Assembly (NCBI GenBank): GCA_944378105.1
Contig: CALWGC010000028.1
Location: 1 to 64,000 of the forward strand
Length of the DNA stretch: 64,000 nt
DNA from: an uncultured Clostridia bacterium
GTDB taxonomy: Bacteria; Bacillota; Clostridia; Lachnospirales; Anaerotignaceae
Reading direction: 5' to 3'
Shown here: one piece after another, positions 1 to 64,000 of the stretch
Layout: every line of letters starts with the position of its first letter
Position numbering within the stretch: the stretch's first letter is position 1
Made by a program: the position numbers and the translations under genes
Notes under the pieces: generated by a model
The model's database searches: none
What the model saw: only the letters and a program-made list of their open reading frames with translations
Told to the model about the DNA's origin: nothing

Positions 1-160
1 CACTTTAAGTGGCTGCCTGTGATTGTAATGCGTTGCCAAATCTTCGATATTCCCTTTTAGGGAATACGCACGCAATACCCCTTCTAGGGGTTGTTCAAAC
101 CACTAGTTTACTAGTGGTTTTGATTGCGCAAAGGGAAACGCGGTGTTTCCCTTTTCAGAC
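1..160. mobile_element. Hairpin-array terminus, probably the end of an IS200/IS605-type element
   Basis: Five perfect inverted repeats lie in the first 155 bases: arms 1-5/7-11, 48-55/59-66, 77-82/86-91, 97-107/110-120 (11-bp arms, 2-nt loop) and 130-139/145-154 (10-bp arms). TGCGT at 29-33 can also pair with ACGCA at 66-70 around the second hairpin. There is no protein-coding logic here, and the spoVB reading frame on the minus strand is lost exactly where the array begins (about 160-164). Hairpin-rich ends are typical of IS200/IS605 transposons, whose right end also encodes the TnpB guide (omega) RNA. No transposase or TnpB is in view, so the assignment is inference; another structured-RNA element or MITE is possible. 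Confidence 0.45.
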
Positions 161-1000
161 TCCAAGGGGCATTGCCATACCCGTCAGACGACCAAAGTCG
201 GCCAAAGCGTTGGTGGATTGGGGAAACAAAGCCAAGCGCTGGGGAATGAGGATATTTTCTGCTGTATGTAAGAGGGAGCCAAAGACTCTGGTGGCGCTTA
301 AGGGCACGGCCATGGAAAGAATCAGCCACAGACTTTGATGCCAGGAAAAGCGGGGGCTTCGTTTGGCCACCGGCTGCATCTTTAGGCAAAAAAGCGTCAA
401 CAAAAACGAGGCCGTTTCGCCCAAGACGATCCCCACGGCGGCGGCGCACACAGCTTTTTCTGGCAGAGCCAAAGAAAAGGCCGCCGAAAGGGAAAAAATG
501 GCCCCCAACCGCACCAATTGCTCCAATAATTGGGAGGCCGCCGGTACGGCGTGTTTTTGCAGGCCATAGAAATACCCGCGCATACAGCTGCCCAAGGCCA
601 TCATGGGAATACAGCAGCTGACAATTTGTAATGGCCGTATGGCCCGCTCATCTTGCAGCACATGCACCGAGAGAACGGGCGCAAGAACAAATAACCCAAT
701 GGCCACCAATGTACTTAAACAGAGGGAGAGCAAAAGCGAAAGACGCAAAATCCGTTTGGCATTGCCCGTTTGACCCAAGGCCATTTCCCTTGCCGTCAGA
801 TGGGACAAGGTGGTGGTCAGTCCTGCGGAAGTGAGGCTCCAACTGAGGGCATAGATGGGCATCATCAGTTGATAAAGCCCCATGCCTTCGGCGCCGATGG
901 CTTTGGTCATGGTGATGCGGTAAAAAAAACCAAGCAAACGGGAAAGCAGGTTGGAAGCGCTCAATAGCAGCGCACCCTGCATGATTTGTTTTTTTTCCAT
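155..1000 (-). pseudogene. spoVB: Truncated SpoVB / MurJ-like flippase (stage V sporulation protein B)
   Basis: The 281 codons match the first half of the SpoVB/MVF polysaccharide flippase family, which handles lipid-linked precursors at the spore membrane. The N-terminus (GALLLSASNLLSRLLGFFYR), the EGMGLYQL stretch and several hydrophobic segments are family hallmarks. Intact SpoVB is about 500-520 residues with 12-14 membrane spans. Here the frame runs normally to GMAMPL, where family members continue into another helix, and then stops within three codons. Neither other frame upstream of position 155 restores SpoVB-like sequence, so a simple frameshift is unlikely. The junction coincides with the hairpin array at 1-160. 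The start is supported by AAAGGACG just upstream. The remainder of the gene may lie beyond the window on the far side of an insertion. Confidence 0.8.
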
Positions 1001-1060
1001 AAGAAAACGTCCTTTCTTTTCACCGGTATTTCTACCAATATATGAAGCAAAAGGACGGTT

Positions 1061-1840
1061 TCATGAAGAAGAATAAAACAGTTGGTCAAAGGTGAAGAAA
1101 TTGAACAAAGAAAAATATTCCCGCAGGTATTGGGCCGGCGCCAAATAGGAAACGGTTTTGGCCCCCAGGCCGTGGGCCTCATAGCCGGTTTGGCTTGCAA
1201 TACAGCCGGCACGAAAGACATGAAAGCCGTTGGTGACATAAACGACTTTTGCTTCCCTTTCGGGGAAGGCGGCTTCGATGATGGGCTTGGAAAAGAGAAA
1301 GTTTTCCATGGTGCGGGAAGATTGTTCTTCCACCCAGAGGTCGCTTTTGGGGACGCCTTTTTCTAAGAGATATTGTTTCATGGCGCTGCCTTCGGTGACC
1401 CATTCGTTGGGGCCTTGGCCGCCGGAAACCAGGATTTTACAGCCAGGGTTTTGCAGATAATAGTCGAAGGCAGCATCCAGCCGGTAGGCCAAAGAAAGGC
1501 TCACCTGGTCTTTGTTGAGTCCCGCCCCCAGCACCAACACCACATCGGCCCCTTGGGGTGGTTGCTCTTTTCCTGTGACCAATAACAGCCCAGTGCAAAA
1601 GCAAAGGCTACTTAAAAAAATCACTAAGGCCACTTGGAAGAGGCGATGGAACCTTTTTTTCCATCCCTCTTGGCAATGGGCACAAACAGCAGGATACCAA
1701 AGGCCATAGCAAAAGAATACGGCCCCCACAAAAAAAGAAAGGGCATTGCCCAAGCTGAAGGTGGTTCCAATACAAACCATGGCACCATAGCACATGGAGA
1801 TGACGCCCAAACAACAGGCCACTTTTCGCCAAAGGCTCAT
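1061..1840 (-). CDS. YdcF/SanA-like (DUF218) membrane protein
   Basis: This 259-residue protein has two or three hydrophobic segments in its first 110 residues, followed by a DUF218 domain. The domain shows DVVLVLGAG, the LVSGGQG strand-loop, ...ESRT-like EQSSRTMENF, and VTNGFHVFRA, the usual order of conserved blocks. Members of the family (YdcF, SanA, ElyC) are linked to envelope integrity and precursor metabolism, and biochemical activity is poorly defined. The start has AAAGGATGTG upstream. It is convergent with nothing and divergent from uvrC; its stop lies 60 bp from the spoVB fragment, on the same strand, so the two may be cotranscribed. Confidence 0.85.
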   Translation of the reverse strand: MSLWRKVACCLGVISMCYGAMVCIGTTFSLGNALSFFVGAVFFCYGLWYPAVCAHCQEGWKKRFHRLFQVALVIFLSSLCFCTGLLLVTGKEQPPQGADVVLVLGAGLNKDQVSLSLAYRLDAAFDYYLQNPGCKILVSGGQGPNEWVTEGSAMKQYLLEKGVPKSDLWVEEQSSRTMENFLFSKPIIEAAFPEREAKVVYVTNGFHVFRAGCIASQTGYEAHGLGAKTVSYLAPAQYLREYFSLFNFFTFDQLFYSSS

Positions 1841-1882
1841 GCAGTTTCACATCCTTTCTTCTTTAGTATATCAAAAAACCAT

Positions 1883-1910
1883 TTGTTCCGAAAGCAGAAG
1901 ATGGTATAAT
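1883..1910 (+). promoter_or_regulatory. Sigma-A-type promoter of uvrC
   Basis: TTGTTC at 1883-1888, a 16-nt spacer and TATAAT at 1905-1910. TGG directly precedes the -10, giving an extended -10. The uvrC start codon is about 50 nt downstream. Confidence 0.65.
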
Positions 1911-1961
1911 AAGAAAAAATTCAGAATTTCATCAGATTAGAAAAAAAGAGGACCCAAAATC

Positions 1962-3821
1962 ATGTTTGATATCAAAGAAGAACTGAAAAAACTGCCCTTA
2001 AAACCGGGCGTTTATATTATGAAAGACGTCAACGACCAGGTGATTTATGTGGGCAAGGCCGTAAAGCTGAAAAACCGGGTGAGTCAATATTTTCAAAACA
2101 GCAAAAATCACTCGCCTAAGGTGCAAAGCATGGTCAGCCATATTGCCGAGTTTGAATACATTGTCACCGATACAGAAATGGAAGCGTTGATTTTGGAATG
2201 TAATCTCATCAAAGAATACAGTCCCAAATACAACATTGCCTTAAAAGACGATAAAACCTATCCTTATATTAAAGTGACGCTGCAAGAACATTTTCCGCGG
2301 GTGTTTTCCACCCGCCGGTATGAAAAAGACGGCGCTCGCTACTTTGGCCCCATCACTGACGCCACGGCCGTCAAAGAAGCCGTGGAGATGGTCCATAAGC
2401 TTTGGCCCATTCGCAAATGCAAGAAAGTGTTTCCCAGGGATTTGAAAAAAGAAAGGCCCTGTCTGAACTATCATATTGGCCAGTGCGCGGCTCCTTGTGA
2501 CGGCTTGGTAGACGAAGAGACCTATCGCAAATGGGTGCAGGAAGCCATTTTGTTTTTGGAAGGCAAGCACCAGGATATTTTGGCGCAGATGCGCAAGGAA
2601 ATGGACGAGGCGGCAGAGGCGTTGGATTTTGAAAAAGCGGCGCTGTTGCGGGACAAGATTCTTTCGGTGGAGCGGGTGGCACAAAAACAGAAGATCACCA
2701 ATGTGGGCTATCAAGATAGCGACGTCATTGGTTTGGCCAGGGCTTTTGATGAAGCATTGGTGCAGGTTTTTTTCATCCGCGGTGGAAAAATCACAGGCCG
2801 GGAACATTTTTTGATGAAAAACACAGAAGGCAGCAGCCGCTCCCAGGTGATGACCGAGTTTATCAAGTTGTTTTATAGCGGCACGGCCTTTATTCCCAAA
2901 GAGCTATTGCTGGAAGATGCGCCGGAAGAAGGGGAAAAGGAAATGTTGGAAGGGTGGCTTTCGGCCATGAAAGGCAGCAAAGTCAGCCTGGTGGTGCCGC
3001 AAAAAGGAGAAAAGCACAAGCTGACCGAGTTGGCCGGGCAAAACGCCCAGGTGACTTTAAGCCAATTTGGCGAAAAGATCAAGCGAGAGCAACAACGAAC
3101 CATTGGCGCCATGGAGCAGTTGGCCCAGGCCTTGGGGCTTCGGGACAAAGTGGAGCGGGTGGAAAGCTATGACATTTCCCATATCCAGGGGTATCACTCG
3201 GTGGGCAGCATGGTGGTTTTCGAAAACGGAAAAGCCAAAAAAAGCGACTATCGAAAGTTTAAAATCAAGACCGTAGTGGGAGCCAACGACATAGCCTCCA
3301 TGGAAGAAGTGTTAACAAGGCGGGTGCGCCATGCCGTGGAGGAGCAGGACGAGCGGTTTGGGCGGCTGCCGGATTTGATTTTGATGGATGGCGGCAAGGC
3401 CCAGATTGCGGCGGCCCAAGGGGTGCTGGCCTCCTTTGGGGTGACGGTTCCCGTTTGTGGCATGGTCAAAGACGAGCATCACCGCACCCGGGGGCTGTTA
3501 TACGAAGGAAAGGAAATTGCACTGCCAACCAATAGCGAAGCCTTTCAACTGATTACCCGGATTCAAGACGAAGTACACCGCTTTGCCATCACCTATCACC
3601 GTCAACTGCGGCAAAAAAGCCAGGTGGAATCGGTGTTAGACCAAATTGAGGGTATCGGTCCCAAGCGGAGAAAGGCGTTATTGCGTCACTTTGGCGATAC
3701 GGAGCAAATTGCCCAAGCAGAAGTGGCCGATTTGCTGGAGGTGCCGGAGATGACCATCAAAGCCGCCGAAGCGGTGTATCGCTTTTTCCGAACAGACGTA
3801 CCAAGTCAGGAAGCGGATTAA
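1962..3821 (+). CDS. uvrC: UvrABC excinuclease subunit C
   Basis: UvrC makes both incisions around bulky DNA lesions in nucleotide excision repair, acting with UvrA and UvrB. The 619 residues are the usual length. Domains in order: GIY-YIG nuclease near residues 14-95 (GVYIMKD...IYVGKA), a Cys-rich segment around 150-175, a UVR motif at about 205-240 (EALDFEKAALLRDKI), the RNase H-like nuclease domain (ESYDISHIQG and LILMDGGKAQI), and C-terminal helix-hairpin-helix motifs (IEGIGPKRRKALL). An AGAGGA sequence precedes the ATG. It is transcribed in the same direction as hprK, which has its own promoter. Confidence 0.98.
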   Translation: MFDIKEELKKLPLKPGVYIMKDVNDQVIYVGKAVKLKNRVSQYFQNSKNHSPKVQSMVSHIAEFEYIVTDTEMEALILECNLIKEYSPKYNIALKDDKTYPYIKVTLQEHFPRVFSTRRYEKDGARYFGPITDATAVKEAVEMVHKLWPIRKCKKVFPRDLKKERPCLNYHIGQCAAPCDGLVDEETYRKWVQEAILFLEGKHQDILAQMRKEMDEAAEALDFEKAALLRDKILSVERVAQKQKITNVGYQDSDVIGLARAFDEALVQVFFIRGGKITGREHFLMKNTEGSSRSQVMTEFIKLFYSGTAFIPKELLLEDAPEEGEKEMLEGWLSAMKGSKVSLVVPQKGEKHKLTELAGQNAQVTLSQFGEKIKREQQRTIGAMEQLAQALGLRDKVERVESYDISHIQGYHSVGSMVVFENGKAKKSDYRKFKIKTVVGANDIASMEEVLTRRVRHAVEEQDERFGRLPDLILMDGGKAQIAAAQGVLASFGVTVPVCGMVKDEHHRTRGLLYEGKEIALPTNSEAFQLITRIQDEVHRFAITYHRQLRQKSQVESVLDQIEGIGPKRRKALLRHFGDTEQIAQAEVADLLEVPEMTIKAAEAVYRFFRTDVPSQEAD

Positions 3822-3873
3822 CGAGACAAAACAGAAAAAATGTTTCTTTTTTGTTTCAAAATGACTGCCTAAC

Positions 3874-3902
3874 TTGTATCAAAGAACGAAATATGGTAAA
3901 AT
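3874..3902 (+). promoter_or_regulatory. Sigma-A-type promoter of the hprK cluster
   Basis: TTGTAT at 3874-3879, a 17-nt spacer and TAAAAT at 3897-3902, with TGG just before the -10. It lies between the uvrC stop and the hprK ribosome binding site. Confidence 0.65.
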
Positions 3903-3945
3903 CTAACGATGCGGAAGTAATTTGAATGAAGGAGGCGGGCGGAAC

Positions 3946-4857
3946 ATGTATTCCGTACCAATGGAAAAATTTGTGGCGGAGTTTCATTTGGAAAACTTGG
4001 TGCCGGATATTTCTCTGGAAGGAAAAGTCCTCACCAGCAATGAAGTCAACCGCCCGGCGTTACAGTTAGCTGGTTTTTTTGACTATTTTGAAAATTACAT
4101 GGTGCAGATTATGGGGCAGGTGGAATATGCCTATTTGGAGCGGTTGGAGCCCATGTTTCGGGAGGATGTGCTGCGAAAACTCTTTAGTTTTGGGTTCCCT
4201 TGTCTCATTATCTGTAATAACATTCCCATGTTTCCAGAGATTGCTGTGTTTGCCAGAGAGTTTCAAGTGCCGGTTTTTCGTACCAATTACCGGGAGTCGG
4301 ACTTTATGGGTGAAATCAGCCGCTGGCTCAAATGTGAAGTGGCTGACCGAATTACCATCCACGGGGTGTTGGTGGAAATTTACGGCGAAGGCATTTTAAT
4401 CATTGGCGATAGTGGCGTGGGCAAAAGCGAAGCGGCGCTGGAACTGATCAAAAGAGGGCACCGGCTGGTGGCCGACGATGCGGTGGAGATCAAAAAGATT
4501 TCCCACGAAACCCTCATCGGCAGCTGTCCGGAACTGATCCGTTATTTTTTGGAACTGCGCGGCATCGGTATCATCGATGTGCGGGAACTGTTTGGCGTAG
4601 GTGCCATCAAGCAAGAACAGACCATTGATATGGTCATTCGTCTGGAACTATGGGACGAACAAAAAGTGTATGATCGCATGGGGCTGGAGGATGAGTATTA
4701 TGAAATCATGGGTAATAAAGTGGTTTGTAACTCCATTCCGGTGCGCCCAGGACGAAATATTGCCATCATTTGCGAATCGGCTGCCATGAATTGTCGCCAA
4801 AAGAAACTGGGGTATAATGCAGCCAAGGTGTTAAGCGAACGAATGAGCAGACGTTAA
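3946..4857 (+). CDS. hprK: HPr kinase/phosphorylase
   Basis: HprK phosphorylates or dephosphorylates the regulatory serine of HPr and Crh, coupling glycolytic state to catabolite repression. At 303 residues it is standard length. The Walker A motif GDSGVGKS is at about 154-161, and the family signature GIGIIDVRELFGVGAI follows near 203. The start at 3946 is chosen because AAGGAGGC lies 9 bases before it; an upstream in-frame ATG at 3922 overlaps this ribosome binding site and has none of its own. It heads a run of genes (ROK kinase, murB, rapZ, whiA, HPr-like) spaced by 15-100 bp, and its likely substrate is encoded at the end of that run. Confidence 0.97.
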   Translation: MYSVPMEKFVAEFHLENLVPDISLEGKVLTSNEVNRPALQLAGFFDYFENYMVQIMGQVEYAYLERLEPMFREDVLRKLFSFGFPCLIICNNIPMFPEIAVFAREFQVPVFRTNYRESDFMGEISRWLKCEVADRITIHGVLVEIYGEGILIIGDSGVGKSEAALELIKRGHRLVADDAVEIKKISHETLIGSCPELIRYFLELRGIGIIDVRELFGVGAIKQEQTIDMVIRLELWDEQKVYDRMGLEDEYYEIMGNKVVCNSIPVRPGRNIAIICESAAMNCRQKKLGYNAAKVLSERMSRR

Positions 4858-4876
4858 ACTTTTAGGAGGTGTATCC

Positions 4877-5839
4877 ATGTATGCAATCGGCGTAAACTTG
4901 GATTTGACCAACATCATAGCCGGTGTTGTGGACGAGTCCGGAACGATCTTATCGAAGGAATCGATTCCGACGCTTAGGTATCGTCCCGTTTCGGAAATCA
5001 TGTCCGACTTGGCGGTGTTGGTAAAGCGAGTGGCTTTTGCAGCCGGAGTGGATTTTGATACAGAAATTGATCATGTGGGCATTGGAACTTATGGTACCAT
5101 TGACCGCAGAAGCGGAACATTGATTTATTCCAGCCATTTTGGATTTCGGGATGTGCCTTTGTTGGCAGAAATCAAAAAGCATATTTCCATTCCTGTTTAT
5201 ATTGAAAACGATGCCAACTGCTATGCGTTGGCAGAAAGCCGTTGGGGTTCCACCAAAGGATATAAAAATTCGGTGATCGTTACGCTGGGGACGGCCATCA
5301 GCGGCGGGATTATGGTGAACAAAGAAGTGTATCATGGGGCGTTTTTTGGCGCCGGGGAACTGGGCCATCATGTGATTGTGATGGACGGGGAAAAATGCGA
5401 CTGTGGCCGCTGTGGCTGCTGGGCGGCTTATGCTTCCTCCACGGCCTTGGTGCGCGACGCCCGCATTGCGGCCATCCGCCATCCAGAAAGCGAAATGTTT
5501 CGGATGGTCAATGGCGACTTGCGCTTGATGAGCTATCGCATTCCCTTTGAGGCGGCCAAAAAAGGCGACGTCTATGCGGCAGAAATTGTGCATATGTTTA
5601 AGAGATATGTGGCTTTGGGCCTGATTAACATTGTCAATATTTTGCAGCCAGATGCCATTGCCATCGGCGGAAAGCTGCGCAAAATTGGCCATGAATTTAT
5701 TGATGACGTGGCGGCGTTGGTGTATGAAAAGGCCTTTGGGCAGCAGGAAAACGCCAATACTAAGGTGATGCTTGCGTCCATGGATTATGATGCGGTCATC
5801 ATTGGGGCAGCCATGTTGCAGGCCTGGAAAGAGGAATAA
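4877..5839 (+). CDS. ROK-family sugar kinase (glucokinase-like)
   Basis: The 320-residue protein has the ROK layout: an N-terminal ATPase strand, the catalytic ENDAN motif near 114-118, the GAGELGH motif near 160 that supplies a zinc-binding His, and the cysteine cluster CDCGRCGC near 175. In most ROK kinases the cluster is followed by Glu (GCxE); here it reads GCWAAYAS, with Ala in that place. A typical activity would be ATP-dependent phosphorylation of glucose or an N-acyl amino sugar; the N-terminus also resembles ROK regulators but there is no helix-turn-helix domain. AGGAGGTG precedes the ATG, 19 bp after hprK. A position between hprK and murB suits a link to sugar metabolism or wall recycling. 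Substrate is not predictable. Confidence 0.88.
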   Translation: MYAIGVNLDLTNIIAGVVDESGTILSKESIPTLRYRPVSEIMSDLAVLVKRVAFAAGVDFDTEIDHVGIGTYGTIDRRSGTLIYSSHFGFRDVPLLAEIKKHISIPVYIENDANCYALAESRWGSTKGYKNSVIVTLGTAISGGIMVNKEVYHGAFFGAGELGHHVIVMDGEKCDCGRCGCWAAYASSTALVRDARIAAIRHPESEMFRMVNGDLRLMSYRIPFEAAKKGDVYAAEIVHMFKRYVALGLINIVNILQPDAIAIGGKLRKIGHEFIDDVAALVYEKAFGQQENANTKVMLASMDYDAVIIGAAMLQAWKEE

Positions 5840-5857
5840 GCGAAGGAGGATGCGCAG

Positions 5858-6763
5858 GTGACGCTGTTAGAGCGGTTGAAAGAAGCGGCGGGAGAGACGC
5901 AGGTGAAGGTGCAAGAACCCATGAAGCACCATTGCACCTTTCAAACCGGCGGCCCGGCGGATTATTTTGTGGAAGTCTCGTCTTGGCGCGTGCTGTTTAC
6001 GGTACTGGCTTTACTGAAAGAAGAAGGCGTGCCGGTGACGGTGTTGGGCAAAGGCTCCAATGTGCTGGTCAAAGAAGGGGGCATCCGCGGCGCAGTGGTA
6101 ACGCTAGGAGAAGGCTTTCGCCAGGTGAGACGGGACGGCAACTGTCTGGTGGTGGGGGCCGGTGCTGCCTTAAGCCAGATGGCCTTAGCGGCCATGGAAG
6201 CCTCTCTTTTGGGCGTGGCCTTTGCCGGCGGGATTCCCGGCACCTTTGGCGGGGCCGTGGTGATGAATGCCGGGGCCTATGGCGGAGAGCTGAAAGATGT
6301 GCTGAAGGAAGTGACGGTGCTGGACCAAAAGTTACAGGTACAAACTCTGCCGGCTTCGGCACTGGACTTGGGCTACCGCCACAGCAATATCATAGAGAAA
6401 GGATATTTGGTTCTGGAAGGCGTTTTGGAACTGGAAGAAGGGGACAAAGAAGCCATCCGGGCCCAAATGAAAGACTATGCCGCCCGGCGCAGGGAAAAAC
6501 AACCCCTGGAATATGCCAGCGCCGGCAGCACCTTCAAGCGGCCCGAGGGCCACTTTGCAGGCGCGCTCATCGAGCAATGCGGCCTGAAGGGATACCAGGT
6601 GGGCGGTGGCGCCGTTTCCACAAAACATGCCGGTTTTGTGGTCAACTTGGGCCAGGCCAAAAGCGACGATTTGTTGGCCGTCATTGCCCATGTGCAATCG
6701 GTGGTGCTGGAACAAACGGGCGTGGCATTGGAGTGTGAAGTAAAAATCATCGGAGAAGACTAG
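5858..6763 (+). CDS. murB: UDP-N-acetylenolpyruvoylglucosamine reductase
   Basis: MurB reduces the enolpyruvyl group with NADPH and FAD to give UDP-MurNAc in peptidoglycan synthesis. The 301 residues match the type II (short) MurB of Bacillota. Visible are HHCTFQTGGPADYF, the FAD-binding VLGKGSNVLV, GIPGTFGGAVVMNAGAYGGE, the catalytic serine region YASAGSTFKRP and a C-terminal Glu (ALECEVKIIG). The start is GTG with AAGGAGGA 8 bases upstream. Only 18 bp separate it from the ROK gene and 18 bp from rapZ. Confidence 0.97.
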   Translation: MTLLERLKEAAGETQVKVQEPMKHHCTFQTGGPADYFVEVSSWRVLFTVLALLKEEGVPVTVLGKGSNVLVKEGGIRGAVVTLGEGFRQVRRDGNCLVVGAGAALSQMALAAMEASLLGVAFAGGIPGTFGGAVVMNAGAYGGELKDVLKEVTVLDQKLQVQTLPASALDLGYRHSNIIEKGYLVLEGVLELEEGDKEAIRAQMKDYAARRREKQPLEYASAGSTFKRPEGHFAGALIEQCGLKGYQVGGGAVSTKHAGFVVNLGQAKSDDLLAVIAHVQSVVLEQTGVALECEVKIIGED

Positions 6764-6781
6764 GCAAGGCAAAAGGGTGTG

Positions 6782-7657
6782 ATGCAAATGAAATTTGTCA
6801 TTGTAACAGGTATGTCCGGCGCCGGAAAGACGACGGTGTTGAAGTTTTTGGAGGACATCAATTATTTTTGTGCCGATAATTTGCCCCCGGCGTTATTGTT
6901 GAAATTTGCGGAATTGTTTGAACAGGGGCGGGAGATTGACAAAGTGGCACTGGGCATCGACATCCGCGGCGGAAAGTTGTTTGAAGACTTGTTTCATGGC
7001 CTGGATTGTCTCAACGAAAACGGCTATGATTATGAAATTTTGTTCTTGGACGCTTCTGATGAAAGCCTGATTAAACGGTTCAAAGAAACCAGACGCAGCC
7101 ATCCCCTTTCCCGGGGTGGCTCCATTGCCGATGGCATCCAAAAAGAGCGTAAAATTTTGGAAAAAGTGAAAAAGCGGGCCAACTATATCATCGACACCAG
7201 TAATATTTTGACCCGGGAACTGAAAGAAAAGATCAACGATATTTTTGTGCTCAATGAAAACTTTGAAAGTTTGATGATTACGGTGGATTCCTTTGGGTTC
7301 AAGTATGGCATTCCCATCGATTCGGATTTGGTGTTTGATGTGCGGTTTTTGCCAAACCCCTATTATATTCCGGAACTGAAGGAGCAAACGGGAAACGACC
7401 GGCCAGTCAGCGACTATGTGATGAGTTTTGAAGAGAGCCAGATCTTTTTGGATAAGTTGTTGGACTTGCTGGAATTTCTCATTCCGCAGTATATCAAAGA
7501 GGGGAAAAACAGCCTGGTGATCAGCATTGGATGCACGGGAGGCAAGCATCGTTCGGTGACGTTAGCCAATGCGCTTTCCAAGGGGCTGACGGAGAAAGGT
7601 CACTCCGTACGGCTGCGGCATAACGACATCGAAAAGGATGCGAAACAAAAGAAATGA
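6782..7657 (+). CDS. rapZ: RNase adapter / nucleotide-binding protein RapZ (YvcJ family)
   Basis: RapZ-family proteins are GTP/ATP-binding regulators; in Bacillus the homologue is YvcJ. The P-loop GMSGAGKTT is at about 10-18, and the C-terminal domain has [15 protein letters not shown] and the conserved [10 protein letters not shown] segment. Length (291) is normal. A GTG at 6779 is a codon upstream and equally in frame; the ATG is preferred because AAAGG lies at suitable distance. In many Bacillota the next gene is mgfK/yvcK, but here rapZ is followed directly by whiA. Confidence 0.95.
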
Positions 7658-7752
7658 GAAGTCTATAGTAAAAAGAGAATAATCGTAGGGTTTCAACAGA
7701 ATTTGCAAAAGTGTCTAAGAAAAGGAACCGTTTGGTGCCGGAGGTGAAAAAT

Positions 7753-8718
7753 TTGTCGTTTTCTTCTAATGTCAAAAGCGAACTGGCACATCATTTTGGA
7801 GAAGCGCGCCATTGCCAAATTGCCGAAATTGCTGCACTGTTGAATATGTGTGGAGATTATGTGCCTTTGGCGCAAAACTTTTGTGTAAAAATACATACGG
7901 AAAATGTTACCGTGGCCAGAAAGTGCTTTACATTATTGAAAAAAACTTTTAATATAGAATGTGAAATACAAGTCAAACGGAATCAGCAACTGAACAAAAA
8001 ACGGGCGTATACGCTGCTTTTGGACGGTGCAGAAGACGCGGTGCAAAAGGCATTGTTTGCCACAGGGCTGATGACGAAAGACAAAAATGTGGCGCTGGGG
8101 ACACAGATTGATCCGTTGGTGGTTTCTTCTGTTTGTTGTAAACGGGCGTATATCCGGGGCGCGTTTTTGGCCGCAGGTTCGGTCAGCGATCCGGAAAAGA
8201 CGTATCATTTGGAATTTGTAACCAATGACGAAGGATATGCACACCAACTGATTGCTTTGATCAATTCCTTTGAAATGGATGCCAAACTGGTCAAGCGAAA
8301 GGAACAATTTGTGGTCTATTTGAAAGAGGGCGAACAGATTGTGGATTTGCTGAATATCATGGGCGCCCATGTGGCTTTGATGGAAATGGAGAATGTGCGT
8401 ATTTTAAAAGATATGCGCAACAATGTCAACCGCAAGGTCAACTGCGAAACGGCAAACTTGAATAAGACCATTGCGGCCTCGGTCAAGCAACTGGAAGACA
8501 TTCAGTTGTTGCGGCAAACAGTTGGGTTTGATACATTGCCAAAGGCGCTGGAGGAAATTGCGCAGGCCAGAATTGCCTATCCAGAAGCCAGCTTGAAAGA
8601 GTTGGGAGAAATGATGGACCCGCCGGTGGGTAAATCCGGCGTCAATCATCGGCTGCGAAAGATCAGTGAAATGGCAGAAAACTTAAGAGAGGGAATGGTA
8701 AGAAGCGATGATCAGTAA
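7753..8718 (+). CDS. whiA: DNA-binding protein WhiA
   Basis: WhiA combines a LAGLIDADG-like domain with a C-terminal helix-turn-helix and, in Bacillota, affects division and chromosome segregation. A longer frame opens at GTG 7711, but the family N-terminus MSFSS begins at TTG 7753, which has GGAGGTG 6 bases upstream; I therefore use TTG 7753 (321 residues). The sequence shows ELAHHFGEARHCQIAEIAALL, CCKRAYIRGAFLAAGSVSDPEKTYHLEF and the C-terminal SLKELGEMMDPPVGKSGVNHR helix-turn-helix. Its last 11 bases overlap the start of the HPr-like gene, so the pair is surely cotranscribed. Confidence 0.96.
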   Translation: MSFSSNVKSELAHHFGEARHCQIAEIAALLNMCGDYVPLAQNFCVKIHTENVTVARKCFTLLKKTFNIECEIQVKRNQQLNKKRAYTLLLDGAEDAVQKALFATGLMTKDKNVALGTQIDPLVVSSVCCKRAYIRGAFLAAGSVSDPEKTYHLEFVTNDEGYAHQLIALINSFEMDAKLVKRKEQFVVYLKEGEQIVDLLNIMGAHVALMEMENVRILKDMRNNVNRKVNCETANLNKTIAASVKQLEDIQLLRQTVGFDTLPKALEEIAQARIAYPEASLKELGEMMDPPVGKSGVNHRLRKISEMAENLREGMVRSDDQ

Positions 8719-8950
8719 AACAGTTACAGTAAAAAATGCGTTGGATACCAGAGAAGCAGCTTTTTTTGTACAGACTGCCAGCAAATTTAAAAGCAATGTC
8801 AAAATTGCATTGGACGACAAGCTGGTAAATGCCAAAAGCTTGATGTGCCTGATCTCCCTTGGGCTGTCGGACGGCATGCATGTGACCATCCAGGCCGAAG
8901 GCGAAGACGAAGCCCTTGCAGCAGAAGAAGTAGCTGCCGTGTTGGGATAA
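8708..8950 (+). CDS. HPr/Crh-like protein lacking the phosphorylatable histidine
   Basis: The 80 residues fit the HPr fold: the beta strand KTVTVKN, helix 1 with FFVQTASKF, the VNAKSLMCLISLGL segment that carries the regulatory serine (Ser44 here, Ser46 in HPr), and a C-terminal GEDE helix. The active-site loop, GLHARPAA in HPr, reads ALDTREAA. The His aligns with Asp13 and the following Pro with Glu16, so phosphotransfer from enzyme I is not expected. This is the pattern of Bacillus Crh (Gln at that site), which also sits directly after whiA and is an HprK target. The likely role is catabolite signalling through Ser44 phosphorylation. The symbol crh is not assigned because the substitution differs. 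Confidence 0.85.
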   Translation: MISKTVTVKNALDTREAAFFVQTASKFKSNVKIALDDKLVNAKSLMCLISLGLSDGMHVTIQAEGEDEALAAEEVAAVLG

Positions 8951-9000
8951 AGAAAAAAGAAATTTGAATGACACAGTTATTATATTTTTTATCATCTAAG

Positions 9001-9028
9001 GTCTGGGAATTTCCCAGACTTTTTTTTG
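9001..9028 (+). terminator. Terminator of the hprK-whiA-HPr-like cluster
   Basis: GTCTGGG at 9001-9007 pairs with CCCAGAC at 9013-9019, extended by AA/TT, and nine T residues follow. Confidence 0.9.
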
Positions 9029-9051
9029 CGCAAAAAACAGGATTGATCCAT

Positions 9052-9079
9052 AAAAAAAGCCGGTACCAAAGGTACCGGC
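9052..9079 (-). terminator. Terminator of the LCP gene
   Basis: GCCGGTACC at 9059-9067 and GGTACCGGC at 9071-9079 form a perfect stem. Read on the minus strand it is followed by seven T residues. Confidence 0.9.
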
Positions 9080-9092
9080 AAGAAAAAGCAGT

Positions 9093-10403
9093 TTAGTCGT
9101 CTGTGCCCAATATGATATAGATATCAATGCCTTCTTGTAACATGGAAGGATCGGTGGTTAAATCGGCGGTGGGGTAGTAGCTGAGCAAATCTAGGCCCAT
9201 GCCGTCTTCCCGCACATAAATACGGGTTTGCGGTGTTTTTTCTCCGTTAAAGGTGGAAATTTCTGGCACCAGATAGCCTTCGGCCTCCAGCATTTCTTGG
9301 TTGGCTTGGGCATAGCCATTGATATAGCCGCCGTTGGCAATTTCGATGGGGTTAGATTTACTGTCCACCGGTGTACCGTCTTCGTTGGTGGGCAAGTTAT
9401 CGCTGTAGAAAAATTCGCGAACCAAAACACGGGTTTCGGCCTCATCGTGGAGGTAGTAGGATACGCCATCCACATACTGGCCTACGCCTGGAATGGTTGC
9501 CGTCTGCATATTGTTGACATTGACGTCCTCCACGTACTGGGCGTATTTCAATGCGTCAGTCAAGGTGATGTCCGTTTCCACATATTCGTAGCCGGTTTTG
9601 ATTAAACCAGGGAGATTGCCCAAAAGCGTTTCGGTGGAAAGGATCTTTTCGGCCAAAGCTCGCATGAAATCTTGCTGTACCTGTACCCGTTGTACGTCCC
9701 CTTGCGGGTATCCGCGAAAGCGCACCAGCTGTTCTGCCTTATCGCCATCCAAGTGCTGCATCCCCTCTTTTAAGTTAATCAAAGGATCCCCTGTATCTCG
9801 CATATCTTTATACATATCTTGGGGCACATAAAAATCCACACCGCCAACCAAATCCACCAGGTCACGGAAGCCTTCAAAATTGACCTTCACATAGTGGTCA
9901 ATTTCAATGCCCAACAAGTCTTCCAACTGTTTGACGGAAAAATAATCGGCTTTTTCCGTACCGGCATAGGCATGGACTTCGTTGATTTTACAGGTGGCAT
10001 TGTAGGGGATATACATATCGTTGGTGTTCAGATAGGAAACCAACTCATCGGTCATGGTGACTCTGGTATCACGGGGAACGGAAAGCAGATTGAGGTTACC
10101 GCTTTTGCTGTCAAAGTGGACCACAAACATGACGTCGGTTCTGGTTTCGTTACCGTCAACGCCAAAGAAAGCCACATTCAAAGAAATATCTTTTTTTACT
10201 AAGGCATCGATGAAGTTCATTTGGCTGCCTTGCTTTACTTCGGTGGATTCAAAGCCAACAATGCGCGAGTAGGCGAACAGGGCGCCGCTGGCGCATACGA
10301 CAAAGGCAAAGACCATACAAAAAACAATTTTGATAAAATGGGCAATGGGTCGAAATGGTTTTTGCTTTTTTTGTTTCTTTGGTTTCGGTTGTTTTTGCTG
10401 CAT
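9093..10403 (-). CDS. LytR-CpsA-Psr family wall-polymer ligase with LytR_C domain
   Basis: LCP enzymes transfer anionic glycopolymers such as teichoic acid from lipid carriers to peptidoglycan on the outer face of the membrane. The 436 residues begin with a Lys-rich cytoplasmic tail and one membrane anchor (about 25-48). The LCP domain shows LLSVPRDTRV, INEVHAYAG, DLVDLVGGVDFYVP, LKEGMQHLDGDKAEQLVRFR and DVQRVQVQQDFM, which include the Arg/Asp residues that hold the polyprenyl phosphate. A C-terminal LytR_C-like domain follows (IANGGYINGYAQANQEML onward, about residues 340-420). It is downstream of, and close to, a second LCP gene on the same strand. Confidence 0.92.
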   Translation of the reverse strand: MQQKQPKPKKQKKQKPFRPIAHFIKIVFCMVFAFVVCASGALFAYSRIVGFESTEVKQGSQMNFIDALVKKDISLNVAFFGVDGNETRTDVMFVVHFDSKSGNLNLLSVPRDTRVTMTDELVSYLNTNDMYIPYNATCKINEVHAYAGTEKADYFSVKQLEDLLGIEIDHYVKVNFEGFRDLVDLVGGVDFYVPQDMYKDMRDTGDPLINLKEGMQHLDGDKAEQLVRFRGYPQGDVQRVQVQQDFMRALAEKILSTETLLGNLPGLIKTGYEYVETDITLTDALKYAQYVEDVNVNNMQTATIPGVGQYVDGVSYYLHDEAETRVLVREFFYSDNLPTNEDGTPVDSKSNPIEIANGGYINGYAQANQEMLEAEGYLVPEISTFNGEKTPQTRIYVREDGMGLDLLSYYPTADLTTDPSMLQEGIDIYIILGTDD

Positions 10404-10453
10404 GGTGAAAAATCTCCCTTATTTTTGACACAGTAAGATGGAAAACAAAACGG

Positions 10454-11572
10454 TTACTCCGAAACGGAATGGCTATCGGCGGCCCCTTCGGTTGAGGTTT
10501 CGTCGCTGGATTCCGTGGTGGAGGGTTCTGTTTGTGTGGAGGGGCGAAATACGCTATCGACGATTTCTTTGGTCACTTCTTCGTCCAAAATGACGTAATT
10601 GCCGATTTCTCCAGTGAGGGTATGCATTTCAATTTTGCTGGTATCGATGCGATCCAGGTATTTTAGATAGCTTAAGGCATCCATGATGGTGATATTGGTT
10701 TCCAGATAGGAAAGCATCGTCTTTGTTAAAGACGGCAGATTGTTCAAAATAGTTTCAGTGGAAAGCACTTTTTCGGCCACAGCCATCATAAAGTCATGTT
10801 GTACTTCGATACGCTGAATATCTTGGGTGGCATAATCGTGGCGGAACCGCACCAGCTGTTCGGCCTTTTCGCCGTCCAAATGTTGCATCCCTTCTTTTAA
10901 GTTAATCAATGGGCCGTTGTGATCCCGCATATCCCAATACATATCCATGGGTACATAAAAATCCACGCCGCCAATGGCATCCACCACATAGCGGAAGGTT
11001 TTTGGGGTGAATTTTACATAATAGTCAATGTCAATGCCCAAAATTTCTTCCAGCATAGCCACCGTATATTGGCACCGGGCGCCATCACCGGCATAGGAAT
11101 GGATTTCTGTCAGTTTGCAAAGCCCTTCCACGCCTTTTTTATAGGGGATATAGTTTTCCCGGCCGCGGGCGCGCATATCGGCAAGCATTTCATCGGTCAT
11201 GACCACTTGGCTATCGCGGGGAACAGAAATGATGTCAATTTCGCAGGTCTCATGATTGAAGCAGGCCACAAAGTTGACGTCGCATAGATTGCCACTATCG
11301 TCACAGCCTAGCACTGCGACGTTGGTAAAGGCGCGGTCTTCCTCCTCTTGTTCCGGCGTTACTTCTGCCACAGGCCGCAGGCCTTCCGATGGCTTGGGCG
11401 TGGTGCTTTGGGATGGATCGCGATTGATTCCATAAAAGAGAACGCCGGCAAAAGCAGCAATACTATAACAGAAAACGGCGGCAAAAACAATACAAAAAAA
11501 GCGCCTTCGCAGTCGTTTTTTTGCTGCACGGGCGACAGGTTTTCTTCGCCGGCGGTGAGAAGACGTTGGCAT
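10454..11572 (-). CDS. LytR-CpsA-Psr family wall-polymer ligase
   Basis: A paralogue of the adjacent LCP protein with the same blocks (IISVPRDSQVV, LTEIHSYAGDGA, YVVDAIGGVDFYVPMDM, LKEGMQHLDGEKAEQLVRFR, DIQRIEVQHDFM). It has a basic N-terminal tail, a single membrane anchor near 28-50 and a linker before the LCP domain. It lacks the LytR_C domain and instead ends in a Ser/Thr/Glu-rich tail. The basic tail (RRRRKPVARAAKKRLRRRF) would stay in the cytoplasm. The 50-bp gap to the next LCP gene suggests one transcript from the promoter at 11623-11652. Confidence 0.92.
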   Translation of the reverse strand: MPTSSHRRRRKPVARAAKKRLRRRFFCIVFAAVFCYSIAAFAGVLFYGINRDPSQSTTPKPSEGLRPVAEVTPEQEEEDRAFTNVAVLGCDDSGNLCDVNFVACFNHETCEIDIISVPRDSQVVMTDEMLADMRARGRENYIPYKKGVEGLCKLTEIHSYAGDGARCQYTVAMLEEILGIDIDYYVKFTPKTFRYVVDAIGGVDFYVPMDMYWDMRDHNGPLINLKEGMQHLDGEKAEQLVRFRHDYATQDIQRIEVQHDFMMAVAEKVLSTETILNNLPSLTKTMLSYLETNITIMDALSYLKYLDRIDTSKIEMHTLTGEIGNYVILDEEVTKEIVDSVFRPSTQTEPSTTESSDETSTEGAADSHSVSE

Positions 11573-11622
11573 GGTGATCGTTCCTTTCTCAAAAAAACTT
11601 CCGTTTTTTACGTTTCCGACAA

Positions 11623-11652
11623 ATTATATCATAAAACATAGGAACCGAACAA
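11623..11652 (-). promoter_or_regulatory. Sigma-A-type promoter of the LCP gene pair
   Basis: On the minus strand TTGTTC (11652-11647), an 18-nt spacer and TATAAT (11628-11623), about 50 nt before the LCP start at 11572. Confidence 0.6.
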
Positions 11653-11899
11653 TCTTTTTTTCCCTCCAATTCTTAATTTTCTCGTAATCTTTTAGAAAGA
11701 AAAACAAAAAGAAAAGGCGGACTGTCAAGAATTGGGAAAAAGAAGGGCCAGGCAAGGCTTTTCTAACAAAAAGGAAAACAAAAAGAGAGTAAAATTTATT
11801 TGTTTTTTAGGTTTGGTCAGGGGAGAACAACAAATCGCACAAAATCGGCTGGAGTGTTTTGTTTTTTCTTGAAAAAGTTACGAATCCGGAGAAAAAAAC

Positions 11900-11928
11900 T
11901 TTACATCTTTCTGACAAAAAGGTAACAT
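11900..11928 (+). promoter_or_regulatory. Promoter of the LtaS-like gene
   Basis: TTTACA at 11900-11905, a 17-nt spacer and TAACAT at 11923-11928, followed by an AAAGGAGGC ribosome binding site and the ATG at 11959. Confidence 0.5.
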
Positions 11929-11958
11929 AAAACAAGGCAGGAAAGGAGGCAAGAAAAA

Positions 11959-13833
11959 ATGAAAGAAACCCTTGCGCGATTTTTGCACCGAAAAAAACAA
12001 CTTTCTGCCCGTTGGCAATGGATTTGTTTGCTGATTGGGGTGTTGGTGATATTGGGTGGAGTGATGTTTGTCAGTCTTTGGACCTCTCCATCCTTTGTTT
12101 ATTTTGGGTTGCGAGATCCGCTCTTGTTGTTATTGAATGGATTGCCGATTCTATTGTTGGTATTGTTGCTGTTTTTTATCACAGATCGAGCGATTTTATC
12201 GGTGATGCTGGGAGGAACGGTGTTTGCCCTCTTATCGGTGGTGAATGCGGAAAAAATCCGTTTGTTGCAAGATCCACTGGTGCCGGGGGATTTGGTGTTG
12301 GCCAAGGAACTGGTGGGGATTTCGGAGCACTTTACACCGCAGATTTTGGCGATGTATTTTGCCATTTTGTTTGGCCTTTTTTTGTTGATTGTCATTGCAG
12401 CCATTTTCTTTGGGCCCTGTGGGATGAACAAAAAATGGCGACTTTTGGGCATTTTTGTAACGGTAGCCTTGGGGGCTGTGTTGGGAAGCACGGTGTATGC
12501 CAATCAGGCGCTCTATGACCGGTTTCAGGTGGAAGGCAATATTTATTTCCAGGTGAACCAATTTGACTCCAAAGGGGCGGTCTATAGCTTCTGTCACAGC
12601 TTTTATTCCATGCAGGTGCAGCAGCCAGAAGGATATAACAAAACCGAAGTGGCTTCTTGGGAAGAAGCAGAAACGACGGTGGAAGCCCAGCAGACACCGC
12701 ATATCATTATGATTATGGGCGAGGCCTTTTCGGATTTATCGGAAAACGAGCATCTGGATTTTTCTGCTTACCGCGACCCGCTGGAAAACTGGAAAGCGTT
12801 ACAGCAATCCGGCCAGGCCGTCAGCGGCCATATTGTGGTGCCCAACTTTGGTGGCGGTACCAGCGATACAGAGTTTGATGTTTTGACCGGCCTTTCCACC
12901 CGGTTTATTGAAGGCTCCTCCAATTCTTATAGCCTGATTCGAAGCAACAAAGACGCCCTTGGATGGCGGTTAAAAGAGTTGGGCTATGATACGCTGGCGG
13001 TGCATCCCGGCTATTCCTGGTTTTATAACCGGGCCAATGTCTATCCGGCGCTGGGCTTTGATTCTTTTATCCATTTGGAAAGTTTCCAAGGAGAAGAAAA
13101 GTACCGAGGCGGTTACATTGCCGACAAATATGCCGTGGACTGCATTTTGGATGAATGGCAAACACAAGTGGAAACGGAAGAAAATCCGCTTTTTACGTTT
13201 TGTGTCACCATCCAAAACCATGGCCCTTATGATGAAAAGTACAACGAAGTGGAACAGACCTTTGACACCGATGTAGCGTTGACAGAAAAAGAAGAGACGC
13301 TGTTAAACAGCTATTTTATGGGCATCATCGATGCCGACGAAGAACTGGGGAGACTGACCGAAACGTTGAACGAAAGCGACGAGCCGGTGGTGGTGGTTTA
13401 TTTTGGCGACCACTTGCCTGGTTTTTCCAATGGGACTGAGTTTTTCGATTTGTTGGACTACGACATCGACCCCAACGGCACCATGGAAGAGATGATGGGC
13501 GTTTATGAAACGCCATATTTGATTTGGCAAAACGATGCGGCCCAGGCCCAGATGGACCTTTGTAGCCGTGCAGAAGAAATTGGGCTTTCTGACGGCAGTA
13601 TTATCAGCAGCAACTTCTTAGGCGCTGCGGTGATGGATTTGATGGGCTTTGGTGAGATTTCGCCGCTGATTGCCTATGACAATGAAGTGCGGCAGGTGTT
13701 GCCGGTGGTGACAACGGGTCTTTGTATGCGGGCCGATGGCACTTATGCTGAAGAACTGACCGAAGAGGAGCAGGAAATGGTCAACCGGTTAGGCCAGTGG
13801 ACGTATTACAAAATGTTTGATGAGGATTTTTAA
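11959..13833 (+). CDS. LtaS-like membrane sulfatase (phosphoglycerol transferase family)
   Basis: The protein (624 residues) has about five N-terminal membrane helices within residues 20-190 and an extracellular alkaline-phosphatase-fold domain. The domain carries IIMIMGEAFSDL with a metal-binding Glu, GGTSDTEFDVLTG where Thr near 301 matches the catalytic Thr of LtaS, HPGYSWFYNR and VVYFGDHLPG. LtaS enzymes polymerise glycerol phosphate from phosphatidylglycerol into lipoteichoic acid; other family members add phosphoglycerol or phosphoethanolamine to glycans, so polymer identity is open. It faces two LCP genes across a shared regulatory region, which fits envelope-polymer work. Confidence 0.9.
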   Translation: MKETLARFLHRKKQLSARWQWICLLIGVLVILGGVMFVSLWTSPSFVYFGLRDPLLLLLNGLPILLLVLLLFFITDRAILSVMLGGTVFALLSVVNAEKIRLLQDPLVPGDLVLAKELVGISEHFTPQILAMYFAILFGLFLLIVIAAIFFGPCGMNKKWRLLGIFVTVALGAVLGSTVYANQALYDRFQVEGNIYFQVNQFDSKGAVYSFCHSFYSMQVQQPEGYNKTEVASWEEAETTVEAQQTPHIIMIMGEAFSDLSENEHLDFSAYRDPLENWKALQQSGQAVSGHIVVPNFGGGTSDTEFDVLTGLSTRFIEGSSNSYSLIRSNKDALGWRLKELGYDTLAVHPGYSWFYNRANVYPALGFDSFIHLESFQGEEKYRGGYIADKYAVDCILDEWQTQVETEENPLFTFCVTIQNHGPYDEKYNEVEQTFDTDVALTEKEETLLNSYFMGIIDADEELGRLTETLNESDEPVVVVYFGDHLPGFSNGTEFFDLLDYDIDPNGTMEEMMGVYETPYLIWQNDAAQAQMDLCSRAEEIGLSDGSIISSNFLGAAVMDLMGFGEISPLIAYDNEVRQVLPVVTTGLCMRADGTYAEELTEEEQEMVNRLGQWTYYKMFDEDF

Positions 13834-13890
13834 AGGATTTTATCCGGAAAAACGGTTAGATTGAGGACAGGATAGAAAAGGAGGACGAAG

Positions 13891-14085
13891 ATGAAAGCAG
13901 TTTGGAAATGGATCCTCATTGGCGTTTTTGTGATGCTGCTTTATGGGGTATGGATTTCTGTGTTCCCAAGTCTTTGTAATGGCCTACCCATGGAAGCGGC
14001 CGTCACGGTGGGAACGGGATGTTTTTTATCCTTTGAACTGGTGATTTTGGCTGGTATGATTTTGCACCAAAGAAAGCAAAAATAA
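13891..14085 (+). CDS. Small membrane protein of unknown function
   Basis: 64 residues with two predicted membrane helices (about 6-27 and 36-57) and a basic C-terminal tail (HQRKQK). A strong AAAAGGAGGACGAAG precedes the ATG. No family is recognised. It lies 57 bp after the LtaS-like gene and before a terminator, so it is probably cotranscribed and could be an envelope accessory protein. Confidence 0.65.
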   Translation: MKAVWKWILIGVFVMLLYGVWISVFPSLCNGLPMEAAVTVGTGCFLSFELVILAGMILHQRKQK

Positions 14086-14120
14086 AAACGAAACCAGGCG
14101 GTAAGGCAGCCTGGAACAAA

Positions 14121-14159
14121 AAAACCACTTTTCCAAAGAAGGGAAAAGTGGTTTTTTTT
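14121..14159. terminator. Bidirectional terminator between convergent genes
   Basis: AAAACCACTTTTCC (14121-14134) pairs with GGAAAAGTGGTTTT (14142-14155). T runs lie 3' of the stem on both strands. Confidence 0.9.
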
Positions 14160-14160
14160 G

Positions 14161-14610
14161 TTAAAAAAGACGGTCTAGTAACGAGACACAGCCTTCCAGC
14201 ACATCGTCATAGGTTTCATCAAAATTTCCCGTATACCAAGGATCGGCAATATCCCTGGGGTGGGCAGTGTCATCCAGTAGGCGGTGGATTTTTCCGTCGG
14301 GATCGCCGCCGCACAGGCGAAGCATGTTTCGGATGTTGGCGCTATCCATGCCAAAAAGGAAGTCGTAATGGGCATAGTCGGCCTTGGTCAGCTGGCGTGC
14401 TTTCCGTTTGGTATAGGGGATGTGCATTTCATCCAGTTTGCGTTTGGTGCCGGGGTGGGTGTCGTTGCCGATTTCTTCCCGGCTGGTGGCCGCAGAGGCG
14501 ATTTCCAGTTGATGGGTGAGGCCGGCTTTTGCGGCCAGGTCTTTCAGTAGAAATTCTGCCATAGTGCTGCGGCAAATATTGCCGTGGCACACGAAAAGTA
14601 TTTTGGTCAT
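14161..14610 (-). CDS. Low-molecular-weight protein tyrosine phosphatase
   Basis: 149 residues. The phosphate loop CHGNICRS is at residues 8-15 with its catalytic Cys and Arg, and the acid/base Asp loop DIADPWYTG is near 114. The family dephosphorylates tyrosine-phosphorylated proteins, including kinases of polysaccharide synthesis. It is followed on the same strand upstream by a DUF1275 gene 34 bp away. The natural substrate cannot be told from sequence. Confidence 0.95.
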   Translation of the reverse strand: MTKILFVCHGNICRSTMAEFLLKDLAAKAGLTHQLEIASAATSREEIGNDTHPGTKRKLDEMHIPYTKRKARQLTKADYAHYDFLFGMDSANIRNMLRLCGGDPDGKIHRLLDDTAHPRDIADPWYTGNFDETYDDVLEGCVSLLDRLF

Positions 14611-14643
14611 AGGTTCTCCTTTTCTTGGTTTGTAAAAGCAATG

Positions 14644-15375
14644 TTAGTGCCCCGCCGGTTTTTGTTCCACCAGAGCTTTTTCTGTGGTTAAGTCCGCATG
14701 GAGCAAAGCGATAAATAGGAGGCCAAGGGGCAGCAGTGTCACCCAGATGGCTTTTCCCAGCCAAAGATGGCAAATTACGGTTCCCATGATGGCCCCGGCG
14801 GAAAAAAAGAGCAGCATTTCAAAATGACGCAGCAGTTTTTTTCGATGAGCTTTTTCTTTGTGGTGCCGGTGGTGCAGTTCTTTGGCGAGACCAATGCCAA
14901 TTTGGCGGATATGGTTGGTGGCAAAGGTGGTGGCCATGGGGATGCCCTCCGCTTGCCGGAAGGTATTATATTGCATGGAGGCCACAAAGTTGATGATGAC
15001 TTGAGAAATTTGCACCGGGGCTGTTTCTGGCACGAACCCCAGGATCAGCGCCGCCAGGCATTCGATGGCAATTAGCATCGTATCCCAACGGACGGAAAAA
15101 CGACGTTTGAGGGGATTTGGCACCAATTCCGAGACAAAGGCACCCAGAATATAAGCCGAAATAGGCACCAGATAATAACAACCGTTTCGCCAATTTCCAG
15201 AGCCAAAGGCCATGCCCATCAAAACCACATTGCCCGTTTGGGCATTGCAAAAGACATTGCCCCGCAGAAGATAGGTAAAGGCGCCCCAAAACCCTGCAAC
15301 GGTAATCAGTAAAAAATACACCCAATTCCGCTCGCAAAGGAGATAGGGATGGTTGTTTTTGGTTGCATCTTTCAA
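14644..15375 (-). CDS. DUF1275 (YoaK) family membrane protein
   Basis: 243 residues with about six hydrophobic segments. The family hallmarks are present: CNAQTGNVVLMGMAFGSGNW near the N-terminus and YNTFRQAEGIPMATTFATNHIR in the middle. A His/Lys-rich cytoplasmic loop (ELHHRHHKEKAHRKK) sits between helices 4 and 5. Function of DUF1275 proteins is unknown. AAGAAGGGG precedes the ATG. Confidence 0.88.
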   Translation of the reverse strand: MKDATKNNHPYLLCERNWVYFLLITVAGFWGAFTYLLRGNVFCNAQTGNVVLMGMAFGSGNWRNGCYYLVPISAYILGAFVSELVPNPLKRRFSVRWDTMLIAIECLAALILGFVPETAPVQISQVIINFVASMQYNTFRQAEGIPMATTFATNHIRQIGIGLAKELHHRHHKEKAHRKKLLRHFEMLLFFSAGAIMGTVICHLWLGKAIWVTLLPLGLLFIALLHADLTTEKALVEQKPAGH

Positions 15376-15468
15376 AGTAACCCCTTCTTTCTTTTTGTTC
15401 GCTCCCTATCTATTGATGATACACCTTGGGAGGAAAAAAAGATAGAAAAATTTTGAAGCAGAGGGGGG

Positions 15469-15981
15469 TTAGCAAGAAGGAGAGGGGCCGTCTTGCTGTG
15501 TCAAGTCCAGCTTCATGTAGATGGCATCGGCCATGGGGCTTTCATTATAACGGGGAATTTCCACGAAGCCCCATGCTTGGTAAAGATGGATGGCGCTTTG
15601 CAAAAAAGGCAGGGTATCCAGCAATACAGCGGCATAGCCAATGGATTTGGCTTCTGCAAGAATGGCTTGCAATAATTGTTTGGCAATGGCGCGGCCGCGG
15701 TATTCCGGTTTGACGTAAAGCCGTTTCAGTTCCCCGTTTTGCGCATCCAGCCGTTGCAAAGCAATGCAGCCGGCCGGCACACCGTCCCAAAGGGCCAGGA
15801 TCAGCCGGCCGTCCGGCGGACCGTACTTTTTCTCCAGATGGCGGCATTCTTCCGAAAAATGCTGCTGCTCCAGATACGCGGCAAAGGAAGGATCGTTTTG
15901 AACCAACAACTTTGTATAGGCCTCAAAGAGCGGAAGCACTTGGTCGGGGAGTAAAAGGCCGGAAATCAGTTCCAGAGACAT
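15469..15981 (-). CDS. GNAT family N-acetyltransferase
   Basis: 170 residues. The acetyl-CoA-binding segment is LKRLYVKPEYRGRAIAKQLLQAI, with the usual R/Q-x-x-G/A pattern as YRGRAIA, and the C-terminal part has AVLLDTLPFLQSAIHLYQAWGF. Both are typical of GNAT enzymes that act on small molecules or amino acids. Substrate is unknown. It lies 17 bp after a MATE transporter gene on the same strand and is likely in its transcript. Confidence 0.9.
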   Translation of the reverse strand: MSLELISGLLLPDQVLPLFEAYTKLLVQNDPSFAAYLEQQHFSEECRHLEKKYGPPDGRLILALWDGVPAGCIALQRLDAQNGELKRLYVKPEYRGRAIAKQLLQAILAEAKSIGYAAVLLDTLPFLQSAIHLYQAWGFVEIPRYNESPMADAIYMKLDLTQQDGPSPSC

Positions 15982-15997
15982 AAAGGCAAACCTCCTT

Positions 15998-17380
15998 TTA
16001 TGGTTCTTCTATTGGCGTTAATGGTTCGATCTGGTTGGCTCGAATCCGCTTCATAAATACAAGGCAGGTGAGGATGGAGACCACTTCTGCAATGGGGAAA
16101 GCAAACCAGATGATGTTCAACTGCCCGCTTTGGGACAACAGCCAAGCCACCGGCAGCAACACCAAAATTTGCCGGAACAAAGAAACCAGCAAGCTGTAGC
16201 CGCCGCGGCCAAAGGCCTGAAATACGCCGGAGAAGACAATGGAAAAACCGGCCAGCAAAAAATAAATGGAAATGATGCGCAGCGCCGGTACGCCAATGGA
16301 AAGCATCCGTTGGGCACTTTCCGGCGAAGAGGCAAAGAGCGACAAAATTTGGCTTGGGAATAGCTGTAACAGTCCAAAGCCCACCAGTGAAATCACAAAG
16401 GCCGTCACCAAGCTAAGCCGAATGGCATGGAGCAGACGGTCTTTTTTTCGTGCGCCATAGTTATAGGCCAAAATGGGCACCAGACCGTTATTGAGACCAA
16501 AGATGGGCATGACCACAAAGCTTTCCAATTTGTAATAGATCCCCAATACGGCCGTCGCCGTAGAAGAGAAGGTCATCATAATGGCGTTCATGCCAAAAAC
16601 GGTCACCGAAGAAAGGGAGCGCATCAAAATGGAAGGCACCCCAACGGCATAGATCCGGCGGATGATGGAGCCATCGGGCCGAAAAGAACGGAAAGAAAGC
16701 CGCACTTCGTGATTATAGCGGTGATGCAGGGTAAAGCCTACGATGCTTGCCGTGATTTGTCCAATGACTGTGGCCAAAGCGGCCCCGGCCACACCCATGG
16801 CCGGCAGGCCAAAGAGGCCAAAAATGAAAATGGGGTCCAAGATGACGTTGATGATGGCGCCGCTACCTTGGCAGATCATGGAATAGATGGTTTTGCCGGT
16901 GGATTGCAGCAGTCGCTCGGCCAGAATTTGCAGATAGACACCGATGGAACACATGGTGCAGATTTTGGTGTAAAGGGTGCCCTGGGCGAGGATGGCGGGC
17001 AGGTCGGTTTGCACTTGAAAATAAGCTTCGGAACCAAAAAATCCCAACACAAAGGTCACAAGAAAACTGAGCAGATACAAAAAAACGGCTTGTGTGGCCG
17101 TTTTATTGGCCAAGGTGTATCGTTTTTCCCCCAGGGACTTACTGAGCAGTGCATTGACCCCAACGCCTGTACCCACTGCCACAGAGACCATCAAGTTTTG
17201 GACCGGAAAGGCCAAGGAGACGGCCGTCAAAGCTTCTTCGCTGACTTTTGCCACAAAGAAACTATCCACAATGTTATAAAGGGCCTGGATCAACATGCTG
17301 ACGGCAATGGGGGCGGAAACTTGAAACAACAGTGGCCCTACGGGCATCACGCCCATTTTGTTTTCAGTATTTGCTTGCAA
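15998..17380 (-). CDS. MATE family efflux transporter
   Basis: 460 residues with 12 predicted membrane helices in two similar halves (first half with ALYNIVDSFFVAKVSEEALTAVS; second half with KLESFVVMPIFGLNNGLVPILAYNYGA). MATE proteins export cationic drugs or metabolites in exchange for Na+ or H+. The start is taken as TTG 17380, which has GGAAGGAG upstream; an ATG eight codons later is possible. The 131-bp upstream region can form alternative hairpins (see the leader feature). Confidence 0.93.
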   Translation of the reverse strand: MQANTENKMGVMPVGPLLFQVSAPIAVSMLIQALYNIVDSFFVAKVSEEALTAVSLAFPVQNLMVSVAVGTGVGVNALLSKSLGEKRYTLANKTATQAVFLYLLSFLVTFVLGFFGSEAYFQVQTDLPAILAQGTLYTKICTMCSIGVYLQILAERLLQSTGKTIYSMICQGSGAIINVILDPIFIFGLFGLPAMGVAGAALATVIGQITASIVGFTLHHRYNHEVRLSFRSFRPDGSIIRRIYAVGVPSILMRSLSSVTVFGMNAIMMTFSSTATAVLGIYYKLESFVVMPIFGLNNGLVPILAYNYGARKKDRLLHAIRLSLVTAFVISLVGFGLLQLFPSQILSLFASSPESAQRMLSIGVPALRIISIYFLLAGFSIVFSGVFQAFGRGGYSLLVSLFRQILVLLPVAWLLSQSGQLNIIWFAFPIAEVVSILTCLVFMKRIRANQIEPLTPIEEP

Positions 17381-17401
17381 GAAAAAACACTCCTTCCTTT
17401 T

Positions 17402-17478
17402 GCCACGGGCGCAAAAAAAGCCCGTCTGGCTTTCTATCTCAATGAAAAATCAATGAAAAAAAGCTGTACATGACGGGC
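17402..17478 (-). promoter_or_regulatory. Possible attenuator-like leader of the MATE gene
   Basis: On the minus strand GCCCGTC (17478-17472) and a later GCCCGT (17410-17405) can both pair with one GACGGGC (17426-17420), which is followed by seven T residues. One pairing would be terminator-like and the other, reinforced by GCCA/TGGC, would compete with it. Inference from base pairing only; no known riboswitch class was recognised. Confidence 0.3.
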
Positions 17479-17511
17479 GAAGATTCGCGAGATTCATATC
17501 CTGAGAGCTTT

Positions 17512-18111
17512 TTAGGTGGGGAGTAATCCGCCTTTTTTGCAGGCTTCCAAAATGCAGTCGCGCAACACCAAATAGCCGCTTTCGCTTAAATGGCAGCCAT
17601 CTTCTTGGACATAAATTTCCAACTGTTTGAGTCCTGTTCCGGCCAAGTGGCACAAAGCCGTATGAAAATCGGCCAACAAGGTGTGATAGTCCTTGGAAAG
17701 GGTCCGGCAGGCTTCGGCATAGGGCACAATCCGGTCGTTATAGTTCCAAGGCATAAACACCGTTTCATCCACTGGCGGCGGTGTAATCAGAAGAATTTGA
17801 CATTGGGGATACTCCTGTTTTAGTGTATCAAACATTTCTTGATAATGCAATACAAATTCCGTTAGGGTGCGATAGGGGCCTTCTCCCATGGCGGAGTCGT
17901 TACTGCCAAACAAAAAGGTCACAAGGTCTGGCTGATGGGCCAAGACGTCGGTGGCAAAGCGCTCGACGGCTTCCCGAGTGGTGTCGCCGTTTACGCCGCT
18001 ATTGATGATGTCCCAGGAGGGGCAGGCGGCTTTGAGCAAACTTTCCAGATTATCTTTGGGCCAAACGCCATAGCCAAAGGTGAGGCTATCGCCAAACAGT
18101 ACCACTTTCAT
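17512..18111 (-). CDS. SGNH/GDSL-family hydrolase (lysophospholipase L1-like)
   Basis: 199 residues. Block I is FGDSLTFGYG with the nucleophile Ser9, block II contains SGVNGDT, block III is GSNDS, and block V is DGCHLSESGY with the catalytic Asp and His. The family hydrolyses esters, thioesters or acyl groups of lipids and polysaccharides. No signal peptide is visible, so it is probably cytoplasmic. It starts 3 bp after the aroA stop, so it belongs to the aromatic operon transcript despite having no obvious role there. Confidence 0.92.
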   Translation of the reverse strand: MKVVLFGDSLTFGYGVWPKDNLESLLKAACPSWDIINSGVNGDTTREAVERFATDVLAHQPDLVTFLFGSNDSAMGEGPYRTLTEFVLHYQEMFDTLKQEYPQCQILLITPPPVDETVFMPWNYNDRIVPYAEACRTLSKDYHTLLADFHTALCHLAGTGLKQLEIYVQEDGCHLSESGYLVLRDCILEACKKGGLLPT

Positions 18112-18114
18112 TGG

Positions 18115-19401
18115 TTACATCCTTTCTAATAGGTCAAAAAAACCGGGAAACGAAATATCGACGCACTGGGCATCTTGCACCGTCGTTTCGCCTTCGGCCT
18201 GCAAGGCGGCCACGGCCAAACTCATGGCAATGCGGTGGTCCAGATGGCTTTTTACCTTTGCGCCATGGAGCGGGCGGGCGCCATGGATCACCATGCCGTC
18301 GGCCGTTTCTTCGATGTCGACACCCATTTTTTGCAGTTCTTCTACCACGGTTTGAATGCGGTTGGTTTCTTTTACTTTCAGTTCCGTGGCATCTTGGATG
18401 ATGGTATCGCCTTGGGCAAAGGCAGCCACCACGGCGAGAACTGGAATTTCATCGATCAGGGTTGGAATTTGGGCTCCGCCGATGGTGATGCCGTGAAGTG
18501 TGGGCGCATAGGTACAGGTGATGTCTGCCACCGGTTCCCCGCAAAGGTCGGTTTCGTTTTCCAATGTGATTTGGGCACCCATGGCTTTTAGGGCATCCAA
18601 CAGACCGGTACGGGTGGGGTTGACGCCCACCTGTTTTACGGTGATGGTACTACCGGGGCAAATGGCTGCGGCACAGAGGAAATAGGCGGCAGAAGAAATA
18701 TCGCCTGGCACCGAAATATCTTTGGCTATCAAAGGGTTTTTGCCGCTGACGGTGATGGCGTTGCCTTCGGTTTTGAGATCGGCTCCCAAAAAGCGCAGCA
18801 TCCGCTCCGTATGGTCCCGGGTGGGTTCTGGCTCGATGACGGTGGTTTGGCCTTCGGCATAGAGTCCGGCTAAGAGGACGGCACTTTTTACTTGGGCGCT
18901 GGAAACGGGCAGGGAATAAGTGATGCCCTGTAAAGCGCCACCGGTGATGGTAAAGGGGGCATAAAGCTTCCCATTTTTTTCTGTCCCCGAAAAGGTTGCC
19001 CCCATGGAAGAAAGGGGGGTGGCAATGCGGTTCATGGGGCGGCTATTTAAGGAGTCGTCGCCGATGAGGGTGGACGAAAAGGGTTGGCCGCTTAAGATGC
19101 CGCTGATCAGCCGGGTGGTGGTGCCGCTATTACCCACTTGCAGGGGCGAGGCAGGGGCCGTCAGGCCGTGGAGTCCTTTGCCGTGGACGGTAACCGAGGT
19201 ACCTTCCACGGTAATGTCGATGCCCATGGCTTGAAAACAGCCGATGGTGGACAGACAGTCTTCTCCGTTTAAAAAGCCACTGATGCGGCAGGTGCCCTCG
19301 CAGAGAGCACCCAGCATCACGGCCCGATGGCTAATGGATTTATCCCCCGGCACGGTGAGGACGTGGCGGAGGGCTTGTTTTGGATGGATCGTTTGATTCA
19401 T
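18115..19401 (-). CDS. aroA: 3-phosphoshikimate 1-carboxyvinyltransferase (EPSP synthase)
   Basis: It joins shikimate 3-phosphate and phosphoenolpyruvate in the common aromatic pathway. At 428 residues it is full length. Key segments are VPGDKSISHRAVMLGAL (substrate-binding Lys/Ser/Arg), GNSGTTTRLISGIL, DSLNSRPMNRI, SAQVKSAVLLAGL, LIDEIPVLAVVAAFA with the catalytic Asp/Glu, and KVKETNRI. The SGNS-type loop reads GNSGTTTRL, so Gly96-like residues are retained and sensitivity class cannot be settled here. It is third in aroF-tyrA-aroA, 12 bp after tyrA. Confidence 0.97.
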   Translation of the reverse strand: MNQTIHPKQALRHVLTVPGDKSISHRAVMLGALCEGTCRISGFLNGEDCLSTIGCFQAMGIDITVEGTSVTVHGKGLHGLTAPASPLQVGNSGTTTRLISGILSGQPFSSTLIGDDSLNSRPMNRIATPLSSMGATFSGTEKNGKLYAPFTITGGALQGITYSLPVSSAQVKSAVLLAGLYAEGQTTVIEPEPTRDHTERMLRFLGADLKTEGNAITVSGKNPLIAKDISVPGDISSAAYFLCAAAICPGSTITVKQVGVNPTRTGLLDALKAMGAQITLENETDLCGEPVADITCTYAPTLHGITIGGAQIPTLIDEIPVLAVVAAFAQGDTIIQDATELKVKETNRIQTVVEELQKMGVDIEETADGMVIHGARPLHGAKVKSHLDHRIAMSLAVAALQAEGETTVQDAQCVDISFPGFFDLLERM

Positions 19402-19412
19402 AAGCTACCTTC

Positions 19413-20510
19413 TTAATTTTTGATATGGACTTCATAGTTCATGGAACGGAGCAAGTCGACGCTTTTTTGCCGTTCCTCCTTGCTTTCAAAGGAAAATTGG
19501 ATGACGCCGCATTCATGCTCCCGGCTGTTGACGATGCTCATGTTTTTGATGTTGATGTTGTTGCTGGAAAAGAGCACGGCAATGATGGCAATGGAGCCAG
19601 GCTTATCTTCCACATCCACACTGATGTCATAGCGTTTAACAAAGGCGCCGGGGGTGGTGGTGGAGAAGGTGGAGCGATAGTCGCGGGCGTTAGAAAAATA
19701 GTCGAAAACGGCCTGCCGGTCTTCGGCGGCAATGGCTTCTTTGGCCTGGTGGATTACGGTTTCCAGATGGGTCAATGAATCCAAAATGGGCGCTTTGTTC
19801 TCCATACAAATGCTGCTCCACATTTCGGGACTGGAAGAAGCAATGCGGGTGATGTCCTTAAATCCGCCGGCGGCCAGAAGCTGCATCAAGTGTTCTGGCG
19901 TATCTTGTTCTTGCACGCTTTGGCAAAGGGCCGAAGCGATGATATGGGGCACATGGCTGATGGAAGCCACCACATAGTCATGCTTTTGGGGCGAAACCAC
20001 AATGGGGATGGCCCCAAGGGCGGCGATGCCTGCCTGGAAGGCCTGCACTTTTTCCGCTGGCACCGTTTCATCGGGCGTCAGGATATAATATGCGTTTTCA
20101 AATAAATGGGCCTTGGAGGCGTTATAGCGAAATTTTTCCGAGCCGGTCATGGGATGGCCGCCAATGTATTGAAATTGGTGGGAAAAGGATTTCAGCTGTT
20201 GATAAATATGGTCTTTGGTGCTGCCCACATCGGAAACGATGCAGTTTTTATCCACAAAGCGGGTCAATTTTTTGGCATAGCCTGCAATTTTATCCACCGG
20301 GGTACAAAGAAACACCACATCACAGCCCAAAAACTGTTCTGTGACATCGGTGGAATAATGGTCGATGACGCCTTCGCCATAGGCGGCCATGAGGGTATCG
20401 ATGCTGCGGTTTACGGCGACGATGGTTTTGGTGTGCAGCCGTTGTTTCAATGCCTTGGCCAAAGAGCCGCCAATGAGCCCCAGGCCGATGATGCCTACTT
20501 TTTCAAACAT
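19413..20510 (-). CDS. tyrA: Prephenate dehydrogenase with C-terminal ACT domain
   Basis: TyrA oxidatively decarboxylates prephenate to 4-hydroxyphenylpyruvate in tyrosine synthesis. The NAD-binding [12 protein letters not shown] is at residues 6-17, and the core holds VSDVGSTK and [13 protein letters not shown] with the catalytic His. A C-terminal ACT domain (about 295-365: [21 protein letters not shown]) suggests feedback by an amino acid. The first 16 bases overlap the end of aroF, consistent with translational coupling. Confidence 0.96.
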
Positions 20511-21526
20511 GATACAAACTTCCTTCCGGCAAGAGAAATGTATGGTTTTAATTCCTCACAAAGCGTTTCAAACGCAGGAGGGTCCAAAGATTGTGGGCCA
20601 TCGGAGAGGGCCTTGGCCGGGTTTGGATGCACTTCAATCATCAACCCGTCTGCCCCGCAGGCCACGGCGGCCTTGGCCAATGGGCCTACAAAATTACGCA
20701 CACCCGTGGCATGGCTTGGGTCCACAATCACAGGCAGATGTGTTTTTGATTTTAAAACACAAACGGCACTGAGGTCAAGGGTGTTTCGGGTGCTGGTTTC
20801 ATAAGTCCGGATGCCGCGTTCGCACAAAATGACATTTTCATTGCCTTCGGCCATGATATACTCAGCAGCGTTGAGCCATTCATCGATGGTGGCGCTCATG
20901 CCCCGCTTCAAAAGAACCGGGATGCCACTTTTACCGGCGGCTTTCAGAAGTTCAAAGTTTTGCATATTGCGGGCGCCAATTTGGATGATGTCGATGACGC
21001 CTTTGGCGGCCTGGATGGCGGCGATGCTGGTGACTTCGCTGATGGTGCAAAGGCCGGTGCGTTTTTTGGCTTCGGCCAGGTAGTGAAGCCCTTCTTCTTC
21101 CAGGCCCTGGAAAGAGTAGGGCGAAGTTCTTGGTTTATAGGCGCCGCCGCGGAGAATTTGGGCCCCGCTTTGTTTGACCACATCGGCCATCTCCAACATC
21201 AGCGCTTCATTTTCAATGGCACAGGGGCCAGCCATGATGACAAAATTGTCTCCGCCGATTTTCACCCCGTCCACATCGATGACGCTGGGGGTGGGGTGGA
21301 ACTGGATATTGGCCAATTTATAACTTTCGCTGACGTGAACAATCTTTTCTACGCCGTCCATCAATTCTGGGTTTTGTTCCAGAAAGATTTGTTTGTTGCC
21401 CACAACGCCAATGATGGTGATGTCTTGGCCGCGGGAAAGATGAGCGTCAAGGCCGCATTGTTTCACGTTTTGGATGACGGATTGTATATTTTCTTCAGTT
21501 GCCGTTGGCTTCATTACTAAAATCAT
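20495..21526 (-). CDS. aroF: 3-deoxy-7-phosphoheptulonate synthase (type I-beta, AroF)
   Basis: First committed step of aromatic biosynthesis, condensing PEP with erythrose 4-phosphate. The 343 residues have an N-terminal ferredoxin-like (ACT-related) regulatory domain (1-70) and a TIM barrel. The barrel shows [43 protein letters not shown] and VDPSHATG, the metal and phosphate ligands of this class. The regulatory domain is the arrangement seen in Thermotoga-type enzymes inhibited by Tyr or Phe. AGAGGAGGTC precedes the ATG, downstream of a strong promoter. Confidence 0.97.
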
Positions 21527-21574
21527 AGAACTGACCTCCTCTGTTACACTTTAAAGTGCTAAACTTTGAAATAG

Positions 21575-21603
21575 ATTGTATACCCTTTTTCCCTTCTTGT
21601 CAA
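21575..21603 (-). promoter_or_regulatory. Sigma-A-type promoter of aroF-tyrA-aroA
   Basis: On the minus strand TTGACA (21603-21598), exactly 17 nt, then TACAAT (21580-21575). A 12-bp perfect palindrome CACTTTAAAGTG at 21547-21558 lies between this promoter and the ribosome binding site and could be an operator. Confidence 0.8.
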
Positions 21604-21611
21604 TGAATTTG

Positions 21612-21639
21612 GCATATTTTTTCCCAAAAGGCATAGGCT
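21612..21639 (+). promoter_or_regulatory. Sigma-E-like promoter of the spoIIIA operon
   Basis: GCATATT at 21612-21618 fits the sigma-E -35 consensus KMATAWW. A 13-nt spacer leads to CATAGGCT at 21632-21639, close to the -10 CATACANT. The spoIIIA operon is sigma-E controlled in Bacillus, which supports the reading. It is back-to-back with the aroF promoter. Confidence 0.55.
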
Positions 21640-21667
21640 AAAACAAGAAAGGAGGCGCAAAAGAAAC

Positions 21668-22618
21668 GTGAGCAAAAAAACAGAAGTGACGGCAGTGCTG
21701 GGCGGCAAGATCAAAGAAGTGTGCGAAAAGATGGATGAAAAGACGTTCCTTTCCTTACAGGAAATCCGGATTCGCCAAGGAAGGCCGCTTTGCCTGAAAA
21801 AAGACGGACAAACGTATTTTGTCACCAAAAGCGGTGTATTAAAAGAAGTAAAAACCAATGTGTTTATTCCGGACCGGCGCGATATTTTATCGACGGTGGA
21901 GGTATTGGCCGGGTACAGCCGGTTTGCCTTTCAAGAAGAAATGCGGCGGGGCTATTTCACCATTGCCGGGGGGCACCGGGTGGGGCTATGCGGACATGCG
22001 CTGGTGCAAGACGGGGCCGTGGTGGAGTTGCGGCAGATTACGGGGTTAAACATTCGCTGTGCCAAGGAAGTGAAAGGCTGTGCGGAAGTGATTTTTCCCT
22101 ATGTGGTGGAAAAGGGCCGGGTGCAAAACACGTTGATTCTTTCGCCGCCGGGGTGTGGAAAGACGACACTGTTGCGGGACTTGGTGCGCCTGGTCAGCAA
22201 CGCCGGCTTTTGCGTGGGGTTGGTGGATGAACGAAGCGAAATTGCCGCTTGTTTTGGTGGAGAGACAGGCAACGATTGTGGAGAAAACACGGATGTGCTG
22301 GACGGGTGCCCCAAAACGGAAGGGATTTTGATGTTGCTGCGGAGCATGGCGCCGGAGGTGATTGCCGTGGACGAGCTGGGCGGAGAAAACGACTTGGCGG
22401 CCGTCTTTGAAGCATCCCTTTGCGGCGTCAGCGTCATTGCCACTTGCCATGGGGCCTGCTATGCCGATTTGGAGCGACGCAAAGGCTGGAAAGAGGTGTT
22501 GGACAAACGGGTCTTTGATCGGTTGATTTTTCTAGAAAAAGACGCCGTAGGCAAGCTGCGCACCGTCACCGACGGGACGGGCAAAGGGGTCAAAAAGAAG
22601 GAGGCGCTGGTGCATTGA
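21668..22618 (+). CDS. spoIIIAA: Stage III sporulation protein AA (ATPase)
   Basis: SpoIIIAA is the cytosolic secretion-type ATPase of the SpoIIIA-SpoIIQ channel that links mother cell and forespore. The 316 residues show Walker A LSPPGCGKTTLLRDL (about 158-172), DERSEIAA, and the Walker B-like VIAVDELGGENDLAA. The start is GTG with AAAGGAGGC 11 bases upstream. All eight spoIIIA genes follow in canonical order. Confidence 0.97.
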   Translation: MSKKTEVTAVLGGKIKEVCEKMDEKTFLSLQEIRIRQGRPLCLKKDGQTYFVTKSGVLKEVKTNVFIPDRRDILSTVEVLAGYSRFAFQEEMRRGYFTIAGGHRVGLCGHALVQDGAVVELRQITGLNIRCAKEVKGCAEVIFPYVVEKGRVQNTLILSPPGCGKTTLLRDLVRLVSNAGFCVGLVDERSEIAACFGGETGNDCGENTDVLDGCPKTEGILMLLRSMAPEVIAVDELGGENDLAAVFEASLCGVSVIATCHGACYADLERRKGWKEVLDKRVFDRLIFLEKDAVGKLRTVTDGTGKGVKKKEALVH

Positions 22619-23133
22619 TGCGTTTTCTGGGAGCAATCTTAGTGGTGCTAAGCGGTTACTATCTGGGACAGACGTTGGCCGAGGAAGGCATCAAGCGGGC
22701 AGAGGCATTGGAGGAGCTCAAAAAAGGATTTCTCTTGCTGCAAGGGCAGATGGAAATTGGCGGCATGGATTATGAGACGATGTTTTTGGAAGCCGCGTTT
22801 TGTTTGCAGGGCGGTGCCTCCTGTTTGTTTGAAATGGCCGGCAGGCTTTGTGCCAAGCGTCAGGCCGAGACGGTGCAAGAAATTTGGGAAGAAGCGCTGC
22901 ACAAAGCCGAAGGATTGCTGTACCTGGACGGAGACGATTGGGGCGCTTTGCTTTCCTTTGGCCGAAGCCTTGGCTTTTCCAACCACGAGCAACAGGCCAA
23001 GCAAGCCTCTTTGGTGGTGGCCCATTTGGAGGAAGCCATTGGGCGGCAGAAAGAGAAAAACCGGCGGGAACAAAAGCTCTATCGAACCATGGGCACCATT
23101 GGGGCCTTGATGGTGTTGGTGGTGCTGTTTTAA
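22618..23133 (+). CDS. spoIIIAB: Stage III sporulation protein AB
   Basis: 171 residues, with an N-terminal hydrophobic anchor, an amphipathic helical domain resembling type II secretion GspF modules, and a C-terminal membrane helix (about 150-171). In the channel it sits on the mother-cell membrane with SpoIIIAA. The ATG overlaps the spoIIIAA stop (TGATG), indicating translational coupling; a TTG one codon earlier is also in frame. Confidence 0.94.
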   Translation: MRFLGAILVVLSGYYLGQTLAEEGIKRAEALEELKKGFLLLQGQMEIGGMDYETMFLEAAFCLQGGASCLFEMAGRLCAKRQAETVQEIWEEALHKAEGLLYLDGDDWGALLSFGRSLGFSNHEQQAKQASLVVAHLEEAIGRQKEKNRREQKLYRTMGTIGALMVLVVLF

Positions 23134-23145
23134 GGGGGGAGCGGG

Positions 23146-23340
23146 ATGGAAATTGATATTGTATTTCAAATTGCAGCAGCCGGCATCCTGATTGCGGTGC
23201 TCAATCAGGTGCTGGTGCGGGCCGGACGGGAAGAACAGGCCATGATGACCACGCTGGCAGGGCTTGTGGTGGTGCTCTACTGGGTGGTCCAGTACATCAG
23301 CCGTTTGTTTGAAACGGTGCAGACGTTATTTCATTTATAA
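23146..23340 (+). CDS. spoIIIAC: Stage III sporulation protein AC
   Basis: 64 residues with two membrane helices (IVFQIAAAGILIAVLNQVL and the TLAGLVVVLYWVV region). The size and the GREEQAMMTTLAG loop are typical. It is a membrane component of the SpoIIIA channel. GGGGGGAGCGGG lies before the ATG. Confidence 0.94.
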   Translation: MEIDIVFQIAAAGILIAVLNQVLVRAGREEQAMMTTLAGLVVVLYWVVQYISRLFETVQTLFHL

Positions 23341-23363
23341 ACGGAAATGGCAGGTGCGGCACC

Positions 23364-23747
23364 ATGAACTTTATGCAGCTTGCGATATTGGCTTTGGTGG
23401 GAACGTTTTTGGCGGTGGCGGTGAAAAAGGAAAATCCGTCCATCGGCCTATGCGTCAGTCTCATCACCGGGCTGCTGTTGCTTTTTATTGCGGCGCAGTC
23501 GGCGGCAAAGATTTTTTATTCCCTGGAGACGTTGGCGGCAAAGGCATCCATTTCCGGCAAGTACATCGAAGTGATTGTGCGGGTGATGGCCATTACTTAT
23601 TTGGCAAGGTTTGCCATGGATGTCTGTGAGGAGGCGGGAGAAAAGGGCATTGCTTCTCAGGTGGACTTGGCGGCCAGGCTTTTGATTGCGGCCTCTTCTG
23701 TGCCGGTGCTATTGGCGGTGTTACAGATGGTGGAAGAGTTGTTATAA
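23364..23747 (+). CDS. spoIIIAD: Stage III sporulation protein AD
   Basis: 127 residues and about four membrane segments. The family blocks LALVGTFLAVAVKKENPS, FIAAQSAAKIFYSLETLA and YLARFAMDVCEEAGEKGIASQVDLAAR are present. It is an integral membrane component of the SpoIIIA complex, usually paired with SpoIIIAC. Confidence 0.95.
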   Translation: MNFMQLAILALVGTFLAVAVKKENPSIGLCVSLITGLLLLFIAAQSAAKIFYSLETLAAKASISGKYIEVIVRVMAITYLARFAMDVCEEAGEKGIASQVDLAARLLIAASSVPVLLAVLQMVEELL

Positions 23748-23763
23748 GAAGGGATGTGAGAAC

Positions 23764-24855
23764 ATGCGGCTTTTTTTTGTGATGGCGCTGCTTTGCACCA
23801 TGGCATTACTTTTTCCGCCGAAAGTGTATGCCGCCGACAAAATAGATGCCAGGGCCCTGGTGGAGCAGATGCCCACAGAAGGGGTGGACCGTGTTTTAGA
23901 AGAAAACGACGTCTCCTTTGGGCAATGGATGGAGGAATTGGCCACCAGTTCCTTTTCTTTGGGACAGGCAGCCAAGGAAGTGATGGTCCAAGGCGGGGTA
24001 GGAGGACAGATCACCGGGCTAAAGGAAGTGATTTTGCTGGCGCTTTTTGGGGGGCTTTTATGGCAAATGGCCGATGAGAATACGCTGAAAACCGGCGGCT
24101 TTCTTTGCACCATGGCCATGACGGCTTTGGTGATGACGGTGTTTTATTCGGCGGTACATATGGTGATGGATACCATCAATCGGCTTTCGGAGCTGTTAAC
24201 GCAAATGCTTCCTGTTTATGTGACACTGATGACCATGAGCGGACAGGCCGTGGCCACGGCCACCATGGCGCCCTTTGTGATGGGCGGGGCTTTTTTGGTG
24301 ACAAAGGCCATGATTTATGTGCTGTTGCCGCTAATTTCCTTCGGGGCCTCTGTGACGATGATCAACCACCTTTCGCCAAGAAAAGTGTTTACCAGCCTTT
24401 CTTCTTTGTTAAAAGAGATAGCCGGGTGGGGGCTTAAGGGGTTGGCTCTCTTTTTTATGGGTATTTTATCGTTTCAAAAACTCACCACAGGCGGCGCCAC
24501 CACATTGGCTGGAAAATCGGCCAAGATTGCGGTGGAGGCTGTGCCGGTGGTGGGGGATATTTTATCGTCTTCGGTGGAAGCGGCCAAGACGTTGACGGAT
24601 TTATTGCGGGGCTGGACGGCTGCGGCTGCCATATTGGCGGTGGGGGTTGTGGTGGTGATGCCCATGTTGCAGGTATTGTTTTACTGTCTTTTTTTTAAGG
24701 GAGCGGCGGCGCTTTTGGAGCCGGTGGCAGAACCAAAGCTGATTGGCGCGCTCAATGGCGCCGGGGAGTTTACGGCGCTGCTTTTGGGGGCGCTTTTTGT
24801 ATGCTGTATTTGTTTTTTGTTTGGTTCGATGCTGCTTTTGACGGTGTTTTCTTAG
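23764..24855 (+). CDS. spoIIIAE: Stage III sporulation protein AE
   Basis: 363 residues. A signal peptide (MRLFFVMALLCTMALLFPPKVYA) is followed by a soluble segment and about seven membrane helices from residue 85 onward. SpoIIIAE is the large polytopic subunit of the channel. A longer frame opens at 23686 inside spoIIIAD, but the ATG at 23764 has GAAGGGATGTGAG ahead of it and yields the expected signal peptide. Confidence 0.95.
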   Translation: MRLFFVMALLCTMALLFPPKVYAADKIDARALVEQMPTEGVDRVLEENDVSFGQWMEELATSSFSLGQAAKEVMVQGGVGGQITGLKEVILLALFGGLLWQMADENTLKTGGFLCTMAMTALVMTVFYSAVHMVMDTINRLSELLTQMLPVYVTLMTMSGQAVATATMAPFVMGGAFLVTKAMIYVLLPLISFGASVTMINHLSPRKVFTSLSSLLKEIAGWGLKGLALFFMGILSFQKLTTGGATTLAGKSAKIAVEAVPVVGDILSSSVEAAKTLTDLLRGWTAAAAILAVGVVVVMPMLQVLFYCLFFKGAAALLEPVAEPKLIGALNGAGEFTALLLGALFVCCICFLFGSMLLLTVFS

Positions 24856-24867
24856 GAGGGCAAAGGC

Positions 24868-25344
24868 ATGATGGAGTGGCTTGGCGCATATAGTAAAACC
24901 GTAATATCGTTTCTGCTGTTACAGACATTAGCGCAATGGGTGCTGCCAAAAGGGTTTGAAAAACAGTTACAGCTATTGTTTGGGCTGGGGATGGTATTTA
25001 CCATTGCATCGCCTTTGATGGCTGTGCTGGGGGCCGATGGGCAGCGTGTGGCAGAGGCACTGGATACTTTTTTGGAAGAAACGACATGGGAAGGGGAGGT
25101 GACGGTCCAAGAGGACGCCTTGTGGGAGACGATTTATGAATCCAATCTTTCCGCATGGGTGCAAGAAGAAACGGGTGCAAAACAGGTGGACATTATTTGG
25201 CAGGAAGGGACAGAAAAAACGGTGGAGGAGGTTTGGCTAAGCGGCGAAGGGCTATCGGATGCGTCAAAAAAACAGGTGGCCGATGGACTTGGGATTTTGC
25301 CACAACAAGTGACCATCCAAAACGAAGGAGGTGAAAAGCCGTGA
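24868..25344 (+). CDS. spoIIIAF: Stage III sporulation protein AF
   Basis: 158 residues: two N-terminal membrane helices (about 5-25 and 33-55), then a ring-building-motif-like soluble domain ending in GLGILPQQVTIQNEGG. AGGAGGGC precedes paired ATG codons at 24868 and 24871. The last four bases overlap the spoIIIAG start. Confidence 0.93.
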   Translation: MMEWLGAYSKTVISFLLLQTLAQWVLPKGFEKQLQLLFGLGMVFTIASPLMAVLGADGQRVAEALDTFLEETTWEGEVTVQEDALWETIYESNLSAWVQEETGAKQVDIIWQEGTEKTVEEVWLSGEGLSDASKKQVADGLGILPQQVTIQNEGGEKP

Positions 25345-25883
25345 AAGAAAGTCCCTGGAACGCCTTGTTTGCCAAGGATACCAAAAGCAAGCAGGCCAAG
25401 ATTTTTTTGGTGTTTTGTGTGGGCCTGTTCTTGTTTATGGCCAACCAGTTGTTTTCTTCCTCAACCCAAACCGTGTCCCAAGAAGAACTTCCGTTAACGC
25501 AAAGCACCCAACAGATGCAGACAGAAGCAGCCTTGGAAGAACGGCTGGAAGCAGTTTTTAGCCAAGTGGCCGGGGCAGGAAAAGTGGAAGTGATGGTTTA
25601 TTTTCAAACAGACGGTGAGTTGGTGGTGGCAGAAGAAGAAAGCAGCCAAACAAGAGGCGAGGACACCGAAAGATCAACCCAAACCGTTTTGATGGAAACC
25701 GGCAGCGGCCGCCAGGAGCCTTTGGTGGTGCAGCAAAAAGCGCCCCAGGTGGAAGGGGTGCTGATTGTGGCCCAAGGCGGTAACGACGCCAGAGTACAAC
25801 AGGCATTGATTGCAGGCGCCCAGGCACTTTTGGGCGTACCAGCACATAAAATTGCTGTTTTCCCCATGGAAACGGCACAATAA
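25341..25883 (+). CDS. spoIIIAG: Stage III sporulation protein AG
   Basis: 180 residues. One membrane anchor (about 17-33) precedes a Gln/Thr-rich linker and a ring-building-motif domain (LEAVFSQVAGAGKVEVMVYF and VEGVLIVAQGGNDARVQQALI). SpoIIIAG forms the large mother-cell-side ring of the channel. GTG start inside the spoIIIAF stop, with GGAGGTG upstream. Confidence 0.95.
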   Translation: MKESPWNALFAKDTKSKQAKIFLVFCVGLFLFMANQLFSSSTQTVSQEELPLTQSTQQMQTEAALEERLEAVFSQVAGAGKVEVMVYFQTDGELVVAEEESSQTRGEDTERSTQTVLMETGSGRQEPLVVQQKAPQVEGVLIVAQGGNDARVQQALIAGAQALLGVPAHKIAVFPMETAQ

Positions 25884-25905
25884 CCATGTTCAAGGAGGTA
25901 CATCT

Positions 25906-26562
25906 ATGTTTGCCATGAGAAAAAATCAGATTATTGTGACCACGTTGGTGGCGTTGATTGCAGCGGCCGGGTATTTGAATTTTTCGGCCCAATCGACGGA
26001 GACGGCCGCTTTGACCGATACCAATTTATTGGAAGAAGACTTGGCTTTGGTGCCGGAAGAAGATGGCACCTATGCCACACTGCCAGAAGAAGCCACAGGC
26101 ACGACGGTGGCCATGGACCCACTGACGGCAGAAGTATATACCGATGAAAGCGACGACACGGGAGCAGCCGTTTTGGTCAGCGCCGAAGCCGACCCCAGCA
26201 CCTATTTCGTACAGGCAAAACTGGACCGGGAACAGTCTCGCGCCAAACAAAAAGATATGTTATCGGAAATGATGAATAACCAAAACTTAAGTGATTCTCA
26301 AAAAGAAGAAGCCGCCAAAAACATGCTCAGCATCCAAGAACGCATTGAAAAAGAAACGGCCGCCGAAGCCATGATCGAAGCCAAAGGCTTTGCCGAAGCT
26401 TATGTGCGGATGGACGAGGAAACGGTGGATGTGGTGGTTTCTGCCACAGAATTGACGGAACAGCAGTTGGCACAAATTGAAGACATCGTCAAACGCAAAA
26501 CCGGCGCCACCGCCGAACAAATCCGCATCAGCACCTTAAAACAAGGAACCCAAACAAAATGA
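25906..26562 (+). CDS. spoIIIAH: Stage III sporulation protein AH
   Basis: 218 residues. An N-terminal membrane anchor (about 5-24) is followed by a long acidic linker and the C-terminal ring-building domain (KGFAEAYVRMDEETVDVVVSA...). SpoIIIAH contacts forespore SpoIIQ across the engulfing membranes. A longer frame starts at 25810 within spoIIIAG, but ATG 25906 has AAGGAGGTA 6 bases upstream and gives the normal N-terminus. Confidence 0.95.
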   Translation: MFAMRKNQIIVTTLVALIAAAGYLNFSAQSTETAALTDTNLLEEDLALVPEEDGTYATLPEEATGTTVAMDPLTAEVYTDESDDTGAAVLVSAEADPSTYFVQAKLDREQSRAKQKDMLSEMMNNQNLSDSQKEEAAKNMLSIQERIEKETAAEAMIEAKGFAEAYVRMDEETVDVVVSATELTEQQLAQIEDIVKRKTGATAEQIRISTLKQGTQTK

Positions 26563-26575
26563 ACCGAAACCATCC

Positions 26576-26607
26576 AAAAACGCTCTTCGAACAGAATGAG
26601 CGTTTTT
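26576..26607 (+). terminator. Terminator of the spoIIIA operon
   Basis: AAAAACGCTC (26576-26585) pairs with GAGCGTTTTT (26598-26607), with a T run on the 3' side. Confidence 0.9.
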
Positions 26608-26686
26608 TTCTTTTGTTTTTTGTTAGATTTTTGAAAAAGAAAGTTCGATTTTGGTTGTTATACTAAAGAAAAAAGGAGGAATTGGG

Positions 26687-27505
26687 ATGCGGATCCAAAT
26701 GGGGCTTTGGTTGATTTTATTGTTTGTGGCGTTTGTACAAGTTTGGATTCTCTGTTCAAGGGGGAAACATCCAAAAGATACGCGGGGGTACCGGCGATGG
26801 CTGCTGCGGCGCAAAGGGAAGGCACTGTTCCGGCTGGTTTGCTGTGTGGGGCTTTGTGCCTTGGTGGCGGTGGGGCCAGAAGTGGCCAAAGGGGTGGGGG
26901 AGCGCATCCCCTTTGTGGAAAAAGCGGAGGCCTTTGTGGCCGAAAAAGTGGAGCCAAAGGCCAAGCAGCCGGACTGGCTTTGCTATTATAATCAAACGGA
27001 AGAGCCTTGGGGCAGCCAAACCTATGGCCCGGTGGATTTGATTGCCGATACCGGCTGTGGGCCAACGGTGCTGGCCATGGTGGTTTCTACACTGTCCGAA
27101 GAAGCGGTGACGCCAAAGGAGATGGCCGATTGGGCCTATGAAAACGGCTATTGCAGTATCGGTAGCGGCAGTTTCCATACCTTGATTGGAGAGGGGCTTT
27201 CTTCTTTTGGGTTTTCCAATCATGCTGCCCAGACGGAGGAGGAAGTGAAAGAAGCCCTCCAAAACCATCAACTGGTCATTGCCCTCATGGGCGAAGGCCA
27301 CTTCACCGGCAGCGGCCACTTTATTTTGCTTTGCGATATCGACGAAAAAGACACCGTTTTTGTGGCCGACTCCAACCACAAAGAAAATATGGAACAACGT
27401 TGGCCCTTGGAAATGATATTGGAAGAAGCAAAACCAAGCCCTGTTACCGGCAGCGCTTTTTGGATTGTAGAAACGCCGGTGGAACAAACGGAAAACGAAC
27501 CCTAA
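26687..27505 (+). CDS. C39-like cysteine protease, membrane-anchored
   Basis: 272 residues. One N-terminal membrane helix (about 5-25) and a second hydrophobic stretch near 50-65 precede a peptidase_C39_2-type domain. The catalytic Cys is in DTGCGPTVLAMV, the His in GSGHFILL and the Asp/Asn in VADSNHKE. The catalytic domain would be extracytoplasmic. AAAAGGAGGAATTGGG precedes the ATG, and TGTTATACT at 26656-26664 is an extended -10. It follows the spoIIIA terminator, so there is no firm link with sporulation. Substrate is unknown. Confidence 0.8.
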   Translation: MRIQMGLWLILLFVAFVQVWILCSRGKHPKDTRGYRRWLLRRKGKALFRLVCCVGLCALVAVGPEVAKGVGERIPFVEKAEAFVAEKVEPKAKQPDWLCYYNQTEEPWGSQTYGPVDLIADTGCGPTVLAMVVSTLSEEAVTPKEMADWAYENGYCSIGSGSFHTLIGEGLSSFGFSNHAAQTEEEVKEALQNHQLVIALMGEGHFTGSGHFILLCDIDEKDTVFVADSNHKENMEQRWPLEMILEEAKPSPVTGSAFWIVETPVEQTENEP

Positions 27506-27525
27506 TGGGTCAAGAGTAAAAAGAC

Positions 27526-27571
27526 AAAACTGGTTTTTTGTGCAAAAACATGCCAAAAAGCCAGTTTTTTT
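27526..27571 (+). terminator. Terminator of the C39-like protease gene
   Basis: AAAACTGG (27526-27533) pairs with CCAGTTTT (27561-27568) around an A/T-rich internal loop, followed by T residues. Confidence 0.65.
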
Positions 27572-27628
27572 GTCAGTTTGGGCACTTTTTTCTGCCGAGG
27601 GAATAGAAATTTTGAACAAAAATCCGTC

Positions 27629-27682
27629 TTGCAGAATGGGCGGTTTTTCGGTACACTACTTAAATAGTTGAGTAGTCAACTA
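27629..27682 (+). promoter_or_regulatory. Promoter and MarR-type operator
   Basis: TTGCAG (27629-27634), 17 nt and TACACT (27652-27657) form a promoter. Immediately downstream TAGTTGA (27665-27671) and TCAACTA (27676-27682) make an inverted repeat of the classic MarR-box form. ACTACT/AGTAGT (27655-27660/27671-27676) overlaps it. The site lies at the start of the marR-MATE pair, so autoregulation is likely. Confidence 0.65.
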
Positions 27683-27683
27683 A

Positions 27684-28169
27684 TTGGGGGGGGTGAAAGA
27701 ACTGTTACAATACTTTTTGGAGACATCCATCTTATACCGCATGATTCGGCGTTATTATGACGATGCCTTGGCCGGGGAGCCGGTGGGGACGGGACAGCTG
27801 GTTTTTTTGATGTATATTGCAAAACTGCCGGGGATTTGTCCCCAGGAGTTGGCAAAGATTGGCTGTTTTGACCGGGCCACCGTGACAAAGGCCCTGAAGA
27901 AATTGATTCAAGAAGGGTATTTGCGCTGTGAAGTAGACGAAAAAGACAGGCGCAGTTACCATTTATATTTGACGCCAAAGGCAGAGCCTTTGGTGGAAAA
28001 ATGTACCCAGGTGCGGGATGGACTGTGCGAAAGACTGAAACAGCTTTGCAAGGAGGAAGAATTGGAAACGGCAAAACAGGTCAGCCATACCTTTGCGGCG
28101 GCCCTGGAACAATATCTTTCGGTGCAAAAAAAGCAACCACAGGAGAGGAGAGGAAAACAACATGAATGA
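27684..28169 (+). CDS. MarR-family transcriptional regulator
   Basis: A winged-helix regulator of 161 residues: QLVFLMYIAKLPGICPQELAKIGCFDRATVTKALKKL is the helix-turn-helix and YLRCEVDEKDRRSYHLYLTPKA is the wing with the family DxRR motif. TTG at 27684 is the furthest start; GTG 27693 is also possible, and the run of G residues makes the choice uncertain. It overlaps the following MATE gene by 8 bp and probably represses the pair until a ligand or exported compound binds. Confidence 0.9.
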   Translation: MGGVKELLQYFLETSILYRMIRRYYDDALAGEPVGTGQLVFLMYIAKLPGICPQELAKIGCFDRATVTKALKKLIQEGYLRCEVDEKDRRSYHLYLTPKAEPLVEKCTQVRDGLCERLKQLCKEEELETAKQVSHTFAAALEQYLSVQKKQPQERRGKQHE

Positions 28170-29580
28170 AACAAAGCGTTTGGAGCAGGAAAATCCTTTG
28201 GGGACCAAACCGGTGGGGAGTTTATTGTTGGAGTTTTCGGTGCCGGCCATTTTGGCGGTGCTGGTCAATGCCATTTATAATGTGGTGGACCAAATTTTCA
28301 TTGGCCAAGGGGTGGGCTATTTAGGAAATGCCGCCACCACCATCACTTTTCCCATCATTACTATTTTGATGGCCTTTGGTACCATGCTTGGCTCCGGTGG
28401 CAGTGCCTATGCCGCCATCCGCTTGGGAGAAGGAAAAAAAGAAGAGGCAGAGCGGGCGTTAAACGCCACGTTTGTGCTGGCGGTATTTTTTGGTATTTTG
28501 TTGGCCGTGCTGGCCTTGCTCTTTTTGGAGCCTTTGCTTTGGTTTTTTGGCGCAACAGAACGATCCATCGGTTATGCCAGAGATTATGCTTCGATCATTT
28601 TGATTGGTACTCCCTTTAGTTTGATTGGCCCGGCCCTTTCCAGTTTGGCCAGAACCGACGGCAAACCACGGCTTTCCATGTATGGCGTATTGATTGGGGC
28701 GGTGTTAAATACCATTTTGGACCCTATTTATATTTTCGTATTCCATTGGGGTGTCAAAGGTGCAGCCTTGGCCACCATCACCTCCCAGTTGATTTCGGCG
28801 GTGGTTTTGGCCGGTTATTTCTTTCGTTATGGGAAAAACATGCGTTTAAAGGCGTCTTGCATGAAGCCAGACGGAAAAGTTTATCGCTTTATTTTCACGC
28901 TGGGCCTTTCTTCTGGTATCACCCAGGGGGTTTCTTGCGTGATGCAAATTGTCATGAACAATTCTTTGGTGTATTATGGCGATCAGTCGACGGTGGGCGG
29001 CGATGTGGCGTTAAGTGCCATGGGGATTGTCATGAAGATGGCCTTAATCCTTGTTTCGGTTTGCATTGGGATTTCCATTGGGTCCCAGGCGCTGGTGGGC
29101 TTTAACTATGGGGCCAGAAAGTTTGAACGAATCCAGCAGATTTATCGGATGTCGGTGATTGCAAGTACGTTGTCGGTGATTGTAGGGTGGCTGGTTTGTC
29201 AGTTGGCGCCAGAATATGTGTTGCAGCTGTTTGGTGGCGGCGATGCCCAATTTATGGCCTTTGGCGTCAAATCCATGCGGATCTTTTTGGGCGGTGTCTT
29301 TTGTGCCGGGTTCCAGATCATTTCCACCCAATATTTCCAGGCCACAGGGCAGCCATTGAAGGCATCTATTTTGTCCATGCTGCGGCAGCTGTTGTTGTTG
29401 GTGCCTATGATTTTGATTTTGCCTTTGTTCTTTGGGCTGGACGGCGTGCTGATTGCCGGGCCGGTGGCCGATGTGGGATCGGCTGTGATTGTGGCGCTGT
29501 TTATGGTGCCGGAATGGAAAAAATTGAAAGAGGCCGTGGAAGCACAAAAGGCCGGAAAAGAAGTGGCCCTGCGGATTTAA
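28162..29580 (+). CDS. MATE family efflux transporter
   Basis: 472 residues with 12 predicted helices; the two halves begin with PAILAVLVNAIYNVVDQIFIGQGVGYLG and GITQGVSCVMQIVMNNSLVYYG. GGAGAGGAGAGG precedes ATG 28162, which I prefer over the in-frame extension inside marR. The overlap with marR implies coordinated drug- or metabolite-inducible export. Confidence 0.93.
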   Translation: MNETKRLEQENPLGTKPVGSLLLEFSVPAILAVLVNAIYNVVDQIFIGQGVGYLGNAATTITFPIITILMAFGTMLGSGGSAYAAIRLGEGKKEEAERALNATFVLAVFFGILLAVLALLFLEPLLWFFGATERSIGYARDYASIILIGTPFSLIGPALSSLARTDGKPRLSMYGVLIGAVLNTILDPIYIFVFHWGVKGAALATITSQLISAVVLAGYFFRYGKNMRLKASCMKPDGKVYRFIFTLGLSSGITQGVSCVMQIVMNNSLVYYGDQSTVGGDVALSAMGIVMKMALILVSVCIGISIGSQALVGFNYGARKFERIQQIYRMSVIASTLSVIVGWLVCQLAPEYVLQLFGGGDAQFMAFGVKSMRIFLGGVFCAGFQIISTQYFQATGQPLKASILSMLRQLLLLVPMILILPLFFGLDGVLIAGPVADVGSAVIVALFMVPEWKKLKEAVEAQKAGKEVALRI

Positions 29581-29607
29581 GGGTCGTTTTCCAAGCATTT
29601 GCTTGTC

Positions 29608-29650
29608 TGGTTTTCTCCCAAAAAAGGCGCATTTTTTTGGGAGAAAACCA
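29608..29650. terminator. Long perfect hairpin downstream of the MATE gene
   Basis: An 18-bp perfect stem (29608-29625 with 29633-29650) and a 7-nt loop follow the MATE stop. No T run follows the stem, but its 3' arm begins with T residues. Probable termination or mRNA-stability structure. Confidence 0.55.
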
Positions 29651-29685
29651 AAAGAAAAAAAGATTGAAAAAATTTGAAAAAAGTG

Positions 29686-29714
29686 TTGACATTTTGATAG
29701 GGGCACGGTATAAT
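29686..29714 (+). promoter_or_regulatory. Consensus sigma-A promoter of tRNA-Thr
   Basis: TTGACA at 29686-29691, exactly 17 nt, TATAAT at 29709-29714. Both hexamers are perfect. The tRNA begins about 50 nt downstream. Confidence 0.9.
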
Positions 29715-29766
29715 AATTTTCGTTGGTGAGCAAAACCAACAAAAACAAAACAAAAAACTTGTTCAT

Positions 29767-29839
29767 GCTGTTGTAGCTCAGTAGGTAGAGCACCGCATTG
29801 GTAGTGCGGAGGTCACGGGTCCGAATCCCGTCAACAGCT
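29767..29839 (+). tRNA. tRNA-Thr (anticodon GGT)
   Basis: Acceptor stem GCTGTTG/CAACAGC (29767-29773 with 29832-29838), D arm with AGCTCAGTAGGTAGAGC, anticodon stem CCGCA/TGCGG enclosing the loop TTGGTAG (anticodon GGT), and a T arm containing GGGTCCGAATCCC. The discriminator base is T and CCA is not encoded. It reads ACC and ACT threonine codons. Confidence 0.95.
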
Positions 29840-29852
29840 TCTTTTTTTTGCC

Positions 29853-29881
29853 AAAAAGCAGTCCAAAAGGGCTGCTTTTTT
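29853..29881 (+). terminator. Terminator of tRNA-Thr
   Basis: AAAAAGCAGTCC pairs with GGGCTGCTTTTT (one G-T pair) around AAAA, ending in T residues. Confidence 0.85.
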
Positions 29882-30036
29882 CATGCTAGGAAAAAGCAGT
29901 GGGTTTTGGGCGAAAAATATGGTATACTTTTGAACAGAAGGAGATGGGGGTGGAAATGTAAGATTTTTGTAAGAGAACCATCGGTTTTTTTGTAATGCCC
30001 CTTTGATATGATACCATCAGAAAGGTGGAGGAAGAG

Positions 30037-30729
30037 ATGACGTATACCATTTTAGTCTGCGATGACGACAAAGCCATTGTGGACGCCATTGAGATTTATT
30101 TGCGGCAGGAACAATACCAAGTGTTGAAAGCCTATGATGGGATGGAAGCGCTGAAATTGTTGGAGGAGAACGAAGTACATCTGATTTTGATGGACGTGAT
30201 GATGCCAAAGCTGGACGGGCTGAAGGCCACCATCAAAATCCGGGAAAAGCGCAATATCCCCATCATCATGCTATCGGCCAAAAGCGAAGACATGGACAAA
30301 ATTTTGGGCCTTAACTTTGGCGCCGACGATTATATCACAAAGCCCTTTAATCCGTTGGAATTGATGGCCAGGGTGAAGTCCCAGCTGCGCCGTTTTACCA
30401 GCCTTGGCAGCATGGCCGAGCAGGCCAATGTCATCAAGATTGGGGATTTGGAGCTGGACAAGGATGCCAAAGTGGTGCGTGTCAGTGGAGAGGCGGTGAA
30501 GCTGACGGCAACAGAATATGGTATTTTGCAGTTATTGATGGAAAATGCCGGCAAAGTATTTTCCATTGACGAGATTTATGAAAAGGTGTGGAACGAACTG
30601 TCCTTTGCACCAGAAAATACCGTTTCTGTCCATATCAGAAGAATTCGGGAAAAAATTGAAATCAATCCAAAAGAGCCCAGATATTTAAAGGTGGTGTGGG
30701 GCATTGGATACAAAATTGAAAAAAACTAG
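30037..30729 (+). CDS. OmpR-family response regulator
   Basis: 230 residues. The receiver domain has the acidic pair CDDDK, the phospho-acceptor Asp54 in LILMDVMMPKLDG, and Lys in ITKPFNPLELMAR. The C-terminal winged-helix domain ends in NTVSVHIRRIREKIE...YLKVVWGIGYKIEK. A GTG at 30025 is in frame, but GGTGGAGGAAGAG is the binding site for ATG 30037. An extended -10 (TGGTATACT, ending 29928) lies about 110 nt upstream. It overlaps the kinase gene by 26 bp. Confidence 0.95.
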   Translation: MTYTILVCDDDKAIVDAIEIYLRQEQYQVLKAYDGMEALKLLEENEVHLILMDVMMPKLDGLKATIKIREKRNIPIIMLSAKSEDMDKILGLNFGADDYITKPFNPLELMARVKSQLRRFTSLGSMAEQANVIKIGDLELDKDAKVVRVSGEAVKLTATEYGILQLLMENAGKVFSIDEIYEKVWNELSFAPENTVSVHIRRIREKIEINPKEPRYLKVVWGIGYKIEKN

Positions 30730-33100
30730 GGCTTTTTCCAAAACCAGCAAGTTGGTGATGATTGGCCTTTGTTTGTTTGCGGCCATTTTGTTTTATATCA
30801 GCCTGGCAGGCATTTTTTGGAGCACAGACGGGCTGCAAAACAGCTATGTGTTCATCGGCGGTTCCTCGGCCAAATATACCAATACCATTGGCTTTGCCGA
30901 CGAGTTTGAACAGCTGTTGGAAGACGCCATTCGGGTGGATTTGCAGTATAAAAGCGAAGGCAACATCCGAGAAGGCGGGGCCGTGGACGAAGAAGAACTT
31001 CTGGAGGAGTTTAAAGCCTATTATAATGTAAGAGATGGTGTCATTACCTCCAATACCGTCATTGAAGAGGATGACACGGTCAGCATCATTTCTCCCGATG
31101 CCATACCGGAAGATATGATGGAAAATTATTACGAATATGCAGATTTGGTCAGCACCAAATTAAAAAGCTATCGGAATCTTTATATCCAAGACCAGTTGGA
31201 TGATTTTAACCGGGCCAAAAAAGAATTGGAAAGCTATACCAACTTTTTATACTGCATTGAAAACCAAAACGGTATGGTGGTGGCCGGTAACAGCTCCATG
31301 GACGATATTTTGCAATTAAAGCAATATATCATTTTAAATGGAGACTTTCTTTCCAACAAAATGGATGTGTATATCGATTATACCAACCAGATTGTTTCAG
31401 AAGGCGGCTATACGGTGTATGCCGGTGTGCCCAATGTGTTGCGCCCCGGGGACCATATTTATGAAATGCAGGAAGAAGCAGGAAGAAAACAAGATGCCTT
31501 TGCAGTGTTTCTTGTCAGCAGTTGCGTGACATTTTTGCTGTTGGTGGCTTCCAATTTATATTTGATGCGGGTGGCCGGACAGGAATATAGCGGAAGTGCG
31601 GTGGAGCTGCGCTTTACGGACCGGTTTTACAATGATGTGCGATTGATTGGCCTTGCCATTTGGTTTTTCCTATCGGTGATTTTGGCCAATTTTATGGTGA
31701 AAAACATTTTGTACGATGATTTTGGCCAGCTATGGCTTTATGGCTGGACGGTGACGTTGGGCATTTTGTTTTTGATCAATGTGGTGGTGGTGATGGATGC
31801 CCTTTGCTCCTTCTCGCGCCAGATGAAAAATCATTCGGTGCTTTATAACACATTGATTGCTACCATTTTACGGAAACTGGTGGAAATTTTAAATGGCCGC
31901 AGTTTTTCTGGCATGGCGATGGTGTTGTTTTTCATGTATACGGTCATGTGTGTGCTGTCGGCCTATACGGTGGTGCTGCTGGTTCCGGTGGTACTGATTT
32001 CTGCTGTGGTTTTAAAGCGAAATTTGGATTCGCTGACCAAGATTATGAAAACAGCAAAACAGGCCTCCAAGGGCAATTATATCAACATGGACGTCAAAAA
32101 CATCACTGGCACCTTTGCCACCTTTGCCATGGATGTTAATAACATTCAAAACGGGCTGAAAACGGCCGTAGATGAAGCAGTGCGCGGGGAAAAAATGAAA
32201 ACAGAGCTGATTACAAACGTCAGCCATGATTTAAAAACGCCACTGACTTCCATCATTTCCTATGTGGGACTGTTACAGCGGGAAGAATTGCATAATCCCC
32301 AGGCGGAGCAATATGTAAACGTCATTCAGGAAAAAAGCCAACGGTTGAAGCAGTTGATTGAAGACTTGATTGAAGCCAGCAAAGTATCCAGCGGCAATTT
32401 GGCCGTGGAAAAAACGAAGATCAATTTAAAAGAGCTGGCTATCCAAGCCTGTGCCGAGTTTGAAGAGCGGGCCAGAGAGGCCCAGTTGGAGTTTCGGGTG
32501 GTCACCCGCGGCGAAGTGATGATTGATGCCGATGGACGGCACATGTGGCGGATTTTTGATAATCTGTTGTCCAATGTCATGAAATACGCCATGCCCCATT
32601 CCAGGGTTTATTTGAACATTTATAAGGAAAAAGGGCAAGGGGTATTGGTGATGCGAAACATCAGCCAGGATGAAATTACGGTCAATGTGGAAAACTTGGC
32701 AGAGCGGTTTGTCCGTAACGACAGCGCCAGAACCACAGAAGGCAGCGGCCTTGGGCTTTCCATTGCCAAAAGCTTGGCGGTGCTACAAGGCGGACAGCTG
32801 GAGCTGGCGGTGGAAGGCGATCTGTTTAAAGTGACCGTCCGCATGCCTCTTTACCGAGAAGGAGATGCACCCCAGGAGATTGTGGCAGATCCACCGGTGG
32901 AGACGAAAGAAGAAAAGCGGAATCATCGGTTTTTGAAGCAAAAGGAATGGCTGCAAGAGCGGGCTATGGAGCGAAAAGAAAAGAAAGTCGTCAAAGATAT
33001 GCTGAAAAAACAAAAAAAGCGCCACGCCCTCTATCAGGCCCAACAAAAAGGGGCCCAAAGTGAGCTAGAGGATGCGCCAAAAACAGAGACGAAAGAATAA
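30704..33100 (+). CDS. Membrane sensor histidine kinase
   Basis: 798 residues. An N-terminal helix (about 17-38) and a large extracytoplasmic sensor region (about 40-265) are followed by a cluster of membrane helices up to about residue 440. HisKA comes next (NVSHDLKTPLTSIISYVGLLQ, His about 507), then HATPase_c with the N box FDNLLSNVMKYA and G box GSGLGLSIAKSL. A Lys-rich tail ends the protein. The start is TTG, overlapping the regulator, with GGTGGTG upstream. The kinase should phosphorylate the adjacent OmpR-type regulator. The signal is unknown. Confidence 0.93.
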   Translation: MDTKLKKTRAFSKTSKLVMIGLCLFAAILFYISLAGIFWSTDGLQNSYVFIGGSSAKYTNTIGFADEFEQLLEDAIRVDLQYKSEGNIREGGAVDEEELLEEFKAYYNVRDGVITSNTVIEEDDTVSIISPDAIPEDMMENYYEYADLVSTKLKSYRNLYIQDQLDDFNRAKKELESYTNFLYCIENQNGMVVAGNSSMDDILQLKQYIILNGDFLSNKMDVYIDYTNQIVSEGGYTVYAGVPNVLRPGDHIYEMQEEAGRKQDAFAVFLVSSCVTFLLLVASNLYLMRVAGQEYSGSAVELRFTDRFYNDVRLIGLAIWFFLSVILANFMVKNILYDDFGQLWLYGWTVTLGILFLINVVVVMDALCSFSRQMKNHSVLYNTLIATILRKLVEILNGRSFSGMAMVLFFMYTVMCVLSAYTVVLLVPVVLISAVVLKRNLDSLTKIMKTAKQASKGNYINMDVKNITGTFATFAMDVNNIQNGLKTAVDEAVRGEKMKTELITNVSHDLKTPLTSIISYVGLLQREELHNPQAEQYVNVIQEKSQRLKQLIEDLIEASKVSSGNLAVEKTKINLKELAIQACAEFEERAREAQLEFRVVTRGEVMIDADGRHMWRIFDNLLSNVMKYAMPHSRVYLNIYKEKGQGVLVMRNISQDEITVNVENLAERFVRNDSARTTEGSGLGLSIAKSLAVLQGGQLELAVEGDLFKVTVRMPLYREGDAPQEIVADPPVETKEEKRNHRFLKQKEWLQERAMERKEKKVVKDMLKKQKKRHALYQAQQKGAQSELEDAPKTETKE

Positions 33101-33110
33101 AACATAAAGA

Positions 33111-33151
33111 AAGCCGTGTTCTTTTTGAAGCAAAAGAGCACGGCTTTTTTT
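33111..33151 (+). terminator. Terminator of the two-component system
   Basis: AAGCCGTGTTCTTTT pairs with AAAAGAGCACGGCTT (one G-T pair) and a run of T residues follows. Confidence 0.9.
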
Positions 33152-33402
33152 GTGGCTAGAAAGGGGATAAAAGGAGAAAAAAAGGAGCTTTTTAGACCGG
33201 TCAGAGGCAAAAAAAGCCCCTTTCTTTTGCTCCATAGGCAGTCTTTCATAACAGAAGAGAAAAAAAGCGATTCTTCTTTGTATTTTCAGCGAAAGAGGGT
33301 AGGTATTTTAGGAAAAGTCTCCAGCAAACAGACGAGAAAAACGGCCAAAAATCGGCACTTTCTGGCAGAGTGACAGACTATAGGAATTTATTGTTTCCCA
33401 TA

Positions 33403-33445
33403 TTGTTTTTGCCTAACCAACGTGATATAATCCAGAATATTCTGG
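33403..33445 (+). promoter_or_regulatory. Promoter and palindromic operator candidate for the MATE gene
   Basis: TTGTTT (33403-33408), 17 nt and TATAAT (33426-33431). The 14-bp perfect palindrome CCAGAATATTCTGG (33432-33445) follows the -10 directly, covering the start-site region. Its position suggests repression. Confidence 0.65.
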
Positions 33446-33479
33446 CAAATGAGATAAGAATTTCAGGAGGGATTGCGTT

Positions 33480-34865
33480 ATGTCGGAGCGTACAATGCAA
33501 GAAAATGGCATCATTCAAGGCGTAATTTGGAAACAGCTTTTGATTTTCTTTTTTCCGATTTTATTTGGTACTTTTTTTCAACAGCTATATAACACGGCCG
33601 ACACCGTGATTGTGGGGCGGTTTGTAGGCGCCAATGCTTTGGCGGCCGTTGGGGGCAGTGCGGCGGTACTGATTACGCTGCTGATTAGTTTATTTACAGG
33701 CATTGCATCTGGTTCTACGGTGATGGTGTCCCAATATTACGGGGCCGGAAAATTCCAGGATGTGGGCAAGGCCGTGCATACGTCGGTGTTGTTGGCCATT
33801 GTGGCTGGCGGCGGGATGATGATCCTTGGTCTGATTTTTGCCCCTTGGGCCCTGCGGGCCACGGGAACACCGGAAGAAATTTTTGGTGATACGTTGTTGT
33901 ATTTGCGGATTTACTTGCTGGGGTCCATCCCATCGTTTTTATACAATGTGGGTTCTGCCGTTTTGCGTGCGGTGGGGGACAACAAGCGGCCCTTATTGTT
34001 TTTGATTATTGCTTGTATGGTTAATATTGTGCTGGACTTGGTTTTGGTGGTTTGGCTTCATCTGGCGGTGCTGGGGGTGGCCATTGCCACGGTGCTTTCC
34101 CAGGTGGTCAGTGCGGTGCTTGTGATTGTGGCGCTACAAAACACAGACTTTTTCCCAAGTTTAAGCGTTAGCCAGTTGCGCTTTACACCGAATATTTTGC
34201 AGGGAATTTTGCTCATTGGGGTGCCGGCTGGGCTGCAATCGGATATGTATTCCATTGCTAATATCATCATGCAGGCCACCATCAACACCTTTGGCACCAG
34301 TACCATTGCGGCCTGGAGCGCTTATATCAAAGTGGAAAACTTCTTTTTCATGGTCATGAGTGCCTTTGGCATTGCCATTACCACCTTTGTGGGTCAAAAC
34401 TTTGGGGCCGGGAAGGTGGACCGGGTGAAAAAAAGTGTTTGGATTTGTTTGGCCATGTCCATGGCGACGACGGCCATCATCAGTTTGCTGTTCCATTTCT
34501 TTGGCCGCGGGCTTTTGAGTATGTTCACCACGGAAAGTGATGTGTTGGAAATTGGCTTACACATGCTGTCCTTGATTTCGCCGTTTTACTTTTGCTATGT
34601 GTGTATCGAGATTATGTCGGGGGCCATTCGTGGTACCGGTGAGGCCTTTCCGCCGATGATGATTACTTGCTGTGGTATTTGTGTACTGCGGATTGTGTGG
34701 ATTTTTGCGGTGATTCCGTTTTATCATTCCATGGACATGGTGGCCATCAGTTATCCCATCAGCTGGGGGATTACGTCGCTGATTTTTATTGTGTATTATC
34801 TGCGCGGAAAGTGGTTGAAAAAGCAAATGCATATCATGGGAATAGAGACAAAAAATGCAAATTAG
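33480..34865 (+). CDS. MATE family efflux transporter
   Basis: 461 residues, 12 predicted membrane helices. FFQQLYNTADTVIVGRFVGANALAAVGGS and KVENFFFMVMSAFGIAITTFVGQNFGAGKVDRVK are the paired half-starts typical of NorM/DinF-like proteins. This is the third MATE protein in the window. CAGGAGGGA precedes the ATG. It has its own promoter and no adjacent regulator gene. Confidence 0.94.
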   Translation: MSERTMQENGIIQGVIWKQLLIFFFPILFGTFFQQLYNTADTVIVGRFVGANALAAVGGSAAVLITLLISLFTGIASGSTVMVSQYYGAGKFQDVGKAVHTSVLLAIVAGGGMMILGLIFAPWALRATGTPEEIFGDTLLYLRIYLLGSIPSFLYNVGSAVLRAVGDNKRPLLFLIIACMVNIVLDLVLVVWLHLAVLGVAIATVLSQVVSAVLVIVALQNTDFFPSLSVSQLRFTPNILQGILLIGVPAGLQSDMYSIANIIMQATINTFGTSTIAAWSAYIKVENFFFMVMSAFGIAITTFVGQNFGAGKVDRVKKSVWICLAMSMATTAIISLLFHFFGRGLLSMFTTESDVLEIGLHMLSLISPFYFCYVCIEIMSGAIRGTGEAFPPMMITCCGICVLRIVWIFAVIPFYHSMDMVAISYPISWGITSLIFIVYYLRGKWLKKQMHIMGIETKNAN

Positions 34866-34873
34866 GTTTATAT

Positions 34874-35028
34874 AATTGTTAGCGGCAGAGATGAGGTAGG
34901 GGTTCCTACTTTTTGCGAGATAACAATTCGCTGGGGATTTTTGAAGGAAGTCATTACGGTTTGGAATGACTTACTGGACAAAATCCCCTTAATTTGGTAA
35001 AAAAAGGGGGGAAAATACCTCCTTTTTT
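34874..35028 (+). ncRNA. Structured RNA candidate with own terminator
   Basis: Four nested or consecutive stems are visible. P1 is AATTGTTA/TAACAATT (34874-34881 with 34921-34928). Inside it AGGTAGG/CCTACTT closes a 4-nt loop. P3 is GGGGATTTT/AAAATCCCC (34933-34941 with 34980-34988), holding AAGTCATT/AATGACTT (34948-34955 with 34965-34972). Finally an A-run/GG...CC/T-run hairpin at 35000-35028 resembles an intrinsic terminator. No gene starts within 600 bp, so it may be a stand-alone RNA. It could also be the 3' end of the MATE transcript. It matches no riboswitch class known to me. Confidence 0.45.
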
Positions 35029-35540
35029 GCATTTCAGACATGTTTTTTTGTATCTATCCGACAATACCGAAATAGCCCCCTTATTTGTGGTTATTTTTTT
35101 ACTCCTTTTCATGGGATTTTTTTTATTTTTTCACATAGAATTTCATCAGAAAGAAAACAGGACGAAAGAAGAAAAGCTGCGGAATGTAAGGAAATTGGCG
35201 TAGTTAGTTTACTTTGCCTAATTTGCAGGCGAATGATTTTTAAAATACGTTCATGAGGGAGGGATGTTCGTAAAGTGGAACAGGATAAAATTGTCAAACA
35301 ATAAACAATCTAAAATAAAATTTTAATATTAAAATTTGAATAAAAGTTCATTTTCTGTTGCATGCAGCAAACAGTTAGTGTATCCGAAGTGAACTATAAA
35401 AAGCAATGATAATTTTAATTTTTTTGTGCAAGATTTTTACATAAACTTAAGTAAATAGCTAATTGTTGTCAAATCAAATAAAAAACAGCGTTTTTTCTTT
35501 TTTTTTTGGAAGAATGCACAAAATAGGATGAAAGTGGCTG

Positions 35541-35571
35541 TTGACTCTATAGCTACTGTAGACTTTATAAT
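35541..35571 (+). promoter_or_regulatory. Candidate promoter of the dpp-like operon
   Basis: TTGACT at 35541-35546 and TATAAT at 35566-35571, but the spacer is 19 nt. The substrate-binding protein starts about 100 nt downstream. Confidence 0.4.
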
Positions 35572-35673
35572 GAACCGCATAAGAGGCAAAAAATTTTAGA
35601 CAAGAGGGAGTGATTGCGTAACCATCGGATGCAACGAAAAAGTTGTGAGCAATGAAGACAAGGAGGAAAGTGT

Positions 35674-37386
35674 ATGAAAAGAAAATGGGCAATTGGTTTG
35701 AGTATTGTAATGAGCAGCTTGCTTCTTTTCAGCGGCTGCGGTGGTAATTCCACCGAAACCTCGACGGAAGGTACCACTGAAACCACAACCGAAGGTACCA
35801 CTGAAACAACAACCGAAGGAGAAACTACTTCTGAGGGAGAAGGCGAAGTAACCAATATCGTTATGCAAAACGCATTGGAAAAAATGGGTCAAGTAACTGT
35901 GGCCAATGGAGAAGGGGCCGGCAGAGATACACTGACTTTCGTTAGTGTGATAGAGCCTACGACTTTGGAACCAGGCGGTGTTGCTTCTTCTGATGCAAAC
36001 TTCCGTGTGGTTGCAACTCAGATTTATGAAACATTAGTAAGAGAATCTCAAACCGACCGTACTGTATTGGAACCAATGCTGGCAGAAAGCTGGGAGTTCA
36101 ACGAAGATGGGACACAGGTTACCTTCCAGATTAAACAAGGCGTTAAATTCCATGACGGTTCGGATATGACGGTTGAGGATGTTGCTTACTCTTTGAATAG
36201 AGCAATTGGTCTTGCAACCAACGCCGACTTGGCAGAAATGATGGACTCGGCAGAAGTTGTGGATGATACCCATGTGGTACTGAAACTGAAATATGCTTAT
36301 GGTCCTGTGGTAAACATCCTGACCAACCCGAACTTTGCAATCGTAAGCCAAGCTTATGTTGAAAAATGTGAAGCAGAAGGCATTAACTTTGGTCGTACCC
36401 CAATGGGTACCGGTGCTTATCAATTTGTAGAATGGGTAAACGGTGCAAACATTACCCTGAAAGCATTTGATCAGTGGAACGGCGGCGAAGTGAACATTCC
36501 AAACTTGATCTTCAACTTCATTACAGATACCACCACCGCAGCCATTGCTTTGGAATCTGGCGACTGTGACCTGCTGTATGGTACTGACTCCGCTGACTTG
36601 CCTCGTTTGATCGAAAACCCAGACGTTAACGTAATGGGTGTACAGAGCTCCGGTTTCTACTTCTTAACTTTGAATACCCAAAGCGAACTGCTTAGCGATG
36701 TAAACATTCGTAAAGCAATCCAGCTTTGCATCGACCGTCAAGAAGTAATCGACGGTGGCCAGGACGGCTTGGGATGGGTAACTCCTTGCCCAATCACACC
36801 AGGTATCTTTGGTTATCCAGAAGACTTTGTTGGTACACAGACCAATGTGGAAGAAGCAAAAGCATTGCTTGCTGAAGCAGGTTATCCAGATGGCATCACC
36901 ATCCAGTTTATCACTCCAGAATCCAGCTACTATTCCAGACCTGCTCAGGTTGTTCAGGAACAGTTGAGAAGAGCTGGCATCAATGCAGAACTGACCATGA
37001 TGGAACGTGGCGCATTTGACACAGACCTGTCTAACAGAAACTTTGAAATGTCCTATTCCTGGATTGGATGCTCTTATCCAGATGCAGATAACATCGTATA
37101 CAGACTGTTCCACAGCCAGTATGCAAACTCTACCGGCCAGACCAACATGGCAAACATTGTCAATGAAGAAGCAGACCGTCTGGTGGAAGAAGCAAGAAAA
37201 TCGACAGATAGTGCAGAAAGAGAAGCTTTGTATTTAGAACTGTGCGAACTGAATGATGAAAACGCTTGGTACATTCCTATTTTGACCAGTACAAACACCG
37301 TTACTGCTTCTGCACAAGTTGGCGGCGTAGCTGGTAACTCTGGTTCCTTCTACTATGTATCTGACTATACATTTGAAGCTGAATAA
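35674..37386 (+). CDS. Peptide/opine ABC transporter substrate-binding lipoprotein
   Basis: 570 residues, SBP family 5 (DppA/OppA). The signal peptide ends in the lipobox LFSGC, with the lipidated Cys near 23. It is followed by a Thr/Glu linker made of repeated TEGTTETT units (about 26-60), then the binding domain with LEPMLAESWEFNEDGTQVTFQIKQGVKFHDG, the family signature. It captures peptides or related compounds outside the membrane. AAGGAGG precedes the ATG. A stem-loop at 37486-37517 separates it from the permease genes, as expected if the binding protein is made in excess. Confidence 0.95.
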   Translation: MKRKWAIGLSIVMSSLLLFSGCGGNSTETSTEGTTETTTEGTTETTTEGETTSEGEGEVTNIVMQNALEKMGQVTVANGEGAGRDTLTFVSVIEPTTLEPGGVASSDANFRVVATQIYETLVRESQTDRTVLEPMLAESWEFNEDGTQVTFQIKQGVKFHDGSDMTVEDVAYSLNRAIGLATNADLAEMMDSAEVVDDTHVVLKLKYAYGPVVNILTNPNFAIVSQAYVEKCEAEGINFGRTPMGTGAYQFVEWVNGANITLKAFDQWNGGEVNIPNLIFNFITDTTTAAIALESGDCDLLYGTDSADLPRLIENPDVNVMGVQSSGFYFLTLNTQSELLSDVNIRKAIQLCIDRQEVIDGGQDGLGWVTPCPITPGIFGYPEDFVGTQTNVEEAKALLAEAGYPDGITIQFITPESSYYSRPAQVVQEQLRRAGINAELTMMERGAFDTDLSNRNFEMSYSWIGCSYPDADNIVYRLFHSQYANSTGQTNMANIVNEEADRLVEEARKSTDSAEREALYLELCELNDENAWYIPILTSTNTVTASAQVGGVAGNSGSFYYVSDYTFEAE

Positions 37387-37485
37387 TGATTTTGGAACGC
37401 AGACCAGAAAATAGAGACGCACAAATGGTTGAAAGCTGGGTTTTGGTTGGACTTGGCTTAAGACAATAAGGAAGAAAAAAGATGG

Positions 37486-37521
37486 GGGCTGCGGTGAGAA
37501 TGGGTTTTACCGCAGCCCTTT
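37486..37521 (+). terminator. Intra-operon attenuator hairpin
   Basis: GGGCTGCGGT (37486-37495) pairs perfectly with ACCGCAGCCC (37508-37517), then TTTT. It probably lowers expression of the permease genes relative to the binding protein. Confidence 0.75.
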
Positions 37522-37543
37522 TACTATCGGAAGGGGAGTGAAT

Positions 37544-38479
37544 GTGTTTATGCACAAGTATATCATCAAACGTTTGTTAATGTTGATTCCGGTTATGCTG
37601 GGGATTTCCTTTATCTTGTATTCCATTATGACGTTGACACCGGGGGATCCGGCACAGCTGATTCTGGGGCCTGGGGCAACAGAAGAAGCCATTGAACTGA
37701 AACGTCAGGAACTGGGGACAGATAAAGGATTTTGGGAAGGTTATGTTGACTGGTTGACCAATGCAGTTCAGGGTGACTTTGGTACCAGCTATCGTTCCAA
37801 AGAACCAGTATTTAATGAAGTATTTGCTCGTTTCCCCAATACATTAAAATTGGCAAGCTCTGCCATCATCCTTTCTGTTATCTTTGGTATTGGGATTGGT
37901 ATTTTCCAGGCCGTAAGGCAATATTCCATGTCAGATAATATCATATCGGGTATTACTCTTGTCTTAACTTCCATGCCCGACTTTTGGATTGGTTTGATCT
38001 TGATTATCGTTTTTGCTGTTTGGTTGAAAGTGCTGCCGGCCTCGGGGGCAAACCATTGGTATAACTTTATTATGCCTGCCCTTACGGCTTCGGTTGGGTA
38101 TACGGCTGGTACCATTCGTTTGACCCGTTCTTCTATGCTGGAAGTCATCCGCAGCGATTATATTCGTACGGCACGGGCCAAAGGTGCAGCAGAAAAAACC
38201 ATCATTTTTAAACATGCTTTGAAAAATGCCCTCCTTCCTGTTGTTACCTTGATTGGTATTAACTTGGGCTGGCAGTTGGGCGGTACCATCATTGTAGAAC
38301 AGATCTTTGCAATTCCTGGCATTGGTACGTTGATGATTGGTGCTGTTCGGTCGAAAGACACGCCGCTGTTGATGGCATCGGTATTGTTTGTTGCATTTCT
38401 TTCTGCCTTGATCAACTTGATCACAGACATTTTGTATGCTTATATTGATCCACGTATCAAAGCAGAGTACAGCAAATAA
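37544..38479 (+). CDS. ABC transporter permease, DppB type
   Basis: About 311 residues and six membrane helices. The first helix YIIKRLLMLIPVMLGISFILYSIM, the motif TPGDPA and the cytoplasmic EAA loop ARAKGAAEKTIIFKHALKNALLPV are DppB/OppB hallmarks. The start may be GTG 37538, GTG 37544 or ATG 37550; AAGGGGAG best fits 37544, while ATG 37550 gives the commonest family N-terminus. It pairs with the following DppC-type permease. Confidence 0.94.
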   Translation: MFMHKYIIKRLLMLIPVMLGISFILYSIMTLTPGDPAQLILGPGATEEAIELKRQELGTDKGFWEGYVDWLTNAVQGDFGTSYRSKEPVFNEVFARFPNTLKLASSAIILSVIFGIGIGIFQAVRQYSMSDNIISGITLVLTSMPDFWIGLILIIVFAVWLKVLPASGANHWYNFIMPALTASVGYTAGTIRLTRSSMLEVIRSDYIRTARAKGAAEKTIIFKHALKNALLPVVTLIGINLGWQLGGTIIVEQIFAIPGIGTLMIGAVRSKDTPLLMASVLFVAFLSALINLITDILYAYIDPRIKAEYSK

Positions 38480-38503
38480 GAAGATTGAAGGGGGTATTGA
38501 AGT

Positions 38504-39406
38504 ATGAGTGTAGGAACAGGAACACAGGCAGCGGCAGCGCCTATGCAGAAATATAAAAAGAGAAGCCAGATTGCACAAATTTGGGGCCGTTTTAAGAAAA
38601 ACAAAATGGCTATGGGTGGCTTGATTTTGTTTGGCATCATGTTAATTGTTGCCATCACAGCCCCTTTGTTTATTGATTATGAAGTGGATGTGATCCAGCA
38701 AACCATTTCCGAACGGTTCCAATCTCCCAGTGCAGCACATTGGTTTGGTACAGACCAGTTTGGCCGTGACATTTTCTCCCGTGTATTCTGGGGCGCCCGT
38801 ATTTCTATGTTTGTGGGCGTTGTAGTGGTTGTTATTTCTTTGATCATTGGTTCCATTTTGGGTGCAGCTTCCGGTTTCTTTGGTGGTTGGCTGGATAACG
38901 TGATCATGCGTTTTATGGACATTTTGTTGGCAATCCCTGGTACCATGCTTGCCATCACCATCGTGGCAGCTTTGGGCGGCGGTATTCAAAACTTGCTGTT
39001 GGCATTGAGTATTGAACAGATTCCAAAAATGACCCGTATCGTTCGTTCTTCCGTATTGACCTTGAAAACCCAAGACTATATCGAAGCGGCAAGAGCTTGC
39101 GGTACCACCAATGCCCGTATTATCTATCGTCACATCCTGCCTAACGCCATCGGTCCAATCCTGGTGCAGGCCAGCTTGACCGTTGCAAGAACCATCATCT
39201 CTGTTGCAAGTATGAGTTTCATTGGTTTGGGTATCAATCCACCAGAACCAGAATGGGGCGCTATGCTTTCGGAAGCAAAGGCACAGCTGATGAACTATCC
39301 ATACCTGGTTGTGGCTCCTGGTTTGGCCATCATTTTGACGGTAACTTCTTTGACCCTCATTGGCGATGGTTTGCGAGATGCCTTGGACCCAAAAATGAAA
39401 AACTAA
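38504..39406 (+). CDS. ABC transporter permease, DppC type
   Basis: 300 residues. A cytoplasmic N-terminal tail precedes the OppC_N helix (MAMGGLILFGIMLIVAITAPLF). The core includes HWFGTDQFGRDIFSRVFWGARIS and the EAA loop AARACGTTNARIIYRHILPNAIGPI. It forms the translocation pore with the DppB-type subunit. Confidence 0.95.
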   Translation: MSVGTGTQAAAAPMQKYKKRSQIAQIWGRFKKNKMAMGGLILFGIMLIVAITAPLFIDYEVDVIQQTISERFQSPSAAHWFGTDQFGRDIFSRVFWGARISMFVGVVVVVISLIIGSILGAASGFFGGWLDNVIMRFMDILLAIPGTMLAITIVAALGGGIQNLLLALSIEQIPKMTRIVRSSVLTLKTQDYIEAARACGTTNARIIYRHILPNAIGPILVQASLTVARTIISVASMSFIGLGINPPEPEWGAMLSEAKAQLMNYPYLVVAPGLAIILTVTSLTLIGDGLRDALDPKMKN

Positions 39407-39428
39407 CGGAAACAGGGAGGTTTGGACA

Positions 39429-40394
39429 ATGGAAGAAAAATTGCTTGAAATTAAAGACCTCTGTGTGGAATATCACACAGACGAGGACAATGTATATGCG
39501 GTTAACCACGTCGATTTGACCATCAATAAAGGGGAAACCCTTGGTCTGGTAGGGGAAACCGGCGCCGGCAAAACCACCACGGCATTGAGCATTATGAAAT
39601 TGCTGCCCATCAAAATTGGGGAAATTACCAGTGGGGAAATCAAACTGAATGGATCATCCATCATTTCAAAATCGGAAGAAGAAATGAGAAAAATCCGCGG
39701 CAAAGATATCTCCATGATTTTCCAGGACCCAATGACCAGCTTGAACCCAGTATATACCGTTGGGGATCAGGTGGCAGAAGTTATTAAACTGCACTATCCA
39801 GACTATAACAGTAGTCAGGTGGAAGCGCGTGTGGATGAACTGTTTTTAATGGTAGGCTTGCCACCAGAAAGAAAAACAGAATTTCCCCATCAGTTTTCTG
39901 GCGGTATGAAACAAAGAATCGTCATCGCCATGGCCTTGGCTTGTGAACCACAGTTGTTGTTGGCCGACGAACCGACCACGGCCTTGGACGTAACCATTCA
40001 GGCACAGGTACTTCAAATGATGAAAGACCTGAAAGAAAAACTGAATACCGCTATGATTTTGATCACCCATGACTTGGGCGTTGTGGCACAAACGTGTGAC
40101 CAAGTAGCCATCATGTATGCCGGTGAAATTATCGAAAATGGTACGGTAGAAGATATTTTTGAAGGAAAAGATCACCATCCTTATACCATCGGTCTGTTTG
40201 GCTCTATTCCTGATATGGAAACCAAATCCAAACGTCTGCATCCTATCGACGGTCTGATGCCAGACCCATCCAATTTGCCAAAGGGCTGCAAATTTAATCC
40301 AAGATGCCCACATTGCAAAGACATCTGCAGAGAGCAAGAGCCTCCTGTATATGTAAACGGAACGCAGACAATCAGATGTCACCTGTTCAAATAA
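39429..40394 (+). CDS. ABC transporter ATP-binding protein, DppD type
   Basis: 321 residues. Walker A is GETGAGKTT, the Q loop is [10 protein letters not shown], the signature is FSGGMKQRI, and Walker B is [12 protein letters not shown]. The C-terminal oligopeptide-transporter extension has a four-Cys cluster ([15 protein letters not shown]) that in relatives binds an iron-sulfur cluster. GGGAGG precedes the ATG. Confidence 0.95.
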
Positions 40395-40427
40395 ACAAGG
40401 ACACCGGAAGAGAGGAGTGGTTTCGAG

Positions 40428-41378
40428 ATGGAAATGCCATTGATTGAAACAAAAAACTTAAAAAAATATTTTAAAACAGGCCGCGGTACCTTACATGCGG
40501 TAGATAATGTAAACTTTCAGATTTTTAAAGGTCAGACGTTGGGTGTGGTAGGGGAATCCGGTTGTGGAAAATCCACTTTGGGCCGTGTGATGATTCGTTT
40601 GTTGGATGCCACCGAAGGCCAAGTGCTCTTTGAAGGCAAAAACATCATGGATTACAACAAATACCAGATGAATGAACTGCGCAAAGAAATGCAGATCATC
40701 TTCCAGGACCCTTACGCATCGTTGAACCCTCGTATGTCGGTCAGCGAAATCATTGCAGAACCTTTGAAAGTTTGTAAAGTAATTACCAATAAAAAAGAAT
40801 TGGAAGAACGGGTTTTTGATTTGATGAAAACCGTAGGTTTGGCCGAAAGATTGGTCAATGCTTATCCTCACGAATTGGACGGCGGCCGCCGGCAAAGAAT
40901 TGGGGTAGCCCGTGCGTTGGCTTTAAATCCAAAATTCATCGTTTGTGACGAACCTGTTTCTGCATTGGACGTATCCATCCAGGCCCAGATTTTGAACTTG
41001 ATGATGGATCTGCAAGAACAATTCGGCTTAACTTATATGTTCATCACCCACGACTTGAGCGTAGTAAAACATATCAGTACGGAAATTGCCGTTATGTACT
41101 TAGGACAATGTGTGGAAAAAGCACCAGCAGACGAATTGTTTGCAAATCCGGTACATCCATACACGAAAGCATTGCTTAGCGCGATTCCAATTCCAAGCTT
41201 GAAATACAGAAATATGCAAAACATTCTTTCTGGCGAAGTTACCAGCCCCATCGATCCAAAACCAGGCTGTCGCTTTGCAGCCAGATGCCCCAATGCAAAA
41301 CCAGAATGTACGGGTTGCAATTTGGAATTGAAAGAAATCAGTCCAAATCATTTTGTTTCTTGCGTGAAATACATGTAA
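40428..41378 (+). CDS. ABC transporter ATP-binding protein, DppF type
   Basis: 316 residues. Walker A GESGCGKST, Q loop FQDPYASLNPRMSV, the signature read as LDGGRRQRIG (Asp-Gly-Gly instead of Ser-Gly-Gly, known in this subfamily), Walker B FIVCDEPVSALDVS, and a C-terminal Cys motif (GCRFAARCPNAKPEC). It is the partner of the DppD-type ATPase and the last transporter gene. Confidence 0.95.
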   Translation: MEMPLIETKNLKKYFKTGRGTLHAVDNVNFQIFKGQTLGVVGESGCGKSTLGRVMIRLLDATEGQVLFEGKNIMDYNKYQMNELRKEMQIIFQDPYASLNPRMSVSEIIAEPLKVCKVITNKKELEERVFDLMKTVGLAERLVNAYPHELDGGRRQRIGVARALALNPKFIVCDEPVSALDVSIQAQILNLMMDLQEQFGLTYMFITHDLSVVKHISTEIAVMYLGQCVEKAPADELFANPVHPYTKALLSAIPIPSLKYRNMQNILSGEVTSPIDPKPGCRFAARCPNAKPECTGCNLELKEISPNHFVSCVKYM

Positions 41379-41431
41379 GGGGCAAAGTGAAAAAACTGTA
41401 AGGCCGAACAGGGGACAAAGAATCGAAAACT

Positions 41432-41460
41432 TTGCAGGACATGACTTTTTGGATTATAAT
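41432..41460 (+). promoter_or_regulatory. Internal promoter of the flavoenzyme operon
   Basis: TTGCAG at 41432-41437, 17 nt and TATAAT at 41455-41460. An inverted repeat TTTTTGGATT / AATCCAAAAA surrounds the -10, and its right arm runs into an AAAAAGGAGG sequence (ending 41486) that has no start codon at usual spacing. This lets the oxidoreductase genes be regulated apart from the transporter. Confidence 0.6.
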
Positions 41461-41555
41461 AGAAATGAAAATCCAAAAAGGAGGTGTCTGGAAAGAATCA
41501 TAGAAAATAATTGTATTTGGCCAAATTTACAGGGACAGAGAAAGAAGGGGTTGCC

Positions 41556-41876
41556 ATGCGCATTGCAGAGCATCCAATTATTGATTCCTATCAAAAGGGA
41601 CGGAAGGTGAAGTTCACTTTTGATGGTCAGGAAATGGAAGGCTTTGAAGGAGAACCCATTGCGGCCGCATTGCGGGCCGCAGGGGTGATGATACACCGTT
41701 ATACCCAAAAACGCCATGAACCACGGGGCATCTTTTGTGCCATTGGGCGATGCACCGACTGTGTGATGGTGGTGGATGGAAGACCAAACATTCGCACTTG
41801 TATGACACCGTTAAAGGAAGGCATGCGAGTGGAGACGCAATATGGCGTTCAAAGCGAAAGGGGTGAGGGTCAGTGA
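41556..41876 (+). CDS. (2Fe-2S)-binding subunit, HcnA/PdhF-like
   Basis: 106 residues with a plant-ferredoxin-type fold. The cysteine spacing is C-x4-C-x2-C-x12-C in CAIGRCTDC ... RTC (about residues 58-80). Proteins of this size are the small iron-sulfur subunits of hydrogen cyanide synthase (HcnA), opine oxidases and archaeal dye-linked L-proline dehydrogenase. ATG 41556 is chosen for AAGAAGGGG upstream; the frame extends to TTG 41511 but with poor spacing. It overlaps the next gene by 4 bp. Confidence 0.85.
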   Translation: MRIAEHPIIDSYQKGRKVKFTFDGQEMEGFEGEPIAAALRAAGVMIHRYTQKRHEPRGIFCAIGRCTDCVMVVDGRPNIRTCMTPLKEGMRVETQYGVQSERGEGQ

Positions 41877-43462
41877 AGCGATATGATTTGATTGTCATTG
41901 GTGCTGGCCCAGCCGGCCTCTCTGCTGCCATTGAAGCAGCCAAATGTGGGATGCAGGTGGGGGTATTTGATGAAAATGCCAGACCTGGTGGTCAGTTATT
42001 CAAACAAATCCATAAGTTTTTTGGGTCCAAGGAGCACAAAGCGAAGATTCGCGGCTTTCAGATTGGATATGAACTGTTGGAAGAAGCAAAAAAATGGCAG
42101 GTAGATGTTCACTTGAATGCGGTGGTGATGGGGATTTATGAACCATTACGGATTACCGTCACCGAAGAAGATTACATCACCAGCTATGCCGGAGACAACA
42201 TCGTTATTGCTACCGGTGCTTCGGAGAACATGGTACCCTATGATGGGTGGACCCTACCCGGCGTCATTGGCGCCGGGGCCGCCCAGACGTTGATGAATTT
42301 ACATGGTGTTTTGCCAGGGAAACGCGTGTTGATGGTCGGTAGCGGCAATGTAGGGCTGGTGGTTAGCTTCCAGTTGCTGCAGGCCGGGTGCGAAGTGGCG
42401 GCTGTCATTGATGCAGCACCACGGATTGGCGGTTATGGTGTTCATGCAGCCAAAGTAGCCCGTACCGGTGTTCCATTTTATCTTTCCCATACCATCGTCA
42501 AAGCCGAAGGCAACGGCAAGGTGGAAAAGGTAACCATCGCCCAGGTGGATGACCACTGGCAAGTGGTGAAGGGAACAGAAAAGGAACTGGAAGTCGATAC
42601 CATTTGTATGGCAGTGGGCTTATCGCCCATGAGCCAGTTGGCCCGCTTGGCCGGCTGCCAGATGAAAGAAAATGGCGGACTGGTGCCTGTGTGCGATGCC
42701 TATGGCCAGACTTCTTTAGAAGGGGTCTTTGCAGCCGGTGACGTGGCAGGCATTGAAGAAGCAAGCTCTGCCATGATTGGCGGGAAAATTGCAGCCTTGG
42801 GTGCGGCAAAGCGCAGCGGTTTTTTGACAGAAGCAGAAGCGGAAGAAAAATACAAAGCCTACCAGGCTTCCCTGATGCAACTGCGCCGCGGTATGTTTAG
42901 CCACGAAAATAAAGGCAGGACCGACTTGGTGAAAACCGACGAAGGTTATCCATTGTCCATGAGCCTGTTGCAAAAAGGCTATTTGGACGATGCAGAAGTA
43001 GAACAATTTCCTGGCGTTGGAACAAAGAAATATATTGGGATTCATCCAGTGATTGAATGTACCCAAAACATTCCTTGTAACCCCTGCCAAGATGCTTGCC
43101 ACTTTGGTTGCATCCAAGTAGGAAATGAAATTACGGCATTGCCACAAGTGGTACAGGGAAGCCATTGCACCAATTGTGGGTTGTGCGTGGCCAGCTGTTC
43201 TGGGCAGGCCATCTTCCTGGTGGATGAAAGTAGCGAACCTGGTTTTGCCACCATCACCATCCCCTATGAATTTTTACCTCTGCCCCAAAGCGGAGACAAA
43301 GGAATGGCCTTGGACCGCGGCGGTGCACCGCTTTGTGAAGCAGAAGTGGTGCGGGTAAGAACCAGCCCGGCCTTTGACCACACAGCGCTTTTGACCATGC
43401 GGGTACCGCAGGAAATGAGTCAAAAGGCAAGATTCTTTCGCAGAAGGGAAGTGGTGCAGTGA
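41873..43462 (+). CDS. FAD-dependent oxidoreductase with ferredoxin-like insert (HcnB/PdhA-like)
   Basis: 529 residues. The FAD dinucleotide fold GAGPAG is near 10-15 and the second nucleotide fold GSGNVG near 158-163, followed by GVFAAGDVAG. Unlike HcnB-type proteins, which end in a BFD-like domain, residues about 391-442 carry two Cys clusters, CTQNIPCNPCQDAC and CTNCGLCVASC; the second has bacterial 4Fe-4S ferredoxin spacing. This subunit probably passes electrons between the catalytic DAO subunit and an external acceptor. Overlaps with both neighbours indicate a tight operon. Confidence 0.88.
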   Translation: MKRYDLIVIGAGPAGLSAAIEAAKCGMQVGVFDENARPGGQLFKQIHKFFGSKEHKAKIRGFQIGYELLEEAKKWQVDVHLNAVVMGIYEPLRITVTEEDYITSYAGDNIVIATGASENMVPYDGWTLPGVIGAGAAQTLMNLHGVLPGKRVLMVGSGNVGLVVSFQLLQAGCEVAAVIDAAPRIGGYGVHAAKVARTGVPFYLSHTIVKAEGNGKVEKVTIAQVDDHWQVVKGTEKELEVDTICMAVGLSPMSQLARLAGCQMKENGGLVPVCDAYGQTSLEGVFAAGDVAGIEEASSAMIGGKIAALGAAKRSGFLTEAEAEEKYKAYQASLMQLRRGMFSHENKGRTDLVKTDEGYPLSMSLLQKGYLDDAEVEQFPGVGTKKYIGIHPVIECTQNIPCNPCQDACHFGCIQVGNEITALPQVVQGSHCTNCGLCVASCSGQAIFLVDESSEPGFATITIPYEFLPLPQSGDKGMALDRGGAPLCEAEVVRVRTSPAFDHTALLTMRVPQEMSQKARFFRRREVVQ

Positions 43463-43788
43463 TGGCAGAATATTTGGATCGCAGTAAAGACATTGGCCCT
43501 TATGTACCCCAGGAAGATGACGACCGGATCGTTTGCCGCTGTGAAGAAATTACAAAAGGGGAAATTCGACAGGCCGTACATATGGGATTATGGACCATGA
43601 CAGAAGTCAAACGGATGTTGCGCTGTGGCATGGGACTTTGCCAAGGCCAAACTTGTACAAAAAACATCAAGCGGATTATTGCAGCAGAACTGCAAGTTTC
43701 TCCAGCTCAGTTAGAAGAACCGACCGTTCGTCCGCCGGTACGTCCAGTGGAAATGGGCGTTTTTGGAAATGAGGTGGAGTCGTTATGA
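43462..43788 (+). CDS. BFD-like (2Fe-2S) protein, PdhX-like
   Basis: 108 residues. The bacterioferritin-associated-ferredoxin-like domain has CRCEEITKGEIRQA and CGMGLCQGQTC, which provide the CxC and CxxxxC ligand pairs. In HcnB and sarcosine oxidase alpha this domain is fused to the flavoprotein; here it is a separate protein, as in the four-subunit archaeal proline dehydrogenase. The start ATG overlaps the preceding stop (TGATG), and its own end overlaps the next gene by 4 bp. Confidence 0.85.
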   Translation: MAEYLDRSKDIGPYVPQEDDDRIVCRCEEITKGEIRQAVHMGLWTMTEVKRMLRCGMGLCQGQTCTKNIKRIIAAELQVSPAQLEEPTVRPPVRPVEMGVFGNEVESL

Positions 43789-44960
43789 AAACAGAACATG
43801 CAGATGTCATTATTGTTGGGGCAGGCATTGTGGGAAATGCTGCCGCCTACTACTTAACCAAAGCAGGCATGAAATGTATTGTGCTGGAAGAGGAAATGAT
43901 TGGGCATGGCGGCTCCAGTCGAAACGGCGGCGGGGTGCGGCAATCGGGACGTGATCCCAGAGAGTTTGCACTGGCTGCTTATGCGGCAAAACATATTTGG
44001 CCTACTTTGTCCGAAGAATTGGGCGTGGATGTAGAATATCGCCAAACAGGTTATCTTGTGTTTGGCTATAACGAAGAACATGATAAAAGCATCGCTTCGC
44101 GCATTGAAACGGCCGCTAGTTTTGGGGTTTATATGGAGATGAAACACGGGGATGAAATCAAAGAAATTTGTCCCTATGTTTCGGAACATGTAACGTGTGC
44201 CGGCTGGACGCCTTCTGATGGGGTAGCAAACCCCATGCGGGCCACGTTGGGCTATTATATCCGGGCCAGAGAATTGGGTGCTCGATTTATCACCGGGGAA
44301 AAGGCCATCAAGATCAATAAGATCAAAGGTGCGGCCAGACAGGTGGTCACGGCCCGGGGCAATGTCTACGAAGGAGATAAAATCATTGTGGCAGCAGGGT
44401 ACCACGGCAAGTTTTTGCTGGAAACAGTGGGCATTGTGGTGCCGATGCAAAAGAAGCTCAATGAAATGCTGGTAACTGAGCCGGCCCCAAGGCTGTTTGA
44501 CTATATGATTGGCGGTATGAGCGGTTTTTATGGCCAGCAGACGAAACATGGGTCTTTGGTATTTGGCTGCCCAAGCGGCCGGGAATACACCTTCCATGAG
44601 TTGCAAACCCCTATTTCTACTTCGGTAACGGCTTCGTTTATCTGTGAATCGTTGGGCATTGATTTGCCAATTTTAAAACAGTTAAAAGTGGTGCGTGCTT
44701 GGAGTGGCTGGGTAGATATTTCTTTGGATGGTGTGCCGGTGATTGGTGCAGTGGAAGAAGTGCCGGGGCTTTTGGTGGCCATTGCGTCGACAGGACATGG
44801 TTTTGGACCAGGACCAGCAGTGGGTTATACATTGGCTCAGTTGGCTATGGATCAGCCGTCTCCAGTGGATATCACAAAGCTGCACTTTGACCGGTTTGAC
44901 TATGGCAAAAAACAACCAAGATATTTTTCTGCTTCCGGTGGCGGGGCTTTAACAAGATAA
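43785..44960 (+). CDS. DAO-family FAD-dependent amine/amino-acid dehydrogenase (HcnC/PdhB-like)
   Basis: 391 residues. GAGIVGNAAAYYLTKAG is the FAD-binding fold near 11-27, and GGSSRNGGGVRQSGRD is the segment that contacts flavin in glycine and sarcosine oxidases. The C-terminal STGHGFGPGPAVG closes the FAD site. It should be the catalytic subunit, oxidising a C-N bond of a secondary or primary amino acid; candidates are proline-like compounds, sarcosine-type N-alkyl amino acids or opines. Substrate is not determined by sequence. The surrounding peptide importer and amidohydrolases favour an N-substituted amino-acid substrate. Confidence 0.88.
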   Translation: MKTEHADVIIVGAGIVGNAAAYYLTKAGMKCIVLEEEMIGHGGSSRNGGGVRQSGRDPREFALAAYAAKHIWPTLSEELGVDVEYRQTGYLVFGYNEEHDKSIASRIETAASFGVYMEMKHGDEIKEICPYVSEHVTCAGWTPSDGVANPMRATLGYYIRARELGARFITGEKAIKINKIKGAARQVVTARGNVYEGDKIIVAAGYHGKFLLETVGIVVPMQKKLNEMLVTEPAPRLFDYMIGGMSGFYGQQTKHGSLVFGCPSGREYTFHELQTPISTSVTASFICESLGIDLPILKQLKVVRAWSGWVDISLDGVPVIGAVEEVPGLLVAIASTGHGFGPGPAVGYTLAQLAMDQPSPVDITKLHFDRFDYGKKQPRYFSASGGGALTR

Positions 44961-45328
44961 AAACTGTTTTCATTAACAGAGACGATATATAATAAGGTAG
45001 TTTATCCTGATAAAAGGAAAGAAAATGGTAGTGAAAGAAGTAAAAACATTTCTTTTCGATTGACCTATGGATGGGATCATCCAAATACTGTTTCATCCGT
45101 CTAAGAGGGAGACGGATGAAACAATCAATACTCTTCTATCATGGGAAACAGTGGCTTTTTTGCAAACAGTTCTTTTTCTTATGGAAAAACGAGCCGTTTT
45201 TCCACCCTCTCTTGTCGCGAAAAAAAACTCTCTCTTGCTGTAGGTAAAAAAGCTGTTCTGTTTCTGCCGCGGCTGCAAGCTCCCATTGCATCTAGCCGCG
45301 GCAGGTTTTTCAAAAAGGGGTGGATGGT
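44961..45328 (+). promoter_or_regulatory. Structured leader upstream of the M20 genes
   Basis: 368 bp without a gene. A TATAAT at 44988-44993 may be a promoter -10. Three strong inverted repeats follow: GTTTCATCCGTCT/AGACGGATGAAAC (45090-45102 with 45110-45122), GGAAAAACG/CGTTTTTCC around 45182-45202, and CTGCCGCGGCT/AGCCGCGGCAG (45264-45274 with 45294-45304). The last is trailed by a T run and is terminator-like. The order suggests an attenuated 5' leader. No T-box or known riboswitch motif is present. Confidence 0.5.
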
Positions 45329-46597
45329 ATGGATATACTGGCTTTGGCAAAAAAAGAGCAGGAACGAATTGTATCCTATCGACGGTATCTGCATGAAAAT
45401 CCAGAACTTTCTCAACAAGAAACTAATACGGTTTCGTATATTTGTAACAGGTTAGAAGAGTTTGGTATTTCTTATGTGGAAGTGCCAAAGGGTGGTGTGC
45501 TGGGGTTTCTTGGTGGTGACAACGAATCAAAGACCGTATTATTGCGGGCAGATATGGATGCGTTGCCGGTACCAGAAAGCCCCTGCAATTTAAAGCAGCC
45601 GAAGACTTGTGTCTCTAAAGTGGAAGGAGTATCCCATGTTTGTGGACATGACGCCCATGTGGCTATGTTGTTGGTGGCTGGAAAAATATTGCAAGAACAG
45701 ATAGACCAAGTGCCTGGACGTGTGGTTCTTTTTTTCGAGCGCGCAGAAGAAGCTGGCGGTAATATCTTGTATTTATTGCGATATTTATATGAACAAAAGA
45801 TCAGAATTGACGGGTGTTTTGGGATGCATGTCAAAGGTAATTTGGATGCCGGACAATTCAGTTTGGAGCCAGGCGGCGTGAACGCCGGCGGTTTTGGGTT
45901 TGAAGTAAAACTCACAGGCCGTGGCGGTCATGGTTCGGCGCCAGAAAAAGCCAATAGCCCCATCGACTGTTTTGTGGCGCTCTATCAATCTTTCATCAAC
46001 ATCCCTGTAAAATATATTTCGGCCAAAGACGCTTGCTCATTCTCCCTGGGCAAAGTGGTTTCTGGCACAAAACGGAACATCATTCCCGAAACACTGGAGT
46101 TTGCGGGTTCTATGCGGTTTTTTGACCATGCTGTTGGAGAAAAGGCCAAACAAGAATTTCTGCGGCTATTGGATTCCATTTGCCAGGTGTACCAATGCCA
46201 ATATGAAGTGACCAAATCGGTTGGCCCTACCCTCCCGTTAGTGAACCATCCGCAGTGTGTACAAATTGGCCGCAGAGCCATTCAAAAGCAACTTGGCGCC
46301 GAACGTTTGTCTTCGATGGAACGCGAGATGGGCTCAGAAAGCTTTTCTGCAGCCCAGCGTCTCTATCCCGGCGCCTATGCCTTTTTGGGTGTGAGAAATG
46401 AGACTTTGGGCAGCGGAGCGGCAAATCATAGCCCTGCCTTTGATATAGACGAGTCGGTTTTATATCTAGGAACGGCTTTACACGTTGCCTATGCATTGGA
46501 ATTTCTTCAAGCAAACGAACCAATTTCCTTTGAACCTTATCCTGGTTCCCCAGATGATTTATATCGAGAGATTTGTTATCCCGTAGATGGAAAATGA
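45329..46597 (+). CDS. M20 family amidohydrolase (first of tandem pair)
   Basis: 422 residues, M20D-type metallo-amidohydrolase. Metal ligands are visible in HVCGHDAHVAM, FERAEEAGGN, FGMHV and the late NHSPAF. The family removes acyl, aminobenzoyl or other groups from amino acids, or cleaves dipeptides, in the cytoplasm. ATG 45329 is chosen because AAAAGGGG lies 8 bases upstream and the N-terminus (MDILALAK) equals that of the neighbour. It is preceded by the structured leader and separated from its paralogue by 19 bp. Confidence 0.9.
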   Translation: MDILALAKKEQERIVSYRRYLHENPELSQQETNTVSYICNRLEEFGISYVEVPKGGVLGFLGGDNESKTVLLRADMDALPVPESPCNLKQPKTCVSKVEGVSHVCGHDAHVAMLLVAGKILQEQIDQVPGRVVLFFERAEEAGGNILYLLRYLYEQKIRIDGCFGMHVKGNLDAGQFSLEPGGVNAGGFGFEVKLTGRGGHGSAPEKANSPIDCFVALYQSFINIPVKYISAKDACSFSLGKVVSGTKRNIIPETLEFAGSMRFFDHAVGEKAKQEFLRLLDSICQVYQCQYEVTKSVGPTLPLVNHPQCVQIGRRAIQKQLGAERLSSMEREMGSESFSAAQRLYPGAYAFLGVRNETLGSGAANHSPAFDIDESVLYLGTALHVAYALEFLQANEPISFEPYPGSPDDLYREICYPVDGK

Positions 46598-46616
46598 AAA
46601 GGAGGCAGAAACAGTG

Positions 46617-47879
46617 ATGGACATTCTTGCTTTAGCAAAACAAGAGGAAGAAGCAATCATCCGTGATCGTCGTTATTTACACGAGCATCCGGAAGTTTCC
46701 AGACAGGAAGAAAACACAGTTGCGTTTATCAAACAGAGACTGGAAACTTTGGGTATTTCCTATGTGGAAGTACCAAAGGGCGGCATTTTGGCCTTTCTTG
46801 GTGCGGAAGATGCCAAAAAGACAGTGTTGCTGCGGGCCGACATCGATGCATTGCCCATCGAAGAAAACCCTTGCAATTTGAAACAGAAAAAAACTTGTGT
46901 TTCCAAAGTGCCTGGCGTGGGGCATTTATGTGGTCATGACGGGCATACGGCCATGCTGCTGGCGGCCGGAAAAATTTTGCAAGAACACAAAGAAGAATTG
47001 CCGGGCCGGGTTATTTTGCTCTTTGAACGGGCAGAAGAATCGGGCGGGAACTTATTATATCTGTTGCGGTATCTCTACGAAAACAAAATCAAAATCGACG
47101 GCGGATTTGGTTTTCATGTCAATCCCAATGTACCAGCAGGAAAAATGAGTTTGGATTTTGGTTCCATCACCAGCGGCGGGTACGGCTTTGAAATGCTGCT
47201 CCATGGCCGTGGTGGCCATGGCTCTGCGCCGGATAAAGCCAATAGCCCCATTGATTGTTTTGTGGCCATTTACCAAGCTATGACCCAAATTCCGGTGAAA
47301 TATGTTTCGGCCAAAGAGGTTTGCGCCTTTAACATTGGGCGGGTGATTTCTGGCTCCAAGCGGAACATCATTCCAGAAACGCTGGACTTTGCCGGTGGGT
47401 TCCGCTTTTATAAAAAGTCAGTGGGGGATACTGTCATAAAACGGTTTTTGCGGCAAGTGGAAGAAATTTGCCATGTTTATGATTGTACCCACGAAGTAAC
47501 TTATGCCATTGGGCCAACGCTGCCCATTGAAAACAACAAGCAGTGTGTGGAAATCGGCAGACGAGCCATAGAGCAACACTTGGGCGCCGAACGTCGCGTG
47601 GACTATGGGATGGAATCGTTTTCGGAAACCTTTTCCAATGCCATGCAGTTTTTCCCCGGGGCCTATGGCATGTTGGGCATTGGCAATGAAGCGTTGGGTA
47701 GCGGCGCCATGAACCACGACCCACAGTTTGATTTGGACGAATCGGTACTGTATTTGGGCACGGCCTGGCATGTGGCTTTTGCGATGGAATTTTTGAAGAA
47801 CGAAACAGCCATCGACTTTACGCCGTATGCAGGTAGTCCCGACCAGTTATATGACGATATGAATTACAAAGTAGAGTAA
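46617..47879 (+). CDS. M20 family amidohydrolase (second of tandem pair)
   Basis: 420 residues and closely similar over its whole length to the preceding gene: both share GISYVEVPKGG, CNLKQ, RGGHGSAP, KANSPIDCFVA and SKRNIIPETL/TKRNIIPETL. Metal ligands are in HLCGHDGHTAM, ERAEESGGN, GFHV and MNHDPQ. AAAAGGAGGC precedes ATG 46617. Tandem paralogues may form a heteromer or have different substrate range. A strong terminator follows. Confidence 0.92.
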   Translation: MDILALAKQEEEAIIRDRRYLHEHPEVSRQEENTVAFIKQRLETLGISYVEVPKGGILAFLGAEDAKKTVLLRADIDALPIEENPCNLKQKKTCVSKVPGVGHLCGHDGHTAMLLAAGKILQEHKEELPGRVILLFERAEESGGNLLYLLRYLYENKIKIDGGFGFHVNPNVPAGKMSLDFGSITSGGYGFEMLLHGRGGHGSAPDKANSPIDCFVAIYQAMTQIPVKYVSAKEVCAFNIGRVISGSKRNIIPETLDFAGGFRFYKKSVGDTVIKRFLRQVEEICHVYDCTHEVTYAIGPTLPIENNKQCVEIGRRAIEQHLGAERRVDYGMESFSETFSNAMQFFPGAYGMLGIGNEALGSGAMNHDPQFDLDESVLYLGTAWHVAFAMEFLKNETAIDFTPYAGSPDQLYDDMNYKVE

Positions 47880-47916
47880 TCCCCCTTTCTTTTTCTTGGG
47901 GTGTCATTCTTTCCAC

Positions 47917-47954
47917 AAAAACATCCTCACATCGTATGGTGTGAGGATGTTTTT
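47917..47954 (+). terminator. Terminator after the M20 pair
   Basis: A 15-bp perfect stem, AAAAACATCCTCACA (47917-47931) with TGTGAGGATGTTTTT (47940-47954). A second long imperfect hairpin at about 47968-48009 follows, before the next gene. Confidence 0.9.
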
Positions 47955-48050
47955 GGTTTGGGATTCAGACCGTAAGAAAAAAGGGCTAACCTTCTTCCTT
48001 GCGGTCTAACAGAAACTGTGTTACCATGAGAAAAAAGGAGGCAAACGAGT

Positions 48051-49226
48051 ATGGATCCACGTTTTGATTTGGTGGTAGATCGCCGCCATACCATGAGTTT
48101 AAAATATGACACAGCCAAGGCCCACCAAAAGCCAGAGGATTGTTTACCCCTTTGGGTAGCGGACATGGACTTTCAAACGGCACCGGAAATTTTGGAGGCA
48201 TTACAAAAACGGGTGGCCCATGGCATTTTTGGCTATTCGGAAACGACGGGGGAATATGAACAGGCCGTCATCCAGTGGTGGAAAAAACACTATCAATTTT
48301 CCATCGATCCCGCTTGGATCAAACAAACGCCAAGCATTGTTTTTTCCATTGCAACGGCCATCCGCGCCTTTACGTTACCGGGGGATTATGTGTTGGTCCA
48401 GCAGCCGGTGTATCACCCTTTTCGGAAGATGATTGAGGCCAACGGCCGCGTGCTGCTTTCCAATGATTTAATCTTAAAAAACGGCAGTTGTGCCATGGAT
48501 TTGGAGGACTTGGAGGCGAAAATAAGGATTCACCATGTGAAGCTATTTTTGCTTTGCAATCCTCACAACCCCATGGGTCGGGTCTGGACGAAAGAGGAAT
48601 TGCGACAGGTGGGAGAAATTTGCAAACGCTATGGCGTGATTGTGCTCAGTGATGAAATCCATTGCGATTTTGTCTGGCCGGGGCATACGCACACCATGCT
48701 CCTACAGGCCATGCCAGAGCTGGCCAACCAAGTCATCACTTGCGTTTCGCCTTCCAAGACCTTTAACTTGGCCGGATTGCAGGCGGCCAACAACATCATT
48801 GTCGATCCCTTCTTGCGGGAACGGTTTTGGACAGAGCGGCTGAGAAGTGGCTATGACGAACAAAACGTCATGGGGCTGGTGGCAGCCCAAGCGGCCTATG
48901 AACAAGGGGAAGAATGGTTTCAGGATATGAAGGCGTATGTATATGAAAATCTTTGCTTTTTCCAGCGGGAGTTGGAGCGGCGGATGCCGGTGGTGAAACT
49001 GGCGATGCCGGAGGCCACGTATTTATTGTGGCTGGATTTTCGGGATACGTCTCTTTCGGCCCATCAGATCAATCGAAAACTATTGACAGAAGCCAAGCTT
49101 TGGCTGAACGACGGCAGAATGTTTGGTCCTGGCGGCGAGGGATTTTTCCGGCTCAATGCAGCTTGTCCGCGGAGCATTTTGGAAGAGGCCTTGCGCCGTC
49201 TGGAAAGCGTTTTTGGAACAAAATAA
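48051..49226 (+). CDS. MalY/PatB-type PLP-dependent aminotransferase or C-S lyase
   Basis: 391 residues, fold-type I. LPLWVADMDFQTAPEILEAL at the N-terminus is the PatB/MalY signature. FLLCNPHNPMGRVW, the PLP-binding Asp in VLSDEIHCDF, and the Schiff-base Lys in SPSKTFNLAG are all present. Such enzymes cleave cystathionine or cysteine conjugates to thiol, pyruvate and ammonia, and some transaminate. The terminator between it and the M20 genes makes cotranscription uncertain. M20 plus PatB pairs are known to process cysteine conjugates, so a thiol-bearing substrate is one option. Confidence 0.92.
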   Translation: MDPRFDLVVDRRHTMSLKYDTAKAHQKPEDCLPLWVADMDFQTAPEILEALQKRVAHGIFGYSETTGEYEQAVIQWWKKHYQFSIDPAWIKQTPSIVFSIATAIRAFTLPGDYVLVQQPVYHPFRKMIEANGRVLLSNDLILKNGSCAMDLEDLEAKIRIHHVKLFLLCNPHNPMGRVWTKEELRQVGEICKRYGVIVLSDEIHCDFVWPGHTHTMLLQAMPELANQVITCVSPSKTFNLAGLQAANNIIVDPFLRERFWTERLRSGYDEQNVMGLVAAQAAYEQGEEWFQDMKAYVYENLCFFQRELERRMPVVKLAMPEATYLLWLDFRDTSLSAHQINRKLLTEAKLWLNDGRMFGPGGEGFFRLNAACPRSILEEALRRLESVFGTK

Positions 49227-49228
49227 GA

Positions 49229-49266
49229 AAAACCGTCTGGTGAATCAAAGGACCAGCCGGTTTTTT
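49229..49266 (+). terminator. Terminator of the MalY/PatB-type gene
   Basis: AAAACCGtCTGGT (49229-49241) pairs with ACCAGcCGGTTTT (49252-49264) with one mismatch, followed by T residues. Confidence 0.8.
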
Positions 49267-49340
49267 GTTTGCGTTTTGATAGAAACGAGAAAGGGGCAGA
49301 AGGTTCTCATCCTGATTTCGTGAAATTTGCTGTTTTTTCG

Positions 49341-49369
49341 TTGAAAAAGAGAGGGGACTATGGTAAAAT
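49341..49369 (+). promoter_or_regulatory. Sigma-A-type promoter of the CLC gene
   Basis: TTGAAA at 49341-49346, 17 nt and TAAAAT at 49364-49369, with TGG before the -10. Its location rules out translation from the upstream in-frame start at 49269. Confidence 0.75.
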
Positions 49370-49406
49370 CGGCATAGTGTTGGAAAAATGGGAAGGAGTT
49401 TTTGGG

Positions 49407-50636
49407 GTGAAACGGGATTTTATTGCTTTTTTTAAATGGATTGCCATTGCCATTGTGGTGGGGCTTGTGGTAGGACTTGCCGGGGCGGTTTTTCACATTG
49501 CCATCGACGAGGCAGTCAATTTTCGGTTGGCCCATGGCTGGCCCTTATATCTTCTGCCGGTGGGCGGGCTTTTGATTGCTTTTCTCTACCGCCGATTTGG
49601 CAAAAATGACAAAGGGACCAACTATGTATTGATTTCCATTCGGTCCACCGAGCGATTGCCTTGGGTGACGGCGCCATTGATTTTTATCAGCACCGTCATC
49701 AGCCATTTTGTAGGGGCCTCCTGTGGCCGGGAAGGGGCTGCATTACAGCTTGGCGGCAGCATGGCAACAAAAATGGGCGAGTGGATGGGGCTGGATGAAA
49801 AAGATATGCATACCATCACCATGTGCGGCATGAGTGCCGGGTTTTCGGCGCTTTTTGGAACGCCCATTACGGCGGCGATTTTTTCGATGGAAGTAACCAG
49901 TATTGGGATTATGCATTATTCGGCCTTGGTGCCCTGTGTGCTTTCGGCCATTGCGGCCCAGATGGTGACCCAGCAATTTGGCATTGCGGGGGAAAGTTTT
50001 GTGCTGCGGGGGATTCCTCAGTTAACCACACTGAGCCTGGCCCGCATCATTGTCTTGGCGGCCCTTTGCGCGTTGGTGAGTATGTTGTTTTGTATCATCA
50101 TGCATAAAGTGTTTTATTTATACAAGCGCTATACACCAAACCCTTATGTAAAAATATGCTTGGGCGGCTGTTTGATGTTGGCCATTACGCTGCTGATGGG
50201 AACGAGTGACTATACCAGCGGCGGGATGGAAGTGGTGGAACGGGCCATCGGCGGAGAAGCTTTTGCCGGGGCATTTTTGATTAAGATTCTCTTGACGGCC
50301 ATTTGTTTGGGAGCCGGATTTAAAGGCGGGGAGATTGTGCCCTCCTTTTTTGCCGGGGCCACCTTTGGCAATGTGGCGTCGAAGGTATTGGGGTTATCGC
50401 CTTCCTTCGGGGCCGGGGTGGGGATGGTTGCCGTTTTTTGCGGCGTGACCAACTGTCCCATTTCGTCCATCTTGCTCAGTTTAGAATTGTTTGGCGCCGG
50501 AGGGTTGCTGTTTTTTGCCATGGCCTGTGCCGTCAGCTATATGCTGAGCGGCTATATCGGTTTATATAGCGAACAGAAAATCATTTACTCCAAAACCAGG
50601 ACAGAGTTTATCGACACAAAGCTTTCGGATGAATAA
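49407..50636 (+). CDS. CLC-family anion channel/antiporter, possibly fluoride type
   Basis: 409 residues, multiple membrane helices. The gating glutamate is in GREGAALQLGG, and FGTPITAAIFSMEV and GGEIVPSFFAGATFG follow. The N-terminal GSGIP selectivity motif of chloride CLCs is absent; this region reads GTNYVLISI, and the stretch TAPLIFISTVISHFVGASCGREG resembles the bacterial CLC-F fluoride exporters. GTG 49407 is chosen from GGAAGGAG upstream and from the promoter position. No fluoride riboswitch was found ahead of it. Confidence 0.85.
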   Translation: MKRDFIAFFKWIAIAIVVGLVVGLAGAVFHIAIDEAVNFRLAHGWPLYLLPVGGLLIAFLYRRFGKNDKGTNYVLISIRSTERLPWVTAPLIFISTVISHFVGASCGREGAALQLGGSMATKMGEWMGLDEKDMHTITMCGMSAGFSALFGTPITAAIFSMEVTSIGIMHYSALVPCVLSAIAAQMVTQQFGIAGESFVLRGIPQLTTLSLARIIVLAALCALVSMLFCIIMHKVFYLYKRYTPNPYVKICLGGCLMLAITLLMGTSDYTSGGMEVVERAIGGEAFAGAFLIKILLTAICLGAGFKGGEIVPSFFAGATFGNVASKVLGLSPSFGAGVGMVAVFCGVTNCPISSILLSLELFGAGGLLFFAMACAVSYMLSGYIGLYSEQKIIYSKTRTEFIDTKLSDE

Positions 50637-50693
50637 TTATAAGATATTTTAATCAAAAATACAAAATAAATCCAAGAAAATCCGAAAAAATAC

Positions 50694-50734
50694 TTGCATT
50701 TGTTTGAATAATCATGTATAATCCTGTCCAGGAT
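50694..50734 (+). promoter_or_regulatory. Promoter and operator-like repeat of the amino-acid ABC operon
   Basis: TTGCAT (50694-50699), 17 nt and TATAAT (50717-50722). ATCCTG/CAGGAT (50721-50726 with 50729-50734) overlaps the end of the -10 and might bind a regulator. Confidence 0.65.
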
Positions 50735-50783
50735 GATTGTTCAACAACCAGAAAAAAAGACAAAAGAAAAGGAGACGACGAAC

Positions 50784-51644
50784 ATGAAGTTACATACGAA
50801 AATGATGGCCCTTTTGGTGGCAGGCGCAATGGTATTTGCAACCGGCTGCTCCTCTAGCAGCACCGAAAGCACCACAGAAGAAACCACCACAACCGAAGAA
50901 AGCACCGAAAGCACAGAAGGTACCGAAGCAACCGAAGAAGGCACCGAAACTTCTGCTGCTACTTTGGAAGAAGGCAAACTTTTGATGAGCACCAACGCCA
51001 CCTTCCCTCCTTATGAATACTATGATGGCGATACCATCGTTGGGATCGATGCAGAAATTGCAGCTGCTTTGGCAGAAAAAATGGGTGTAGAATTGGAAAT
51101 TGCCGATATGGAATTTGAAAGCGCCCTGGCTGCTGTACAGACAGGCCAAAGCGACATGGTTATGGCTGGCGTAACGGTGACAGAAGACCGTCTGGAAAAC
51201 ATGGACTTTACCGAAAGCTATGCCACCGGCGTACAGGTAGTCATTGTGCCAGAAGATTCTGACATTACTACCATCGACGATTTGGAAGGCAAACTGATTG
51301 GTGTACAGCAAGGCACCACCGGCGACATCTATTGCTCTGACACTCCAGAAAACGGCGGTTATGGCGAAGAAAACGTGCAGAAATTTGGCAGCGGCCCTCT
51401 GGCTGTGGAAGCATTGAAAAACGGCCAGGTGGACTGTGTGGTTATCGACAATGAACCAGCAAAATCCTATGTGGAAGCCAACGAAGGATTGAAAATTTTG
51501 GATACAGAATTTGCAGTGGAAGATTATGCCATTGGTGTAGCCAAAGGCAACACCGCTTTGCTGGATGAATTGAATGCTGCTTTGGATGAATTGGAAGCAG
51601 ACGGCACATTGCAGGCCATTGTTGATAAATACATCCACGAATAA
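50784..51644 (+). CDS. Amino-acid ABC transporter substrate-binding lipoprotein
   Basis: 286 residues, SBP family 3. The signal peptide ends in FATGC, followed by a Ser/Thr/Glu-rich linker (about 20-58). The binding domain begins LMSTNATFPPYEYYDGDTIVGIDAEIAAALAEKMG and contains DMVMAGVTVTEDR, both signatures of polar amino-acid binders such as those for Glu/Gln or cystine. AAAAGGAGACGACGAAC precedes ATG 50784; the frame upstream of it overlaps the promoter. Confidence 0.95.
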   Translation: MKLHTKMMALLVAGAMVFATGCSSSSTESTTEETTTTEESTESTEGTEATEEGTETSAATLEEGKLLMSTNATFPPYEYYDGDTIVGIDAEIAAALAEKMGVELEIADMEFESALAAVQTGQSDMVMAGVTVTEDRLENMDFTESYATGVQVVIVPEDSDITTIDDLEGKLIGVQQGTTGDIYCSDTPENGGYGEENVQKFGSGPLAVEALKNGQVDCVVIDNEPAKSYVEANEGLKILDTEFAVEDYAIGVAKGNTALLDELNAALDELEADGTLQAIVDKYIHE

Positions 51645-51666
51645 GGAAAACGAACATAGCATAGGC

Positions 51667-51698
51667 AAAAGGGCGTCCAACAAATGACACGCCCTTTT
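51667..51698 (+). terminator. Intra-operon attenuator hairpin
   Basis: AAAAGGGCGT (51667-51676) pairs with ACGCCCTTTT (51689-51698). It separates the binding protein gene from permease and ATPase, like the hairpin in the dpp-like operon. Confidence 0.7.
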
Positions 51699-51730
51699 GT
51701 CCGTTTCTCAAACAGTAAGGAGGTAGCAGC

Positions 51731-52525
51731 TTGTCCAGCGTGATTTTGGCGGTTTCGGAAAAAATGGGCCAATGGCTTGAGACCACACCAGCTTGGATGC
51801 AATCGGCACCAGAAAGCATCCAAAACATTGGCTATCAGTTTTATCAAACCTGGGTGCTCAACGATAACTGGAAATATTTCACCAATGGGTTAAAGGTGAC
51901 GGCTTTGGCCACCATTGGGGCCTTAATCATTGGTGTGATTTTGGGTGTGTTGGTGGCTGTGATTCGCTCGGCCCATGATTCTTCCAGAAAAAAACCATCG
52001 GTGTTGTTGCGGATACTCAATACCATCAGCAAGCTTTATATTACCATCATCCGCGGTACGCCTATGATTGTACAGCTTTTGATTATGAGTTATGTGATTT
52101 TGGTGCCGCGGGGACAAGACGAACTGCTGCGCTGTGCCATTCTCACCTTCGGGATTAACTCCGGCGCTTATGTGGCCGAAATCATTCGTTCCGGTATCCA
52201 ATCGGTGGATGTGGGACAGATGGAAGCCGGGCGTTCTTTGGGCTTTAACTATGGACAGACCATGCGTTATATCATCATTCCCCAGGCCATCAAAAACATT
52301 TTGCCGGCCTTGGGCAACGAATTGATTACGTTGGTAAAAGAAACTTCTGTGGCCACCGTTGTGGGGTTAAACGACTTGACCAAGGGGGCACAGATCATTG
52401 TTTCCAAACACTATACCACCATGGTTTCCTATATCAGCTTGGCAGCCATTTATTTGGTGATTGTGTTGGTGCTGACAAAATTGTTGGGTATGTTTGAACG
52501 GAGGCTGAAAAACAGTGACCGATAA
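51731..52525 (+). CDS. Amino-acid ABC transporter permease (HisM/GlnP family)
   Basis: 264 residues and about five membrane helices. [24 protein letters not shown] and [17 protein letters not shown] are family features, and the EAA loop is [35 protein letters not shown] start with AAGGAGGT 6 bases upstream. It overlaps the ATPase gene by 11 bp. Confidence 0.95.
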
Positions 52526-53255
52526 TATCATAGAAGTCAAAGGACTGCAAAAACACTATAACGGCGGAAAAATCAAAGCCTTAAACGGCATCACCACCTC
52601 CATCAAAAAAGGCGAAGTGGTGGTGGTCATCGGTCCTTCCGGTTCCGGAAAATCCACCTTCTTGCGCTGCCTCAATTTGTTGGAAGAGCCCACCGGCGGC
52701 CAGGTGATTTTTGAAGGGGTGGATATCACCGATACCAAAGTGGATATCAATGTCCACCGCCAAAAAATGGGGATGGTGTTTCAGCACTTTAATCTGTTTC
52801 CCCATATGACCATTTTAAAAAATATGATCATTGCGCCTATGAAGCTGCAAAAAAAATCGGAGGAAGAGGCCACAAAGCTGGCCATGGACCTTTTGGCGCG
52901 GGTGGGGTTGGAAGACCGGGCCAATGCCTATCCGGCCCAGCTTTCCGGCGGACAAAAACAACGGATTGCCATTGTCCGCGCCCTGTGCATGCAGCCAGAA
53001 GTGATGCTTTTTGACGAACCGACTTCTGCCTTGGACCCAGAAATGGTGGGCGAGGTACTGGAAGTGATGAAGCAACTGGCCAAAGAAAACATGACCATGG
53101 TGGTGGTGACCCACGAGATGGGCTTTGCCAAAGAAGTGGCCAGCCGGGTACTGTTTTTGGCCGATGGACAACTGGTGGAAGATGCACCGCCAAAAGAATT
53201 GTTTGGAAACCCCAAAAGCGAACGGTTGCAGTCGTTTTTGGCCAAGGTGCTTTAA
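52515..53255 (+). CDS. Amino-acid ABC transporter ATP-binding protein (GlnQ type)
   Basis: 246 residues. Walker [11 protein letters not shown] loop [15 protein letters not shown], signature LSGGQKQRI, Walker [14 protein letters not shown] and the H loop VTHEMGFA. Its GTG start lies within the permease gene. It should power the importer encoded by the two preceding genes. Confidence 0.96.
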
Positions 53256-53285
53256 AATCGCAAAAAAACGAGAAACAAAAAAAGG

Positions 53286-53326
53286 AAAGCCGAGCCAGAC
53301 AGGGGAAAGTGTCCGGTTCGGCTTTT
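53286..53326 (+). terminator. Terminator of the amino-acid ABC operon
   Basis: A 16-bp near-perfect stem (53286-53301 with 53310-53325) around an 8-nt loop, with T residues on the 3' side. Confidence 0.85.
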
Positions 53327-53493
53327 GGCATATGGCGTGGCAAATCGCCTGCCGGCGGATTGGGGAAAATTCGCCGGTCATAAAGGTAGACGATGGGGCA
53401 AGGAAAAAAGTTCCGGCTTGGGCAGATTCTTTTGGAACTTTTGCTTGCAGGAGAGGGGCAATCGTATTAAGATACAAATAAGGGGGGATAGGT

Positions 53494-53955
53494 ATGATGT
53501 TATATCGCAAAAGATTTATTCCAGAAGAAGTGGTGCCGTTAAAGGACGATGAAATTTTGTTTGCTGATGAAACAAAGATCATCACGAAATGGAAGACGTT
53601 AAAGCCGCGTCCCGATTTTGCTTGGGGTATTTCTTGTTATGATTTACAAAATTCTTACAAAATCAGCCGGTTTCTGGACCACAATAACCATCTGGTGTAT
53701 TATTATTGTGATATCATCGAATGGGAAAAGACAGAGGACGGCTATTTGTTCTCCGATTTATTGGCCGATGTCATCATTTATCCAAATGGCGTTGTGCGGG
53801 TGGTGGACCTGGCCGAGATTGCCGATGCCTTGGATGAGAAAAAAATTACGGAGGCCCAGGCCAAAAAGGCGCTGCGGATTTTGGATGGATTGTTGCGGCG
53901 CATTGAATCGGAAGGGGCCGAAATGTTATTTGGGAGTTTGGTGAAAGAACAATGA
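53494..53955 (+). CDS. DUF402 family protein
   Basis: 153 residues. YKISRFLDHNNHLVYYYCDIIEWEKTEDGYLFSDLLADVIIYPNG is the core DUF402 segment, with the conserved Asp and Tyr residues. Related proteins (FomD, Ntdp) hydrolyse nucleoside di- or triphosphates or nucleotidyl conjugates. A second ATG (53497) is adjacent. Its 3' end overlaps the RadC-like gene by 4 bp. Confidence 0.85.
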   Translation: MMLYRKRFIPEEVVPLKDDEILFADETKIITKWKTLKPRPDFAWGISCYDLQNSYKISRFLDHNNHLVYYYCDIIEWEKTEDGYLFSDLLADVIIYPNGVVRVVDLAEIADALDEKKITEAQAKKALRILDGLLRRIESEGAEMLFGSLVKEQ

Positions 53956-54656
53956 CAGAAAAGAAGCATCTGCATGCAGGACACAGGGAAAGAATGAGAC
54001 AACGTCTGCTGCAAGCGGGCGCAGATACCTTTGAAACCCATGAACTGTTGGAAATGCTGCTCTATTATACCGATCCCAGAAAGAATACCAACGAACAAGC
54101 CCATCGGCTGCTCAATGAATATGGTTCTTTGGCGGTGTTGATGGAAGCAGATCCGGCGGATTTGATGTATCGGATGAAGTTGAACGAACAGACGGCCGTG
54201 TTCTTTCCGTTGGTACGGGAATTGTTGCGCCGTTATGATGCGGAAAAGTGGAAGAAACGGACACTGATTGATAGTTCCGATTTGGCTGGCGCTTACGCCA
54301 TCTATCTGTTGGGACAAGAAAAACGGGAGTGCTTTTATTTGTTGGCGCTGGATGCCCAAAGCCGGCTCATTGGTTCGGTGCGTGTCAGCGAAGGCTCGTT
54401 AAACGAAGCCCACGTCTATACCAGAACATTGGTGGAATCTGCCTTAAAATATAATGCCAAGTCCATCATCTTGACCCATAATCATCCCGGTGGTTCTTTG
54501 ATTCCCACGGCCAGTGATATCGAAACGACGGTGCAAGTCATTAAAATCATGAATATGCTGGACATTTTTGTGGCAGACCATATTATTGTGGCCGGCAATC
54601 AATATTTGAGTATGGCTGATAAAGGCTTTATTTCCAATCGGGAAGATTTGGAATGA
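53952..54656 (+). CDS. RadC-like JAB-domain protein
   Basis: 234 residues. An N-terminal helix-hairpin-helix-like part (HRERMRQRLLQAGADTFETHELLEMLLYY) is followed by the JAB/MPN domain. The metal-binding motif is THNHPGGSLIPTASDIE, with both His and the Asp in place. The family was named after radC but its role in repair is doubtful. It is translationally coupled to the DUF402 gene. Confidence 0.9.
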   Translation: MTEKKHLHAGHRERMRQRLLQAGADTFETHELLEMLLYYTDPRKNTNEQAHRLLNEYGSLAVLMEADPADLMYRMKLNEQTAVFFPLVRELLRRYDAEKWKKRTLIDSSDLAGAYAIYLLGQEKRECFYLLALDAQSRLIGSVRVSEGSLNEAHVYTRTLVESALKYNAKSIILTHNHPGGSLIPTASDIETTVQVIKIMNMLDIFVADHIIVAGNQYLSMADKGFISNREDLE

Positions 54657-54679
54657 GGGGCAAGAAGGAGGAGACGGCA

Positions 54680-54904
54680 ATGGAGAAAAAATTATATCGT
54701 ATTGAAGAAGGAAAAAAGATGAGCGGTGTATGCACCGGCTTGGCCGCTTATTTTGGGATTGATGTGACGTTGATTCGCCTGCTTTGGGTGGTTGCAACGT
54801 TATTTACTTCTATTTTTCCGGGCTTGATTTTGTATATTGTTTGTGTGTTTATCATTCCCTTGGCACCGGACTATATTGAAGGAGAATACCGGGAAAAACA
54901 ATAA
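54680..54904 (+). CDS. PspC-domain membrane protein
   Basis: 74 residues. KLYRIEEGKKMSGVCTGLAAYFGIDVTLIRLLWVVATLF is a textbook PspC domain, with a helix followed by a second hydrophobic segment (ILYIVCVFIIPLA). Such proteins take part in envelope stress responses. AAGGAGGAGACGGCA precedes ATG 54680. Confidence 0.92.
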   Translation: MEKKLYRIEEGKKMSGVCTGLAAYFGIDVTLIRLLWVVATLFTSIFPGLILYIVCVFIIPLAPDYIEGEYREKQ

Positions 54905-54930
54905 AACGAATCAAAAAGCAAGACAAAAGA

Positions 54931-54966
54931 AAACCTGTTGGGTCAAAAAAGCCCACAGGTTTTTTT
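54931..54966 (+). terminator. Terminator after the PspC gene
   Basis: AACCTGTtGGG pairs with CCCACAGGTT (one bulged T), followed by T residues. Confidence 0.85.
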
Positions 54967-54985
54967 GTTTGCAGTTTGGATAGAT

Positions 54986-55014
54986 GCATGTTTTTTCGCT
55001 TTTTTTCCATACTA
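54986..55014 (+). promoter_or_regulatory. Sigma-G-type promoter of spoVAD-spoVAE
   Basis: GCATG at 54986-54990 fits the sigma-G -35 (GNATR). A 17-nt spacer leads to CATACTA at 55008-55014, a perfect CATNNTA -10. spoVA operons are forespore-expressed under sigma-G in Bacillus. The site lies 22 bp before the spoVAD ATG and excludes the upstream in-frame start at 54976. Confidence 0.75.
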
Positions 55015-55035
55015 AACAGAGATGGAAGTCAAACC

Positions 55036-56076
55036 ATGGGAAAGAAGGGATTTTTGTTGAAAAAGATTGGTGCACAGACTTGTGAATTTTTGCATCCGCC
55101 GGTGATTACGGCCACGGCGGCTGTGGCCGGGAAGAAAGAAGGCGAAGGGCCTTTGGGCCGATGGATGGATGTGATTGATCCGACGGATAAAATGAATGAG
55201 GAAAGTTGGGAAAAGGCAGAAAGCGCCATGGCCCAAAAGGCCATTTCGGTCTTACTGGAAAAAGCAGGGAGAAAGGCAGAGGATGTGGATTATTTATTGG
55301 GCGGCGATTTGCTGAACCAATGTTCTGCCACTGTGTTTGGTACGGCTTCGTTTTCCATTCCGTTTTTTGGATTGTTTAGCGCCTGCTCCACCTTTGGCGA
55401 GGCACTGTCTTTGGGAGCCATGCTTTTGGATGGCGGATTTGGCAAACGGGTGATTTGTTGTGCCGGAAGCCATTTTTGTGCGGCGGAAAAACAATTTCGT
55501 TTTCCCCTTGGCATGGGGACCCAGCGGCCGCCCAGCGCCACCTGGACCGTGACGGGTAACGGGGCTGCTTTCTTGGAAGCGGAAGGAGAAGGCCCAAAGA
55601 TTACCCATGTGACCACGGGGAAAATTGTGGATTATGGCATTACCGATTCGGCCAATATGGGTGCGGCCATGGCACCTGCAGCGGCCGATGTGATTTTGGC
55701 CCATTTTCGGGAGACGGGGCGCACCTTTGATGATTATACTTGGGTGGCCACCGGGGATTTGGGCATAGTGGGCAAACAACTGCTTTGTAAGCTGCTGGAA
55801 GAAGGCGGCATGAAGCCGGGAGAACATCTGACGGACTGTGGGTTGGAGCTTTTTGATAACGCAACGCAAGACACCCACGCCGGGGGCAGTGGTTGTGCCT
55901 GTGCCGCCATCACCTACTGTGGCTATTTTCATCAAAAATTGGCCAAGGGAAGGGGCCGGCTGCTTTTGGTGCCCACAGGGGCTTTGATGAATACCACCAC
56001 CAGCCAGCAGGGGCTTACCATTCCTGGCATTGCCCATGCCATTTGTATTGAGGGGGTGAAACCATGGAGTATGTAA
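55036..56076 (+). CDS. spoVAD: Stage V sporulation protein AD
   Basis: 346 residues with a thiolase-like fold. SpoVAD binds dipicolinic acid during its uptake into the forespore. LLGGDLLNQCSATVFG, GACS-like FSACSTFGEALS, SHFCAAEKQFRFPLGMGTQRPPSATWTVTGNGA, and GGSGCACAAITY match the family throughout. Only a weak GGAAG lies near the ATG. It overlaps spoVAE by 13 bp. The usual upstream partner spoVAC is absent here. Confidence 0.96.
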   Translation: MGKKGFLLKKIGAQTCEFLHPPVITATAAVAGKKEGEGPLGRWMDVIDPTDKMNEESWEKAESAMAQKAISVLLEKAGRKAEDVDYLLGGDLLNQCSATVFGTASFSIPFFGLFSACSTFGEALSLGAMLLDGGFGKRVICCAGSHFCAAEKQFRFPLGMGTQRPPSATWTVTGNGAAFLEAEGEGPKITHVTTGKIVDYGITDSANMGAAMAPAAADVILAHFRETGRTFDDYTWVATGDLGIVGKQLLCKLLEEGGMKPGEHLTDCGLELFDNATQDTHAGGSGCACAAITYCGYFHQKLAKGRGRLLLVPTGALMNTTTSQQGLTIPGIAHAICIEGVKPWSM

Positions 56077-56420
56077 AAGCGTTTTTGGTGGGCGGCGCCT
56101 TTTGTTTGATTGGTCAGATTTTAATTGACAAAACAAAATGGACCTCTGCCCGGATTTTGGTGCTGTATGTGGTGACGGGGACCATTTTGGGGGCTTTGGG
56201 AATTTATGCGCCCATCAAAGAGTTTGCCGGTTGCGGCGCCACGGTGCCCATCATTGGCTTTGGGGCCAATTTAAGCAAGGGGATTGCCGAGGCCGTGGCC
56301 GAAGAGGGGCTTTTTGGGTTACTCACCGGGCCCATGAAGGCGGCGGCCGGCGGCATCGGGTTTGTGGTGTTGGCGGCGTTTTTTGCCGCATTGGTGTTTC
56401 AGCCCAAGGGAAAAAGTTAA
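56064..56420 (+). CDS. spoVAE: Stage V sporulation protein AE
   Basis: 118 residues with four membrane helices. AFLVGGAFCLIGQILIDKT at the N-terminus and GCGATVPIIGFGANLSKGIAEAV are family signatures (SpoVAEb type). It is a membrane component of the dipicolinate channel. AGGGGGTG lies just before the ATG, inside the spoVAD gene. Confidence 0.95.
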   Translation: MEYVKAFLVGGAFCLIGQILIDKTKWTSARILVLYVVTGTILGALGIYAPIKEFAGCGATVPIIGFGANLSKGIAEAVAEEGLFGLLTGPMKAAAGGIGFVVLAAFFAALVFQPKGKS

Positions 56421-56519
56421 TTTTTTGTTTTTCCAGTAAAAATGATTTCCTTTCTTTTTTTTCTGTGCTATACTAAAACTGTAACTGAAGGTACCCAACA
56501 GAAGGAAGGGGATAGCCCA

Positions 56520-57026
56520 TTGAATCGTGCACTTGGATCGAAGGTGGATCTGCGCAATTTTAACATCGACATTGCCCGTTTATATTGGGAATGTGTTGGT
56601 GATATTATGGATAATGAAAAAATTCAAAAGCTGGACCAGTGGGAACAACATAACCACACCAGCCGGCTACAGCATAGCCTCAATGTTTCGTATTATAGTT
56701 TTCTCATTTGTCTGAAACTGGGTTGGGATTACCGTTCTGCCGCCCGGGCCGGGTTGCTCCATGATCTGTATTTTTACGATTGGAGAACCAAAAAAGGCCT
56801 GCGGAAAAATCATGCCCTGTGGCATCCGCTGGTGGCTGCCGATAATGCCAAAAAAATCTGTGATTTAAACCCAGTGGAAGAAGATTGTATCATCAAACAC
56901 ATGTGGCCTTGCACCTTTGTGCCGCCCAGATATAAAGAAGGGTTTGTCATCACCTTTGTAGATAAAATTTGTGCCACCTGCGAAGTATTTGCAAAGGACG
57001 AACCGAAGGTGGCTCGTGCCCAGTAA
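56520..57026 (+). CDS. HD-domain phosphohydrolase
   Basis: About 168 residues from TTG 56520, which has AAGGAAGGGG upstream; the frame opens earlier, but an extended -10 (TGCTATACT ending 56474) lies in that part. The HD motif is formed by HSLNVSYYS, AGLLHDLYFYDW, HALWHPLVAA and the later IIKHMWP. Such proteins hydrolyse phosphates of nucleotides or signalling molecules. Substrate is unknown. Confidence 0.85.
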   Translation: MNRALGSKVDLRNFNIDIARLYWECVGDIMDNEKIQKLDQWEQHNHTSRLQHSLNVSYYSFLICLKLGWDYRSAARAGLLHDLYFYDWRTKKGLRKNHALWHPLVAADNAKKICDLNPVEEDCIIKHMWPCTFVPPRYKEGFVITFVDKICATCEVFAKDEPKVARAQ

Positions 57027-57039
57027 ATACAAAAAAAGA

Positions 57040-57078
57040 AACCCCGGCTTTTTTGTGGACGAAAAGCCGAGGTTTTTT
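57040..57078 (+). terminator. Terminator of the HD-domain gene
   Basis: AACCCCGGCTTTT (57040-57052) pairs with AAAAGCCGAGGTT (57062-57074) with one mismatch, then T residues. Confidence 0.8.
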
Positions 57079-57099
57079 TGCGGAAAGGAGACAAGGTAG

Positions 57100-57579
57100 A
57101 TGAGAGTGGGTCAAGGATATGACGTTCATCGTTTGGTGGAAGGACGAAAACTGATCTTAGGCGGGGTGGAGATCCCGTATGAAAAAGGGCTGCTTGGCCA
57201 TTCCGATGCCGATGTATTGTTACATGCGGTGATGGATGCCCTGTTGGGGGCTGCGGCCCTGGGCGATATTGGCCGCCATTTTCCCGATACGGCAGAAGAA
57301 TTTCGCGGCGCCAACAGTTTATTGTTATTAAATCACGTTTTTTCCTTGCTAGATGAGCAAGGATATAGTATAATAAACATTGATGCGACCATTGTGGCGC
57401 AAAAACCAAAGCTGGCGCCTTTTTTGGGGCAAATGGCAGCGAATATTGCTTCTGCCTGCCGCATAGAGTTAGATCAGGTCAATGTGAAAGCCACCACAGA
57501 AGAAGGGCTTGGTTTTACAGGGACCGGAGAGGGCATGTCAGCCATTGCCGTTTGTCTGATTGAGAAAAAGAATAAGTGA
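57100..57579 (+). CDS. ispF: 2-C-methyl-D-erythritol 2,4-cyclodiphosphate synthase
   Basis: 159 residues. IspF makes the cyclic diphosphate in the MEP route to isoprenoids. The metal ligands are in GYDVHRL (Asp8, His10) and [11 protein letters not shown] (His near 42); [10 protein letters not shown] and the C-terminal [15 protein letters not shown] follow. GGAAAGGAGAC precedes the ATG. It stands without ispD. Confidence 0.97.
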
Positions 57580-57589
57580 AAGACTGTGA

Positions 57590-57850
57590 CCAGAAAGAGT
57601 AGCAACCGGTCAAACCTTCTCCAGAGAAAGCCGTCGGCGGGTGGAAGCGGCTGAAGAAAGGCTGTTGTGAAGTGCGTTTTGGTAGTTGCGAATGTGAGGC
57701 GTCCTTTGGCGCTTAGCTTTCGACGTATGGCTGCGTGAAAGCCTGGGCTGTGTTTGGCCCGCCGAGGGGGGAGTATATCCCAAAAAGAGTGGAACCGCGG
57801 AGTATTATTTGCTTCGTCTCTGAGTATTTCTCAAAGACGAGGCTTTTTTT
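57590..57850 (+). promoter_or_regulatory. Cysteine T-box riboswitch
   Basis: A T-box leader with stem I features (AGAGTAG near 57596, CCAGAGA, GGTGGAAGC) and the T-box core AGAGTGGAACCGCGG ending at 57800. A terminator (57811-57824 with 57830-57843) and T run follow. The T-box bulge reads TGGA, which pairs with UCCA and so fits a tRNA with discriminator U, as in tRNA-Cys. TGC at 57673-57675 in GAAGTGCG is the likely specifier. It would turn on cysE and cysS when uncharged tRNA-Cys accumulates. Confidence 0.92.
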
Positions 57851-57893
57851 ATTTCCCGTTTTGTATTACAATCAGTAAAGGAGTTCGATTCTC

Positions 57894-58562
57894 GTGTCAT
57901 TCATCAGCGAACAAATCAAAGTCATCAAAGAAAAGGACCCGGCCATCAAAAGCAGTGTGGAAGTATTGCTCTACCCCAGCTTTTGGGCCAACATCAACCA
58001 CTTCATTGCCCACGGCCTCTACAAACGAAAGATGTTTTTCTTGGCCCGCTTTGTGAGCCAATTGTCCCGGTTTTTGACGGGCATTGAAATTCACCCCGGG
58101 GCCACCATTGGCAAAGGCTTTTTCATTGACCACGGCATGGGCGTTGTCATTGGTGAAACCTGCGAAATTGGCGATAACGTATTGCTGTACCAAGGGGTGA
58201 CATTGGGCGGTACCGGGAAAGATAGCGGCAAGCGCCACCCAACCATCGGCAACAATGTCCTGGTGGGCAGCGGCGCCAAAGTCCTGGGGCCCATTCATGT
58301 GGGCGATAATGTCCGCATCGGCAGCGGCTCGGTGGTATTAAAAGATGTGCCGGACGATGTGACGGTGGTGGGCATTCCTGCCAAGTGGAAAGACAAAAAC
58401 ACCGTGGAAGACCATCCGTCTGATAACTTGGATCAGTTGAAAGTGCCAGACATTGTGGAAGAAGAAATTGCCCAGCTGCAAAGACGTCTGGAAGAACTGG
58501 AAACCATCCTCAAAAGACAGGAAAGCGATAAACAAGAAAACAACCAACAAGAAAGTGCGTAA
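57894..58562 (+). CDS. cysE: Serine O-acetyltransferase
   Basis: 222 residues. CysE acetylates serine, the first step of cysteine synthesis. After an N-terminal helical part come left-handed beta-helix repeats with [31 protein letters not shown] and the catalytic His/Asp region, then [35 protein letters not shown] Gln/Glu/Lys-rich tail ends the protein. GTG start with AAAGGAG upstream. It is controlled by the T-box leader. Confidence 0.97.
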
Positions 58563-58606
58563 CAAGAAAAGATCGAAATCAGGAAAACAGAAAAGGAGAG
58601 ATTTTC

Positions 58607-60010
58607 ATGCGCGTTTATAACACACTGACCAGAAAAAAAGAAGAATTTGTGCCTTTGGAAGAAGGCAAAGTGAAAATGTATGTCTGCGGCCCAACGGTGT
58701 ATAACTATATCCACATCGGTAACGCCCGCCCTTATGTAACCTTCGATACGGTGCGTCGGTATATGGAATACAAAGGCTATGAAGTGACCTATATCCAAAA
58801 CTTCACCGACGTGGACGATAAAATCATCAACAAAGCCAACGAAGAACACACCACCATGGATGTCATCAGCAATCGTTATATCAAAGAATGCTTCACCGAC
58901 GCCGACGGCCTCCATGTCAAACGCGCCACCCATCACCCACGGGTGACCGAAGAAATGGACCATATCATCGAAATGATTGACGAATTGGTCAAAGGCGGCC
59001 ACGCCTATGAACACGAAGGCACGGTATATTTTGATACGAAATCCTTCCCGGAATATGGGAAACTTTCCAAAAAGAATTTGGACGATTTGATTGCCGGGGC
59101 CAGCGAACGGGTGGACATTGACGAAGCCAAGAAAAATCCCACCGACTTTGTCCTTTGGAAACCATATAAACCAGGCGAACCAAAGTGGCCCTCTCCTTGG
59201 GGCGAAGGCCGTCCCGGCTGGCACATCGAATGCTCTGTGATGGCCAAACGGTATCTGGGCGACACCATCGATATCCATGCCGGTGGCGAAGACTTGATTT
59301 TCCCTCACCATGAAAACGAAATTGCCCAAAGCGAAGCTTGCAATGGTGTGCCTTTTGCCCGGTATTGGCTGCACAATGGCTTTATTACAGTGGATAACGA
59401 AAAGATGAGTAAATCGGCCGGAAACTTCTTTACAGTGCGGGATATTGCGGCTCTCTTCCCTTATGAAGTGATTCGTTTCTTCTTGTTAAACGGCCAATAC
59501 AGAAGCCCCATCAACTTCAGCAAAGAATTGATGGAAAGCTGCCAAAACGGTCTGGAACGCATCAAAAACTGCGCCAAAGATTTGGATTACTATATCAAAA
59601 ATGCCCAAGGCGATACCCTCAAAGAAGGCGAAAACGAAGCCGATATCGAAGCCTTCCGTACCCAGTTTGAAGAGGCCATGGATGACGACTTTAACACCGC
59701 CGATGCCATCACCGCCGTGTATGAATTGGTGAAATTTATTAACATCAATAACAAAGCAGGCGTTTCCAAAGCCTTTGCCGAAAAAGAACTGGCCCTGCTT
59801 TTGACCCTGACCGACGTATTGGGGTTAACGGTGTTGGAAGAAGCCGAAGAAGGGGAAGACACTGCCCTCATTGAAGAACTGATTGCCAAACGGACCGAAG
59901 CCAAAAAGGCCAAAGACTTTGCCACCGCCGATGCCATCCGCGACCAACTGGCCGGTATGGGCATTACCATCAAAGACACCAGACAAGGGGTGCAATGGTT
60001 CCGTAATTAA
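58607..60010 (+). CDS. cysS: Cysteinyl-tRNA synthetase
   Basis: 467 residues, class I synthetase. The HIGH motif reads HIGNARPYV, zinc ligands include CGPTVYN, the GWHIECSVM segment and [11 protein letters not shown], and the KMSKS motif is exact. The C-terminal helical and anticodon-binding part is complete. AAAGGAGAGA precedes the ATG, 44 bp after cysE. Confidence 0.98.
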
Positions 60011-60026
60011 GAGAAAGAGGACGCCT

Positions 60027-60437
60027 ATGTTGGAAGAAATTTTGGCCCAGTATCAGGGGGAAAAGGCCCAAAGCCTTTCCCCTTTGGTGCTGGCGTATGT
60101 GGGGGATGCGGTGTATGAGCTTTTTGTGCGTGGCTATGTGCTGCGCACCGGCAACGCCCCCGTCAATAAACTCCATCGGCGCAGCCGGGACCTGGTGAAA
60201 GCCGCCGGACAGACGGCTTTTTATCACCGGGTGGAAGGAATGCTGACCGAGGAGGAAGCGGCCGTGTTCAAGCGGGGCCGCAACGCCAAAAGCCACACCA
60301 TGGCAAAAAATGCCGATATGATGGATTATCGCATTGCCACGGGGGTGGAGGCGTTATTTGGTTATTTATATCTCGATGGACAGTTGAAGCGGCTGGGAGA
60401 ACTGTTTGAAGCAGGCTTACCGCCCGAAAAGGAGTAA
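60027..60437 (+). CDS. mrnC: Mini-ribonuclease III
   Basis: 136 residues. LSPLVLAYVGDAVYELFVRGYVL is the RNase III catalytic helix without a dsRNA-binding domain, and FKRGRNAKSHTMAKNADMMDYRIATGVEALFGYLYL completes the active site. Mini-III matures 23S rRNA ends in Bacillota. ATG 60027 follows the cysS stop by 16 bp; the longer in-frame opening overlaps cysS and is discounted. Confidence 0.95.
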   Translation: MLEEILAQYQGEKAQSLSPLVLAYVGDAVYELFVRGYVLRTGNAPVNKLHRRSRDLVKAAGQTAFYHRVEGMLTEEEAAVFKRGRNAKSHTMAKNADMMDYRIATGVEALFGYLYLDGQLKRLGELFEAGLPPEKE

Positions 60438-60440
60438 CCC

Positions 60441-61253
60441 ATGGAACCGAAAAAAGAATGGAAACGTCGCAAAAGCGACGAAGAAAAACTGCGGCCCAGA
60501 GAAGACCGGCCCATCAATGAAAATCAAGTGGAAGGCCGTAATGCCATTTTAGAAGTACTCAAAAGCGGCCGGGATGTGGAAAAAATTGTGGTGGCCAAGG
60601 GCAATGTGGAAGGCACCATCCGCCGCATCATCGCCATGGCCAAAGAACGGGGCATTGTGGTGCAGCAGACGGACCGCAACCGGCTGGATGAAATGAGCCA
60701 GACAAAAAATCATCAAGGGATCATCGGCTTTGTTTCGGCCCACCAATATGTGGAAGTGGAAGAGATTTTAGAGCGGGCAAGACAAAAGGGCGAAGATCCC
60801 TTTGTGCTGCTTTTGGACGGCTTGACCGATCCCCACAATTTGGGCGCCATTTTGAGAACGGCCGATGCGGCTGGGGTCCACGGCGTCATTATCCCCAAAC
60901 GCAATGCGGTGGGTTTGACGGCGACGGTGGCCAAAACGTCAGCCGGGGCCATTGAGTATGTGCCGGTGGCCAAGGTGGTCAATTTGGTCAGCACCATGGA
61001 ACAGCTGAAAAAAGAAGGGCTGTGGATTGCCTGCGCCGACATGGACGGAAAAGAACATTTTGATTCCGACATGAAGGGCCCTCTGGCGCTGGTCATTGGC
61101 AGCGAAGGGGAAGGCGTTGGCCGTTTGGTGAAAGAAAACTGTGATTTTACGGTATCCATCCCCATGAAGGGCGAAATTTCTTCTCTCAATGCTTCTGTGG
61201 CGGCAGCACTTTTGATGTATGAAGTGGTGCGTCAGAGAAGAAACGGTGAATAG
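60441..61253 (+). CDS. rlmB: 23S rRNA (guanosine-2'-O-)-methyltransferase RlmB
   Basis: 270 residues, SPOUT/TrmH family. A basic N-terminal extension (about 1-25) precedes a substrate-binding domain (VEGRNAILEVLKSGRDVEKI). The knotted SAM-binding domain has LLDGLTDPHNLGAILRTADAAGVHGVI, VIGSEGEGVGRLV and IPMKGEISSLNASVAAALLMYE. It methylates the ribose of a 23S rRNA guanosine. It starts 3 bp after mrnC. Confidence 0.95.
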   Translation: MEPKKEWKRRKSDEEKLRPREDRPINENQVEGRNAILEVLKSGRDVEKIVVAKGNVEGTIRRIIAMAKERGIVVQQTDRNRLDEMSQTKNHQGIIGFVSAHQYVEVEEILERARQKGEDPFVLLLDGLTDPHNLGAILRTADAAGVHGVIIPKRNAVGLTATVAKTSAGAIEYVPVAKVVNLVSTMEQLKKEGLWIACADMDGKEHFDSDMKGPLALVIGSEGEGVGRLVKENCDFTVSIPMKGEISSLNASVAAALLMYEVVRQRRNGE

Positions 61254-61266
61254 AAGGGAATGAGCC

Positions 61267-61788
61267 ATGAAGCGTGATTTTTTGCTGGTGGATGGGTATA
61301 ACATCATCCATGCCTGGCCCAAGCTTTTGGAGATGACAGAGGTAAGTTTGGAAAGCGCCAGGCAAAAATTGATGGATACCATGAGCAATTATCAAGGGTA
61401 TCACAGCCATTTGGAAGTGATTGTGGTCTTTGACGGCTATCTGGTCAAAGGCAACAGCGGCACGGCCTTTCGGTACCATAACATCCATGTGGTTTTTACA
61501 AAAGAAGCGGAAACGGCCGATCATTATATTGAAAAAGTGGTCCATGGCTTGCCCCGGGAGTGTCGGGTGCGGGTGGCCACCTCCGACGGGTTGGAGCAGC
61601 TGATTATTTTGGGCCGAGGAGCCGTGCGTATGAGTGCCACGGAGTTAAAACGAGAAGTGCAGCAAACCGAAGCACAGCTGCGCCAGCAATATATCGAGCC
61701 CAGGCGGCAGTCGAAAAACGTCTTGATGGACCACTTGGATGAGGAAACGAGAATCATTTTGGAAAAAATGCGGCGCAATGAGCTGTAA
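61267..61788 (+). CDS. rae1: NYN-domain ribonuclease (YacP/Rae1 family)
   Basis: 173 residues. FLLVDGYNIIHAWP opens the NYN (PIN-like) nuclease domain, and EVIVVFDGYLVKG, VFTKEAETADHYIEK and VRVATSDGLEQLIILGRGA supply the acidic active-site residues. Bacillus Rae1 cleaves mRNAs at the ribosome. The position between rlmB and sigH is conserved among Bacillota. Confidence 0.92.
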   Translation: MKRDFLLVDGYNIIHAWPKLLEMTEVSLESARQKLMDTMSNYQGYHSHLEVIVVFDGYLVKGNSGTAFRYHNIHVVFTKEAETADHYIEKVVHGLPRECRVRVATSDGLEQLIILGRGAVRMSATELKREVQQTEAQLRQQYIEPRRQSKNVLMDHLDEETRIILEKMRRNEL

Positions 61789-61803
61789 CAGAAAGGAACG
61801 TCT

Positions 61804-62421
61804 ATGCAAGAAAAGTACGACCAAATGAAAGATGAAGACGTCATCACGCTGGTGCACCAGGGCGACTTGGCGGCCCAGGATTATTTGATGATGAAACACA
61901 AAACGCTGGTGAAAAGCAAAGCCAGGGCTTATTTTCTCATTGGCGCCGATAAAGAAGATATCATGCAAGAAGGGATGATTGGGCTATATAAAGCGGTGCG
62001 GGATTTTCGGCCGGACAAAAATGTCTCGTTCCGCTCTTTTGCGGAGCTTTGCATCAATCGCCAAATGATTACAGCCATCAAAACCGCCGGGCGGCAAAAA
62101 CATATCCCCCTCAACTCTTCTTTGTCCCTCAATCGCCCTGTATATGAAGAGCAAGAAGAACAGACGTATATTGATTTGTTGGAAAGCATGGAAGAAACCA
62201 GTCCCGAAGCGCTTTTGATTGGCCAAGAGGACAAGCATTGGATGGAAGAAAAGATTGCCTCCGCCCTCAGTAAGTTTGAAAACAAAGTGCTTTCTTATTA
62301 TTTGCAGGGCAAAACCTATGCCGAAATTGCAGAAATGACAAAAAAACCGGAAAAAAGCATCGATAATGCGTTGCAGAGAGTGAAGCGGAAGATTGAGAAA
62401 TTGGTGGGCAAGGAAAAATAG
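61804..62421 (+). CDS. sigH: RNA polymerase sigma-H factor
   Basis: 205 residues. Region 2 is ADKEDIMQEGMIGLYKAVRDFRPDKNVSFRSFAELCINRQM, and region 4 is LSYYLQGKTYAEIAEMTKKPEKSIDNALQRVKRKI. Sigma-H directs early sporulation and transition-state genes, which fits the sporulation genes in this window. It closes the cysE-cysS-mrnC-rlmB-rae1-sigH block; no clear terminator follows. Confidence 0.97.
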   Translation: MQEKYDQMKDEDVITLVHQGDLAAQDYLMMKHKTLVKSKARAYFLIGADKEDIMQEGMIGLYKAVRDFRPDKNVSFRSFAELCINRQMITAIKTAGRQKHIPLNSSLSLNRPVYEEQEEQTYIDLLESMEETSPEALLIGQEDKHWMEEKIASALSKFENKVLSYYLQGKTYAEIAEMTKKPEKSIDNALQRVKRKIEKLVGKEK

Positions 62422-62501
62422 ACAGAAGACGCCTTTTGTTTGCATTTTTTCTCGTTTTGTGGTACATATAAAAAGAACAAAAAAAGAAATGGAGTAGAAT
62501 G

Positions 62502-62801
62502 ATGCTGACGAGCAAACAACGAGCTTTTTTAAGAAGTATGGCCAATGGATTGGACACGATTTTTCATGTGGGCAAGGGCGGTGTGACGCCGGAACTGACA
62601 GAAAGCGTGTTACAGGCGCTGGAAGCAAGAGAATTGATCAAATGTAATGTATTGGACAACTGTATGCTGGGGGCAAGAGAGGCTGCGCAGATGTTGGCCG
62701 AGCGGACTCGTGCCGATGTGGTACAGGTGATTGGTAACCGTTTTGTGCTCTACAAACCGGCCAAAAAGCCTGTCATTGAACTGCCCAAAGCCGGAAAGTG
62801 A
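62502..62801 (+). CDS. yhbY: YhbY-family CRM-domain RNA-binding protein
   Basis: 99 residues. LTSKQRAFLRSMANGLDTIFHVGKGGVTPELTESV contains the CRM-domain GxxG loop (GKGG), and the C-terminus shows IGNRFVLYKPAKKP. YhbY proteins bind ribosomal precursors and assist assembly. ATG codons at 62499 and 62502 are both usable; GGAG spacing favours 62502. The same order yhbY-nadD, interrupted here by a lipoprotein gene, occurs in many Bacillota. Confidence 0.94.
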   Translation: MLTSKQRAFLRSMANGLDTIFHVGKGGVTPELTESVLQALEARELIKCNVLDNCMLGAREAAQMLAERTRADVVQVIGNRFVLYKPAKKPVIELPKAGK

Positions 62802-62819
62802 CAAAAGGCAGGAGAGAAT

Positions 62820-63506
62820 ATGAAACAACAAATGGTGCTGTTTGGCTGTATGGCCAGTTTATGTTTGGCGGGGTGTACGGCCATAGAGATCAAAAAGGAG
62901 CAGCTGTTTCCTCCTGTTGTGGTGGAGGAAGACAGCAGAAAAGTGACACCAAAGGGAAGTTGGCAAGAGGCAACGTATTTGCCGGAGGACCTACAGACCA
63001 TGGTGGAGCCGGCCGATGCCATTTTGATGGCCATGGTGGAGTCGGGGGAGGCGTATGCGCCCAAAGATCCGGACTTTTTTTGGCATGCCTTATATCTCTT
63101 TTTGGGAATGTACAGTGAAAACCATTTGCTGGTGGAGGTAAGCGATGCTTCCCTCCGTGTGCCAAGGAAAGTGGCACAGGAATATGCCACGGCGCTTTTT
63201 TATGAGTATGACGATTTGTTGCCGCTTCCAGAGAGCATGGCAGATTTTGTGACGTATTCGGAAGCAGAAGATGCCTATTACTTGGGCCGCGGTGACCGAG
63301 GGTTATCGGAAAGCGTGATCACGCGATGGGCCGAGGAAGGCGACGAGGCGTACTATCTGGAAGTGGAGATGCGAAGCACCATGGACGACCAGGTGATCCA
63401 ATCGGCGATCTTTTTGGTGCAAAAAAGCGAGTACACCGATGGCATGACAAACCCCACCTATCATTATCAGATTGCCAATGTCTTTGAGCAGGACGAAGAA
63501 CCGTAA
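62820..63506 (+). CDS. Lipoprotein of unknown function
   Basis: 228 residues. The signal peptide ends in the lipobox LAGC (Cys near 19), so it is membrane-anchored on the outside. The mature part is acidic, with no recognised domain. Predicted secondary structure is mixed; segments such as VIQSAIFLVQKSEYTDGMTNPTYHYQIANVF suggest a beta-rich end. GGAGAGAAT precedes the ATG. It lies between yhbY and nadD. Confidence 0.75.
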   Translation: MKQQMVLFGCMASLCLAGCTAIEIKKEQLFPPVVVEEDSRKVTPKGSWQEATYLPEDLQTMVEPADAILMAMVESGEAYAPKDPDFFWHALYLFLGMYSENHLLVEVSDASLRVPRKVAQEYATALFYEYDDLLPLPESMADFVTYSEAEDAYYLGRGDRGLSESVITRWAEEGDEAYYLEVEMRSTMDDQVIQSAIFLVQKSEYTDGMTNPTYHYQIANVFEQDEEP

Positions 63507-63518
63507 AGAAGGGATAGC

Positions 63519-64000
63519 ATGGACAGATTTGAAGCGTTGCGGGGGCTGAAGCGGTTTGCCATTTTAGGCGGCACCTTTGACCCCATTCATAACGGCCATC
63601 TGGAAACGGCGCGGCAGATTTTGAAAAAAACAGATGTGGAAAAAGTGATTTTTGTGCCGGCGGGAGTGCCGCCGCACAAAGAGATTTTGGGCGTCACAGA
63701 CGGAGAAAGCCGGCTGAAGATGGTTTCTTTGGCGTTACAAGAGGAGCCGTTGATGGCGGTCAGCGACCTGGAAGTGCACCGGGCCGGCACGACGTATACG
63801 GTGGATACGGTGGAAGAATTGCGGAGAGAATTGGGAGAAGATGTTTCCTTTTCGTTTGTAATGGGGGCCGATGCACTGTTTTATCTTTCCAGCTGGAAAA
63901 ACTATCGCCGGTTATTGGAGATTTGCAAATTTCTGGTGGTGACAAGGCCGGGTTACGACACCAGCCGTTTGAAAGCCTTGGTGCAACAGCTGGAAGAAGA
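63519..64000 (+). CDS. nadD: Nicotinate-nucleotide adenylyltransferase (5' part)
   Basis: The first 160 codons are present and the frame is open at the window edge. NadD adenylates nicotinate mononucleotide in NAD synthesis. GGTFDPIHNGHL carries the nucleotidyltransferase (T/H)xGH-type site, and VPAGVPPHKE and FVMGADALFYLSSWKNYRRLLE are typical. AAGAAGGGATAGC precedes the ATG. Intact proteins are about 200 residues. Confidence 0.95.
   Translation, partial: MDRFEALRGLKRFAILGGTFDPIHNGHLETARQILKKTDVEKVIFVPAGVPPHKEILGVTDGESRLKMVSLALQEEPLMAVSDLEVHRAGTTYTVDTVEELRRELGEDVSFSFVMGADALFYLSSWKNYRRLLEICKFLVVTRPGYDTSRLKALVQQLEE

Follow-up and report, generated by a model that had tools for sequence, protein, structure and literature searches.

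The HPr-like protein encoded at 8708-8950 of the window (the whole stretch of 64,000 nucleotides analysed here, from an uncultured Clostridia bacterium of the family Anaerotignaceae, order Lachnospirales) carries an aspartate in place of the catalytic histidine of HPr at position 15, and it is probably a regulator of the Crh type, which depends on the kinase/phosphatase HprK and is independent of the phosphotransferase system (PTS). An acid at this position extends across the order, mostly as Glu, with Asp in the Anaerotignaceae, and is thus more widespread than the initial annotation of this DNA had supposed. The acidic exchange, together with its order-wide match, suggests at the level of sequence that the protein may carry only the kinase-controlled serine signal and may have left the sugar-uptake relay. 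The gene and its surroundings in the window are as follows.

3922-4857, + strand: hprK, HPr(Ser) kinase/phosphatase (TIGR00679, 361 bits against a cut-off of 240; PF07475 and PF02603)
4877-5839, + strand: ROK-family protein, glucokinase-like but below the cut-off of the glucokinase model (profile matches)
5858-6763, + strand: murB (profile match)
6779-7657, + strand: rapZ (profile matches)
7711-8718, + strand: whiA (profile matches), whose end overlaps the HPr start by 11 nt
8708-8950, + strand: HPr-like (Crh-type) protein of 80 aa, with Asp at HPr position 15
8744-8746, + strand: GAT codon of Asp15 (ORF residue 13), placed by the ORF translation and the Crh alignment
8750-8752, + strand: AGA codon of Arg17 (ORF residue 15), unchanged in all 51 homologues of the family
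8837-8839, + strand: AGC codon of Ser46 (ORF residue 44), where HprK is expected to act, in the motif NAKSLM
9093-10403 and 10454-11572, - strand: two similar tandem ORFs downstream of the HPr gene (ORF list), which we take, by eye, to resemble LytR-CpsA-Psr wall proteins

The start and the stop of the 8708-8950 ORF were confirmed exactly. Its product is an HPr (PF00381, E 8.4e-22 in the profile search) and scores above the cut-off of the HPr subfamily model TIGR01003, and none of the equivalog models reached its cut-off for this protein in the profile search. Alignment to Bacillus subtilis Crh, with identity in 37 of 72 columns, equates ORF residue 13 with HPr residue 15, which is Asp here, Gln in Crh and His in HPr; the loop that reads GLHARPAA in HPr reads ALDTREAA in this protein. 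AlphaFold2 predicts an HPr fold with high confidence (mean pLDDT 95.3), and the solved structures nearest to the model are HPr proteins, including the His15Asp mutant of Escherichia coli (3ccd, 1cm2, 1cm3). The ORF, both profiles and the Crh alignment bear out the initial reading of an HPr-like protein with Asp for the catalytic His and an intact Ser46 region, as well as its statement that Bacillus Crh has Gln at this residue.

The same annotation had pointed to the position of the gene after whiA and to the presence of hprK in the same cluster, and both hold in the gene run, which reads hprK, ROK-family protein, murB, rapZ, whiA and HPr. The true start of hprK may lie downstream of the TTG. 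In B. subtilis, glmR (yvcK) adjoins whiA, and crh lies downstream of whiA (PMC10714963). The gap from rapZ to whiA in the window is 53 nt (7657-7711), and glmR is absent between these two genes.

The genome to which the window belongs is a draft assembly of 2.04 Mb, 98.5% complete, in which absence stands for undetected by the profiles used. It contains one HprK, one methylglyoxal synthase, MgsA (G000:C33:44775-45131, 154 bits against a cut-off of 146.9) and two HPr genes, the Asp15 one and one with His15. The search for a canonical HPr and for enzyme I that had been proposed for this genome thus returned a second HPr with His, and PF05524, the profile of the enzyme I N-domain, matched nothing in the draft. 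Nor was there any match in the draft genome to the CcpA model, a profile broad enough to recognise other members of the LacI family, those of E. coli included; CcpA-type catabolite repression is therefore unlikely in this organism. Judged by these results, the protein is not a usual PTS carrier, and no partner was detected with which it could act as a CcpA co-repressor. The earlier proposal of a dedicated catabolite-signalling protein consequently stands in one part, that of a dedicated HPr-like protein which belongs to the HprK pathway and is independent of the PTS, and lacks support for this organism in the other, that of CcpA-based signalling, as no LacI/CcpA protein was detected.

The second HPr of this genome (C29:25837-26079; L002:1369-1758) is an orphan flanked by a divergent metG-like gene and a pstS-like gene, both named by eye. 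This orphan His15 HPr (L002, L050, L065) has damaged loops (GIHAAAS, GMHTKIS, GMHASVS) with Arg17 lost, and it retains an NAKSLL serine motif. It could receive the HprK signal as well as the Asp15 protein, or in its place.

The residue 15 of whiA-linked HPr proteins, whose tabulation had also been suggested, was surveyed in the family, in the order and outside it. HPr was found by profile searches in all 58 Anaerotignaceae genomes, 51 of which have it linked to whiA; among the seven others, G011 has an Asp15 protein at a contig end, with no whiA (L095). Residue 15 is Asp in 50 of the 51 whiA-linked proteins (codons GAT 29, GAC 21) and Gly in one (GGA), the sole exception being L056 from the window's own genus. 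This retention, through two codons, means that Asp15 is neither chance nor a sequencing slip. Arg17, Ser46 and Met48 are each kept in 51/51, and the invariant columns of the alignment include those of Asp15, Arg17 and Ser46. Two family genera also hold a third HPr-like kind (L100-L104), in which the match starts at about profile position 19, with no His loop, and in which all five loci have a DAKSI-type serine motif.

In the order Lachnospirales, whiA is present in 144 of the 147 genomes surveyed. A sample of 90 whiA loci included ten with no detected HPr and three with an HPr but no same-strand upstream whiA ORF; the addition of further HPr loci gave 76 whiA-linked proteins from 76 genomes of 16 families other than Anaerotignaceae. 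Residue 15 of these is Glu in 62, Asp in 4, Gly in 3, Ile in 2, Val, Leu and Gln in one each and unaligned in 2, with no His, and Ser46 is kept in 76/76, Met48 in 74/76 and Arg17 in 67/76. Its placement is unsure in the families f4, f7 and f9, because the loop is so changed there, and in f9 the acid is absent in 6 of 9 whiA-linked proteins. HprK was found in 140 of the 147 genomes and is missing in 5 of the 9 HPr-less genomes versus 2 of the 138 HPr-bearing ones, so HPr and HprK tend to disappear together in the order. Counts of this kind are used throughout, since Fisher tests treat related genomes as independent and their p-values are overstated. Four genomes (G072, G090, G104 and G126) have a detected HprK and no HPr of any kind, and they would hold either a diverged HPr or another HprK target.

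To look beyond the order, a named set of 80 loci was picked for likeness to the Asp15 proteins and is biased accordingly. Of these, 71 have whiA upstream, and residue 15 is Glu in 28 and Asp in 12 (Lachnospiraceae and kin), His in 19 (Paenibacillaceae, Paludifilum and some Clostridia) and Gln in 12 (Bacillaceae, Planococcaceae, Brevibacillus and one unplaced Bacillota). Given this bias, whiA loci of the same class outside the order were also sampled, blind to HPr. An HPr follows whiA in 9 of these 48 loci, with His in 3, Gln in 3 and Thr, Tyr and Asn in one each. The last three belong to other Clostridia (L423, L431, L454) and indicate that His has been lost in several ways at this position.

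A tree of WhiA, not of HPr (161 rows, built by a quick method and with several long branches), places all His rows and 12 of the 13 Gln rows behind one starred branch, with no acidic row there; the remaining Gln row, L176, lies on the side of the acidic rows. Twelve changes of the label Asp are required on this tree, and starred branches force no fewer than 8 of them; these label changes imply an exchange between Glu and Asp in which, f9 excepted, the charge was mostly kept.

It could be argued that the acid serves structure only, capping helix 1 or pairing with Arg17, and signals nothing beyond the loss of His, in a protein that would still be a Crh-like target of HprK. The AlphaFold2 model, in which the acid is predicted one residue ahead of helix 1 (residues 14-25), is consistent with such a role, as are the Gln, Thr, Tyr or Asn of other lineages, as if any residue other than His would do. 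Against it, the whiA-linked HPr proteins of the whole order are acidic at position 15 in 116 of 127 cases, versus none of the 9 outside the order, and never have His (0/127), with the acid and Arg17 found together in 109/127. The contrast with the loci outside the order and the repeated exchange of Glu and Asp argue that the charge itself is selected, and do not tell stability from signalling. A purely structural acid is considered unlikely.

A second possibility is that the protein acts as a co-repressor of CcpA, as P-Ser-Crh and P-Ser-HPr do in Bacillus. The Ser46-Ile/Leu47-Met48 region is kept, and LacI-family matches in 28 of the 58 family genomes would allow this role in some relatives. 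As weak evidence, a permissive motif for the contact helix of CcpA matched in 5 of 12 loci of these LacI proteins, and none of the matched stretches looks CcpA-like. No LacI/CcpA match was found in the window's genome or in its two congeners, and none of the 58 family genomes exceeds the CcpA cut-off, which is strict and might miss a clostridial CcpA. In addition, the His15Asp exchange in HPr is expected to disturb CcpA binding, according to a study on Thermoanaerobacterium (PMC3526391). Co-repression with CcpA is thus improbable here.

Asp15 might also be a phospho-acceptor itself, on which enzyme I would make an acyl-phosphate, so that slow phosphotransfer persists. Arg17 is kept, the E. coli His15Asp structures are among those closest to the model, and phosphoryl transfer by the E. 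coli His15Asp HPr was reportedly the subject of a work by Napper et al. (1999). However, enzyme I was detected in only 28 of the 58 family genomes, being undetected in the window's own and in 30 of the family, and Asp is kept in 27 of the 28 enzyme-I-less genomes having the gene as well as in all 23 enzyme-I-bearing ones. The relatives with enzyme I own a separate His15 HPr that adjoins it, and the family has for the most part lost Gly13 and Pro18 of the PTS loop. A phosphorylated Asp15 is accordingly very improbable, and for the window's genome it is set aside because no enzyme I was found there. A decaying relic of PTS HPr, to which the 30 genomes with undetected enzyme I and the loss of Arg17 from the orphan HPr of the window's genus could point, is contradicted by the invariant columns and by an acid equally fixed in genomes with enzyme I, and is scarcely credible.

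In the order, HPr genes adjoining enzyme I were compared with those linked to whiA. The enzyme-I-linked set comprises 78 proteins of 74 order genomes with both sites aligned (one fragment was dropped), and keeps His15 in 78/78, Ser46 in 49/78 and Met48 in 20/78; whiA-linked proteins of the order keep Ser46 in 127/127 and Met48 in 125/127. No enzyme-I-linked HPr with Ser46 was found in 26 of the 74 genomes, for 17 of which the survey included the whiA-linked protein, which has kept Ser46. Among enzyme-I-linked proteins, Ser46 is present in 7/7 of f18 and 4/4 of f20, and in 12 of 13 of the named set, which is mostly from outside the order. A strict rule of one protein for one site was rejected, since 49 of the 78 retain Ser46. 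A tie between the loss of Ser46 and the acid was rejected as well: in f9, 10 of 12 enzyme-I-linked HPr proteins have no Ser46, yet the acid is absent in most whiA-linked ones. We tentatively propose, with somewhat less than even confidence, that the two HPr sites are shared in the order between an enzyme-I-linked HPr (His15, often no Ser46) and a whiA-linked partner (Ser46 always, and a mostly fixed acid that would be a natural mimic of phospho-His), and that the lineage of the window lost the PTS and CcpA but retained this partner and HprK, leaving HprK signalling as a free-standing metabolic switch. In the family, 23 genomes lack a match both to enzyme I and to LacI, and the gene is present in 21 of them.

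With B. subtilis Crh, whose name stands for catabolite repression HPr or carbon-flux-regulating HPr, the protein shares the HPr fold, the lack of His15, the Ser46 motif (NAKS-I/L-M) and a gene directly after whiA, in a genome that also has HprK and MgsA. It differs in having Asp, mostly Glu order-wide, in place of Gln15, in a genome with no detected CcpA or enzyme I, in the presence of hprK in the same cluster, and in an HPr loop further altered at positions 13 and 18. Gln15 is treated here as typical of Bacillus Crh and not as its defining trait. The fold, length and Ser46 region are those of a PTS HPr (PF00381, TIGR01003), from which the protein differs by the lack of His15 and of a detected enzyme I in its genome. 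The lost basic residues at positions 24 and 27 were dropped as an argument, as Bacillus HPr has the same residues there. Engineered His15Asp and His15Glu forms of HPr (E. coli 1CM2, 1CM3 and 3CCD; Streptococcus, Listeria, Thermoanaerobacterium) carry this exchange at position 15 with the HPr fold preserved, but they were made in the laboratory from a PTS protein, whereas here the acid is natural, conserved in the family and Glu across most of the order.

The proposed model is that HprK would, we infer, both write and erase the phosphate at Ser46, while the acid at 15 would replace the phospho-acceptor, barring the protein from the phosphoryl relay of the PTS, and would leave a permanent negative charge beside Arg17 in the former active site. 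Following the example of B. subtilis Crh, the unphosphorylated protein would bind and restrain a metabolic enzyme when glycolytic phosphates are low, and a rise in fructose-1,6-bisphosphate would lead HprK to phosphorylate Ser46, releasing the enzyme. In B. subtilis, unphosphorylated Crh binds and inhibits MgsA, which is released when HprK phosphorylates Crh (PMC9631020, PMC12291648, PMC13130090). MgsA is the best candidate for the partner of the Asp15 protein too, as a possible, if rather doubtful, assignment; it matches in 54 of the 58 family genomes, and its presence is weak evidence because MgsA is widespread.

The charge cannot be the core of Crh function, because Bacillus Crh works with a neutral Gln, and the Gly15 of L056 and the acid-free proteins of f9 mean that the acid is not essential everywhere. 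As to why it is kept, a phosphomimic reading would fit, as engineered HPr His15Asp has been used in that way: in Thermoanaerobacterium saccharolyticum it is regarded as mimicking the phosphorylated form and lifts catabolite repression (PMC3526391). The same source has the serine still phosphorylatable in His15Asp forms, cites the kinetics of His15Asp and His15Glu HPr, and reports a Crh homologue in Thermoanaerobacterium (PMC3526391). A literature search at the level of titles and the openings of abstracts, over a collection with few subscription journals, turned up no description of an acid at position 15 of a naturally occurring Crh or HPr, and within that literature the initial remark that the variant is not commonly described is upheld.

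The acidic-15 proteins would thus be natural counterparts of the laboratory phosphomimic. Normally, a single HPr molecule bears both phosphorylations, on His15 and on Ser46, as opposing marks. If they were split, sugar uptake and HprK signalling would no longer be coupled in the Lachnospiraceae and their kin, a large group of gut bacteria for which the standard HPr-CcpA picture is often assumed. Genomes with HprK and apparently neither PTS nor CcpA are those in which the role of HprK itself can be isolated.
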